64,000 bases of DNA from Branchiostoma floridae (taxonomy: Eukaryota > Chordata > Leptocardii > Amphioxiformes > Branchiostomatidae). The DNA lies in the NCBI RefSeq assembly GCF_000003815.2, contig NC_049983.1:16876907-16940906 (forward strand), written 5' to 3'. Made by a program: the position numbers and the translations under genes. The notes under the pieces were generated by a model. It made no database searches, was not told where the DNA came from, and saw nothing but the letters and a program-made list of their open reading frames with translations. Positions 1 to 64,000 of the stretch are shown here, in pieces (within the stretch, counting starts at the first letter, position 1; the number at the start of each line of letters is the position of its first letter).

Positions 1-243
1 GCAAATAAAACTATTTCCAAGCTTGTGGGAATAAGTTGCCCACGACTCAGTAAGGCTCAGTCATTCCACAGCATCATAACCATCTAACCCTGAAGTGGTC
101 AGCGCACCGCGATGTCAGCCAGCCGTACGGGCGATGACAGGCGAACATGACTGCGGCATGCCTCCCGGATAACACAGGGGCAGATGTCACCACTGACCTT
201 GGGTGTTCTAACGGGCTTGCTTCAACTGCTCCAGTCTTAGGAT

Positions 244-426
244 TAGGTCCCAATTCCCAACCCGGGGCCCGGCCGGGAAGCTTACGGAAACGGAAGATAT
301 AATGTCAAAGGCAACAAAACAAGATCGTAAAAAAAATAGTTATAACTTCATTCCTTGGTAAACACTTTTAATTTTCGCTTCTGCAAACAACCCGGTCGGG
401 TGCCGGTTTGGAAATGAGACGTAAGC
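244..426. mobile_element. Short inverted-repeat element (MITE), family A copy 1
   Basis: The left end reads TTAGGTCCCAATTCCCAACC followed by a GGGGCCCGGCC core. The right end carries the inverted counterpart (CCCGGTCGGGTGCCGG, then TTTGGAAAT). The same ends occur at 438-650 and, better preserved, at 4616-4810. The middle is AT-rich and has no reading frame. I see no transposase and no clean target duplication, so the superfamily is open. Confidence 0.6.
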
Positions 427-437
427 CTTGCATGCTA

Positions 438-650
438 AGGCCTACGTTACATTTTCAAACCGGGGCTCGGCCGTGCAGCTTTCGGGAACGAAAAGTATGA
501 TATCATAAAAAGACCACCAAACTACACAAGGCGTAAAGAGAATAGTCATGGGCATTTTTTGTGTATATGTTTGCGTATACATTTTTACTTTAAATTCGTT
601 TCCACAAACAGCCCGACCGGACCCCGGTTTGGAAATGTGTCGCTAGCCTA
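438..650. mobile_element. Short inverted-repeat element (MITE), family A copy 2
   Basis: This is a second copy of the element at 244-426, almost directly adjacent. The left end has AAACCGGGGCTCGGCC and the right end has GACCGGACCCCGGTTTGG. The interior is AT-rich and differs from copy 1. The adjacency suggests nested or sequential insertion. Boundaries are good to about 10 bases. Confidence 0.55.
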
Positions 651-2895
651 AGCAGAGCTTTGTTTCTCATAGCCTATCTCTTCAGACTGCTGTCCCGTTG
701 GGAGCGAAGTATCTGAAACCAACGGCCTCACTGTGTCTGTGACGTGTGGAACACCCTATATACTCTCCATGTATACATGTAGAGTATATTTCATTACTAT
801 TGGTTGTAAAGTTTCTGTATTACGCTTTTGAATATAACGATTGCAAGTCTTTCATGGTTCGTGCCTAAGTTCCCAGATGGTAAGTTTGACTCTCGCGTGT
901 GCCACAGGAAATGTTTTTCACAGCGCGTTCCCAAATGTTTGGCATGTTCCTGGCAGAGTTCCATGTGGCCCATCGCTCGGTACACTTCCTGACTTTTACG
1001 ACAACCCACGGGAATCAAGCACACATGCCGTCCTGTACACAGGAAATCTTAAGGCCATACCGATTAATTAGCTGCATTTCAGGCGTCAACAAGTTACTAC
1101 AGGGTCAAGGTATAGTACCGCATGTTGCTAAATGAGTTTAAGTAAATTCTTCGAAGTATTGATAAACTTGGTAAATGTTTAAAGCCTTAACGTTATATCC
1201 TGTCGCGTACGACATACGACAGCGAATTGCATATTGGGGCCATTCTTTGGACAGTTGTACATATGTCGTACTGTATTCGGGCGCGGTCAACCAGAAAAGG
1301 TTGTCGTAGATCGTCGTCGAAAGTCCGGGATCATCACAGAACACGTTAGGTGAGAACAGTCGCACGATAAATGTCAAAATAGTTAAAGGGGGGCGTGGGA
1401 TGCAATAATGTAGTAATACAAAACAAGATCGTTTTACCACAACATCCTACTTGTGGAGCGTTTCGGGGGCACCTGTCGTCAACAATGTCGCCTACAAGTC
1501 CTTGGCTTGCTGCCACATGTACGTGTACACTACAGTGTTTACGGCTTAAACTTCCGGAATTCGCAGATGATTATCAACAGCTCATGCAAGATACTGATAG
1601 AAGGGATTATGGGAACTGTTGACATTTCTACCGAGACGTTCTAGTGAAAACAATTAGCGATTTTGAAGACTTTCGGTGGCATCTCGTCTGTCATGCCAGT
1701 AAATTGAATATTACTCAGTGACATTTTCTTGTCTGTACAACGTCAATCATTGCTATTTCTTTCACCAAACATTATAAAGCAGGAAAATAGCTCACTGACG
1801 AGTCTGTGAGCACCAAAGATGACACTTTTGGCAGTATTACCCAATACGGCCCCACGGTGTCATCTCAGTCACTGCACACTTTTTAGCAATCGCAGGTTCC
1901 TGAGCACGATCCGATGTGATAAGGCGGCGAAAAACTACCTTCGACTCTCTGGCGATTTTGAAATTCGGCGACATCTTTCTGAGACGATCAACAAATTCTA
2001 CCGCAGGTCATTGACATCGTGACGTCAATGATCCTATCACTGAGGATTCTGTCCCTATCAAACCGTATCGTGACGTAAAGAGGGTGATAAGCTCTACGTA
2101 ATCTCGAATGATTGCAGTGTCAACCGCGCTGAAAACTCAAAACATCCTTAGGAAGATTACGTCAAGACCTTGCGATATTTTGAAAACCCAAAATAGATGC
2201 GCCATTAGGATTCCGTTATGTCAAGCCAGCTACATGTAGCTTGAGTACCATCCGGTTTCTACCGGGGCTCGTAGGGTAGCGAGTGTAAGGAGCCACGGAG
2301 TAGAAATCGGACATGTCCCTTCATGCATTAAACAAACCTAGTTGGTTTGGCTGAGCTTTGGGATTCTTGAGTGCGTTGAAGTTTCTGGTTAAACTAATCG
2401 AGTCTGGCCTTTGATGATCTTTGATGTGTTGTTTTTGGCAGGATAGAATGGTTTTCTTGCCAAGAATCTGGTGGTTACCCAATACCCACCCATTAGTAAA
2501 TGACACATTTTAGCAGCCAACATCAGCTTTAGATAAAAACACAACTTTCAAATACCTAAATGTCTCACCATGAAGGAACTGAAGGAAATGAGTCACCAAA
2601 TGTTTGCACCTTAGCTACTAATGCATCTTATGAAAATAAAATAATGCCTGGGTGTACAATAACATTGCGATGTCCACATCGCTGACCCTTTTTATGGTTA
2701 TATCTGTCACCATTACCCATTGACGAGGTTTGACAGCTCAAACTCCTTCATCAGAACATTATCATGCACCATAAGTCATATATTTCTTTATTTGATATTA
2801 CTGTACAAGATACAGGTCGAAAACGTATAGAAGAAGAGCAAGAAATAGTCATGAAGCCAAAATACTAAAATTATCGTTAGGATGTCTTTCTCCAC

Positions 2896-3153
2896 GTGAT
2901 CCTCAGGGTCTTTCCCGTTGGTAATAACCATTGTATGTCGAGGCATTGTCGTTGATGTCTGGATGTTCTGCACGTGATTTTCAGTGACCTATTTGTTGGT
3001 AATAACCACTGTATCTTGAGACAATGTTTTATAGTCGTTGATGTCTGATGTTTACATGTTCTTCAGGTGATCTTCGAGGTTCTAATTGTTGATAATAACG
3101 AAAATATCTTGAGAGACAGTGTTTGCATTGTCTGATGTTTGGATGTTCTGCAG
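2896..3153 (+). repeat. Three decayed tandem copies of an intron end plus netrin exon start
   Basis: Segments beginning at 2896, 2974 and 3067 resemble the start of the real exon at 3154. Each begins GTGAT, runs through a 'GGTAATAACCA'-like core and ends near 'ATCTTGAG'. Each is preceded by a 'GATGTTCTGCA'-like sequence that corresponds to the real acceptor at 3151-3153. Spacings are 78, 93 and 87 bases. Frameshifts and stops make the upstream copies non-coding. This is a local tandem duplication of a 3' splice site and the first 45 or so exon bases, now degenerating. Confidence 0.7.
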
Positions 3154-6100
3154 GTGATCTTCAGGGTCTTACCTGTCGGCAGTAACCACAGCATCAGCGA
3201 CCCCTACAGCCTACACGCCCAGGACCTCATGACGATCACCAACATCAGGATGCGTCTTCTCAAACGGCAGGTAGGGGCTTTTATACAATACGGAGCAAAA
3301 TATTGACTAGTAGATGAAGGAGTAATCTTCTTTTCTTCTGACATTCTTGCATTTTTTCATGAAATACATTCTTGATGTTTGATATTCTAACTGATACAAA
3401 TTCTACATATTTAAACGCACCTACAATCCTTGATCCATAACATGAAAATACAATAAGAAATTCTAAGTATAAAAGCAGGTGTATGGCATACACCTGCACC
3501 TGTCTCCGTTCTTAAAATTTCTAACAGAAACGACATAGTTCACATGTAAGCCTCCAAATGTGTTCTTCACTTCTCTTCAAAATGAATCTCATTTTAATAC
3601 TAATACCAAGGTTCTTGGTTAAGATCTTGAACTGTTGCTTGCTTCCTTCACACATGTGTTAGAGATAATCTCAAGGCTTCTGTCCCAGTCTTGTAGCTGC
3701 CCTACTGAGGAGGTCCAGGAGAAGCCGTACAAGTTTGCCCACTTCGCGGTGTACAACCTGATCATCAGCGGCAGCTGCTTCTGTAACGGACATGCTGACG
3801 TCTGCGTGCCCATCGATGGCAGGAAGGTGGTGGGGCCGGGGGGACAGAGCGCTCTTCTTAAGGTTAGTGTGCTGACTTCACACTTGTCCACATTAAGTAC
3901 AGAAGCTAAATATTGATGAAAGATGATGATAGATATCCAATAAAAGCAATCAATGGATAAACATACTAAAATGTGAACTGCTTCAAACAACAGAGCTGTG
4001 ACAACTGAAGTTCATGACACGGATAAAACAAAAAAGCGTGCCTCCTTTATACTTATTGACTGGATACTACATGTACAGTATATGATAGGACCCCCTCCCC
4101 TTCTTGGAAACATGTTACCATGTGTTCAGCCCTTTTAGCACGCCAATTGACATCACACTGGTATACCCTTCAAGGTTCAAAAGCTATTCATAGCCAAAGG
4201 AAACCATTTCAAGGCAGTTCAGTACACTTGATACATCTGAACAAGTATTGAATGGCAGACTTCTGTCGCCAAGTTCAAGGATGACATAAGAGATCTGGAC
4301 CTGTAAGGATAAGGTCATGACAGGAAACATAATAGCTGGCTGTCTCTGCAATAAATCTGACAAGTTCAAAGCCAAACTGACGTGTACACAATGTACATGT
4401 ATGGTGTTGAAGATTTTAAGCTTTTGGCAGATCAAAGCATTGTTAAGTTAGCCAATTTCAAGCACGTGGTAGGTTAATTAATCACAGGACTTGCATGCCA
4501 TTTTGCCATATAACCTTTTGCTATTTCTATTGCCTGTAACTAATTTGGAGAGTTATCTAATTGCTGTATGATTCTTTTTGAAGAGGGTTAATTGTGCAAA
4601 ATTGCCTCCCTGACTTAGGTCCCATTTCTGAAACGGGGCCTGGCCAGGATCTTTGCGGAAACAAAAAAATAAAAGTTGCTACCAAAGAATATACACAAAT
4701 TATGCTCCCATCTAATTTCTTTTAAATTTGTGTGTTTTCTTGCCTTTCTTATCATATTTTTCGTTTCCGAAAGCTACCCAGTCGGGCCAGGGTTGGGAAT
4801 TGGGACCTAGGCCTTAGTGGTGTTGGTTATCAAGCAGTGAAATGATTTTAGTCAAGCTAGCCCTTAAATTGTGACAGAAACAGGCAGCCAGGAAAACATA
4901 ACCCAACATCTGTTTGGAGGTTATTGACCCCCCCTGATGTACAGACATGGCAGACAGGAGAAGTAGTGTTTATTGGGACAGTCATGGTGCATCCAGGGGA
5001 GGGAGGAGGGATCTGGCAAACCTGCTGCACACATGACTTCAGCTGCAGCTTCATGGGAAACTGATGAAATGAATCACAACAAGTCAAAGAGATGTCAAGA
5101 CTGGCAGATCAGCCACAGCTTTGTGAGAAACCAAAATGTCCACTAGAAGTAGCAGTGTGTGTTGAACTCTCTTACTCTTTTCAATAACTGCTGAGTCTAC
5201 CCACTACTAGTAATGCGTCGCCTCCAACAAGTCATGAGATTGGATTGGATTGGCATACAAGATATCATTTCCAGTATGGTTATGGTTAGCTCAGTCCTTT
5301 ATCTGTAGGGTAACCTATATCCGTTGTATATAGAAATAGGGTATTTGGGGATCGTTAAGTCGATGGAAGGTAGCTTCACATTGCAATATCTCGAAAATGT
5401 TGACATTTGAAACCCACATCGTTGACCTGAAATATCTAAATACCAATTTTTTTAAAAACAGTGAATCTACGTAACCCGACGGACTGAGGTGAACTAGCAT
5501 TAATACCTAATATATGATTTCCAGGAAATGTTTTAGCTATTAGCCAGTCATTGTTCAGAAAAGCAATTAATAGGTCATCACAAATTCTGGGTGGCCCCTG
5601 ATTGACAGCCCTACTTTTCTCAAGACATTACAAAAACACACAAAGTCTGTTGATTGTCATGGCAGCCATCTTGATTTCTTAGCTGTTGCCATGGCTACCA
5701 CCAAAACATACCCCTACATTGGAAGGTGTAAATCAGGATTGAGAAACAAACTTTGCCCACATGCTCTACGGTAATGAATCAAAAGACATTATGGGGCGAA
5801 TTGAAAAAGAAAGACAAGACTTTAGTGATACAGTACAATATGACGAAGTTAACATGTGGAGGTTAATAATAGGTTGAATGCCCATTTACATGTGGATAAT
5901 AGTCTTGAGGTACAGTACTTAGCTCATTCCCCAGTGATGGATAAATGCAATTTGAAGAAAATACCCTAAGCTTCATACAGCAACATTCCATCTGACATGA
6001 ACTGACAGTCTTTGATCAGGTGAAAAATGAAGCTCAAGGGACTGGAATTGTATACCTTGAGTTCGCACCTGTATACATACCACACTGACATATTCCTTGA

Positions 6101-9100
6101 CAAGACATGATATATAGGCCTGACACTGACAGGACCTGTCATCAGCGTAATTCTACAGACATGTTCTGGTGCCAGGCATGAACTGTTGTGATACGAGTCA
6201 TTTCTGCAGAACAGAGAGCAGGGAAATTCAGCCAGCTTCAGCATAGATGGGCCATGAACATGGGGAATACTGTACAGTTTGAAATGTTTGCAGTCATTTT
6301 ATCTTAAGTCTATTCTAAGTCACCATGAGGGTTTTCAGGTGATATTTGTAATGAGTTTGAATTATTTTGAATGAAAGAATATCTATGCCACAAGAATGAA
6401 TTTAAAAAAAACTGATCATTTCTTTAAGTAGAAGTGACAACATCAGTCACTCAATTCAGCTGAGAAGCAATTTCAACTCTGATAATTCCATAAGTTACAT
6501 TATAAAAGAGTGACAAATCTAAAGAGATGTTCCAATGAAGCTTCTATACTGATGCAAATCCCCAAGATATGTGCACTCCTCATCCAACATGTCATCGGAA
6601 ATGATGAATGAGGGTCATTTGGGGTTAGGTCTTGGGAAAAGTAATTTTTCTTCAAGAAATGTTCCAGCTTTCCTGGGCATGTGCAGAATTCAGACATCTT
6701 TCTCTGGCTTGGATTCCATTGAAAGAAACTGGTCTGTCATGTCTTCCAAATTCCTGACAATCCTGAAAGTTACTCGCTTGTGACAAAAGACTTCCTGTTG
6801 AAGGGGATGGGTGGAAGAAAGGAAGACTGGTGCGGTTGAGGTTCAGTGAGAGACCGAATGTTGATTATTGTCACTGCTGACAGGTGGATGACAGTTATTT
6901 GCATGTTGTGTGGGGAATGCCAGACATGTCGGGGAAAAAAAATTGCCTCGCTGTTTCATTGACTTTTGCCTCATGGTCAAACAGCAGTCAAAAGACGAGT
7001 CTCCTCCAGCACTTTGAAGGTCAAGGTCAATACCTGCCTAAGACACCACAACTACAGCTACATGTACTTGCATGAAACTTAAAAAGGCAATTCAAGAATT
7101 CACACCAATGCCAGTTTAGCTTTGTCTTATCTTACAAAATAATGTACAATGAGTACTTGTCAGAACATTTAGATAAAAGTCTCCTTTAATGTTAATGATC
7201 TTTTTCAAGTAATCCTCCACAATTTCTTCTAGCCTGATAGCATTGATTTTTTATGTTTAACATTTCAAGCAAAAAATAACTTTGACATCTACTATACTCA
7301 ACAGTACAAGGTCAACAATAACGCGATACAAGGTCAACCCATGTTTCAAGTCGTGCATTTCCTGAGCTTAGCTCCTGATATCACTTGAAGCCTGAACATA
7401 ATCCAAGATCATCATCATCATAATCCAAGACAATCTGACTGAGATCCAAAAGGATTGTCTAACTATCATAGTGTCTGCTCTACCCCCCTTTAGATGATCC
7501 TTGTCGGAAGTTGCAGACATGTCGAAGGTTCCTTTGCTGAAAGAAAGTAATTTCTAACATTTCCCAGAGCTGCCAGAATGCTGGACTGTTTAAGTCCTCT
7601 TTTGGACGTCTGCCCGCATCAGAGATAGGGGAAAGCTCTGTGGGATTCTCCACATTCCACAAGGATGACAACTCCACAAGGTTCTGAATAGCTGTTAGTC
7701 AGAATGGAGCATGTCTTTGTGAGGCCACACAATCTTTTTTGGGGGGGATTTGTAGATTTTTGTAGGAAATAGATTTAGCAGGCAGGTGAAATAAAAATAA
7801 TAGATATTAAACCTATTTCTGCTGGGGTGCTATTGAAAGCCACTAGGGGAACTATGATATACTAGTACTGAGTATACATTGTGTATATCCACTTTATAAA
7901 AATCAATCCACAAGTGCTTAAGTTATGCCATCCTTCCTCTCTCTCTCTCTCTCTCTCTCACGGTCACACTACCGAGACACGGACACACACATGTGCAAAC
8001 ATACACAAGGGAAGATAATGTCTCTTTGACTGTCGGTGCATACAAAAATGAGCATTTAGATATTCATGTTTGATACAAAGTATACTGAACTGTGATCTTT
8101 TCATTGATTTTCAAAGCAGAAAAAAAGAAGCAGCAAATCTGAGAACCTACAATCAACATGGCTTAACAGATTAACCAGAGTTAAATACCTTTAAATCACT
8201 AATTTTGTTACTTGTTTCTGCAGGTGAACGGTAAGTGTGTGTGTCGGCACAACACGGCTGGAGTGAACTGCGAGCGCTGCGCACCTCTGTACAACAACCA
8301 GCCATGGAAACCAGGCAACGGCAGGACTGGCAAGAAGAACATGTGTGAAAGTAAGTCTGCATGGTTGCACAGGTGTGAAGAAATGGACAGTGATTGTATT
8401 ATAATAGCTAATTGAAAGAACAAAATATCCAGTGATCTCACTTTGAAGAGCATGAATGCTTCACTGGTTGTGACAGAGAAGACAAATGCTATGTACAATA
8501 TCCACAGGTTCATCGTACCGAGGAAATTCCCTTGGTCTTTCAACAAACACAAGTAACATTGGCTTAACATCCCATCCTAAGGACTGCAACCGAACTTAAG
8601 TTCCACAAACAAAATTAAGCCCTCTACTTTAACTGATTGGTATTGCGATCGATATATTTGTATGTGATGACCACCTGTAAGATTATATGCAATTCAGCCT
8701 TCGACTGCGGTATTTTCACTTTCAATAAACCAATCACCCTGATCATCATCATCAAAGTTAAAACCGCCCCTGTTAAGCATATTTAGTTGTCAGCATTTTC
8801 TTTACCTTACAGAATGTGAATGTAACAGTCATGCCGACAGCTGCCATTTCGATTTGAACGTGTGGCGAGCGACCAATGGGAAGACGGGCGGGGTGTGTGA
8901 CGACTGTCAGCACAACACCATGGGCCGGAGGTGCCACCGCTGCAGGCCTGGGTACTACCAGGACCCCACCAGGGACAAGGCGCATCCTCAGATCTGTAAA
9001 AGTAAGATAATATTGTCATTATACATCTATCTTGAAGTTGAATGAGGACAGGGTGTGAAATGCTTCTTTCGGCAGGTCAGTTTTGAAATACCCATATTAT

Positions 9101-12100
9101 CACTTCTTCCCAAGCCCAACCACCACAATCTACTGCAAAGAAGTCATGAGCACAGAATGTCCAGATTCTCCAGAACATTTTAAACAATGAGTTTTGAACA
9201 TTACAAATTGACTTAAGAGGGACATACTTAAAAAAAAAAAACTTTCATTAACTTAACTGGAACCAAAATACACATTAGGTACATGTATGTAATTTTGGAT
9301 CAATGCATCCCCATGCATATGCTCACAATCATGATCTTTATTTCTTCAAATCAGATGAAAAATTAAGTGTGCAAATCTGATAACCACAACTTTTAAAAGT
9401 GGCCTGCAATGGTCCTTCACACATAAAAATGTATTGCTACCACACAGAGCATCCCTGTGTGTAGCCTGGTTACCAAACCCCAGCCCGATCTCAAGTATCT
9501 ATCGCAACACGAAAGATATATCTTGAGGTTGGGGTGTGGAATCCAGGCTACCCTGTGTGATGAAACAACAGAGTAAGAGGGCACCCTGTAGTGCCTAGAA
9601 GTTCTCTGGCAAGTCCCCGATACATCCTTACTTGATGCTACGATGAAACCTTTGGGATTCGCTGGCTTCCTTCAACAAATAAATCACATCCTGACCAGAG
9701 TTTTCGCTCACAGTCGATACTCCTGTACTCTAACTGTCCAGGGATCAATCAAACTGCACATGTTAGTGTTCAGGGAGGCGGCAGGGGGACCTCTGTAACA
9801 CTGCCAAGTTGTTCCTCTTCTCCACAAAGGAGCTCGGGTTGCATCTCAAACAAACAATGAGGTCCAAGGGCTCTGTTAAGGGCACTTCCTTCAACTTAAG
9901 TGATTGTTAAGTATAGAGGAGTGGGTGAGAAGGTGTGTTAGGGATTAGAAAATGTGAGAAAAAATTAAAGTTATGTGCAGTAAATTCATTGAACTGGTAA
10001 ATATGGGGATGGAGATGTCAAAAACTTTCTACAATTCTAACTATTCCCTACAAACTATTAAAGTGGAGCTCATTGTCATTCCACCAATGTCACATTATCC
10101 ACGATCTTCGGGTGTTTTGATGGAAGATGGGCCATATTTAAGATCGACAGAGGGTTGTGCGTATCTTTTACCTGAAAACCATCCCTGTCACATATAAGCC
10201 ATACTTTGTACCTTGTACAATTGTTGTGCAATAAAGTTATAATTATAAACAAGGGTCGGGCGAATGCCGCAGAATTGTCGTCCGATCAATTTTCGCCAAA
10301 TGTGACGGGTATAATTTATAAAGCATATGGTAGGGGAAACCACCCTACTTGGATAGCTTTAAATATTATACTTAGACTAGTCGTGCAAAGGTTATGCGTG
10401 ACTGGCCCATTCAAAGTAATACACACAGACAAGGGAGCACAAACATTAACATTTTTTCTGTAATTGTCTCTGATGACACAAACTGAGGAAGGTCAAAAAT
10501 TCCCTAGAAACTTAAGTGGAACTTGTTGTCAGTAAGTATATAGTATCCTCACTACTGGACTAAACTTTAAACAATACTTGTAGCTAGTCCTGTAAAGGTT
10601 AGGTGTGACTTGCCCATTTGATGTAATACAAGACAAGGCAGCACATCTTTTTCTGTAATTGTCTCTGATGACACAAACTGAGGAAGGTCAAAAATTCCCT
10701 AGAAACTTAAGTGGAACTTGTTGTCAGTAGTATATAGTATCCTCACTACTGGACTAAGCTTTAAACGATACTTGGAGCTTGAGTTGTGCAAAGATTAGGT
10801 GTGACTGGCCCATTCAATGTAATGCACACAGACAAGGGAGCTGCAACATTTTTTCCGTAATTGTCTCAGTCTGATTACACAAACTGAAGGAAGTCCATAA
10901 TTACCTCATTACCAGCACAAGGCACTGTTGTACATGTAGGTCAGGGTCAACTGTCGACCTCCTGGTCAACTATTTTTGAAGCCTCACAGACAGAAAAGTC
11001 AACAAGGTCTAGACCTGGACTGGCAGATATACAAATCTACCCTGTGGAGACCAGGGCTCTAGCCAGCATGAAATTCCTTTCTGTCATTCCAATTCCCACT
11101 GATAGAAAGATCTGACAAAGAATAATTTTCCCATCAATTTCCATCATTTTATTCATTTATCTTTACTTACTGTCAAATGAAGAAATAGCACACATGCTGG
11201 TTCTACATCTTTCATTAAGTTGAAGGGTTGAAATATAATTCAGTGTGAAAAAGAATAAAAGACAAAAAGAAAAAAAAAAGTTGGATGGGGAAAACACTTT
11301 GTTCTATAGGTCCTTAAATCTTTACTTCATGGAGATTTGGGTCCATGTTTATTTCATCATTCCAACTTCATTCCTTATTATACCTTGAGGATGCCTTTAG
11401 CATGAATTGGTGAATATGACCTCTACCCTAGGGGTCTAGCCAGCCCAAATTTTTTTTCCGTCAGCAAATTCCCATTGTCACGAAAACACCATTCCAGGAG
11501 TTAGAGAGACTGATCTGAGACCTTGAAAACGGGTTTTTAATGAGATTATTGTGTGCGAAAGGGCACCGACACACTTCGTCAACAATAATAGCAATAGCAA
11601 AACAAACAGTGTGTGGCTTTTATGGCCATGGACGCCTGTAGCTTCCACCAAGGATTTTTGTCCGTCGAGGTTGACGGGTTGGTTTTAAAATTGTTCCGTC
11701 ACACGCAGCTAATTTCCGTCAATTGACGGAAAAACGGACGCTGGCTAGAGCCCTGCCTCTGCCTATACTGTCCCTCTCCTCTCAGTCCTCCTATTTCTTT
11801 ATCCCCACCAGTATCATCTGACCAAGTCTTGAAACAGTTAACTGTTATATAAAAAGAGGATACAGTTGACTAAGGCAATTAAATCTGACAGTTACTGATC
11901 AAATATATTGTGGCTTGTGTATGGTACAAATCCTATAAATAGACAATGTTGCAGTCACTGAACCTGTCTCCTGGTATGTGCTACGCCCTCTGGCATGTTT
12001 ATGTGGCACTGCAACTTGTACTTGCAAGTTGCAGTCACTTACAACAGCAGATTGTCAATCATCGGAGCAATATCTTTGGGCTATGCATTTCCTTGGTAGT

Positions 12101-13642
12101 TGGACATGTAAAAGTGAGAAAGATGAAAACAGAGGGCTTGAATCTGTCTGTATCAATTTTCTGATACTGTGTGTACCAATTAACTTACAGACTTTCCTCC
12201 GAGAGTGCATTTCCTTCTTGATGATTTTCCATAATTCTAAAATCTGAGAACTAAACATTGATGTGACCTAATACTTAATGTAGCCTGAGTTTACACAATC
12301 TCTCGCTGGCTGGGGTTAATGACCCCCTCTCAGACATGGTGGTAGCAACTGTAGGGCTGGCTGCTAATCGTCAGGCTAATACCTGAATGTAATTTTCCCT
12401 TCCAGGATGCGAATGTGATCCGGTTGGTACGGTAGACGGCGTTTCCGGGAAGCGGCCCTGCAACATGGTCACAGGCCGGTGCAAGTGTAAAAACGGGGTC
12501 ACCGGCACGAGATGCGACCGCTGCAGGCCGAACTACTGGGGCTTCGGCAAGATTCGCAACGGCTGCCAGAAGTGTAACTGCGGTTTTCAGGACATCTGTG
12601 ATCAAGAGACCGGGGCCTGCAGGCCGATCAAGAAAGAAACAGAACCAGACTTTCAACAGTACATCTCACTACAGAGAACAGGTAAGGGATATAATCATAA
12701 ACTTTTAACTGTACAGCGATTACACCACTTGACTCAGGTGAAAATGAGTACCTACATGAACTTCTGGCTAGGGACATCCCTCACGATCAGATAGCATGTT
12801 AAATGGAGGTTCCATGTTTAAGGAGAGCCACACTTTGGGCACGTCAAAGAACCCACCACTTATCAAAGAGAAAAGGGTCAACCCCAATGTGACTGTATCA
12901 AATACCTCTGTCTGCTATTCAGCACAAACCTGATCTGTATGCAGTGAAGTGTCTACCTGGTACAAAATACAAACAAGTGCTATAAAAAAGGAATGCATGA
13001 CTACTACTTGAAATTGCCATCAATGAAGTCCTAAAAAAGTCATATTCTGTCATACTTACATTGTACATTGGATGTCTTCCTTCTTAGATCACTGCAAATG
13101 TCTTGAGGAGACTCTGAAGGATCCAGAGCTCCTGTGTGACAAGCATTACGACTTTGGTAAGTTATCCCTGCAAAGAAGATAATAGTTTGAGACAAAAGTA
13201 TGTCAACCTGCATCTTTTTTACTGTCCTTGCATTTCTAGTTTCAAATTCTTTTGATCTTATATTACAAGTACAGAAAATATATCTTGCATACAGTAAAAT
13301 AAAACTTTGACGGTACTTCCAACTTCTACTCCAGCATTGCGAGCAACAGTGAAGGACGCAGTTGACCTTGGCCAGCATGTCGCAGTGACTGTCCAGATCC
13401 GCAAGGTCATTCTCTCCAAGAACGTTTCCGTGGAGAAGGGCGAGGCGAAGGTGTGGCCGACGTCCTGGACGGAGCACGGCTGCACCTGTCCAATCATGAA
13501 CGTAGGCGAGGAATATCTGCTGACCGGGTTCGAGGACGTCGACAACAATCGCTTAATCGTGAACGAGACCAGCTACGTGAAGGAATGGGCGCAAGCCACG
13601 ACAAGAGACATCACCAGAGTACTGAGGAAGGTCTGCACATGA
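3154..13642 (+). CDS. NTN4: Netrin-4-like secreted laminin-related protein, 3' exons (5' end missing)
   Basis: Seven coding exons join in frame: 3154-3270, 3689-3862, 8224-8350, 8813-9001, 12406-12681, 13088-13156, 13335-13642. They encode the last 419 residues and a TGA stop. Order of domains: the end of the laminin N-terminal domain (ends [13 protein letters not shown]), three laminin-type EGF modules (e.g. [18 protein letters not shown]) and a partial fourth, then a C-terminal netrin/C345C module with six cysteines including CTCP. Netrin-4 is a basement-membrane protein that binds laminin and disrupts laminin networks; that role is family knowledge. Assignment to netrin-4 rather than netrin-1 rests on the laminin-beta-like EGF sequences and the C-terminal module. 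All introns are GT-AG. The signal peptide and about 230 N-terminal residues are not in the window. CHCHD4 lies tail-to-tail downstream. Confidence 0.92.
4616..4810. mobile_element. Short inverted-repeat element (MITE), family A copy 3, in netrin intron 2
   Basis: Ends are TAGGTCCCATTTCTGAAAC and its inverted counterpart GTTGGGAATTGGGACCTA, giving terminal inverted repeats of roughly 45 bases with an AT-rich centre. A TA flanks both ends and could be the target duplication. It matches the ends of the elements at 244 and 438. There is no coding capacity. Confidence 0.7.
5286..5499. mobile_element. Dispersed inverted-repeat element, family B copy 1
   Basis: The left end reads TTTATCTGTAGGGTAACCTA and the right end reads CGGACTGAGGTGAACTAGCA, which are imperfect inverted copies of each other. 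The same element occurs at 62379-62581 inside the HAL gene, with the shared internal phrase GGGGATC/GGGATCAGG. It is non-coding. Confidence 0.55.
7937..7959. repeat. (CT)n microsatellite
   Basis: An uninterrupted CT dinucleotide run of about 11 units lies within the netrin intron. It is a likely polymorphic marker, with no evidence of function. The rest of the 3863-8223 intron shows only the two dispersed elements listed. Confidence 0.9.
9462..9550. mobile_element. 89-bp hairpin MITE with exact 9-bp target duplication
   Basis: The element begins TAGCCTGG and ends CCAGGCTA, with the inverted similarity extending inward (CCAAACCCCAG versus TTGGGGTGTGG). It is flanked on both sides by the identical 9-mer CCCTGTGTG (9453-9461 and 9551-9559). 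A 9-bp duplication is typical of Mutator-like elements, so a MULE-derived MITE is the likely class (inference). A related copy with imperfect flanks sits at 62185-62272. Confidence 0.8.
10375..10920. repeat. Three imperfect tandem copies of a ~200-bp unit
   Basis: The phrase CTGTAATTGTCTC recurs at 10458, 10653 and (as CCGTAATTGTCTC) 10855, spacings 195 and 202. Long stretches match between copies, for example GAGGAAGGTCAAAAATTCCC in the first two. The first two copies are the most alike. The array lies within a netrin intron and has no coding frame. Confidence 0.75.
11430..11754. mobile_element. Probable non-autonomous hAT element
   Basis: The left end is AGGGGTCTAGCCAGC and the right end GCTGGCTAGAGCCCT, an imperfect inverted pair. 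CAGGG-type termini are usual for hAT elements. Near-matching octamers CCTCTACC and CCTCTGCC flank it, consistent with an 8-bp target duplication with one mismatch. A third copy of the end (AGGGCTCTAGCCAGC) lies at 11053-11067, so a truncated or older copy precedes it. The interior has inverted CCGTCA/TGACGG motifs and no transposase. Confidence 0.55.
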
Positions 13643-14811
13643 TGTATGGACAATCAAGTATAGGGACATAGACAACTTAAACATGAAAGAACTTCACCTT
13701 TTTCTTATGCCTCTACATAAATAAAGTCAGCACTTTCTGTCTTCAGTTTCATTTTTGCAGCTGCAAGATAAGACAAGGCCACATCATGTTATTTGGTTGG
13801 TTTTTGGACATTTTGAAGTAAAAATTAAGCTAGCAGTCAATACACAACTTGCATCTGTGTATTGACCCCACAAAACTATGTGTACAGCCCTCAGACATTT
13901 CAATTTAGCATTATTCTTAAAAATCTAAGAAAAAACAATAATGATGGTGTGGTCAAACATACATCTCAAAGTAAGTTAAAGTTTTCTTACAAGATGCTAT
14001 CATGTTAGAAAGATGCAATAGAATTTTTTTTCAGTTTAAATGGGTTATGGTTAGGATTTCATTCTGACTTGTATATTCCTATCACTTCTTGGACTTTGTC
14101 AGGGGTCTGTGTTCAATAAAGAGAACCGGGTCAAAGTGTTATTCAACGAGTTTCAGAAGAAATGATGTTACTTACAAATGTACACCTTTGATTGGGACAA
14201 TGGATATTTTCCTGAGTTTGTTGCTCGAAATTCAAATTTGTAAATAAGATATTTCTTTAAAAAATGCGGAGAAAATTATTGATACATGGGTCAGAATTAT
14301 TAGTTGCCAATGTCATGGGGTGTAAAAATGATTCTAACCTTTTTACATTTAATGATTTATGTTGTACGCAAAAAGTACCAAATACAAATAGTAAAACAAC
14401 CTGTTAGAGAGAACATGTGTGATTATTTTAGATTTTTATCTGAGCAGTATTTAGTTAAACTGTTCTTGCTGAAGTAGTATTTAATACGACAAACATACCA
14501 ACCTTTCAAACATTGAGCATGTAAATATTAGAAGTATGTATCAATGATGGGGGTTCTTATATAACCAACAGTTGATGAGCTGTCAGAGAGGATGTAGCTT
14601 ACCAGTGGGAACTAACTTACAACACAAGTTAAGACTCAAACACATAGTTTGGGAACCTACAATGTAGTCTTTGGAGCACTTGCTAATGTATTTCAATTTG
14701 TAAATAAAAGAAAGCATTTGTCATGTGGTTATGGTTGTTTGTCATACTCAGTATTATCGTGCAACCTTGTCTTGAAGATGGCAATAACATACATAGATCA
14801 TGAATATACGA
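13643..14811 (+). other. Netrin 3' UTR and intergenic sequence
   Basis: Possible polyadenylation signals AATAAA occur at 13720-13725, 78 bases after the stop, and at 14703-14708. Which is used cannot be told from sequence. No further coding frame is seen up to the element at 14812. Confidence 0.5.
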
Positions 14812-15146
14812 CAGGCTTTTAGCCAGGCATGCATCTAGGCGTCATCTAGAAACGCTTTTCTTAAAATAACAAGAAATTGGACTCACCAGACGCCCTTACA
14901 CGAGGAAGCATGATATTCTGATTGACCAGGGATGCCACTTCCTCATTTGTGATCACAGTCTTCTACTCTGACCTCTTTGGCAGTAATTTTGGCCCTCAGG
15001 ATACCTTAGAGTTAGAATACACCACTTGAAAACTCCATGGAAGGTGGATGCCCCAAGACCCCACTACAATAGTCATGCCTATATCATTTACCATGACTCA
15101 CCAAGAAATTTGGACCCTCTATAATAAAATCCTAGCTAAAAGCCTG
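14812..15146. mobile_element. Inverted-repeat element with CAGGCTTTTAGC ends
   Basis: The left end CAGGCTTTTAGCCAGGCATG is matched by the right end CCTAGCTAAAAGCCTG in inverse orientation. Another member is at 50824-51169 in a ZXD intron. No clear target duplication is visible, and the CAGG ends hint at hAT. The sequence between the elements and CHCHD4 (15147-15913) is probably its 3' UTR. Reverse-strand AATAAA signals (seen as TTTATT on the + strand) occur at 15208 and 15272. Confidence 0.6.
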
Positions 15147-15913
15147 ATACATCTAATAACACCTAATAAATACACGAAAGAGAGGTTCCTGTACAAAAAT
15201 CAGAAACTTTATTTGTGATTGAATTAAGACGTCGGTCTGGGATGACCAATACTGGGAGACAATGGCTAAACTTTATTTATGTTTTGAGTTTGATAAATCA
15301 TTGAAAATTATCAGTTCCAGTTCCCATAATATTCTGCAATTCACATAATTCTCTGGTATACAAACAACTGTCTGGCCGAAAAACTTTTTTGGTAAAAAAA
15401 AAAATACACGTCTCCTCGCTGAAACTCTGCATGCAGCAGACGTACCGTGATACTAGAAATAGCTCACGCAATGAGTCTACAAGCTCTAAAGAACATTATC
15501 GGCAGCACTGCAGCCGACGTTCTCTTAATTTCTACACAGGTTTTTGAGATTGTACAAAGTTTACAGATCACCAAGCAGATCTTCTGGTGAAATACACACT
15601 CAGCTCTCGGGCCATTTAGAGATTCGGAAACCTTCAGTATAAGTATTTGAATCCAACCCCAAAGTTGAAAAAGTCTGATTTATCAAAGTTGTAACTTTTC
15701 TTGTATAAAGTATTTACTGGCTGTCTTTAGGTTGCAAGTAGCCCTGATTATATCTCTTCATATAATTTTAAGTTCCAAGTTTCAAACAGTATGTAACAGG
15801 TGACTATTAAACACAGTGAGTTCTATATTCAAATCACTCTCTGTACAAGTCATGCTTAGGTCTAAATATATCTTCCGCATAAGGTTTACAAAGTTTCTTA
15901 TCTCGACTTGAGG

Positions 15914-18900
15914 TTAGCTTGCTCGAGTAGCCACAGATTCCTTTGACACTGCTACCTCCTCGTTTGTTTTCTGTTCCACCGTTGTTGTTGTCCCTTTTGA
16001 TTGTTCCTCCGTGCCCTTATCATTTTCCTCGTCCTTATCAAAGGGGTACAACTCGGGGTACTTAGACATACACTCCTGCATGTTCCGGAACTCTTCGATG
16101 CAGTCCGAGCCCTTGGGTTCGGCAGGGCTGTAGTGGAAACAGGAGAAGGCCTCCTTGAAGGGTTCCCCACAGGGTCCGCTGGCCATGCCACCCAGACATG
16201 GGCACTGCCAGTTGATCTCTCCGTTGGGCAGGATCAGGCCTGGCAAAGAGAGGAGAAAAGCAAGACCTATCTGTCACTCAAAAATTACGGCAATAGAATG
16301 TCCAGAACTTGGATCAGGCCTGTCAAAAAGAGCATAAAAGGAAGAGCTATCTACCAATCAGAAATCACGGCCATAGCATGTCCCAAACACAAGATATCAA
16401 AATCTGGAAGTTCTGCTGCAGTACTATAACAAGCTGGTCTGTAATCTAATTGTTTCATCAAATATCAAGACAATCTATCCAGGTCTTCTTGAGTTATGCT
16501 GTTCATCCACATCATCATCGGTTGATGTGCTTACACACGACGGGGTTATACTCTTTTGAATAGCTGAATACAAGACGAAGATGCGCCAGGCCTCCCGTCC
16601 GGGTGAATGGTTAATCATCGTATGGCTGATACGAGACTGTTAATCCACAAAAAAAATGCGAAAAACGTAACTTTATTGGTAATGGTATTAAAATAAAGAT
16701 TTGACTAAAATGTCACTACAGTGGGTATAGGGATAAAGTATTCAAGCTGTTTCTGGCTTTACAACTCATTCATTAATATACGTTACATGTATATAAGCTT
16801 CCTACCTGGAGCATCATCATCTTCCTCAGCATTGTAAGTGATGTCAGCTGTGGAGGGGGTCTCATGGTCCTCCTTGGTGACAAAAATTATCTTGTCCTTT
16901 CCTGGAAGAGAACAGAAGAAAATGTCAGTTAGCTTGCAATACATTAATATACTAGGTGCATCATTGTTTCATACATCATACATGTATACGTCCACATTTC
17001 ACATTGCTTAAAAGTGAGTTAAAAAAGACATATTATTTTTTGTATGTCTCAGCTTTGCAAATTAGATTTTGACAAGTTTGAGGTCTTCAGACAAGTATTG
17101 GAAATTCAGTATGGTGTATTTTTTTGGACAAGAACTTAATATGACGATTAGAGGTGAAACTGAAAGGAGATTTTGCAGTGTTTTATTTATACCATTGGAA
17201 CAACTCTGTATTAGAGTATTAAATGGAAACGCTAATTCCCAGTATAATCATTCTGTAGTGACCTGTCTGGGCAAGAACTTCCGTGCGGTAAGCTATCTAC
17301 CAAAACTGCAAAGATAAAGCTGCTGCAGACATTTCAATACAGTTGCCAAAGTTTGGATTGCCAAGCCATGCATTTCTATGGAGCTGACAGGGCAGTAACC
17401 TTTTCTCCAATGCGTCACAATAATGTGTATGATTGCTTAACCTTCTTTTTAACTTCAGGCTTAGTGCGAATGATTTATATGTTGAATCAGTAGGCATTAA
17501 CGTGCACTTAGATAGGTCACTTTGTGGCTTTACCGCATTATATGATGGACAAAGAAAAAGTCAGACAGCAAATCTACACTACTTAGGGCCCCACTCATAA
17601 TTCTATAGACCACATACGCCACCTGTGCCTTGGTTGGGCAGACGACAATGCAAATGTTACTCAAATATAAATGCTTTTTTTAATCCTTAGAAAAGGTTTT
17701 GTAAATGCCAAAGCAATAAAGATTCACTCTGACTTTCTATATATCAGGTAGCCACTTTGATAGGTTAGAAAATGTGGGGGTGTAGAGTGTTTTGGTTTGT
17801 AGCCATGGCAACTTATAAAAACATGTGGATATGGAATAGAGCAAAAGCACTTTGTGCAATAACAAAAAATTCAAATTGAAAAGTCAGGTGCCACAGTAGT
17901 TGCCTTCATGCAGAGATTGTGGAATTCAGCAAGTAGTTCTGTTAAGAATGTCAGCAAAACAGGGAGAAGAAAAAGCATTATTATACAGTAGAAAAATTGG
18001 TGTGAGTCACTTTATGTCAACAAGCAAAATCACAACACAGCTTGGAGCTTTGAAAAATTATAAAAAAAATCTATAGCTAAAATCAAAATCTTAAAGTTAA
18101 ACAAGTCATAAATAAGGTTTCATCATTTTATTCTGACACTCACAGTCACATGTCAAGAATAGCCTGTGTTGTGTATACTAGAATACAACCATGCATACAA
18201 AAGCATATCTCTACACTGCGGGCCTACACCAATATCTAGGTGTACCAGGTGTACTTTCTCGTGAACACCTCCAATTTTCTATCTACCGTACAGAAGTGCA
18301 CATGCACTCAGCATTCCTTGCCCAGAAACAGTTTGGAGAGAGTCCACATGAATACATCAAACCAGCACTCCCATATATGATGTACATGTATTGAAGCATA
18401 CATGACTCAGCATATTATATACTAATATAGAGCATGGTGAGAAATGCCCTCCAAGCAGATGTGGGGTGGAATATCATAAATTATGATATTCCAGGATCTT
18501 CAAGATGGCAGCGTNNNNNNNNNNNNNNNNNNNNNNNNNNNNNNNNNNNNNNNNNNNNNNNNNNNNNNNNNNNNNNNNNNNNNNNNNNNNNNNNNNNNNN
18601 NNNNNNNNNNNNNNNNNNNNNNNNNNNNNNNNNNNNNNNNNNNNNGCTGCCATCTTGAAGATCCTGCTTTGTCATATGACCCTGACATTGGTTGGCAGGT
18701 TTTAAAAGGAAGTCTGAATTTTTCATACATTATGCATTAGCATTCTGTAGAAATTGAGAGGGGCGAGTAAGAACAGAAAGAAACAAACATGCCAACACCC
18801 GGGATCGAACCCGGGGCAGCGGATAACAAATTGTGACCGCTATCGCTGTCGCCACAAAAGCTCTAGAGCCCTTGGGCAAGGACGGCAGGCGGTATTTGAA

Positions 18901-19517
18901 CACCACTGTTACACTACTCCCCCTTTTCTTTTCAAGATTCGTCCTCGAATCTCTGAGATTGATATCCCTGTGTGGCACATCTTAGCCTGTTTACTCACAG
19001 TGTGGCACATCCGCTAGTGTGGGAACCATTGTAGAAATTGAGAGGGGCGTCGCGAGTAAGAGCAGAAAGAAACAAACATGCCAACACCTGGGATCGAACC
19101 CGGGGCGGTGGATTACAAATCATGACCACTATCGCTGTTGCCACAAAAGCTTTAGAGCCCTTGGGCAAGGACGGTAGGCAGTATTTGAACGCCACTGCTA
19201 CAATTCTTATGCAATTCTATAAGATATCTGTGTATGCAAACTTGTAATATATCATATCAAGGAGGTTGCCTCTTTTCAACCTCCTATGTCTACAATCAGT
19301 CAGTCATACTTCAAGACCACTACCTGACCTGACAAACTCTATGAGTTCTCTATGAAACATCTTAAGTTTAGATATTAAATTGCAAAACAGTGATGAAACT
19401 TGCTAGATGAGGGAGGGGGGCAGCTACTGGCAGTAAAATGATTTTGACCAACAGAGCGTTACAGAGCGATAAGAACAATTCTAGTGTTTCTTTACCTTCT
19501 TCCCTGCAGTAAGACAT
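15914..19517 (-). CDS. CHCHD4: CHCHD4/MIA40 mitochondrial intermembrane-space oxidoreductase
   Basis: Three exons read on the minus strand: 19517-19496, 16901-16806 and 16239-15914, giving 147 residues ending in TAA. The start is [20 protein letters not shown]. The redox-active CPC motif (Cys52-Pro-Cys54) lies in [18 protein letters not shown], followed by twin CX9C motifs (Cys63/Cys73 and Cys86/Cys96) that form the CHCH fold. The acidic C-terminal tail is low-complexity and variable. The protein oxidises small cysteine-rich proteins during import, with ALR/GFER as electron acceptor (family knowledge). Length and motif spacing match the human protein almost exactly. Both introns are GT-AG. 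The ATG lies 92 bases from the left arm of a large inverted repeat containing a CCAAT box, probably part of its promoter. Confidence 0.96.
18493..18665. mobile_element. Palindromic element interrupted by an assembly gap
   Basis: AGGATCTTCAAGATGGCAGC at 18493 is followed after 131 N by its perfect reverse complement ending at 18665. This is the expected appearance of a long hairpin or foldback MITE that the assembler could not close. It lies in CHCHD4 intron 1. Confidence 0.65.
18515..18645. other. Assembly gap (131 N)
   Basis: A run of N. The two flanks are reverse complements, so a hairpin probably caused the gap. Confidence 0.99.
18741..18912 (-). repeat. tRNA-derived SINE-like copy 1
   Basis: On the minus strand this contains a canonical RNA polymerase III B-box, GGTTCGATCCC, inside a T-arm-like stem, with an A-box-like TGGCGACAGCGATAG upstream. 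It is closely matched by the copy at 19030-19205, including flanking TTGAGAGGGGCG and GCAAGGACGG segments. It looks like a tRNA-derived retroposon rather than a functional tRNA, because the cloverleaf is incomplete. Confidence 0.6.
19030..19205 (-). repeat. tRNA-derived SINE-like copy 2
   Basis: A second copy in the same orientation, about 115 bp from copy 1 and within CHCHD4 intron 1. The B-box GGTTCGATCCC is intact and the A-box region reads TGGCAACAGCGATAG. Both copies begin at GTAGAAATTGAGAGGGGCG on the plus strand, so this may be a tandem duplication rather than two insertions. Confidence 0.6.
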
Positions 19518-19609
19518 GATCCCAGCTCAGTCTGTTTTACTTTGAGGAAATTGCACAAAACTGTAAAACTAATAACCAGAAAATATATTCACACTACTGA
19601 GGTATTATG

Positions 19610-19965
19610 GCCTCCGTTTAACGGCGACGCGCACACAATAAGCGCCACGCTACTATTGGTCAATCCCATCGGTGAGGATAGTTTCGTCGACGGCAGTACA
19701 GCAGTTCCGCCATGCTGTTGGCTTACAATATCATAATTCAACATTTGAGCGCATAAAACACGGCCTTTTAGAGCATACTCATGCTATGTAAGCCCTTAAA
19801 CAGGTAGGTCCTTTTCTATATGATTCTAAGAAACATAAGTAATCGGAATTGACCCGAGTTTATGGTTCAAAACAGTAACTTTGTTACGCATATTTATCCC
19901 GGAAGCAAGTCGCTTCCTTGCCCCTAGTTAGTCCCTCATTCATCGGTTAAATTTTAGCTCTCTGG
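19610..19965 (+). repeat. Left outer arm of an 11.3-kb inverted repeat
   Basis: This segment, starting GCCTCCGTTTAACGG, matches the reverse complement of 30520-30874 over about 350 bases with only scattered differences. It contains ATTGGTCAAT (a CCAAT box facing CHCHD4) and a GGCGGAACTG segment. Its outer end is 92 bases from the CHCHD4 start codon, so it probably includes the CHCHD4 promoter. Its inner end runs directly into the 51-bp repeat array. Confidence 0.85.
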
Positions 19966-20699
19966 AGACCAGATAACACACCTTACAGGTAATATTTGCG
20001 TGGCTCTTAGCTCTTGGGACCAGGTAACACACCTTACAGGTAATATTTGCGTGGCTCTTAGCTCTTGGGACCTGGTAACACACCTTACAGGTAATATTTG
20101 CGTGGCTCTTAGCTCTGGGGACCTGGTAACGCACCTTACAGTTTATATTTGTGTGGCTCTTAGCTCTGGGGACCAGGTAACACACCTTACAGGTAATATT
20201 TGTGTGGCTCTTAGCTCTGTGGACCAGGTAACACACCGTACAGGTAATATTTGCATGGCTCTAAGCTCTGGGGACCAGGTAACACACCGTACAGGTAATA
20301 TTTGTGTGGCTCTTAGCTCTGGGGACCAGGTAACACACCCTACAGGTAATATTTGTGTGGCTCTTAGCTCTTGGGACCAGGTAACACACCTTACAGGTAA
20401 TATTTGCGTGGCTCTTAGCTCTGAGGACCAGGTAACATACCTTACAAGTAATATTTGCGTGGCTCTTAGCTCTGGGGACCTGGTAACGCACCTTACAGGT
20501 TATATTTGTGTGGCTCTTAGCTCTGGGGACCAGGTAACACACCTTACAGGTAATATTTGTGTGGCTCTTAGCTCTGGGGACCAGGTAACACACCGTACAG
20601 GTAATATTTGTGTGGCTCTTAGCTCTTGGGACCAGGTAACACACCGTACAGGTAATATTTGTGTGGCTCTTAGGTCTGGGAACCTGGTTACCCACCTTA

Positions 20700-21028
20700 G
20701 GCCACACCAATTTAATTTCTTGGTTCACGGATTCGCTCGCTCCTATGTTTGGGAAATAAAATTAAAAATTACCACTCAGCAAANNNNNNNNNNNNNNNNN
20801 NNNNNNNNNNNNNNNNNNNNNNNNNNNNNNNNNNNNNNNNNNNNNNNNNNNNNNNNNNNNNNNNNNNNNNNNNNNNNNNNNNNNNNNNNNNNNNNNNNNN
20901 NNNNNNNNNNNNNNNNGTTACCTTTACCCCAACCATTTTACAATTTTTTTTTAAATTTTTATTTCGCCCTCTCGCTCCATATTTTTTATGAAAAACTCCG
21001 TGAACCACGAAATTAAATTGGTGTGGCC
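20700..21028. mobile_element. PIF/Harbinger-type MITE with TTA target duplication, inside the minisatellite
   Basis: The termini GGCCACACCAATTTAATTTC and the inverse at 21009-21028 are near-perfect. The element is flanked by TTA at 20697-20699 and 21029-21031. A 3-bp TWA target duplication with GGC ends fits PIF/Harbinger. It contains a 133-N gap (20784-20916). A gap-free sister copy lies at 58557-58922. It splits the 51-bp array, so it inserted after the array formed. Confidence 0.85.
20784..20916. other. Assembly gap (133 N)
   Basis: A run of N inside the MITE. The sister copy at 58557 indicates what kind of sequence is missing. Confidence 0.99.
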
Positions 21029-21240
21029 TTACAGGTAATATTTTTGTGTCTATTATCTCTAGGGACTAGATAAGGCACCTTACAGGTAATATCTTTGTGG
21101 CTTCTAGCTCTGGGTACCAGGGAACACAATTCTGCATTCACAGTACATTCAAATAATTGTTTTGTTGCTTGTTTACACTGTACATGTTTAGCTGGAGGCA
21201 CGTTCTGTAGCCAGATGCTTCTTATTAAATCTAAGGAGAG

Positions 21241-21798
21241 CATGCCCGTAGCCAGGGGGGGTTCGGGGGGTTCGGAAGAACCCCCCCCACACGCTCAAAA
21301 GGTCCACTTTTTCAGACTTGAAGGTCCACTTTTTCATGTCCAAGATTTTTTTTCAAAGGCATGACTTATTTGCATTTTTCCCTTATAGACATTTCAGTCA
21401 ATCTTAGTGAGTCTATCAGCAAAATTTGCCCCAGAAAGTGCGGAAAATGGCTTTTCAGAGGGTCCAGATTTCAAAATTTCCCCGGACCTCCATTGCGACC
21501 CCTCGCGCCTTTGGTGTCGGACATGGTGAAAATATGTCGAGGGAGTTGGCCTCAAAGACTTACGCAAAAGCCTTGTCCTTTAATAGAAATTCCATTAAAC
21601 TTCGCAAGCGATTTTTGCCCGTCAAAATGCAGGAAATGACGTTTCAGAGGGTCAAACTTTCAATTTTTCCGGGGGAGCATGCCCCCGGACCCCCCTAGGC
21701 AGCTCACGCCTTCGGCGTGAGTCTCGCGCCTGCGGCGCTCGATGGTCCCACAATTACTAAAAAGAACCCCCCCAACCAAAATCCTGGCTACGGGCATG
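21241..21798. mobile_element. TIR element with exact 6-bp target duplication
   Basis: Perfect 16-bp inverted termini CATGCCCGTAGCCAGG and CCTGGCTACGGGCATG are flanked by GGAGAG on both sides (21235-21240 and 21799-21804). The interior holds repeated CAGAGGGTC phrases and C-rich runs but no transposase domain. Six-base duplications are reported for Polintons and Dada elements among others, so the superfamily is unresolved. Confidence 0.85.
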
Positions 21799-22830
21799 GG
21801 AGAGTAAGCTATTTTACATTTCTCTAGCAGCACAGACCCACTGGTCAGACCACTGGAACAAGATTGATGACCAATACATGTTCTATATCTTGTCTTGCCT
21901 GTGTGATTAGAATTTTTGTACATTGTTTCAGATGGAGATTGTCACTAAGAAAATGAAGAGTCATCAGGGAAGGCTTGCCACAGACCCACACTGATGTAGA
22001 CTTGAGTCAACCAGGCGAACTGAGTTGCATTTGCTTATGAGGTAACAAGGACACAGAAAACATATTCTTAACAAAAGATACACGAACTAAGATCTTGGAA
22101 CAAAGTCAAGGATAGGTTCCACTTCTCGCTTCTTGCAGGTATGAATGTATGGAAAGGATGGAGCTTATATTACATTGTTTGTCTAATTGCGTATTTAAAG
22201 TAACATAATTTTTCCTGTGCTATGTTGATATTAGAAGATATGGAACATATATTGTATGCAATTGAGGCTATTTATCTTTGTTGTATAATACCGTCTGCAA
22301 CAATATGACATCCATCTTCATTCTTATTTAGATCACAATTTTTACAACTTCTTGGCTGCACAGGAGTCTGTAATGTGCACCTTTTAGTTTTTAGACATTG
22401 ATTTTTTGTGAAGTATCTGGAGATTTGTGATGGATTTTCTATGTCATGTTATATATTTATTATTTTGTGCACAATTCTCCTAGCCTAGGTCGTACTCTGT
22501 ATGTTTGTAATTTGTTGCACATGACAATGACAATGTGAGACATTTGGCTACTGTTATGTGAAATGATAATATCCAAAGTGTACATGTAAATATGTTCAGG
22601 TTGACTTCTTTTCTGTTAGCAGTGGAAAAGGAAGGGTCCAACGTATCATGTAATGAGTAGGTTCTTTGATGTTGAGAGGTGTTAATATTTTCCAACAGTG
22701 AACATGACAACATTGTTATGGTATTTGGTGACAATATTTAGTTTGAATAGCTCAATTCTTACATGATGTTTTTGTAAAAAAAACACGAAAGTTTTTGCAA
22801 AGAACTTAGAAGACGATACGAAATGTCTTT
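21799..22830. other. AT-rich sequence without recognisable genes
   Basis: I see no coding exon and no repeat with clear ends here. It forms part of the core between the two inverted arms. Confidence 0.5.
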
Positions 22831-23486
22831 NNNNNNNNNNNNNNNNNNNNNNNNNNNNNNNNNNNNNNNNNNNNNNNNNNNNNNNNNNNNNNNNNNNNNN
22901 NNNNNNNNNNNNNNNNNNNNNNNNNNNNNNNNNNNNNNNNNNNNNNNNNNNNNNNNNNNNNNNNNNNNNNNNNNNNNNNNNNNNNNNNNNNNNNNNNNNN
23001 NNNNNNNNNNNNNNNNNNNNNNNNNNNNNNNNNNNNNNNNNNNNNNNNNNNNNNNNNNNNNNNNNNNNNNNNNNNNNNNNNNNNNNNNNNNNNNNNNNNN
23101 NNNNNNNNNNNNNNNNNNNNNNNNNNNNNNNNNNNNNNNNNNNNNNNNNNNNNNNNNNNNNNNNNNNNNNNNNNNNNNNNNNNNNNNNNNNNNNNNNNNN
23201 NNNNNNNNNNNNNNNNNNNNNNNNNNNNNNNNNNNNNNNNNNNNNNNNNNNNNNNNNNNNNNNNNNNNNNNNNNNNNNNNNNNNNNNNNNNNNNNNNNNN
23301 NNNNNNNNNNNNNNNNNNNNNNNNNNNNNNNNNNNNNNNNNNNNNNNNNNNNNNNNNNNNNNNNNNNNNNNNNNNNNNNNNNNNNNNNNNNNNNNNNNNN
23401 NNNNNNNNNNNNNNNNNNNNNNNNNNNNNNNNNNNNNNNNNNNNNNNNNNNNNNNNNNNNNNNNNNNNNNNNNNNNNNNNNNNNNN
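22831..23486. other. Assembly gap (656 N)
   Basis: A run of N directly before the 146-bp satellite. The true array is therefore probably longer than what is visible. Confidence 0.99.
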
Positions 23487-24835
23487 AAAAATGCTCTTTT
23501 TGCCTCAGAAGAGCAAATTAAGATTTTTTGACCAAAAAAATGCATATTGGATGTCAAAAAATTATTCCACACCCAATAAAGTTGGTTTGAACAAAATCGG
23601 ACATTGTTTCGCGATATCATTTTTTTATGCGAAAAAATGCCCTTTTTGCCTCAGAAGAGCAAATTGAGATTTTTTGACCAAAAAGTTGCATATTGGATGT
23701 GAAAAAATTATTCCGCACCCAATAAAGTTGGTTTGAACAAAATCGGACATTGTTTTGCGATATCATTTTTTTATGCGAAAAAATGCTCTTTTTGCCTCAG
23801 AAGAGCAAATTGAGATTTTTTGACCAAAAAGTTGCATATTGGATGTGAAAAAATTATTCCGCACCCAATAAAGTTGGTTTGAACAAAGTCGGACATTGTT
23901 TCGCGATATCATCTTTTTATGCGAAAAAATGCTCTTTTTGCCTCAGAAGAGCAAATTGAGATTTTTTTACCAAAAAATTGCATATTTGATGTGAAAAAAT
24001 TATTCCGCACCCAATAAAGTTGGTTTGAACAAAATCAGACATTGTTTCGCGATATCATTTTTTTATGCGAAAAAATGCTCTTTTTGCCTCAGAAGAGCAA
24101 ATTGAGATTTTTTGACCAAAAAGTTGCATATTGGATGTGAAAAAATTATTCCGCACCCAATAAAGTTGGTTTGAACAAAATCGGACATTGTTTCGCGATA
24201 TCATTTTTTTATGCGAAAAAATGCTCTTTTTGCCTCAGAAGAGCAAATTGAGATTTTTTGACCAAAAAGTTGCATATTGGATGTGAAAAAATTATTCCGC
24301 ACCCAATAAAGTTGGTTTGAACAAAATCGGACATTGTTTCGCGATATCATTTTTTTATGCGAAAAAATGCTCTTTTTGCCTCAGAAGAGCAAATTGAGAT
24401 TTTTTGACCAAAAAGTTGCATATTGGATGTGAAAAAATTATTCCGCACCCAATAAAGTTGGTTTGAACAAAATCAGACATTGTTTCGCGATATCATTTTT
24501 TTATGCGAAAAAATGCTCTTTTTGCCTCAGAAGAGCAAATTGAGATTTTTTGACCAAAAAGTTGCATATTGGATGTGAAAAAATTATTCCGCACCCAATA
24601 AAGTTGGTTTGAACAAAATCGGACATTGTTTCGCGATATCATTTTTTTATGCGAAAAAATGCTCTTTTTGCCAAAGACGAGCAAATTGAAATTTTTTTAC
24701 CAAAAAATTGCATATTTGATGTCAAAAAATCATTCCACACCCAATAAAGTTGGTTGAACAAAATTGGATATCGTTTCGCGATATCTTTTTTCTGCAAAAA
24801 AATGCTCTTTTTGCCTCAGAAGAGCAAATCAGAGC
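23487..24835. repeat. 146-bp satellite array, at least nine copies
   Basis: The phrase TGCTCTTTTTGCCTCAGAAG begins a unit repeated with a period of exactly 146 bases (GCTC at 23493, 23639, 23785, 23931, 24077, 24223, 24369, 24515, 24661) and a last spacing of 143 to 24804. Most copies are nearly identical; the last two are more diverged. The unit is AT-rich with poly-A/T blocks. The period equals nucleosome-core DNA length. Reading frames crossing it are fortuitous. Confidence 0.95.
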
Positions 24836-25120
24836 GATCACTCAAGACCAGGGTCCTTGAGCACAGACCCCCGAGTTCAACAACCTCAGAAGTTTCCCAA
24901 CATATTCATATAGAATCGCCTGGTCATTCGGTCTCAAAGGACAAAGTTAAAATCTTGGACATAGAGCCTGACTATTTTGCTAGAGGGATCAAAAAAGCCA
25001 TCTACATCAGAGCTTTACAACCATCCCTATTTAAAACAGAGACATAGCCTTCCTGCAACCTATGATCTGAGCTTGCTGAGTCACGCGTTCTATTCAGTAT
25101 TTGCTAAAGATGACGTCACG
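24830..25120 (+). pseudogene. Fragment of a Penelope-like retroelement, GIY-YIG C-terminal region
   Basis: Translation gives SLKTRVLEHR, then SEVSQHI, VKILDIEP and IKKAIYIRALQPSL. A frame change follows before LPATYDLSLLSHAF. This order (RxxEH, an S-H pair, VKILxxE, IKEAIYIR, P-L, L-x-YD-x-LL) matches the end of Penelope-like polymerases with a GIY-YIG endonuclease as I know them. The start of the domain is lost and the frame is broken, so this is a relic. It abuts the last unit of the 146-bp satellite. Confidence 0.6.
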
Positions 25121-27479
25121 ACAGCAGTGGATTGTTCATCTCTTGACAAAGACTGGTGCTGTTCAGTCGAAAATTTGGATGAGGCCAATTTTTGTGTTGG
25201 ATATTACAGTTAGAATAGTTCAATAATGACTGAACTACCAACGCAGATGAACTTTCAAATTAAAAGAAAAATGCAATTGTGCGTGATGCGCTTCAAATTG
25301 ACCTTGATTTACCCATGCGAAACATGGATGTCACGATGCGGCCACGCGGCGAGCGCGCAACTTTAACATGTTTGTTTTTCACCTTGTTTTTTTTTTCTTC
25401 ATATTTATCACACATATTCATGTGGACTTATGTAGCCTCTCTTTGAAATCCCAATTCGACATGAAACATTCGTTTCCAAGTAACTCTCAGTTAAAGTTTT
25501 GGAGACTTGGCATCTATGATCACCTATTTCTTGCAACTTTACAGTAAATGTTGAAATTTCTACAAATATGAGAGGTACCACATAAAAAGGAACCAGTGAT
25601 ATCACTGAAAGGCCAGTGATGTCACTAAAAGGGTATGTTGTGTGTGGCTCTTATTGCATCTCTTGTAAAGCTTTATTTCGCTGCAGTCAAGCCACCATGA
25701 ATAAATAGTGGTCTTTCGAAAAATACTTGTGCGGGACACTGAATCTTTTGAAGGAAAATTACTATTAAGTGTCGTTTATGTCTCTTCTACAAAACAAAAA
25801 CGGTTTCTCTCAAGTTTGGCTGGCATATCGATGTATATTATCATTATTGTTACATAGATGAATTTAATTGGGGGTAATATTTACTTATTGATATAAAGTA
25901 TCTCCAAGCACATCGACAGCAAGCGCACAGGAAGGAAGTGGAAACGAAAGACTTGACCAAATGGAACATCACGATTAAATTTGGCACTCGTTCTGCTGAT
26001 CACGATCATCATCATTGAACAGGCGGTTTTAGAACTCGTCAAAATACAATGACACACCGCGGCAGGGCAAATCCTGTAGTTCCGCCAGGATATAGAATGT
26101 CGCCATTATATATAACTTGTATGTGTATTCATCAATGCGCACTATGAAGGCTATCTGACAAATGGAATATCAAGATACGTATTTTTGCCAATTGTGCAGA
26201 TAACAATTCATGAATAGTGGGTTTTTAAACGTCGACAAATGACACCGATAAGCGCCACCTGCTGTACAGATATCGCATGAGCTGAATAATGAAGAAAGAT
26301 GAATCGCCTATATCTGCAATTAGATAGACGACAGAGCAAAACCGCTTAAAGTACATATAGATCAGTATATTAGCCTACCGTGGTGAAAATTTCATTGACA
26401 GACACCGATTTTTCCTCGTTTCATGAAGTAAATCGCACTCCCGTCATGCGGGGTTCAAATCGGACTAAAATTGCCTAAGTGGAACATAGCGGTCGGAGTG
26501 CGCTCTCACGTTTTTGCCGACACGTCAGTGGTTTTCATACCTCTCTTAGGGAACGACAGATTTCTACCAAATTTGGTCGGCATATACATGAAAACCTACT
26601 TAGTCGCTGTATGAATTCTCATTTAATCATTTTGATTGGTTATTGAGTTTTGAGCTGTTGACATTTGGAAAATAAAAGTCCAAAGTGGACTTTGTAGCAC
26701 AACTCACGGGTATACCGAGTGTAACCACTCACAAAGGAAAGTGCTGATATCGCCGAAATACCCTTAGCAGAGTTATATAAAAATTTGTGCCTATTTCAGG
26801 TTGGAAATCCCTAACCCGACATCATTTTGTAATGTCGGACTTTCCGGACTTTGGACTTTTGTGAGATCACAAAAACTGACGACTTCGACAGACAAATGGA
26901 CTCGGTATCTTTAAACAATTGCAAAATAACGAAAGAGTAACATTTCTAGCAACACAGATAGCTCAGTATATTAGCCAACCGTTGCCAAAGTATTAAGTGA
27001 AAAATACTACTCGCACTCGTTTGATAGGAAAACCTCGTTTGATAGGACTATACGGCAAATGGGGGTTGGAACGCGAGTTCCGTGATCCGGACGTGAACGT
27101 TTAGAACTTCATCTGCCTCATTAATGTTATGAGAATCGGATTTCTTTCAAATTTGGCTGAAATATTTATAAATGCTTGCAAAGTCGCTGTGCCAATTGCT
27201 ATGCTGAAATCATGGATCATTATCGTGTTACTTGTTACTGGGTAACTTTGTAATCAGTGGTCTCAAACACAAACCCACCTCCGCTGGTTTCCAAAACAGA
27301 GTGCCTACTAAGCCCTATTATTTTGGGTACATAATCCACACACATAAACGCGTACACTTTATTCATACACCTCCACATTATGCTGGATACTACTACTACA
27401 CTTGGGGTGGATATCGCTTCGTCGTACGTGCAACTGCGTGCTGTCTACGTACAAAACGTGGGCGATCCTTTGGGATCTG
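25121..27479. repeat. Old diverged repeats, no gene seen
   Basis: Similar phrases recur at about 25800 (CAAGTTTGGCTGGCATAT), 26568 (CAAATTTGGTCGGCATAT) and 27138 (CAAATTTGGCTGAAATAT). Another pair occurs at about 25960 and 26160 (AAATGGAACATC, AAATGGAATATC). They suggest diverged tandem or dispersed copies of a unit of roughly 0.6-0.8 kb. The boundaries are not clear. Confidence 0.35.
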
Positions 27480-27560
27480 TACGAGGAGTGATCAATAAGT
27501 CCTTGGCCTCACCCAGAAATAATGATGAAAGTTTATTTGCAAGTTCTTGCCCGAGGGCTA
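27480..27560. mobile_element. Possible mariner-type terminal repeat
   Basis: TACGAGGAGTGATCAATAAG at 27480 looks like the terminal repeat of some Tc1/mariner elements, starting at a TA. No partner end and no D,D(E/D) transposase are visible, so this is weak. Confidence 0.3.
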
Positions 27561-27697
27561 ATTGAAACATGAAACATACAGAAAATATAGTAAACATGCA
27601 TAAAATAACTTAAAAACACTTTGGTATAGATAACAATGGTGACAAGTCTAGAAAAGTGACTATTCTATCAATGATATGGACTGCTGAGAGCTACAAT

Positions 27698-28339
27698 CTA
27701 CGCATTTGGGGTTTGATTTCTTTTCAGTGGAAGACGAAGTACCTCACCCTTTTCTATAATGAGTGGGTTATGTGACGTTAACAGCGTTATGGTTTTGTTT
27801 TCGTCAGTAAGCGTTTGGAAATTTTTGTGTTCTGCATGCCTCTTCAAATAACTCCTTTCTTTCCTGGTCATTAGAGAGGCAGTTAGAAATAAAATGTATT
27901 TCGTCTTCCACCGGTTTTGCAATACAATGGTTACATGCTCTTTCGCCCACAGGTAGCTTTTTGTACCGCCCTTTCTCAATTTCAAGGGGGTGGGCGCTAA
28001 TTCTAAGTTTCCCCCTTGTCGATCTGACCACGAATTTATCTAGTAACGTTAAATAAGTTATAATTATCTGGTGTATCATTGAGTATCCCTTCTTTTATAG
28101 TTTCTTAAAAATCTTAACTTACCATTACCTGTAGACAGTCTATGAGAAAATGTCTGGATATATATATCTTTCAACCCTTTTCTTAGCGATGTACATATAT
28201 GCTTGTTGTCTAACCATGAATCCATAGAGTTCCATAAAAAAGAGCAACCAGTATTGTCTAGAATTTCCTTTACGTGTAATAAGCACAACTCATATTTCGA
28301 AGCATAGATGTCAAGTATTAAGTCTTCATGAATGTGCAC
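27698..28339 (-). pseudogene. LINE-type retrotransposon relic, C-terminal region
   Basis: On the minus strand, translations in two frames give SAHPLEIEKGRYKKLPVGER followed by a C-x2-C...H-x4-C zinc knuckle (ACNHC, EDEIHFISNC). A preceding piece is KLRFLRNYKRRD. A further frame continues NKTITLLTSHNPLIIEKG. These are typical of the region after the reverse transcriptase in many invertebrate non-LTR elements. Frame changes near 28079 and 27810 show it is dead. No reverse transcriptase core remains. Confidence 0.6.
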
Positions 28340-28818
28340 CGAAATTCAAATTATTGTGATCATTACTTTTTGTAACGTTAGGTAAGGTAGATGGGGAAAA
28401 CGTGGGCAATTATGCTGCGACCTGAGGTGTGCGGGTCAACTTGCGCTGCTGGAAGTTTGACACCCACTTCTTTCATCATGATCAAACATTTTGACAATGT
28501 CTTTTGTTAATGACAAAGACTTATGGCATAGGGAACTCGACCCACGCGTCTGATCACAATTCATCCTTGTTTTTCTCGCCACTTACCTTCTGATTTGCAA
28601 AAAAACGAATGCCTGGAAAGTAATGACTGCAATGGTTTGAAATTTGGAGGATATTGATAGAAGACTTGATACTACAAAGCTGTGACTCAAAATTTGAGTT
28701 GTGCTTATTATTTCTGGATGAGGCCAAGGACAGAGATCGTACGTACAACGCACTTACCACTTACGCCACCAACGATGCACCCAACCGCTCACGGCCAGGC
28801 GTGGCATGGCCTCTCTGC

Positions 28819-30519
28819 TCTCAGAGCTAAGCGCCACGCAAATATTACTTGTATGGTGTGTTACCTGGTCCCCAGAGCTAAGCGCCACACAAATATTACC
28901 TGTACGGTGTGTTACCTGGTCCCCAGAGCTAAGAGCCACGCAAATATTACCTGTAGGGTGTGTTACCTGGTCCCCAGAGCTAAGAGCCACGCAAATATTA
29001 CCTGTAGGGTGTGTTACCTGGTCCCCAGAGATAAGAGCCACGCAAATATTACCTGTACGGTGTGTTACCTGGTCCCCAGAGCTAAGCGCCACACAAATAT
29101 TACCTGTATGGAGTGTTACCTGATCCCCAGAGCTAAGAGCCACGCAAATATAACCTGTATGGTGTGTTACCTGGTCCCCAGAGCTAAGCGCCACACAAAT
29201 ATTACCTGTATGGTGGGTTACCTGGTCCCCAGAGCTAAGCGCCACACAAATATTACCTGGAGGGTGTGTTACCTGGTCCCCAGAGCTAAGAGCCACGAAA
29301 ATATAACCTGTACGGGGTGTTACCTGGGNNNNNNNNNNNNNNNNNNNNNNNNNNNNNNNNNNNNNNNNNNNNNNNNNNNNNNNNNNNNNNNNNNNNNNNN
29401 NNNNNNNNNNNNNNNNNNNNNNNNNNNNNNNNNNNNNNNNNNNNNNNNNNNNNNNNNNNNNNNNNNNNNNNNNNNNNNNNNNNNNNNNNNNNNNNNNNNN
29501 NNNNNNNNNNNNNNNNNNNNNNNNNNNNNNNNNNNNNNNNNNNNNNNNNNNNNNNNNNNNNNNNNNNNNNNNNNNNNNNNNNNNNNNNNNNNNNNNNNNN
29601 NNNNNNNNNNNNNNNNNNNNNNNNNNNNNNNNNNNNNNNNNNNNNNNNNNNNNNNNNNNNNNNNNNNNNNNNNNNNNNNNNNNNNNNNNNNNNNNNNNNN
29701 NNNNNNNNNNNNNNNNNNNNNNNNNNNNNNNNNNNNNNNNNNNNNNNNNNNNNNNNNNNNNNNNNNNNNNNNNNNNNNNNNNNNNNNNNNNNNNNNNNNN
29801 NNNNNNNNNNNNNNNNNNNNNNNNNNNNNNNNNNNNNNNNNNNNNNNNNNNNNNNNNNNNNNNNNNNNNNNNNNNNNNNNNNNNNNNNNNNNNNNNNNNN
29901 NNNNNNNNNNNNNNNNNNNNNNNNNNNNNNNNNNNNNNNNNNNNNNNNNNNNNNNNNNNNNNNNNNNNNNNNNNNNNNNNNNNNNNNNNNNNNNNNNNNN
30001 NNNNNNNNNNNNNNNNNNNNNNNNNNNNNNNNNNNNNNNNNNNNNNNNNNNCTGTTCCTACTTTCCATCCCACAAATATTGCCTGTAGAGTGTGTTACCT
30101 GGTCCCCAGAGCTAAGAGCCACGCAAATATTACCTGTACGGTGTGTTACCTGGTCCCCAGAGCTAAGCGCCACGCAAATATTACCTGTAAATATTACCTG
30201 TAGGGTGTGTTACCTGGTCCCCAGAGCTAAGCGCCACGCAAATATTCCCTGTATGGTGTGTTACCTGGTCCCCAGAGCTAAGAGCCACGCAAATATTACC
30301 TGTACGGTGTGTTACCTGGTCCCCAGAGCTAAGCGCCACGCAAATATTACCTGTAGGGTGTGTTACCTGGTCCCCAGAGCTAAGCGCCACGCAAATATTA
30401 CCTGTACGGCGTGTTACCTGGTCCCGAGAGCTAAGAGCCACGCAAATATTACCTGTAAGGTGTGTTACCTGGTCACAAGAGCTAAGAGCCACGCAAATAT
30501 TACCTGTATGGTGTGTTAT
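28819..30519 (-). repeat. 51-bp minisatellite array, right arm (inverted)
   Basis: About ten copies of the left-arm unit, reverse-complemented (starting CAGAGCTAAGAGCCACGCAA), run to 29328. After a 723-N gap, about nine more run from 30061 to about 30515. Variation between copies is mostly a few positions (GCGCC versus GAGCC, GTAGGG versus GTACGG). It joins the right outer arm at about 30520. Confidence 0.95.
29329..30051. other. Assembly gap (723 N)
   Basis: A run of N within the right-arm minisatellite. More repeat units, or an insertion, may be missing. Confidence 0.99.
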
Positions 30520-30874
30520 GCGTAAAATTTAATCGATGAATGAGGGACTAACTAGGGGCAAGGAAGCGACAGTCGCTTCCGGGATAAATATGCGTAAGTC
30601 AAACTTTACTGTTTTGAAACATAAACTCGGGTCAATTCCGATTACGTATGTTTCTTAGTATCATATAGAAAATGACCTATCTGTTTAAGGGCTTATATAG
30701 CATGAATATGCTCTAAAAGGCCGTGTTTTATGCGCTCAAATGTTGAATTATGATATTGTAAGCCAACAGCATGGCGGAACTGCTGTACTGCCGTCGACGA
30801 AACTATCCTCACCGATGGGATTGACCAATAGTAGCGTGGCGCTTATTGTGTGCGCGCCGCCGTTAAACGGAGGC
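30520..30874 (-). repeat. Right outer arm of the 11.3-kb inverted repeat
   Basis: Reverse complement of 19610-19965, ending CCGTTAAACGGAGGC. On the plus strand it presents ATTGACCAAT toward the USP44/49 gene in the same relative orientation that the left arm presents it to CHCHD4. No clean target duplication is seen: the left flank is ATTATG and the right flank ACCTAT. Confidence 0.85.
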
Positions 30875-30950
30875 ACCTATAGCTCCACTACTGGCACACA
30901 CATGTTCCTCAAGGTGAACCACTGCGCATGTCAGGACCTGCAGTTTTGTA

Positions 30951-31248
30951 ATTCTCGCGAAATCTCGCGTGTCAGTTTACGTAACTCTCGCACAATCTCG
31001 TCTTGTGTCGCTAAATCTCGCGTGATGTCACGGATCGTGTTTCCGTTTCCGGTTCGAAGATTCTCCCACATCACGTGACCCAAGGCTGACAGAAAAAATG
31101 GCGGTGACCCCACGAACCGGCGAGAGAGTCGCCCAGCTGGGCGAACACTGAGACAAAAATTTCATCAGAGGACCCGTAAAATCGCAACTTTCTCCGGCTT
31201 TCGTGGTCGTGCAAGGTCAGTGGAGATATAAGCAGGCAAACTGCTCGG
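30951..31248 (+). promoter_or_regulatory. Predicted USP44/49 promoter and non-coding first exon
   Basis: Clustered TCTCGCG motifs (for example TTCTCGCGAAATCTCGCG at 30953) match a class of CpG-type promoter element. A CACGTGACC E-box-like site lies at 31073, and AAAATGGCGG, a YY1-type motif usually just downstream of the start site, at 31095. A good donor, CGGTAAGTTT, at 31247 and a strong acceptor, TTTCCTTTGCAG, ending at 31884 suggest a 5' UTR intron. The start site itself is inferred. Confidence 0.5.
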
Positions 31249-32028
31249 TAAGTTTGCCGCTGGAAGTCGTAAAAACCCGGGTTTCTGGTGTGTAAAAGTA
31301 GACTTCCGTTGGCGAGAAGACTTGAAGTGAGTTCTGTGTGTGTTGGTAGGCAGAGCGCAGTACAAAAAGAACTGCGGGCCAAAACAATCATAAACAATCT
31401 GCCTCTCCACCGATGATTTCCCGTTAAAAGATCAATTCCTTCAACTCTTACTTGTGCATTGTTATGCTAATAGTCCCAAATATTTACAAATGACTTTTTG
31501 TTGATCTACTCTGAAAGAAAACGTCTCAAATTTTTTAAACTTCGCCCCGGGTAAATTATCAAACTTTGAAGCACGTGCATCCAAACGAACTTTGTCAGAG
31601 AAAGCTGACCGCAGAAAACCTCACGATCTTTATTCTTTGGTTCGGAGTCTGTACAGCCGGCATAATGCATGAATTTCATGCAGGCTTTTCCTTTTTTTAT
31701 CATTTCGTGCATACAAAAGAATCTTTCCAGTGTGACCGAAGCTATCAATTAAAATCTAAAGGGGGTTATCCTTTTCAGGGGGGCATTTGCATCAAAATGT
31801 CGCCAGAAAAGTGGGATTATCACAAGAATAAATTTTAATTTTAGTGAGTGAATGAGAATTTATTGAGTTGTATTTCCTTTGCAGCATACCGGGATTGAAA
31901 GGCCGAAAAATCTGAGGTCTGAAAGCTGTTGTATAAGACTTGCAGAGAGTGGAGTGTAAGTGATATACTAGCACACAGCCTCATGAACTGTTGATGTTCC
32001 CACTCCTGGTTTGAATTGGACCGCACTG

Positions 32029-35000
32029 ATGGATAAGTGCAAGCACGTTCTCAAGCAGCGTCTGGCCGAGGACCACTCCATCCTCAACCCGCAGAAGTGG
32101 TCCTGCGGGATCTGCGGCACCACGGAGAGCGTCTGGGCGTGCCTGAGCTGCTCCCATGTGGCGTGCGGGCGCTACATCAACGAGCACGCCCTCCACCACT
32201 TCCAGGAGACCAAGCACCCGATCTGCCTGGAGGTCAACGAACTGTACGTGTTCTGTTACGAGTGCGAGGAATATGTACTGAACGACAACAACGCGGGCGA
32301 CGTGCACCTGCTACGAACCACCCTCAGTGCCATCAAAAACCAGAGCCTAGGGGCTCGAACGACTCGTAGCGGACGCGTGCTGAGAGCGGGTAAGGACGAC
32401 AATGCCGGGCCGAAACAGACAAGCGTGGAGCCGGACCAGTACTACACCGCAATGTACTTCAGGCGATTCATTCTCATGCGGAAAGTGTTCCTCATCTGGC
32501 GCGACAATGTGCGAGCGACTAGAAAAGCCAAAGGTTTGCCCCCGCACCCGGAACCCAAGAAACCGGAGAGAAAACGAGTCGTCAAGAGGAGAAGGAGTTA
32601 TGAGAGGCCGTCGACCCCCAGCAGACAGAGTCAGCGGACAGCTGAAAGGAGAAGACAGAAAGAAAAGGAAGACGATTCCAAACCTCGTGCCCCGATCACA
32701 CCAGGGGTCACTGGCCTCAGGAATTTAGGAAACACGTGCTATATGAACTCCATCCTTCAGGTGTTGAGTCACCTTCAGAAGTTCCGCGACCTGGTGCTTA
32801 ACCTTGACCTTGATGGCTGCAGCGATGGTACCTCCACGAGACGGAGGCTGTCCACTGAAGCATTGGAGTACCGAGCTGGTGGATCGAGAGGAATGTTTCG
32901 ACAAACAAGCGTGGACTGTTTCAAAGCGGTGACAACGCCGCCGGCGAGACGTAATCTCGGGCGTGGACTGAACGGCGGGTCGTCGTCGTCGGGCAATGGC
33001 AGGGGGAACAAATTTGTACCAATCAACGGGGAGGCAGCAAACATTACGAGTATATCGTTGTGTCGCGACCTGCACGCTCTCTTCAGAGTGATGTGGTCGG
33101 GGAAGTGGGCCCTGGTGTCGCCGCACGCCATCTTGAACTCTGTGTGGAAGCTCATCCCCAACTTCAAGGGGTACAACCAGCAGGATGCTCAGGAATTTCT
33201 GTACGAGCTGCTAGATAAAGTACAATCCGAGCTAGAGCGACTCTACTCCCCCACCATGACCATGAAGGCCAGAAGAAACCCCATGCCCATGGAAATCTTC
33301 GCTCAGAACTTCCAGGGAGAGCTTGTCAGTCAGGTATTGTGACATCCATTAGAATTTATCAACATGCATTTCTTTTTATCTCTTGCTGTTTTTAAGCTGA
33401 TTCTTTAATCAAAAAGACTGATTAGCCATTAGGTTGGTAACTGGTAAATACTACCACCCAGCACCCCCAAACAACAAACCATATGGCCTTGGCTTTACTG
33501 TCAATACAAATTACTCTAAGATTTTTTTTATATCCTACTCTATTCTTTGTAGAATGACATACATTTTGTTAGTATGCTGATATACATGTAGCAGTGGTGA
33601 CATTTAAAAAAAAAAGGAAAACAAAAATGTAAAATTAAATTCCTTTAGAGTCATTTCTACCACTTAGCAGCTCAAAATACTTTTCATGTACTTATTATGA
33701 AATCAAATGACAGATCTTTCCTTGCTTCGTTTTGCTTTGAGTTTTCCCCAGCTGAATGCAATGTTTCCATCCCATGGACCATTGCCTGCAGAGTTGGTAA
33801 ATCAATCTGTGCCAGCCCCCAGACCTCTGCTGTTCTGCACCATTCATTCTGAAAGGACCCTTTGTGTCTGAAAAAGGCTGGGCCTCGGAAACCTGGGCTT
33901 TGTTTTACACTGAAGGGTCCATATAACTTATAAGATATCCATTTTCGCTATATCTTCCTTCTTTAAGTTCTTAGACATAATGCTTATGATACATGAATAC
34001 TTCACCGTTATAGCAATGTGTTCATAACACAAGTAGTACTGGGAAAGAGGGAAATTGGGGGAGGGGGGCAGGCTTCTGAGAAAAAACTATGGCTTCCTTA
34101 GGAACGTAAACATTGACTGTTGAAGGGGCCCCCCTTTAAAAGGTTTTCCCTTAGCCGTAATATTTTTTGTATATTCATCTTTTTGACTCACTTCAGAAGA
34201 ATCGTTTGAAGTTTGATTACCAGAATTGTAAGTACACTAAATTACAAGTGTAACTCTATTCCCTTCTACAAGCCTGCTGATCAACTACCCAGAAAGGTGT
34301 TCTCCGAAATTGAGTGTGTACATTTTTCCACAGACGTGCACCACTGATATGTTTGGTATGTGTGGTGTTACGTCATGTCCTAAAGCATTAGTCCTTTTGT
34401 CACCCCTTTTAAGTTGATTATACCTTGGGCACAACCTGTTGTATTAGACAGCCAAGTTACGTAAGTATATACTGTGTGCCGAACTGCCTGTGTCTGAAGT
34501 AATATTTGCATGATTTTATAGGATTGACCTTTGAACAGGATACAGTATACTGACAGCATTGTGCTGATAATATTGTTTTGTAGGAAGGTAGCTCTCATTC
34601 AAATATGTCAGAAAAATAGACATTTTGATTTTTAGTAAATTTTACCATAGAATTTCTACATAATTAAAATGAGCTTTTCTTTTAAGGCTGAAACAGCTGT
34701 CAATACAAAAATCAAAATCACAAGAGATTTCAGTGAAATTTGCTCTAGCTATAAATTCTGAAGTAAAATTGTGGAAAGTGAGTTTTCCATCTTCGGCCTA
34801 TGTTAAACCAACTGAGTGTAACTATTTTTGGAAGAAGCAGCATTCACTTTTAGATCACCATCGAAGTTTGTTTACTTACATATGACCTTTGGCCATTGGA
34901 GTCAGTAAACAGACTGGCTTATCTCTTTAATCTACAATAATCAGATTAAGGAATTCCTTTTATGTTCCCTCAGGGATAAAGTCATTAATCCTGTGCTAGA

Positions 35001-38000
35001 ACCAACCAGCAGTCATAACATTATTTTCCCCATTCAAACAACACTGAGATAGCTAGGGTATTTTACCCTATGGGCATATAATTAGAGAAATGTTTAGGAG
35101 CAAAACATTGTTTTTAATGTGACATAGATCCACAGGCATGTATCAGCACAGCATCATGTTATATGTATTTGGAACAACTCCCCAGTTCAAGTTTTACATG
35201 TACATGTAGAATACAACACGGTGAATTTGGTATCAACCGTGGAACTGGGGCATGGCCCAACCATGTACTCGAAGTGTGTTCGATTTATTATTCTATGGAA
35301 ACGCTTCAGCTGATAACCCAAGTTATCACCTGGCCCAGAACACCCATATTAAAAATTATGGTGGCCCATAACAATAGACCCTACTCTGGACTGGAGCCAG
35401 AAATCTCATCTGTTGTAGTGTACAATGCTCCCTTCCCTATAGATACAAATACATCTCAATGCTTCTTGCAATTCTATGGTAAAAATCTCTTGTTAGTCTA
35501 TGTATAGTGCCCCCTCCCCCTTAATGCTTTTCAGTGTTTCTTTCGTATAATTCTTGAGGTCTGTTTTTAACCCAGCCCCCCTTTGTCTTATATAGACTTA
35601 CAAAGATATGTCACTGTGTAAGGACTATGCTACTTGTAAATGTAATATAAAAGTATTGCTTTTGTACTTCTGAGCCATCTTGTACGCAAAAATTTCCATG
35701 AATTGTTTTTCCATTTCCAGTGTTTAAGTATCTATATCCTGTTGTGTTGGCCTTGGCTGCTGCTGGTGACAATTAGTCATTGGACCATGCCCAAATCAAT
35801 ACAGTAGAAGGTCAAGATACTGTAGGCCTTGCACAGTTTTTCAGACAGTCAGTTTTTGCCATACAATTTTTTGTTAAATTCTTAATTACTCAATGATCCT
35901 CAATTTGTTTTATATCTGGGGATAACACATTTCGTAGTGCAAAGCAATTCCCCCATGGTATATGAGCGAATCATATTGATAATTTCTGTCCATAAGATAA
36001 GTAGTCTCCAGATTTGTTGCCTAGGAGCTTTGACCAGTATTTCCTCATTAAGCATTCCTAACTATAAAAATTTAAAATGAAGATTGATTCATCGAGACTC
36101 TGTGTATGCAACATGAATGTTAATCTATTGTAAGCATGCTAGATGCTAATGCAGTGAATAATGAAGTTTGTCTGGAATGTTGACAAGCAATTTGTCAAGT
36201 CAAAAAAATTTAGCTATGTTTACTGTATACTATTATAGAATTACGTACAATAAGGCACACAATGCAATGTATTATGTAGCATTCACGATAAGTGGAAATT
36301 CCTTTTTTTTAATCGTCCTGACTGTCTCCTGATTTCTTCAATAGAAAGGCTGTCAGTGGGGTGTATAGCAAAACCAAACAAAAATGTCTGCTCCATTGCA
36401 GAAATTAGCGGGTGGCTAGGAAGCTTCCTAAAGAGATGTGTTATAAAAAATGACAGCTTTGGATGTGTGTGTGTGTGAGAGAGAGAGTTCTTTGAACTTG
36501 AAGTTTATCTTGAAAAGGAATAGTTGGAAAAGCATTAAAATTTGTGTCTTTGTCCACAGAATATGTATATGTAAGTGACTGATAATTTTTAGGTTCATTT
36601 TATTTCATAGGATCCTTGTTAAAATCCTTGTTCTCATTGAATGTGGATGTTTTAACCTCTAACAGAGGACAAAGCAAAGGAGCTTTAGGCCGACTTTAGA
36701 CAGACAACACTTTCATAGTCGTGCGACTGTTGTTGTAGACAACGTTGCCGGCGACGATATTTTTAGGCTGTCTAAAGAGGATCAAAATAGTCGTGCGAGG
36801 GTTTTTATGGAATCATCGTGCGACCACCTCGGACCCAGTCGCGCGACCCTTCAGCGGGGGGTCCGCGACTATTCCTCACATGTCTAAAGAAAAATCGTCG
36901 CCGGCGACGGGACTGGATCATATGCAAATAAGCCTGCAGCATGTTTTTTCTATTTGAAAGGGCATTTTTCTCCGTAAATATACATGCAGTCAGTAATGGA
37001 AACGTATTTTTGTCATCAGAAACTGCCTGTTCCAGCGCAATGTCCCGCCACCAGTGGCTACATCCTTCATGATACTAGTAGTAATCTGTAATACCACCGG
37101 TGGCCACGAACGCCGGGTTTAATTCAAGATTTTCCCGTCTCTGTGTCATTCTTTGTTGGGGACAATGTTTGTTTGCAAGCAAAAGAATAGTAATCTGCTG
37201 CATGACGAAAATGAAGAATTCTCCCGCCATTTTTAATTTGCAAGCAAGAGGTCACTGTGGGTCACGCACGCACGCACCGCAGTGGAATCCTGCGCCGCGG
37301 GTGTCCCGCAATACTCTGAACGCATGTCTAAAGACAACCGTTGCCCACAACGAATAGTCAATAACAGTTGTCTGTTTGTTGTGGGTATATAAGTGTTGTC
37401 TGTTTGAAGTGGGCCTTAGACTGTGTGATGTCATCCCCCCATGTGCATTCATTGTGGCCTCATGTTGGCTGGATGCCAGACAGTCACATGATGTAAACAC
37501 TCCTCTGCTGTGTGTCCCTGTATGTGTGTCAGACTAGTGTGTATTTTTGGAAGGAGCTACATTAACAACTTAGTACAATCCTAGCTTAGTCCAGTGGATG
37601 TCAAATATTTGGTTTTCAAAATGTTCTTTCTATATTTTCTCAAGCCAAATACTGAAAATTCATTTTATGGTAGGGAGGGAAAAAGGTTCTGCTTATTGTA
37701 AACAGTTCTGTAGTACAAAGTGTACAATACCGGTAGTTGTACACTGGAAATGCACCTTCACAGTGTCATGAATTTCACAGTGGTGAGGTTACCACAAAAA
37801 TAAAGCCACCTCAAGTAATTCTTAGCTTATTCAACCTTGTATATGAAATATTTAGTTTTCAAAAAATTTTTTTCAGTCCAATTGCTATAATTTTGAAATG
37901 AATCAACGGAACGAGGAGGTACTTATGAATTCCAGGCTAGAAAGTCTTGACTCTGACTGAGTTTTCCCACTGTTTTGTTGTTTGTACAGGTGACATGTCT

Positions 38001-40752
38001 GGTGTGTGGGTACAAGTCCAACACCTACGAACCCTTCTGGGATCTCTCACTGGAGTTTCCTGACAGGTAAGTCAAATAATCTGTCTAGAGTACTAGAGAA
38101 AGGAAAGCAAAAGTTTCTATGTTATTATAGACAGGAAACAAAAAGTTTTCATGATTTCCGTTTATCAACATATCATTACGCCACAGTAGATCTATTGCGG
38201 CTAAGCTATTGTATTCCCATTTGCCTCTAGGTTGATGATTTTGGTTACAGATGATTTTTGTTGAAAAAAATATTAGTTAATTAAAGAGAAAAAAAATAGA
38301 CATTCTGAATTGTTTCTTTTCATGTAGAGTCATCTTTTAAATTTTCAGAGAAAAGCAGATTTTTAATGATTTTGAAAAGAAAGGTGCATGTACACTAACA
38401 GTCTGATGTGTTGAATGTTTTTATGAACTGTTGCATATGCTACTTTGTAAATCTTGGGCTCTCTCTTCTGTCTTTAAGATTTTAAAAGGCATTGCTCCTT
38501 TTTACATATGTCTAGTTGTATGCAAGAATATTCCTTTTACTCACCCATTGATTTTGAGCATTTCTTGCTAGAATTGGCATAGTCGACAGGCTTTACACAC
38601 ATCCAGCCAATGTAAACTCTTAAAGATTGTTATTCTTAGAGAATTCATTCTCTACAAGTAGAACAACTTGATAACACTTTTGATATCACTGTAGTTCCAT
38701 ATTTGCATTTTTTTGTGGTGACATCTTCACCACAAACTCAAAACCATTGCAAAAAATTTTTCTGTCTTTGGCCCTTCTATCCTCCTGTCTAAGTGCTATA
38801 TCTGTGTACTATACATTGTGCAGCATCATGGTATTAGAGGCACCTCTTGCGGTGAAGATACATGAATACTAACAAGGCTCAATTTAGTACAAACTGCCAA
38901 CGCTGTCAAAAGGGATTGTTCTGACAACCAACATATTTTGGCAAAAATTTTTGCAGTGTTGCCAGCTTTCGCATGATGGTGCCACAACACAAAAGTGACA
39001 GTAGTTAAAATAAAAACACTTGCTGCCTTCCTGAATGCTTGCATCTAGACATGCCCGGCTTTTCTGTCCCCCTTCGCTGGCCATACAGGTACCAAGCTCC
39101 TATGGTGTCTTCCAGATACCAGTGTGCCAAGGACAGGCCCTTCGCCCCGTCTGAAGACAGCTGCCTGCTCACGGAGATGATGGGCAAGTTTACAGAGAAG
39201 GAGTACCTGGAGGGGAAGGTGTATGAGTGCTCGCAGTGCAACAGGTCAGTTCAAATCTGCACAGTTAGAAACATGCAGCTTATGCAACAATTTTAGCTTG
39301 CTTTCATGTGGAAAAAGTTATCCCTTTGGAAGAAATTAAAGACAAGAAGTTGAGATCTCTGTGTTGAAAAAAAATGTCTGTTTGTTCAATAGTACCAGCC
39401 CAACAAGTACCAGCCCAACAAGTCATTTTTACCAAGTTTCAACAGTCGAACTTGGTGTAACTTCTCTCTAAGTTGACAGAGGCATTAGTGTTGTCAACAT
39501 AATATGAGGCTTGGAAGTGCACATAGTATAGAATCCATGTGTCTTGTTTCAGTCGGCGTCGTGCTTCCTCGAAGAAACCTCCCGTGAAGACAGAGGCCTC
39601 CAAACAGCTGCTGATCACCAAGCTACCTCAGATCCTCAGGCTCCACCTCAAGAGGTTCAGGTAAGACAGGTGTACAAAGGGTTCTGGCTGGTGCATTTTA
39701 GCATCATGGGCCACCTCGATGTAACCTGTATAACCGCCCTGCGGTGTAACAGACTAGCTTTGCAGGCAACCAGGGTGGCAGCAGCTGGTTATATTACACT
39801 GAATGACCCGTCACACCTAACTTTTGCACATCTATCTGCAAGAACTATTCGTGAGAACAAGTTAAATTTTCTCAGACCGTGAAAGTTTGGCACCAAGAAT
39901 ACAAAGTGAATTACAGTAAGTCTTGTATTACAGATTGATGAATAAATGAATGAATAAAAGAAAGTCTTTCTGTACAGATGGTCAGGACGTAACCACCGCG
40001 AGAAGATTAATGTTCACGTGGACTTTGGCGAGGAGTTGGACATCGCTCCGTACTGTTACGTGCCCGACGGCAGCGAGGTGGATACGATGTACTGTCTACA
40101 GGCAGTGGTCATCCACCACGGCCGGGGCTTCGGCTCAGGACACTATACAGCCTACTGTTGGAATGACGAGGCTGGTAAGACTGTCCAATCCAATCCATTA
40201 CAGTACTAGATTAATGCTACTTTATAGCCGGTTGTCTTATACAATATATGTTGGCCTTACAATTTTTACATTGTACCCGTTTTACAATTGTTGTGAGATT
40301 AACTTTGATTTGACTTGTATTTTCTATACACAAATTTTCTCACTAAAACCTCTCATTGTACAACATCATAAGAAGCTTTCTTGTTTTGCAATACATACAT
40401 ATTTATTCATTCCTGCATCCTGAAACAATATGAACAAATACTGACTAATCTGCTTTTTTTCCCTCCAGGTTTCTGGGTCCACTTCAACGACTCCCGCCTG
40501 GATCTGAGCTCCATCGAGGACGTGGTGGCGGGACAGGCCTACATCCTGTTCTACGTGCAGAAGCAGAAGCGGGCGCCCCCCTCCCCAGAGGAGGAGGAGG
40601 TCGACATCATGGAAGTAGACGAGGAGGCGGAGGAGGAACAAAAAGCGACAGGCAGCGGCGGCGGGGACAGTACTGAGGACACGTCTCAAAGTCAAACCGC
40701 GGACCAAGAGGAGGACGACCTCAGGAAACGTAGACGCACCGAGGAAGCGTAG
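32029..40752 (+). CDS. USP44/49: Ubiquitin-specific protease of the USP44/USP49 family
   Basis: Exons are 32029-33333, 37990-38066, 39116-39244, 39553-39660, 39978-40174 and 40469-40752, giving 699 residues. The N-terminus [12 protein letters not shown] leads into a UBP zinc finger ([26 protein letters not shown]). A basic linker ([13 protein letters not shown]) follows, then the catalytic domain. The Cys box [13 protein letters not shown] has Cys237, the His box [10 protein letters not shown] has His595, and Asn/Asp lie at 612-613. Between them are [13 protein letters not shown] and [10 protein letters not shown]. The tail is acidic. USP44 and USP49 remove ubiquitin, including from histone H2B, and USP44 regulates the spindle checkpoint (family knowledge). 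Invertebrates with one gene are pro-orthologous to both. The ATG is the first in frame after an upstream stop at 31984. A second in-frame acceptor at 39089 would add nine residues. Confidence 0.95.
33334..36687 (+). other. First part of the long USP44/49 intron
   Basis: I see no additional exon or well-bounded repeat in this 3.3-kb stretch. It is AT-rich with simple runs, including a short GT/GA dinucleotide run at about 36465-36485. Confidence 0.5.
36688..37415. mobile_element. 728-bp PIF/Harbinger-type element with TTA target duplication
   Basis: Ends GGCCGACTTTAGACAGACAA and the inverse (TTGTCTGTTTGAAGTGGGCC) are imperfect inverted repeats, flanked by TTA at 36685-36687 and 37416-37418. 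The interior is GC-rich with repeated GTCGTGCGA and GCCGGCGACG motifs, unlike the AT-rich intron around it. The motif TGTCTAAAG recurs internally. No transposase frame is seen, so it is non-autonomous. Confidence 0.8.
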
Positions 40753-43569
40753 ACGCGTAGAGTAGCCAGGCGGAGATGTTCTCCTGTCACTATCTCCAAG
40801 TTTAGTCCCCGTAAAACATGTAGCAATTGTAGTAAAACAGGGATGCGATCAGCCTGTTATCCATCCTTTTCTAGCCCCCGTTTGCTCCTCTGGTTGCTTC
40901 TCCCTCTGGTTGCTTCTCCACTAAATTTTCTGGCCTTGTCCGGATTGAAACTTTTGGCTCTTAATCTAAGTTAATGCAATTTGTCTTGAATCAAATATTT
41001 CTTACAAGCAGTGTGAGGGGGATGGCTCTGCTTCTTTGCATCCTGTTACCAGGACATGTGATTCAGAGCCAAACAAAATTCTCACCTAATATTTTACTTA
41101 AATATGCAAATGCCAGTAATTTCTCTTTTAAAATTTATCAGACTATTCGTCAGGGGATGCATCTAAATGAGCTAACCAGGGCTAGAATTTGGTCAGTACC
41201 AGGCAAGGGATACAGACACACAGCACTTTTAGATCCTCTGAAAATTTTGTACACCCGAGCACCTGCTTAAAGTAACTGTCGTACAAATTGCTACTTTTCT
41301 TAGCATCACAATAGTCTTACAGAGCTATCAGTAAGAAACTTTCTGTTTGGTGATGTCATATTGTCAAATCGTAGTGATATGCTTAAAGTATTCCTTTTCA
41401 GTTTTTATTGATCTTGTCTTGATCGGTCTTGTGTTCATTGAAGTCAAGCATTTCGCATACAACTAAGGTGTAAACTCGTACTTAAACAGCTAGGGTTTGG
41501 ACACATTGCTTTCACTTCTGTCCAGCTAACGACAACTCTTTCACTAGAGAAGAAACCAAGTGGTGGGAGAAATAGTTGAATGTGTTATAGAATCTATTCT
41601 AATATCTATGGTTGGATCTTGGTACATATATATCCATTAATTGAATCAGTGTCAGTTGTGTGCTCCATTTTAGTTGCTTGCATTTTGAGAGGTGAATATT
41701 TTGGGCGGCATCCTTAGTTAAAGAGAAGAGAACGGATGTTTTTCTTTTGAAAGATTGAAATTTGTGTTTCGAACTAAATGAAATTGGCTTGGGGATGAAC
41801 ATTTTCTAGCACTGTGGTAGATTTATAGGGAAAAAGAGCACCACACATTTACAAACAACTGTCACATCTGGAATTCAGTGAAGAAAAAATGACGCCAGGA
41901 CTCTTGGCAAAAATTAGCCAATAAAAATCGGCCTGAAATCAGTCAACATGATGGAAAAGAACTTATGTGCTTTGTATGTAGAACTGCATGATGTACCAAG
42001 TGAAGTGATAGGCTTACTGAAGCTCATTTGATTCTTTGTCAGACTTTTTCTCTACTCAGCAATCTTTGTCTTATTTTGCATTCCACCAAAACTGCAATGC
42101 ATTTTTGTGTGAATAGGTCTTATTGAAGTCTTGTAAATAAGTTTGGTATCTATGGAGCGTACTCACAGTACAAGTGTACTTAAATTGTTACTTTTTGAAG
42201 ACGAATTATTTGTCCTTGCGACACTTCTCTTAGAATGTTTTATTACATAATGGGAATGTATGCACACTTAAACATGAAAAGGAAATTGAAAGTTAACAAG
42301 AAGCATGGACTAGAAAATACAAGCCATCACAGAATAAAGGTACCAAGTTCAACTATGATCTTGTTTAATGTGCCAGAAACCAAACATAAGAAAAGTATAA
42401 GACTTCCATAAGAACTACAAATGGAACTCTGAACATTCTTGCAGCCTCTAGAAAAATGCTACCATCTCTTCAGCCCTTTGCAGATATGTAACTCAGTCAC
42501 AATAGAAAGCAATTTGTATGATTTTTTTTTTCCTTAGAAAATGAATAGGCTATTGGACCATTTGATTTCGAAAAAGTAGGTTTCGTTTTGAGCCGATGAC
42601 GTCTAGTACAAAATATCCCCGGATTAGAAAACAAGCAGCACATTTGTCGTGCTACCTGGTAACTTCTGTAATAGTGATTAGTGTTAATAGTATCATTGTA
42701 AACTTTTTTGTTTGCATAATGTATATCTGTTTTTCTTGCGTTGTCATTTAATCTTTGTCTGCTAAGTAGACATCTTTGTGTCTGATTGCAGCTACATGTA
42801 GTTGATTGCCGAGTGTAGCGTATTGTAGCAGTAGGCACCTAATCATATGTAAGACCATAGAGCTTTGATAGCAGTGTTTTTTCTTCAATGTATTAAAGAC
42901 TTAGAAAACAAGACTAATGATAATGCATTGTTACTGTTAGTGGTAACCTATGCCCTGTGGTGTACATGAGGATAACAGACGAAGATGTATTATACAAAAG
43001 GAGCATTTGTTGATTCAGTTCTCTATACAAAATAAACTCAGCAGAGTAGCGATGGTTTTCTTGTGATTTTTTAAAAGTTGTTTGATGAATGCTGTTTTGG
43101 AGAAAGCTGGTTGAAAGCTTGAGTCATATAATGTATTATTTTATGTGTGTAGTAACATATCCAATGGGGTGTAGCCAATATTGGCCCAGGGTGGGCCCTG
43201 AAGGAGTGTGTGGGGGACTTTCAGTTATTTCTTATTTCTAAACCAGTGCCCAGTCAGGTACTTTATGGGGTCTTAAACAAGTTTTCTTAAAGATTTCATA
43301 ACTGCAAGAAATTTTGTAAGTTTCCTTTTCACACATTACATCATCCACTCTCATGCACATACCATCCTCTGGTCCCTGATTTTGACCATGTGCCAGTGCT
43401 CACTTCCTGCCAGCCAGCTGAAGAAGTTCTGGATGCAGGCCAGCTCAACCTTCACATCCTGCCAGTCTGCAGGTTCAACTTAGCCTGAACAAACTTGGAC
43501 CAGGGCCAGTAGGAACAAAGGAACAACCTTATAAGCTTAAATAGCACACACCAACACAAACTGAGGATA
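40753..43569 (+). other. USP44/49 3' UTR and intergenic sequence
   Basis: There is no AATAAA close to the stop. Candidates are at about 42332 and at 43031-43036, which would give a 3' UTR of 1.6-2.3 kb. No coding exon is seen. Confidence 0.4.
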
Positions 43570-43690
43570 GCATTTAAGTTCGCGGGAATTTAATTTCGCG
43601 GTAGTGAGAAAAGGAACCTTTCGCTGTGGTTTTAAGTCCTGCGAAAACTGCAAACATTAAACCACTGCGAAAGTTTCTGCATTTACAGTA
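43570..43690. mobile_element. Dispersed foldback element, family C copy 1
   Basis: Begins GCATTTAAGTTCGCGGG and ends CATTTACAGTA, with internal TTTCGCGG and CTGCGAAA motifs. It is related to the fuller copy at 53128-53336 and a decayed one at about 60053-60215. Confidence 0.6.
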
Positions 43691-43955
43691 TCTCTATTCA
43701 GAATATCTCTTCCTTCCTTTTCAATTATGTTATAGAAATTCATTCATAGCTGAGTTATAGTATTCACAACAGACAAATCTTGTAAATTTGATATTGATCA
43801 GATTCGTGGCCAGGGCTGCAATATTTCACCTTGCCGCTAGTAGATTTACAGATCACAACATGTTGTGACGAGCGCCGCCGCGTGACAGGAATGTACAACT
43901 GCAGGGTGAGTGAATGTTGCACGATCAGGGCTAAAGTTGTACGGGGCTTGTGGAC

Positions 43956-46900
43956 ATGGAATGGCAGGGGCACCCGACAACACTCCAGCCCTCCACCGGG
44001 CAACATGGCCGCCTCCACGGGCTCCAGACCACCACCGAGCAAAACAGCGGCCAGGAGGGAGGCTTTCCCTCGGAACTGTCCCAGAAAAGGACGGGAGCTA
44101 CACAACTGGAACTCGCCGGCTCTAGTCAAGATGGCGGGGCTACGCAGTATGTTTATGTGGCGGCGGAGAGCTCGGAGACGGACTCCCAGCACCAAGGATC
44201 GGCCCAAACGCTGACCTACACACAAGCAGGGATCGTCTCCGAGATTTCAGCGACGGAAGGGAATAACTCCGTCATCCTGCATGTAGCAGAAGGGAAGGGG
44301 ATTCAGGAGGAACAGGGGATCGTGACGGGAGGGCAAGATGGCGGCAGTGCTGGCGGAAATGGCGGGGAGGACTCCAATCAGGTTTTCGTCATCATTCCTC
44401 TCGGTATGCTGCGCCATGTCGACAACAAGGGGGAGGGGGGCGTGGAGAGTTGGGAGGGAGGGCGGCATCAGGTGGTTGCAGGGTACGATGGTGCTCAGAA
44501 CGTGGCTTTAGCTTTACCAAACACTACTCAGCCCCCCTCCCACCCCGTGAGAGCAGATGTAGGTCAAGGTTCAAGTGAGGAAGTTGCTGAAAAGAGCTCA
44601 AGCTCAAACCAAGAAGGGGGGGCCGAAGGGGGTGCCAACCAACTCAGCTCGCAAGACAGGGCGTGTCTTGAAGAGCTCGAGAGAGGTTCGCAACTCAGTG
44701 CTGAGGAGAAAGAACTCCTCGAGGAAAGCACGCAACAAGCTGGCATACAGATACACGAACTTGACTTTCAAGCCAGCAGCAATGTGAACAGCACAACGCT
44801 CATGACCCCGCAAGAGCTCGAGCGAATGCCCGAACACGGTCTAGAATTCGAGGAATCTGTCGGCCCAAAGGAGTCTGAAGAAAGAGACCAGGCAGTTGGC
44901 ATTCAAAATGAAGGAATGATAAACTTTAATCCGACAGACAATAGAGCAGCAGTGACTGTGCAGCCTGATGGCGTAATACAAAGCGCGGGAAATGTTGCAG
45001 GGGCTTCTGGTACGCCCAACTCGGACGTAGTCTTCACGAGCGTCGTGTCCTCCAACCAAGTGAACCACATCCTAAAGGTCGACAGCGAAGGAAACCTTAT
45101 TCTTCCAACCACCGACGTTGGTGGTGCTCTTCTCGCTGGGTCGTCCAACTCAGGGATTTCGCTAGGGGGTGTCAATGTGTCCATGCAACCGACATCGATA
45201 ATTCTTCAAAACAGCGGGACGTCTTCGATTATATTAAATGCAGGTCCATCCGGACTGTCGGTGACGTCGGGTAACACGTCCACACCTCTAGACTTATCGA
45301 ACAGTTCTGAAACAGAGGACAGTTCTGGTAACAGTAAAAACAAGAGCGCAAAAGACACCTACATTATTGACAACTCTTACATAGGCGGTTCTAATTTAGA
45401 TGTTAGCAAAGATGACTCGCCGACGCAGGTTTACATCTGTCCCGAACAGGGGTGCGGAAAAATTTGCAGTAAAAAGGCCAAGTTCAAGCTGCACATGCTA
45501 TCGCACACGGGCGAACGTCCGTACAAGTGTTCATATGAGGGCTGCCAGTGGGCCTTCACGACGGCGTACAAGTTGAAGCGCCATGAACAGTCGCACGACG
45601 GGAGCAAGCTGTACAAGTGTGAACTGGCGGGTTGCGGAAAACGGTTCACGACCATCTACAACCTGAAGCACCACATGAAGGGACATTATAACCAGAACGT
45701 GGAAGTGTGCACGTATGAGAACTGTGGACAGACCTTCAAGTCCAAGTACAAGCTGCAGATGCACATGAGGAAACACATCCCCCCTGATCGACCTTTCAGG
45801 TGAGGCCAGTGTCTACATGCATTTGTTTAATCTTCAAACAGATAGTATGATGGTAACTACAAATGTAAATCAGAAATCATCTGCTTGGACTGTTGGAGAT
45901 TATACATATACATATCTGCTGTGTAAAATAATGATCCATGTAAAATATAATAAAGCGTTATCACTAGAATTGACAGATAATATTTTTGTTGTAAAGTCAA
46001 TCATCCCGACAAGGAAAGACCACCAGGTTATAAAAAAAATTGGTGTTGATGATGCCTTTCCAAGAATAATATGGACATTTCAAATGTGGTATTAAATAGA
46101 ATTATAAAAGTTGATGTGAAAGCCTTTTTAGAAAATAATTTGTTTGACAGGTCTTCATTACTGTAGTTTCTTTTGTCCCTCCCTGCAGATGCGACTTTCC
46201 GGGCTGTGGCAAGACGTTTGTGACAGCGAGTTCCTTCGGCTCCCACCACCGTATCCACGAGAAGGAAGAGACGGAGTTCACCTGCTCGTTCGAGGGCTGC
46301 AACAAGAAGTTTGACAAGGCCTGTCGTCTGAAACTGCACATGCGGAGCCACACGGGGGAGAGGCCGTTTGTGTGTGGTGTAGAGGTAAACACTGGAAATT
46401 TAGTTAATTTTACTGGGAATTTATGAGTGGTCAGAAGGGAAAGGGGGTATTTACAGTTTTATAACATAACATAACTTGAACTGTGCAAGTGGTACTGTAA
46501 GTTGAGAGATATTTGTGTTTTTCTGTCTGTCATGTGGGTTACCATTATTTTTGCAAATGCTGTGGATGCCCCTTTTGAGTCCTTGCCCTGCCTATCACAA
46601 AATTTTAGTCCTGGTAAACATGCATCAATTTACAGTTATAGTTAGATCTATGATTAAATTACAAGGATGTCATTTTCATCATAGATGTACAGTATATGTT
46701 TGTTATGAAACCTTTGATATTTTGAAATAATATATCTTTTATAAACATTTTTCAACAGTTTTTCATTCTGCTACATGTACCACAATGGTTAGAGCTGTTT
46801 GCCAAATAACCTATTAGAAAAATATTGTTGTTTTACAAAATTTTGAATGTTTTGTTATTGCAGGGTTGTGGTTGGTCGTTCGTCTGTGTATCCAAGCTGA

Positions 46901-49900
46901 AGAGGCACATGAGTAAGCACACAGGTGACCGTAAGTTCATGTGTACGGAGGAAGGGTGTGGCAAGTGTTTCACACGCTCCGAGCACCTCAAGGGTCACAT
47001 GATCACCCACAGCGGCGACCGGCCCTACAAATGCAGCTTCCCAGGTAAAGCTACCCTTTGCCAGGAAGGTTACATTTTCTGTACCTTTTTGTTGCCAACA
47101 TAACTCAAGACGTTCTGTAAGGAGCTTGAAAACAGGTCAAGTTTGATAACAGACCTCCTAGCAGCTTCCTGCAGTACAGCAACTGAATGTCCAGTTTTGA
47201 TATCTCGTGTTTCGGACATGCTTTGGTCATGATGTTTTAGTGTAGCTATTGGAACAGAAAGTTAGTGGTGTACCTTTGAGCCATGTTAACATTTTTCATG
47301 GCACGGCAGGTTGTTTGAAATGTTGAAAGATATTATAATAGGGTAGTTACAATAGTTAGCAATGTTTTTTTTTTCAAAACATCTCTAAATTTTACTGCAG
47401 TCAACAACTTTTTTGCTCGTTATGATTTTATCAATGTCTTAATATTCGTCTTTTTTCACAGATTGTGATGCCAGTTTCTCGGCACGAAGCAGTCTCTACG
47501 TCCACACAAAAAAGCATAACGAAGGCCTGGAGCCGAAACCCCCTACTGTGTACGACTGTCCAGTTGATGGCTGCGACAAAACATATCGAAACAAGAGCAG
47601 TCTCAACTCACATATCCTTAAAATTCATCTTCCAGGTACTAAATAATTTGTTTTGTTTTGTTTCTTTTTTAACTTTGTAAAGGTGTAACACACCAGCTTT
47701 GTACCATCAGTACAAGCTGCATAAGACTGGACCAAAGGTTCGATGCACTCATACTTGGTAGAACTCCTACTCTTTTCGACACGTGTGGTGGGTTCTTAAA
47801 GTAAACATGCCGGAGGAGTTGCTCTCCTCAAACACAATGCAACAAACCTAACCACAAGATCACCTTTTGTCTAAGATGTAAAGAAGAAATAAAATTTCCC
47901 TTTCTTTCTTTTCATAGAGTTTGAGATTAGTGAATTTGTATGTAAGAGGAGTTGATTTTATTTTTTTTCTTCTCAGGTTTTACCCAGGAGGATCTACAGG
48001 GGGTTGACCTGATGGCAGCAGCAGCCTCCCTGAACACCTTGGGTCTGGAAACCCCCGTCACAGCCTCGGCCTCTGTGTCCAGTCTCCCCCTGGCCTCGGC
48101 TGTGGACACCTTCCCAGTCACTGCTGCAGACTCCTTCTCATCTGTTACACAGCCTGGTAGGTGTTTTAGCATACCATGGATCATAAGGTTGTGGGTTTGA
48201 ACCCTGGTCTGGTAGGGATTGCTGACAGCACAATGAGTACATAGAATGCCAAGTCCACTCCACTGAAGAGACTTTTTTTTTTTTCAAAATTTGTGTCAAA
48301 TTTTAAAGTCAAATATGGCACAACAGAAAGTAGATATGCCATGATTTTTAGAGAAAGTATGCTATTTGAATAGCATTGTTGGGTTTCCAAAATTCACACA
48401 TACACATAGTATCCTTGAATGTTTTTTTTATTTATTTTATGTTATTCATCTTTATCCAGGGTTGCCCCCTCAGTGATTATCACTGCTTTGCAGTGGGGCC
48501 CTGCATTACAAAAAATGAAACAAGAACTATGCATATAGTTACATACAAACAGAAAATTGATTTGAAAATGGCATCCCAAAAGAAAAAAAATTAGCCGTTT
48601 CTTGTAGACCCCCACTTCATTGAGTGAAATCTATATTCCCACACTTCTTCCCCCTTCCAGGCACAGCTAAAGCCCCAGACATGAGTTTTGAGGGTCAGGA
48701 GCAGCGTGTGTCAGACCTGATGGTGACCAGTAGTGTGGAGGACCACATCACCCCCAGCTTCCCCACGGAGATCATGTCTAATTTCCACACTTTCTCCTCC
48801 CTACAGGTGCAGCTAAAGCCCCAGACATGAGTTTTGAGGGTCAGGAGCAGTGTGTGTCAGACCTGATGGTGACCAGTAGTGTGGAGGACCACATCACCCC
48901 CAGCTTCCCCACAGAGATCATGTCTAATTTCCACACTTTTCCTTCTAGGTGCAGCTAAAGCCTCAGACATGAGTTTTGAGGGGCAGGAGCAGTGTGTGTC
49001 AGACCTGATGGTGACCAGTAGTGTGGAGGACCACATCACCCCCAGCTTCCCCACAGAGATCATGTCTAATTTCCACACTTTTCCTTCTAGGTGCAGCTAA
49101 AGCCTCAGACATGAGTTTTGAGGGTCAGGAGCAGCGTGTGTCAGACCTGATGGTGACCAGTAGTGTGGAGGACCACATCACCCCCAGCTTCCCCACGGAG
49201 ATCATGTCCCAGCACATGGGCAGCAACGTCGTCACCCAGTTTGTCGTCAACAGTAGTCTCAGCAGTCCGCCACACACCTTCACTGGCGTAACAACAACTC
49301 AGGTACAAGACAAATTGAATCTATGCTGGTGAAACTTAGTAAAACAATGGATTAGTTTCTTCCAACACAAAGGTACACAGGGATCAAATTTTCAATGACC
49401 ACTTTTGGCTTGCCTTCTTCAGGATCAATAATAACTAGCCACTTCAGAGCATAAACTCGCAAGAGTTACAAACGTCTAGTGATGATTATCAATACATGGT
49501 CTTTCATACACACGATGTCAGGAAATGGTCAAACGTGTCAATATCTATTATCTTCTTAATTTTTCGGCATTTAAACAGTTCTGCAGTAGTCATGCAGTGG
49601 AAAGCCTTATTTGCAGTGTCATGATTTCGCAGTCAAGAGGTCTTTGCGAGAAAAAACAATACCTCATTTTTCAAGGAGATAAAATCACCATCAGCATTAA
49701 AAGAGTTACAGTTTCTCATATATCATAACCCAAGCCCTATATATCTGAATCAAAGTTTTTTTTTAAATTGTATATGCTTTTTCTCACTTTTCCATAGGAG
49801 CAGGAGCCCATCCCCATCACACCCACCAGTGATCTGGACGCTGTGTCCATCTTCCAGGAGAACCGCTCGGGTTCTGCCAGGACCGACTTCCGCTTCCGCT

Positions 49901-51559
49901 CCAAGAGAAACCGGCAGGCGGCCATAACGCTGAACCGTTCACTCAGCATGGACAGTTTTACAGGTACATGTGTAAAATATGTGACTGTATTGACTTATAA
50001 GGACATTAAATGATGTAAACTGTACCTTTTTTATATATTTTGTCTGAACCTTACCCCTTCTCATGACCTCAATGCATTAGACCAATGCCGATTGACCACC
50101 AAGAAGCATTCTCTTTCACTTTGCCACACTGTTTGTATCACACGAAATAAAGTCTTAAAGTTCAAGCAAAAGTTGACACTAATTTTTCTTTTCATTGCTG
50201 GAGTGCAGTGACAATGATTTCAGTACAGTCGTCTTGGTATGATGATTAAGTCTAAACAAAACAAATCGACACCCATCAACTTTCTTGGACTCCTAACAAT
50301 GTTCTTTGTGTAAATTTCTGACTTATCACAGACATTGACAAAGATGGGGATGGCAGAGACCACAGCCTGTCTCCGTCTAATTCTGACATCGCGCCGTTCA
50401 GCCCCGGAGACGTCGTCATCACGTCCTCGCGGTCGTTCAGCGCCGGTGACCTGATCATGACCTCTAGCGCCATCACGCTGAGGGACCCCAACACTGGCTC
50501 ACACTATGTACAGACGCAGCTCTTACAGGTAATGTGGGCAGCGTTGCCTCCTAGTGGTGGGAGCTGGTACTGCAGCAGACCTTCCAGTTTTTGTATATTC
50601 TGTTTTGTATGGATCTCTGAGCAGCTTGTTTGGCAAATATTTTCACAGGGACTTCATACTGATGGAAACAAACTTCATGGCTTTCTTGGTGTTTTCAACA
50701 ATCCAAGTACAGTAGTAATGCATAGTCATAATTTCACATTGGTGAAAGTAAAACCACCCCCAGAATTTAGTGCTTACATCTACAGCATTTGAAAACCCGC
50801 TCTTCAATGAGATCTCTTTAGTGTCGCTTTTAGCTAGGAATTAATTTTAGGGCGTCCAAAGTAATCGGAGTGATCTGCGGCACTCGCGGGCGCGAGCATT
50901 GTAGGGGGGTCTGGGGGTATCCTCCCCCGGAAAATTTTGAAATCATAACCCTCTGACATGCTATTTCCTGCATTTTGAGGTGCATATTTTGTAGAACTCA
51001 GCCAAGATTTTTTTGTGTCTGTTACAATATGTTTGCCCTGACTGAGGCTGGGAGGAAAAATTTGGGCGTCCGTAGTGCGTCTTGCTTAAAAGTATTGCGT
51101 CCGATTTCTTATGTTTGTTAGGACAGTGCGTCTAAATGACGCGTTGACGCATGCCTAGCTAAAAGCCTGCCACTGACTAAGGATAACAGTTGCTATCTAA
51201 AATGTTTCCAAAATCATATCCTGTTGCTTGAGTAACTGCTTTTTTGGTGTACGTATCTTATTACCTTCATCGACATAATGCTTACATCTCTTCCTACCCA
51301 GGATGACCCCCCTGGTGATGCAGACATGACCTTCAACCCGGACAACCTCCAGCTACCCCCCCACAGCTCACAGACCCCTATCCCCCCAGACCTCCCCGTC
51401 AACATCCTCCAGGAAACCCCCTCCCACCCGGACAGCGATCTGGACGAATCCATGGACGTAGACGCGACCGAAGCGTTCCGCCTCGAGCCTGCAGTGAGCT
51501 CGGCAAGCGGAGTCAACCAATTCACCGAGAGTACTATCAATCTGCAAGATCTCGAGTGA
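43956..51559 (+). CDS. ZXD: ZXD-family transcription regulator with ten C2H2 zinc fingers
   Basis: Nine exons: 43956-45799, 46189-46384, 46864-47044, 47462-47635, 47977-48156, 49091-49302, 49798-49963, 50332-50528, 51302-51559, giving 1135 residues. A long Gly/Ser/Glu-rich N-terminus (about 1-490) precedes ten C2H2 fingers (about 492-798) of the C-x4-C type, e.g. CSYEGCQWAFTTAYKLKRH, CSFEGCNKKFDKACRLKLH and CTEEGCGKCFTRSEHLKGH. Finger number and order match ZXDA/B/C, which cooperate with CIITA to activate MHC class II genes in mammals; that role may not hold here. The C-terminus is acidic/serine-rich, like an activation domain. ATG 43956 is the first in frame after a stop at 43932. A donor-like GCAGGGTGAGTG near 43900 suggests alternative 5' structure. 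Exon 6 has three upstream decoy copies. Confidence 0.93.
48630..49090 (+). repeat. Tandem copies of acceptor plus first part of ZXD exon 6
   Basis: Four nearly identical units start, after an AG, at 48661, 48807, 48949 and 49091 (spacings 146, 142, 142). Each has the pyrimidine tract, the AG and about 110 exon bases ending GAGATCATG. Only the fourth continues (TCCCAGCACATGGGC) to a donor at 49303. Entry at copy 1 meets TGA in copy 2; entry at copies 2 or 3 meets TAA in the next copy. Only the last acceptor can give a full-length protein. Confidence 0.85.
50824..51169. mobile_element. Inverted-repeat element, relative of 14812-15146
   Basis: Left end CGCTTTTAGCTAGG and right end CATGCCTAGCTAAAAGCCTG. 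It contains a GCGTCC/GGACGC-rich interior and the C-rich segment GGGGGTATCCTCCCCCGG, which recalls the interior of the element at 21241. It lies in the last ZXD intron. Confidence 0.6.
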
Positions 51560-52755
51560 TGTTATTATCACAATACTTAACTGTCAATGGATTGACCAAG
51601 AAATCTATGTACACATGTATTCTAAATGTTATCGTTACGATATAGCAGTGGATGGATTTAAAAACTAAGGAAAAATCCAGTAAGGCTCTTGAAATAAATA
51701 TTTTCTCATAGCCATCAGTTGCATTTAAGGACTATGATCGTACTTGATGTTGTAAAATATGAACTTACGAATAAAATGCTTCCGACTATCCTTGAACTGT
51801 TGCTTCTTTATACTATGACACTTCAGAGATTACATTCCAGTTGGCTATGACATGTATGTGAGAACCGGCTTCAAGTCTTGAACAAAATTGGTTTTAAGAA
51901 TCAAAAGAGGTAAAGCTTCACAGGCATCCAAGTTCTACCAAGAATATTTACGGGAGATTATTGCCAAGGAGTGTTCCAAAGCTGCTGAGATAAAAAAATA
52001 ACTAGGATCAGCTTCAAGTCATGAGTTGTTTTATTGGTACTGAAACATGGAATGATTATCAAAGCTGTCTTCAAGATATGACAGTTATGCATTAATCATG
52101 TGGGGAGTTCAGCATCGCGTTTGTTACATACGTGTCGTGTGTGGGTGTTTGTTGCTCTCTAGTTGCTACTGCATTTATTTTGGAACTGATCTTTGAAACT
52201 ACAATGTAGGACTGACCCATATACATGTACAATGTAGCCTCAGCTTAGGCCAGATCAGAATGAGACTGGCTGTGGATAGGGAAGGTCCGCTGGAAGAGCC
52301 AAGTTGTGATCCTAAATTCTCATGGTATTGTGGACTTATGGTCAATGCTTCCAATAAATATCTCATCTAATGAAATACAGTATAAAACAACTGAGACATT
52401 TGACTTCCTGTCAAAGGAAATCCAGATTAGGGGTGCAACTGTTTCTTCATGTGACACTAAAATAAACCAAAAGTACAAGAAATCTTGCTTCATAGGATGG
52501 TAACAAATTCAGTTCCATTGATGTCTCCAGTGGAAGAGTAACATTTGCTGCTTTCCCTCTTCTGTCACCAGTTCCTCTTCAAAAATTATTTGCCTGAAAT
52601 GAAAGAGTGACATACATTTAACAGTACAGATGAAACTATGATATAAATGCTTAAATTGTTTAAATCAACACCTAAAAATAAAAGGACTCATTCTCAGTGG
52701 ATTTTTTTTTTAATAGGACATAGAATAAGTATGGTGTGTGTCCATTTCTAAGTTT
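51560..52755 (+). other. ZXD 3' UTR and convergent intergenic region
   Basis: AATAAA signals follow the stop at 51693-51698 and 51770-51775. For the opposing TOMM6 gene, a variant ATTAAA signal on the minus strand (TTTAAT at 52755-52760) is the nearest candidate. No other gene is seen. Confidence 0.5.
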
Positions 52756-52915
52756 TTAATCCTTCATCAACGTTACATGAGAACTTTCATAGTCACAAAA
52801 CAAAAAGAACAACACAGAATGAAAATGTGCTATTTGAAAGACCAAACTACAGTCACTTACAGGTTACACACCTTGAAAATGCTAACTACGAAGCCCATTA
52901 CGCTCCAGACTACGG

Positions 52916-53944
52916 CTATGCTGTCACAGCCGGCTGTGGAGGAGCCATGGGGTCAAAGTCGCTCAGGTTCCTGGCTGCCCACACCCCCGCCACGAACAGG
53001 CTGAAGTTCACGATCAAGGACCTGCAGGGACAGAGCAAAAGGATGTACTGTAAAATCATGAAATATTTGATGTGGTCTAACATTCGTGGTGATGGAAAAA
53101 CTCACCCTACCTCGAATATGCATAACAGTTACTGTAAATGTTCGCGGTGGATTAATTTTCGCGGTGACCACTTTACCGTGAACTTAAAACCACCGCGAAC
53201 ATTTTTCTATTACGGTATTAGACTGCAGTCTATGGTGTTACCGCGAACTTAAATCCACCACGAAAAGTCCCTTTTCCCGCTACCGCGAAATTAAATCCCC
53301 GCGAACTTAAATGCATTTACAGTAACTACATGATGGAGAGGTCACAGCAAAATAAAAGCCATTCATTTTTTCAATCATGAATCTTTTCACCACCTTTGCT
53401 AATGTGATATTGCTTACCACAGATAAATGTACGTAATTATACTAAGCTTAGTGAGTGCTTGAAAAATGTCTGTGCATATTGGTCATAATCTCATTTTATG
53501 CTAATAAATGTTTTCTCCGAAAATCTTGGGGAACATGACATGCTGCCCCCCTCCCACCCTCGTGCCTATTTCTGCCTTTTGAAACATTTATTATCCATCA
53601 TAAACCTATGTAGCTAGCCTTTGATGTCTCTGTTTTAGTAAACTATGCTCAGGTACTCAGTAACTGATTTTGGGACTTTTGAATGGTCAGGATTGTTTAT
53701 GATTAATAATCGCCCCCCTCCCCCTTAGCGCTGTGACCCTGATCAAAACCGGCATGATGTCACCACGTGGGAACTACAACATAACGGGTCTTCGCGTACA
53801 TTCGGACCCTTTCTTCAGCTGGAACATCAACTTGAACTCATAATTGTTTTTCACACATATAAGAAAAGTACATAAAACCTACCTTTTGAAGGGATTTTGG
53901 TATAAATCTTTGATGGCATCGATGACTTTTCTGACGGCAGCCAT
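52916..53944 (-). CDS. TOMM6: TOMM6, small subunit of the mitochondrial outer-membrane translocase
   Basis: Two exons on the minus strand, 53944-53883 and 53021-52916, encode 55 residues ending in TAG. Exon 1 gives MAAVRKVIDAIKDLYQNPFK and exon 2 gives SLIVNFSLFVAGVWAARNLS then DFDPMAPPQPAVTA. The stretch LFVAGVWAARNLSDFDPMAP is nearly identical to the C-terminal membrane segment of human TOMM6. Tom6 helps assemble and stabilise the TOM complex (family knowledge). Human TOMM6 has an extra N-terminal stretch, absent here. Splice sites are GT-AG with phase 2. It is head-to-head with HAL, with 689 bases between the two start codons, and tail-to-tail with ZXD. It was easy to miss because the opposite strand of exon 2 is also open. 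Confidence 0.9.
53128..53336. mobile_element. Foldback MITE, family C copy 2, in the TOMM6 intron
   Basis: GTTACTGTAAATG at 53128 is matched in inverse by CATTTACAGTAAC ending at 53336. The interior is a set of TTCGCGGTG / CACCGCGAA repeats in both orientations, so it can fold into a long hairpin. It is the best-preserved member of the family in this window. Confidence 0.75.
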
Positions 53945-54633
53945 GATGGAGGTGGTGAGCAATGTGGACAAGCGCCTCCTTGCGGAAATGTCAGAACTAC
54001 AGCTACAAAAGGATTGACGTGCTGATGACGTAGAACTGGAACGGACCACCACTGGGGAAGGTAAAATCATCTTTACTCAATTTGTTACTACATTAGAACA
54101 ATATATGCCAATTATAAGTCAATTATATAGCTTAATTAATTAAAATGCTGAATATTTCTTATTATAGCCGGCTAGAATAAAACAATTCACTTATAATTAA
54201 ATATCTAGTCAGAATTTCTCCCTTATAATCGAATGAACTCGTTTGATAAAAACAAGTCTGTGGGTGTGACACAAATGACGCATGTGATTGGTCACGAGGT
54301 TCGCGCTCCACGCAGCAGATAAACAAGTCGACGTGTTGGTGTGTGGCGCATGTTTTTCTCTCGGTAGCAAAGAGCAGAGTGCTTTGTTTGCCAACGATTT
54401 TTGAGAGCTCTTATACTTGCCGGTTGCTAGTGTTTGAGTTGAAGGTGTATTCAAACATTTGCTTGATTGATCTGCAGTGGCCAAGTTCAAGATCACGGGT
54501 CACATTTCGATTTATTTCCGCCTGTAAAAGAGGGGCCACGTCAGAACTCGATCTAGACCAAGGCTATCTAAGGGCAGATACTAGTACTTTCGACCTCACA
54601 GTGTCCTGGGCTCCCCACAATTCGTTCCCAGCG
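53945..54633. promoter_or_regulatory. Bidirectional promoter region between TOMM6 and HAL
   Basis: The two start codons face apart with 689 bases between them. I see ATTGGTCACG, a CCAAT-type sequence, at about 54280 and mixed GC content, but no TATA box placed with confidence. Shared regulation of a mitochondrial import subunit and a liver-type catabolic enzyme would be coincidental; separate start sites are likely. Confidence 0.4.
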
Positions 54634-57600
54634 ATGAAGATCACGGTCAAGATCCTCAACGAGACCTTCACGGTTCCCTGCAAAGACGGCTCCCAGAAGA
54701 TAGAATGGCTGGCGGAGGAGACCATGCGGCGGTACCGGAAGGCGCGGTCCCTGCCAGTCGATCTGGCGGGAAAATCGCCCGGGTTCCAAGTCAGGCGGGC
54801 CCGAGGGGACGGCCTGCTAGACCCCGATGATCCCATCGTGGACGTCTTGGACGACAACGATTTCGTTCACGTCGGTATGTTACATTTATGATCGCAATAT
54901 TCACGATTTTCTATCCCAGTCTTAGGCTAGGTTGTTTATATTCACCGCATGGAGTATCAGCTGGTGATTCTTGGCGAACTGTTTTCCTGTTTGACTAATG
55001 TATCGGTTCCAACCATAGTTTCCTGCTTTTCTTTTCTCTTTAAATGCATTTAAGCAACTGCTGGATTCTCATTTCTAAAAAAAAAACCGCTTCGTGGTTC
55101 ATCCCTCAAATGTTTTTGTAGTCACAGCTGACTGAAAAACTTGCAACACAAGTAAATTTGATGTCTCAGAGACAGAGTCTCAAAGCAGAATTTCTCTGGT
55201 CTCATGCCTAGAGTCCTATAATAGGTGATAAAAAGTGTTATCTATCTAATAAGTTGTAAGGACGTAGAACCAAGGTCAATTGTTTTTACCTGTTTTGACT
55301 GTACACAACACTTGTCCGGTATAATTTGATATCCCTTTTGCCAGAAATGTTTGCATGCCGCATCCGTACAAACTTTTGTTTTTAGATGTCCTAACGCTGA
55401 CAGGCCACGGAACTGTTTGTGTAACGGTCTATTTTATGTCCAGCTGTGAATCATTTTAGTTTACGATTAATTGAAACCAAGGAGCTTTTGTTGAAACTGA
55501 CATGACAGACGAGTCGCTTTTGGAGGCCACAGCCCCGGACCAGTCAGAACCGGTTGCCTAATTTGAGTAGATCAGGTGGGGGGACAATCCATTTAGTATG
55601 TCATGGAACGGAGTCTTTTGTGTAAAACGTAAAAGTAAAACGTTTTCTGAAAACATTCATTATTGGTACATATTACATACTCTCGTACATTTTCAGTAAG
55701 ATGGTGGGATTTTCCCCTTAATTTTGTTTTTGTTACAGCATTACTAGATTACCTCCCAATGACTTTTGTTATTTGTCCCAAATGCAAAGACCAAAGAAAC
55801 ATTGTCTGTCTGCTTTTGATAAGTTATATTAGTCTTTCAATTTGATTGGTAATAAAGTTAGGTGCTTTACTTTGCATTCTCCAGCAAATCTTTGTTCATT
55901 TTTGTCCAGCTTCCGTGGACCAACGTCCCAACACCTTGATCCACAGTAACGTTACACCCAGGTGTTGGGACAGGTAATTTAAGAACAAGACAAGAAAAAA
56001 ACACCAAGGACACAAAGGCTGCAGGGCATGCATTCCAGCCCTGTTAGCTCATAATCTGTTTGTAGAGGTAAAATAAGGTCACTGGCCTGTTAACCTACAT
56101 CATGGGACCTCTGATGAGTTGAGTTTATTGATGTTTCAGCCCTTTATAAAAATAAAAACTTGGCCCAACACCCTGGTCAACTCAGCAAGCCTATCCAAGT
56201 TGACTGGGAAGAGTTGGAAAAGTCAAATCATCCAGATCGCTGTTCCTCCCTTTATTAAACAGCTTTCAAGGCCAGCTGTACGATGCCTAGCTTGCACTTT
56301 TCTTTATTTGGGTGTGATGAATGACCCACCTCTGACACACCCCCTTTTTCTGACCAATAGCAGGATATGTTTGTGAAATTTACTGATAATTTCTACATGG
56401 ACTGCTGACCCAACCTTCAACACACCTCTGGTCCTTGACCAATGGCAAGAGAGAACTGCTTGGACTTTTGGACTGACTCAAACATGTGTGCCCTTTGGAC
56501 ATATGAACTTATTGTGAGGGTAGGGTAGTCAGCTAGAGTTCACAATACCAGAGATTCCAATGGGCTTATAAAGAACTAGAATATCCGGAGGTTTCAATGC
56601 CAATGTGCTTATAAAGAACTAGAAATCCCAGAGGTTTAAATGAACATATAAAGAACCCAATGTATCTGTTGTAGACTGACAGTTTTGGAAAGAAAAATGT
56701 TTTATGTTGGTTTTGTCATGTGATTGACAAAAATTTGATTTTGAAATTGCTGTCGAGTATTCTTGTTCTTTTCAGACATAACATTACACGAGTCGATTTG
56801 GTTTGAGGCATGTTGTTTAAGTGTACCTTTCAAAACATGTATCTGAACACACACACAAAATAAATTTGGTTTGAAGGACACATGAAAAGTTTTACAGTCT
56901 AAGACTCTAAACATTATTTGGTTGTGCCAGTGAGAATAAACACTTCAAAATAAGAGGTACTTATAGACTGCATAAACAGATGAAATATTTTACCAGCAAA
57001 TGTTTTGAGATTTTTTAAATTAATTCTCAAGTATCAATGTAAACTGTATATGTAAAGGGTACTTTTATTGTTTTAATTACAACTTACATTGATGCTATTT
57101 CTGATCTAATGTTATAAACAGTAGTAATCGTGACAAGGTTTTGATGGAAAAAGTTGTATGATTTTTACAATCAAGTTGCTTTCATTTGTTTTATTTCATC
57201 AATATTTTTTAATGGCAGCTTGCAGATTAGTGAAAGCATAATTATATTTATGATAAAATGAAGATATTTATGTGATAATGCAGATGTGAAAACAAATATT
57301 GTTCCTGTGATAGTTTTGTATAATAGTTTCCTCATTACCATAATCATCTCACCTGACCCTTTCCTCTGGTTTCCCCCAGTGTTGAGTACAGGGTGCGGCA
57401 GTGGCTCAGCCCTGGTACCAGCCGGTACACAGTCTGGGCTGCACTATCAGGAACCTATTGAGGTGAGTAAGGGTCATGTTTTTACTGTTTCATTACTGTA
57501 CAGTTACTTAACTGTAAGTTGACAGTATTCTTATCCATCATCTAAATAGCAGAGTGATCTAAAGCACATTTCTTCATGTTTATCCAGTATCTGTCCCTGG

Positions 57601-60600
57601 ATGGCAACTCCCTCACACCAGCTGATCTCATGCAGTTGGGAAAAGGACTCTACAAAATCAAGGTGGGCATACTGTTAATGTTATGTACAATGTATGATAA
57701 GTAATGTTGGATTCTTCTAAAACATCTCTGACGATGTATCTGGGTTTCATGACTTTGGCATATCTGTCTAACCTTCAACGACATATCACACCATGTCTTT
57801 TTCACCTTTCAGTTGACAGACAACTCCCTGTCCAAGGTAAAAGAAGCGAGAAAGTTGCTGGAAAATATCTTGACTGAAAACAAAGGTAACTAAATGTCCA
57901 ACTTTACTAGTGTAATGTTTTTTTTCTTAGCGTGATCATATTTGATGTGCATATGTTTAAGGGAATGAATAGTCAATTTATGATTCTAAAAATATATATA
58001 TCATCCCTTGTCTACCTACAGTGTGCTATGGAATTAACACAGGCTTTGGCAAGTTTGCAAGGACAGTCATTCCAGGCAACAAGTTGGTGTAAGTTAAAGG
58101 TTTATTTCTTACTGTTGTTCTTAAAGTATAACATCTGTTGTTTTTTTACCTGTAACATTAAGAGATTATGTCAATCCAGTTTTTTGTCGAGAGGACAGAA
58201 GAAATTTGAGAGCTATGATATGGCTACACACCTTAGGCTACAACGATTGTTTTAGTTGGACAGTATTATTTTTGAATGACAGAAAAGGGGGCATTGTCAG
58301 GAGACAATGGTAGCAAAATTGAAGTACATTAAACACAGTTCAACAAGTATCTGGCATGGGTGCAGAAACACAGCCTTAGGCAGATGTAAATGGTTCATTC
58401 CCCAGGGTCTCTGTTTGATCAATGTTATCTGGCAGTGGAAGTCAACCATCCATGGTCTTTAAATGTTTGTGTAGATAGGAGAAATATATTGGAGCATCCT
58501 CATCTTGAAAATTTTCTAATCTATACCCCTTCAAAACTCTGGTTCTTGCAAATTGAGGCCACAACGATTTAATTTCTTGGTTCACGGATTCGCTCGCTCC
58601 TATTTTTTGGGAAAAAAATAAAAATAAAAATTACCAATCAGCAATTTTTCACCATTAATGAAACCATTCACCAACTTTCTGTTGTAGCAAATTGGCTTTT
58701 ATATTATAAGCTCCTTAAAGTGTGGGTACAGGTGCTGTTACTGTACAAAAATAGTGTTTTTGTACTTTTTTCAGGCTGAAAACTTTTTTTCTTTATGTTT
58801 TGGATTAGCCGTTACCTTTACACCAACCATTTTACAATTTTTATTTTTATTTTTATTTCGCCCTCTCGCTCCATATTTTTTATGAAAAAATCCGTGAACC
58901 AAGAAATTAAATTGGTGTGGCCTGAGGGCCAGATTTTATTAAATAACTGGTTGAAACACAGTTTAGGAGTACAAATCACAGCATAAGGAAACAAATCACA
59001 ACATAGAGGCTCAACTATGCTGGCAAGAACCCTAAATCATCATAGAAAGTCCAAAGAACTTTTTTCACTGTTTATATTTATTTTTTTCAGGGAGCTGCAA
59101 GAAAACCTGATCAGGTCTCACTCTGCAGGTGAACATATCAAATATCAGTTTGATGAAAATGAGTAAAATAAGTCATTCTTTAATACCATTTGAACTTTAA
59201 ATTTACAAATTCATAACATAGATTAATCAACTTGCTTGCTTTACAAGATATATTTTTTCTCCAAATCGACTTTTTATGAAAAGATTTGCGAGAAAAATTC
59301 ATGTCAACCCTAAGATCAATTTTTTTAGGCTAACGGATGATAGCTATAATTGATAGCTGTTTGTTGCATCAGGTGTTGGTCCTCCCCTGACACCAGAGAG
59401 GACCCGTATGCTGTTTGCCTTGAGAATCAACGTCCTCGCCAAGGGCTACAGGTAACAATAGGATAAAGACATATTAGCATGAAAGCTCATCTGTCTTGGT
59501 ATAATCTATATTGTAGTTCTTAACTGTCAGTCAACACAACAAATTGCTCACCTCAAATTCCCGGTCGAACATCTGTCGACCTTCGTCAGGAGTGATGATT
59601 CATTTACTCTGAGCACGTGGCCTAGGGACACGCGACTCAAATAGAGGTGCCTGGCAAGGATAAAGACATCTTAAAGTTATGTCAGATTCTTGGAGAGATA
59701 ACCAAGCTTATGATAATACTATAGCTAGACCTTCACAAATTTCCCTTCAAGTAATTCTGCCTGTGATACCAGTATTTGCCTTGTAGATTCCAAAAACCTA
59801 AATGATGCTTAAGAATGTATAAATAGTATTATACATGTCTTATTCTAGCATTCTGAACTAAGTGTCTAACTGCTATTTTTTTTTCAGTGGTGTTTCTTTC
59901 GAGACTTTGACTCGGATGATCGATGCATTCAATGGTAAGTCATTGCATTAAACATGATAGCTTAAAGGCGCACAATAGCTGAGAGTATTGTTCACATTTA
60001 GATGGATTTTTTTAAATTAAAGATTTATTAAATCATGTCTTATACACTTAATGTACAGTAACTTCAAATACCTTTAAATTTGCATTGATTTAATGTCGCA
60101 GCAGGGGGAAAGTGTGTTTGCAGTGGTTTTAAGTTCACAGTATCGCTATAGTCACATACATTTGTGCAATATAGTAATGGGTGCACTAGTTTTAAGTTTG
60201 CAGTAAAGCAGTCACAGCAACAATGCAAAATGTCAAAAATTACAGCCATCAGTTTAGTTCCGTTGACAGAGTAGCCAATAAACAAGTGTATTGAAAATAC
60301 ATAAAGTACAACCTTGTCTCATGTACATTACCGTAGCGTCCTGTCTGCCATGGATCCCGGAGAAGGGAACTGTCGGCGCTAGCGGAGACCTAGCCCCACT
60401 GTCGCACCTGGCGCAAGGCATGCTGGGAGAAGGCCGCATGTGGTCACCCAAGACTGGCTGGGGAGAAGCCAAGGATGTAAGTTTTTTTTCAGCAATGTCT
60501 CAGAGGCATTAGTTCTTAAGGCTGAATTGGTTAAGGGGTGTGATAGGAAGGGTCATAGGCGTTTTGTTTTTAAACATAGGTGCGGTTGATTTTGCTTTCC

Positions 60601-63600
60601 ATTGCAACGGTTTTAGCAATGTTTTTCATTTCCTTTATATCTTAACATTTTCCCCTTGATTCCAATTATTTTCTAACTGCATGTCTATAAGAAACAAGTT
60701 TTCAGGTGTTTTAGTAACAGACAATTTGTTTTCTGGTTTTCAAATATTCAAGAAATACATGACATTGCAGCACCTGTATTTTCTCTGTGCATGCTTTGGT
60801 TGCAAATTGTTTTTGTTGACTTGCAGGTTTTGGAAGCACATGGACTGAAGCCTGTCAAGCTTGGACCAAAAGAGGTACAGTAAGAATGTTGAATTTTTCA
60901 TATTCTTACTTGGCAATTGTGCAATAATATCTCCTGTGCTTTTAGTGTCTATTAAGTTGAGGCTTTCCTGGGAATCGGCCTGGGATTTGAAAATTTTTGT
61001 ATTACACCAATATACGGCCAACCTTGACAACACAAACTAGACTGAATTTCTGTTAGATACATGTAGTTGTTCTATTTCTTATACATCATCACGAGGGGTA
61101 ATGATTTTATTCATACTTTTTTGCCATTTTTGTATCTGAAAGGCCACTTGTTCCATTGGCTATAGCTAATCCCATATACTGTCATTTTTGTGCTATTGAA
61201 TTTGATTTTTATCTACATGTATTTATTTATCTACTCATCAATTTGATGTCACCCCTTTAGGGCCTAGCACTGATCAATGGCACACAGCTCATTACATCAC
61301 TTGGAGCCGAGGGTGAGTCAGCAGTAGCTGTTGTTTCCCATTGTTGAGATTCTAATTTTTCCTGTAGAGCATAGCGGCCATCTAAGTCTTACAAAAACAC
61401 ATGTTCAAAGATATGTAAGTAAGTAAGACCAAGAAAGGTATTTTATTATTAGCTTAATCAGTATCTTATCCTGTCTTCAGCTCTGGAGCGTGCAGAAGGG
61501 ATTGCTCGCCAGGCGGACATTGTCGCAGCCCTGACTTTGGACGTACTGAAAGGAACAACCAGGGCTTTTGACAGCGGTCAGTGTTTCAACAGTTTACTGC
61601 AACAGTGCTGTAGATTCGAATGTTTGCGGCATGTTATTTTAGCAGATTGAGGAAATAGGAGTATCCTCGTCTTGCATTTATCATGGAGGCGCAGATTTCT
61701 GACTTTGTCCAGTGGAACATTATGGCCGAGTTTAAGTGTTGAAACACATCACCGTGTCAAGTGTTGAGTGATCAAATAATCGTTATGATGAAATTTAAGC
61801 AGTTGAAGAGTCGCTAAAATAACGTTTTGGTTCACAAATCAAGAATCTCAGTATATGAAGTATAAAAAAATGTGTATGCTTTCATCCTGATGTTTGAAAG
61901 AAACTGGGAGGGAAAATGACCCCATCTTTCTTCCTCTACACCTATCAATGATTATTGATATCATAATTATCATTATTATTAGTATATCAATGATAATGCT
62001 AAAGCCCATAGATACATGTTAAACTTATCGATATACATGTATCTGACATTTTCCCGCAGACATCCATGCAGCCCGGCCACACAAGGGTCAGATCGAGGTC
62101 GCTCGCAGGTTCCGTTCACTACTACACTCAGAGCTCTACCCGTCCGAGATATCAGGTACATTTTGTACTCGTATGGCAATTATGTAGCCTGGTATTATAG
62201 CTCCTGAGTCTCTTATGTCCCCTCCGTAAAACGTATTTGCAGAGAGGACAGAAGAGACTGGATACCAGGCTAGCTTTAGTGTGCTACAAGTTGAATACAG
62301 AAAAAGTTTGCTACATTGCAAGTGTATGCAGGTAAATTGCACACAAAAAAAGGCCATAGAGCTTGTAAACACATAACGCTAGTTCGCCTTTATCTGCGGG
62401 GTAACCTATTTCCGTTGGTTTTAAAGACGGGGTATTCAGGGATCAGGTTGACGGACAACGGTGTCAAACTGCATAATTTGAAAATATTACAATTTGAAAC
62501 CACAGTGCACAAACTTGACTTCCATAGAATACCGTGTTAAAAGCAAACAAGGTAAAGGTCACCTGCGGATAAAGGTGAAGTAGGGTTACCCTTATATTTT
62601 ACAAATTTTACAGATTACATGATTGATGAAAGCAGGATGGATGTGGTATGAGCTGTTTTTGTTCTAGATTTACATTGTGAAATGATAGTACTTTTTTCTC
62701 AACAGTCTTTTTTTTCTTCTTCTAACGTCTTTAGAGAGCCACCGTTTCTGTGACCGTGTACAGGACGCGTACACCCTGAGATGCTGCCCGCAAGTTCATG
62801 GAATCGTCAAAGACACCATCGACTTCGTGAGGGGCATCATCACCACGGAGATGAACAGCGCCACTGACAATCCTGTATCCTTGCAGTGCAGAACTTTTCT
62901 GCAAGGGTGCAGCAATGACTGGAGGGGGCAAGGGAGAGAGTGTAATGGGACAGGGAAGATAGTTATGTAGGATACAGGACAAAGGAAGGAGCAGGAAGAG
63001 GAAAAAAAGTTGGTATTAGTGGGGAAGGGGGCAATAGGAAGGAACGGAACATCATGCTGATATACAAAGCCTGCAAAGTTGTTCTCCAGTTGTATAAGCG
63101 TTCCTTAACGTCATAAAAACAGATGGTTTTCCCCCAAAGACATGAGATAATTTCCGGTGGTAACTTCCACGGCGAGTACCCAGCCAAGGCCCTGGACTAC
63201 CTGGCCATCGGTGTTCATGAACTGGCTTCCATGAGCGAGCGGCGGATCGAGAGGCTCTGCAACCCATGTAAGGAAACCCCTCTAAATCTTGATTAAGGAA
63301 TCGATGTTGTTTTTATCAAATGTTGTCTTTTTACCCTTGTCCATGCTGGATTAGTCAAAATAACTATTTTTCAGTTAAAACCATCTCCAACAACGTCACT
63401 GGAAGGCTGGTGGCTCGTCACTGATACAGGGGACATCCTCGTTCCCTAATAAGTACTTTAATTTGTATTTATCATCACTTTATATTATACACTTACTATT
63501 AGACATTTGTTCGTAAGTTACCTTTTTCTCAGAGTTCATGTTATAAGATTTCATCATATTGATGTGCCCTTATCCAAACTTAAAATGTTTTCCCACTGTG

Positions 63601-64000
63601 GTAGTGTAAAATGTGTAAACAATGGTGTAATTGTATCAGTAGTAGGCATTTCCATCCGGTAGTCCTCCCTCCTCTACCCCTTTCCTCTTCTTACCCTTTC
63701 TTTACTACTTTCAGTTCTGATGTGTATACTAGTCATTTTAAATCTTACTAGTAATCCTTTCATTGACGCACTACATCATTCTACAACATAATGGATAGCT
63801 GTTGGATAAATTTAAACAAAATTTTTATGTTTTGAAATATTATCTAATATCATTCTATGTTAGTCTAGTCCTACTCAGTGTAGAATTGTTGTATTGCATT
63901 GAAAGTTGTTTGATGTTGTTTGTTACAGCTCTGAGTGAACTGCCAGCCTTTCTGGTGGAGGAGGGAGGACTGAACTCCGGCTTCATGATCGCTCACTGCA
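54634..64000 (+). CDS. HAL: Histidine ammonia-lyase (histidase), 3' end beyond the window
   Basis: Sixteen exons read in frame: 54634-54874, 57380-57462, 57588-57662, 57813-57885, 58022-58088, 59091-59128, 59373-59451, 59888-59934, 60337-60476, 60827-60874, 61261-61312, 61481-61576, 62060-62155, 62735-62874, 63123-63267, 63929-64000. They give 497 residues. HAL deaminates L-histidine to trans-urocanate, the first step of histidine breakdown in the cytosol. The Ala249-Ser250-Gly251 triad in [14 protein letters not shown] forms the MIO electrophile. Other signature blocks are [12 protein letters not shown] (Tyr160), [34 protein letters not shown] and [11 protein letters not shown]. The N-terminal part ([12 protein letters not shown]) is the animal-type extension. 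ATG 54634 is the first in frame. Exon 6 is only 38 bases. The last 150 or so residues are missing. Confidence 0.96.
54875..57379 (+). other. First HAL intron
   Basis: A 2.5-kb intron with no exon or clearly bounded repeat that I can support. Locally repeated phrases (for example AATGGGCTTATAAAGAACTAGAA near 56560 and a variant near 56607) show a short tandem repeat of about 45 bases. Confidence 0.5.
58557..58922. mobile_element. 366-bp PIF/Harbinger-type MITE with TGA target duplication, in HAL intron
   Basis: Starts GGCCACAACGATTTAATTTC and ends AAATTAAATTGGTGTGGCC, with TTGGTTCACGGATT at both ends in inverse orientation. TGA flanks it at 58554-58556 and 58923-58925. It is the sister of the gapped copy at 20700-21028. 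No coding capacity. Confidence 0.85.
60053..60215. mobile_element. Decayed family C foldback element
   Basis: TACAGTAACTTCAAAT at the left and TTTTAAGTTTGCAGTAAAGC at the right resemble the ends of the element at 53128. Internal CGCGG motifs have mutated to CGCAG/TTGCAG. Boundaries are approximate. Confidence 0.4.
62185..62272. mobile_element. Hairpin MITE related to 9462-9550
   Basis: Begins TAGCCTGGTAT and ends ATACCAGGCTA, a perfect inverted pair of 11 bases. The nine bases on each side (GCAATTATG, GCTTTAGTG) agree at six positions, so the target duplication has decayed or is coincidental. Confidence 0.6.
62379..62581. mobile_element. Dispersed inverted-repeat element, family B copy 2
   Basis: The left end TTCGCCTTTATCTGCGGGG is matched in inverse by CCTGCGGATAAAGGTGAA. 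It shares GGGTAACCTAT and a GGGGTATT-x-GGGATC core with the copy at 5286-5499. It lies in a HAL intron. Confidence 0.6.

Follow-up and report, generated by a model that had tools for sequence, protein, structure and literature searches.

Foldback elements are on record from plants and from animals as different as nematodes, sea urchin, midges and flies. Among them, FB of Drosophila and the sea urchin TU elements share their foldback architecture with the amphioxus family described here. To our knowledge, the role of the long repetitive ends of Foldback elements has been little tested. Within a 64,000-nucleotide stretch of the Branchiostoma floridae genome (hereafter the window), the segment at 19599-30885 is best explained as an insertion from a family of Foldback-type DNA transposons, large and non-autonomous; we assign this reading a probability of roughly 93%. 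The family provides a young, low-copy and largely intact chordate set of 12 paired copies in two subfamilies, in which internal repeats (as transposase-binding sites or alternative ends), arm replacement and promoter aiming can be tested. Its unusual features are a conserved middle with replaced outer arms, a terminal motif repeated in most array units, and clusters of ATGGCG at insertion sites. In flies, Galileo copies have given rise to inversions via ectopic recombination, and the amphioxus copies are therefore candidates for structural variation.

Comparison with described foldback systems

Galileo, a Drosophila element of the P superfamily, resembles the amphioxus family in its long inverted ends, internal tandem repeats and two subfamilies in one genome, and its target duplications measure 7 bp, rarely 8 bp, as described in part of PMC4168063. 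It differs in its P transposase and GTANTAC preference, neither of which was found here (ten frames scanned, 11 sites); in addition, the two amphioxus subfamilies have a conserved core in common but different outer arms. Tetris, a Foldback element of Drosophila virilis, is likewise non-autonomous, with an outer arm followed by tandem repeats and a link to satellite DNA, according to sections of PMC4079207, which also mention a foldback element of sea urchin. These sections give Tetris 8-10 bp duplications, repeats of ~220 bp and a variable middle, in contrast to the 7-bp duplications, 51-bp repeats and conserved middle found here (PMC4079207). In root-knot nematodes, Tm1 (Mutator/Foldback) shares composite inverted ends, asymmetric terminal motifs and small MITE-like forms with the amphioxus family, its short asymmetric end motifs being located outside the inverted repeat, as stated in a portion of PMC3169594. 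Tm1 differs, in the same portion, by commonly 9-bp duplications, repeats of ~14 bp and a putative transposase in some copies (PMC3169594).

Structure of the element in the window

The element is bounded by outer arms of ~350 bp in inverted orientation, the left at 19599-19959, starting GAGGTATTATG, and the right at 30523-30885 on the minus strand, terminating ...CCTATAGCTC (features lie on the plus strand unless marked minus). An alignment of 19610-20000 with reversed 30874-30492 yields 365 identities over 378 aligned positions, with 18 gap positions. The 7-bp target-site duplication CACTACT directly abuts both ends, at 19592-19598 and 30886-30892, and lengthens to 8 bp when a single terminal G is included. 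The first 11 bases of the left arm are unlike those of the right end, a difference repeated in all five young copies of the same subfamily (A, below). The inverted arms, the inverted 51-bp arrays inside them and the 146-bp satellite of the core had been recognized by a sequence-only reading, and all three hold. That reading had placed the boundaries at 19610 and 30874, 11 bases short of the true ends on each side, and reported no clean target duplication; it also counted two assembly gaps, where three lie inside the element (20784-20916, 22831-23486 and 29329-30051).

The left array of the 51-bp unit occupies 19960-20699 (14.5 copies) and resumes beyond a nested element at 21032-21128, while the right array, in the opposite orientation, comprises an inner part at 28822-29327 and an outer part at 30073-30518 beyond the gap at 29329-30051 (both minus). 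Special conservation of the AGGTAA copies within the unit was considered and failed: compared with the remainder of the unit, one copy scored lower and the other slightly higher.

Most 51-bp units carry TA[G/C]CTC, which on the opposite strand reads as the terminal GAG[C/G]TA, C/G wobble included, and a 379-bp copy consisting of an arm alone takes its second end from the first left-array unit. The arrays may accordingly be tandem arrays of cryptic transposon ends, a doubtful proposition at present. If correct, cryptic ends would permit a cassette-like exchange of outer arms around a lasting, conserved core with its satellite, which inverts the pattern of Foldback elements such as Tetris, in which the middle is variable.

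The core is no haphazard collection of insertions: most of its sequence travels with the element and is shared among copies. The comparisons of the nested element and of the core segments with other copies exclude matches internal to arrays or to the satellite. The conserved core segment at 21799-22830 is 99.2-99.7% identical in C4, C8, C19 and C5b, and the 146-bp satellite array (9.2 copies) follows at 23487-24829; satellite matches occur in all 12 paired elements and at other genomic sites. The remaining core at 24830-28821, with a dispersed repeat at ~27529-28285, falls in stretches that have counterparts of 97.5-98.0% identity in C4 and C5b, and is partly matched in C8 and C19 (98.4-98.5%). 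Two elements with inverted ends sit in the core. The nested GGCCACACC...GGTGTGGCC element at 20700-21028, with a TTA duplication and the gap 20784-20916 inside it, has same-place matches in C4, C8, C19 and C5b and is therefore older than the spread of these copies; a further copy lies at 58556-58927. The CATGCCCGTAGCC...GGCTACGGGCATG insertion at 21241-21798, flanked by the 6-bp duplication GGAGAG, corresponds to an empty site in the same four copies.

A family of two subfamilies in the genome

A search of the genome with the arm from the window returned at least 15 matches (all whole-genome match counts are lower bounds), 12 of which form six inverted pairs on five contigs. Subfamily A comprises these six inverted pairs, five of them near-identical and one older, together with the 379-bp arm-only copy. 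Its end pattern, allowing up to 3 mismatches, gave 6 forward and 6 reverse matches against 0 and 0 in the control. All but two of these belong to the five complete pairs; the other two mark C1 at its right end and the arm-only copy at one of its ends. Subfamily B consists of six pairs, each 14-17 kb long, whose outer arm is unrelated to that of A; a search with the B arm returned at least 13 matches, 12 of them inside the six pairs. The B end pattern gave 6 and 6 matches against 0 and 0 in the control, and all of them fall within these pairs, each of which is complete. Both subfamilies contain the 51-bp unit and the 146-bp satellite, and their cores are largely collinear and mostly 80-90% identical. 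The ends of A are asymmetric over 11 bp and those of B symmetric. Taken together, the two subfamilies account for 12 inverted pairs on nine contigs.

Among the five young A copies, long core stretches are largely collinear and 97.5-99.7% identical. Pairwise core differences, compared over three core segments (C19 without a match in one of the three), amount to only 0.2-2.0% within A and 0.5-2.2% within B, and movement was therefore recent. In a tree of the arms, all five right arms group in a single clade (100/99) separate from the five left arms, which indicates that the unit moved whole.

Exact 7-bp duplications flank 11 of the 13 copies in which both ends are recognizable, with 8 bp in one and none in one; the count leaves out F3, C3 (C3:24.51M), C2 and S15, which lack two recognizable ends. 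Two random positions shared a 7-mer in 71 of 500,000 draws. For the 12 inverted pairs alone, a duplication is present in 11, with 7 bp in ten and 8 bp in the eleventh, and the copy without one, S299, lies on a contig that stops 7 bases past the element. Two recognizable ends were not found in F3 (core C3:7776229-7778901), C3 (C3:24.51M), C2 (C2:420 kb) or S15. When these four were rescanned under looser settings for GAGGTA ends separated by 3 kb or more and flanked by a 7-bp duplication, none turned up.

These copies bear directly on two other origins of the inverted structure. A single segmental inverted duplication that later received insertions and was never mobile would fit the window itself, where only one pair is present and gaps lie in and beside the repeats, but is highly improbable given 12 inverted pairs at unrelated sites, 11 of them with target duplications. 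Even more improbable is a scaffolding artefact in which one arm was joined twice: an assembly gap does fall within the right array, yet the same architecture recurs in the gap-free copies C4, C5b, S4 and S6b, and the left and right arms differ consistently across the five young A copies. The sequence-only reading had itself named a single genomic occurrence of the arm, or a scaffold misjoin, as outcomes that would overturn it; neither occurred. The evidence that it called for, multiple inverted pairs at independent sites and flanked by target duplications, was obtained, which supports its Foldback- or Galileo-like interpretation over the segmental inverted duplication that it had offered as an alternative. 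Foldback elements are recognized structurally by inverted ends with an outer unique part and inner tandem repeats, and by mobility in multiple copies with target duplication; both are found in the amphioxus family, an inverted, multi-copy structure that has recently spread as a unit.

Transposase and superfamily membership

The Foldback-type family could be mobilized by a transposase supplied in trans that would recognize ends starting with GAG (mostly GAG[G/C]TA) and move the whole 8-17 kb unit of arms, 51-bp arrays and satellite-bearing core. Movement would probably be by cut and paste, insertion would leave the 7-bp duplication, and the 51-bp arrays may have a binding role. No transposase was found among ten of the 36 non-array frames (at least 85 aa, from parts of three elements) that were scanned against Pfam; the sole match above the curated cut-off in these ten was RVT_1 (reverse transcriptase) in a nested LINE. 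The copies look non-autonomous.

Within this Foldback-type reading, two placements were weighed. The first makes the family a Galileo-like offshoot within the P superfamily, with a P-type transposase of amphioxus as its mover; it is tentative, and we give it somewhat less than even odds. The 7-bp and occasionally 8-bp duplications match those of Galileo, as given in part of PMC4168063, and a 7-bp repeat also flanks the P-like element at C19:10308832-10317273, the only one read to both ends; a second P-like locus lies at C11:17076605. The element at C19 was rejected as a partner, since its 31-bp end starts CAAGGAG, unlike GAGGTA; moreover, tblastn with two P-like frames found nothing in the 12 paired elements, and no palindromic target motif, such as the GTANTAC of Galileo, was found at 11 sites.

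Membership among Mutator-like elements, the group to which Tm1 and Tetris have been proposed to belong, is rather unlikely. The 11-bp asymmetry of the A ends resembles the Tm1 end motifs described in a portion of PMC3169594, and the genome contains at least 27 MULE-domain matches, but the B ends are symmetric, and MULE duplications of 8-11 bp, as reported in part of PMC6446971, disagree with the 7 bp in 11/13 and 8 bp in 1/13 observed here. In six MULE loci from these matches, at ~3.3 kb each too short for exclusion, no GAG[G/C]TA ends were accompanied by a corresponding duplication. Duplication length thus favours the P superfamily over Mutator, with membership itself unproven.

Insertion sites

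Promoter bias is a post hoc observation, since the count was made only after the pattern had been seen in the flanks. At the 11 insertion sites counted (C4b and S299 left out), ATGGCG motifs are clustered, which suggests promoters as insertion sites.

Structure and ends of the element

The window carries one single structured element of 11,287 bp (window 19599-30885, with 1,512 of these positions being gap letters), which from each end inward consists of an outer arm of about 350 bp, an inverted array of 51-bp units and then the core. The two arms align with 365 identities over 378 positions. The sequence-only reading, which had proposed a Foldback/Galileo-like structure at 19610-30874, placed the ends where this alignment starts; those coordinates hold as alignment start points, but the element reaches 11 bases further out on each side, the terminal 11 bases being unlike between the ends (left GAGGTATTATG, right GAGCTATAGGT). 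The heptamer CACTACT stands immediately outside both ends. Elsewhere in the window, a sequence of about 170 bp is directly repeated close to the left end of the element (18746-18913 and 19030-19202, 89% identity), and a 142-bp tandem repeat lies at 48653-49208 (3.9 copies, 95% matches).

Copies in the genome

The element belongs to a real, recently mobile family of Foldback type, with two subfamilies, A (including the window element) and B, that have the 51-bp unit in common. In the genome searched, which is taken to be that of an amphioxus (513 Mb, 431 contigs), the A arm was found at 15 places, 12 of which form six inverted pairs, the remaining three standing alone. The pairs, named here by contig, are the window element, C4:21.18M, C8:13.40M, C19:7.19M, C5:12.14M (C5b) and the older C1:11.89M. 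A pattern of the A ends, allowing up to three mismatches, gave six forward and six reverse sites across the genome (control 0 and 0); these lie in the five complete pairs, with C1 contributing its right end and an arm-only copy, C4b, a single end. A search with the 51-bp array, in the listed part of its 225 matches, revealed a second set of inverted arrays, the six B elements (S2, S4, S6a, S6b, S13 and S299), which measure 14.1-17.2 kb and whose outer arm, about 212 bp long, is different from the A arm. The B end pattern likewise gave six forward and six reverse sites genome-wide, every one in a complete pair (control 0 and 0), and the B arm search, besides the 12 paired arms, gave a single partial match, at C2:420513. 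A further, gap-ridden A copy was observed at C3:7771001-7780900, with core segments 99-100% identical, an internal inverted repeat of 524 bp (98%) and no arms seen.

Target duplications

Among the 13 copies with two readable ends, 11 have an exact 7-bp duplication outside the GAG termini: in A, the window element (CACTACT), C4 (TTGTGAG), C8 (GTTTTGA), C19 (AAATGTC) and C5b (GGTATTT), together with C1 (GTCTTAT) and C4b (ACCAACC); in B, S6a (TTCCACT), S2 (CACTGAC), S4 (CAGTGTG) and S6b (CGCGTGA). S13 has an 8-bp duplication, and none is seen at S299, whose contig stops seven bases beyond the element. Two random positions shared a 7-mer by chance in 71 of 500,000 draws. In several copies the match is one or two bases longer if the terminal G or C is counted, so the true duplication length could be 8 in some of them. 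The termini read GAG[G/C]TA at all ends except one C1 end, which is GAGGAA.

Movement as a unit and age

The cores of the five young A copies are largely collinear, C8 being internally rearranged and C19 being without one part, and they diverge by 0.2-2.0% over three segments, one of which covers only four of the five copies; for the six B copies, compared over up to 2.4 kb of one segment, divergence is 0.5-2.2%. In the arm tree, the right arms of the five A copies group together as a clade (support 100/99) separate from the five left arms, which indicates that the copies descend from one element whose arms were already different. In three of the six B elements the left and right arms agree at all of 212 bases; in S299 they differ at three positions, and over the first 178 bases they differ at one position in S6a and nine in S2. 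Sequenced amphioxus species have a heterozygosity of 3.2-4.2%, according to an excerpt of PMC12500494; if this range applies here, the copies would be closer to each other than typical alleles and the insertions may be polymorphic.

Core content and relationship of the subfamilies

A nested GGCCACACC element (window 20700-21028) and a 146-bp satellite are present in the other young A copies, and both are thus older than the spread of those copies. A 558-bp insertion at window 21241-21798, with ends CATGCCCGTAGCC and its own 6-bp repeat GGAGAG, was not seen in the other young A copies, C4, C8, C19 and C5b having the empty site. The A and B cores have segments in common, most of them 80-90% identical (extremes 74 and 93%) and largely in matching order, and the outer arms have only their first bases in common. 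The order is broken in B by the GGCCACACC sequence, which lies elsewhere and inverted, by one short displaced segment and by rearrangement of S4. Related core segments also occur in the C1 pair (mostly 82-86%) and at a degenerate locus on C15 (73-88%). The single arm at C2:420 kb is B-like over B positions 17-127 (85%) and then A-like over A positions 93-399 (77%), a hybrid of a B-like outer part and an A-like inner part. The satellite lies at many further sites across the genome (285 reported matches, 40 of 139 candidates scored) and is therefore not confined to this family; the fact that both subfamilies have it would not, taken alone, prove common descent. Small satellite arrays outside the elements, for example at C1:31.98M, C14:21.56M and C13:1.05-1.25M, may be relatives with other arms.

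The 51-bp unit and the element ends

At one fixed position of the 51-bp unit, TAGCTC or TACCTC is present in 574 of 662 units from five groups (A 138/152, B 353/412, C1 57/62, C3 10/17 and C15 16/19). The motif arises in 4.8% of shuffled units. Reverse-complemented, it gives the terminal GAG[C/G]TA, down to the same variable base, a link that was spotted post hoc. Ranked by mean column conservation, TAGCTC comes first among the hexamers of the unit, but by whole-hexamer retention it is seventh of 46. Special conservation of the AGGTAA copies in the unit was also considered and failed the conservation test. The arm-only copy C4b (C4:1764114-1764492, 379 bp) runs from GAGGTA to TACCTC between its ACCAACC duplications, and the TAGCTC where arm meets array in five A copies and C1 aligns with the second end of C4b. 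An internal unit may have served as an end in this copy, or a deletion may have been joined at this short similarity.

Transposase, superfamily and known systems

Array frames remain open, the unit length of 51 being divisible by three, which has no bearing on coding. Outside the arrays, 36 frames of 85 aa or more were counted for parts of three elements. Ten of these, comprising a nested reverse transcriptase, two others from B and seven from A, were scanned against Pfam and contained no transposase, RVT_1 being the sole match above the curated cut-off, with Peptidase_M50, C2orf69 and MLVIN_C below threshold. The P-type RNase-H domain has three matches in the genome. One of them lies in a P-like element (C19:10308832-10317273) that is bounded by perfect 31-bp ends, is flanked by the 7-bp repeat CTCTAAC and contains a long open frame, amounting to 713 aa in the stretch that was read; it was rejected as a source of matching ends, its own starting CAAGGAG. 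Two P-like frames gave no tblastn match at E 1 to the 12 paired elements.

As far as the excerpts of the cited texts extend, duplications are 7 bp, rarely 8 bp, in Galileo (PMC4168063), 8-10 bp in Tetris, which has a variable middle (PMC4079207), commonly 9 bp in Tm1, whose end motifs are asymmetric (PMC3169594), and 8-11 bp in MULEs (PMC6446971); the Galileo transposase has a THAP domain that binds sites inside the repetitive ends (PMC3688188), and Galileo has generated inversions (PMC2775673). According to the same excerpt of PMC6446971, its authors were unable to detect the MULE transposases that had been reported for B. floridae, but in the genome searched here the MULE domain has 27 matches. 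Six MULE loci, each only about 3.3 kb, showed no GAG[G/C]TA ends with a duplication. P is the superfamily tentatively favoured, by duplication length but not by end sequence. Amphioxus elements are described in PMC5802833, in whose excerpt the word foldback is absent. No foldback-type element was found in the amphioxus or lancelet literature within open-licence PMC text, among the papers listed and judged partly by titles, and a prior database entry or paper on this family may exist elsewhere.

Insertion sites

Insertion near promoters or gene starts is a lead, not a result, since it concerns a motif first noticed by eye, ATGGCG, counted with C4b and S299 left out and against a background of one region. 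ATGGCG, a hexamer contained in YY1-like motifs around the starts of genes, stands no more than 50 bp from the insertion point in 5 of 11 cases. Its density per kb is 4.55 up to 50 bp from the insertion, 0 between 50 and 100 bp, 1.21 between 100 and 250 bp and 0.19-0.24 further out; the rest of the window, with the element excluded, has 0.21. Random 100-bp stretches of the window contained it in 0.5% (left) and 2.3% (right) of draws, and the binomial chance of at least 5 of 11 at 2% is about 1.3e-6. With its five sites it comes first among 120 hexamer permutations, followed by GGGTCA with four; among all hexamers, AAATGG occurs at six sites and AAAATG at five. Of the 22 flanks, 19 have a CpG observed/expected ratio above the value of 0.56 for the window.
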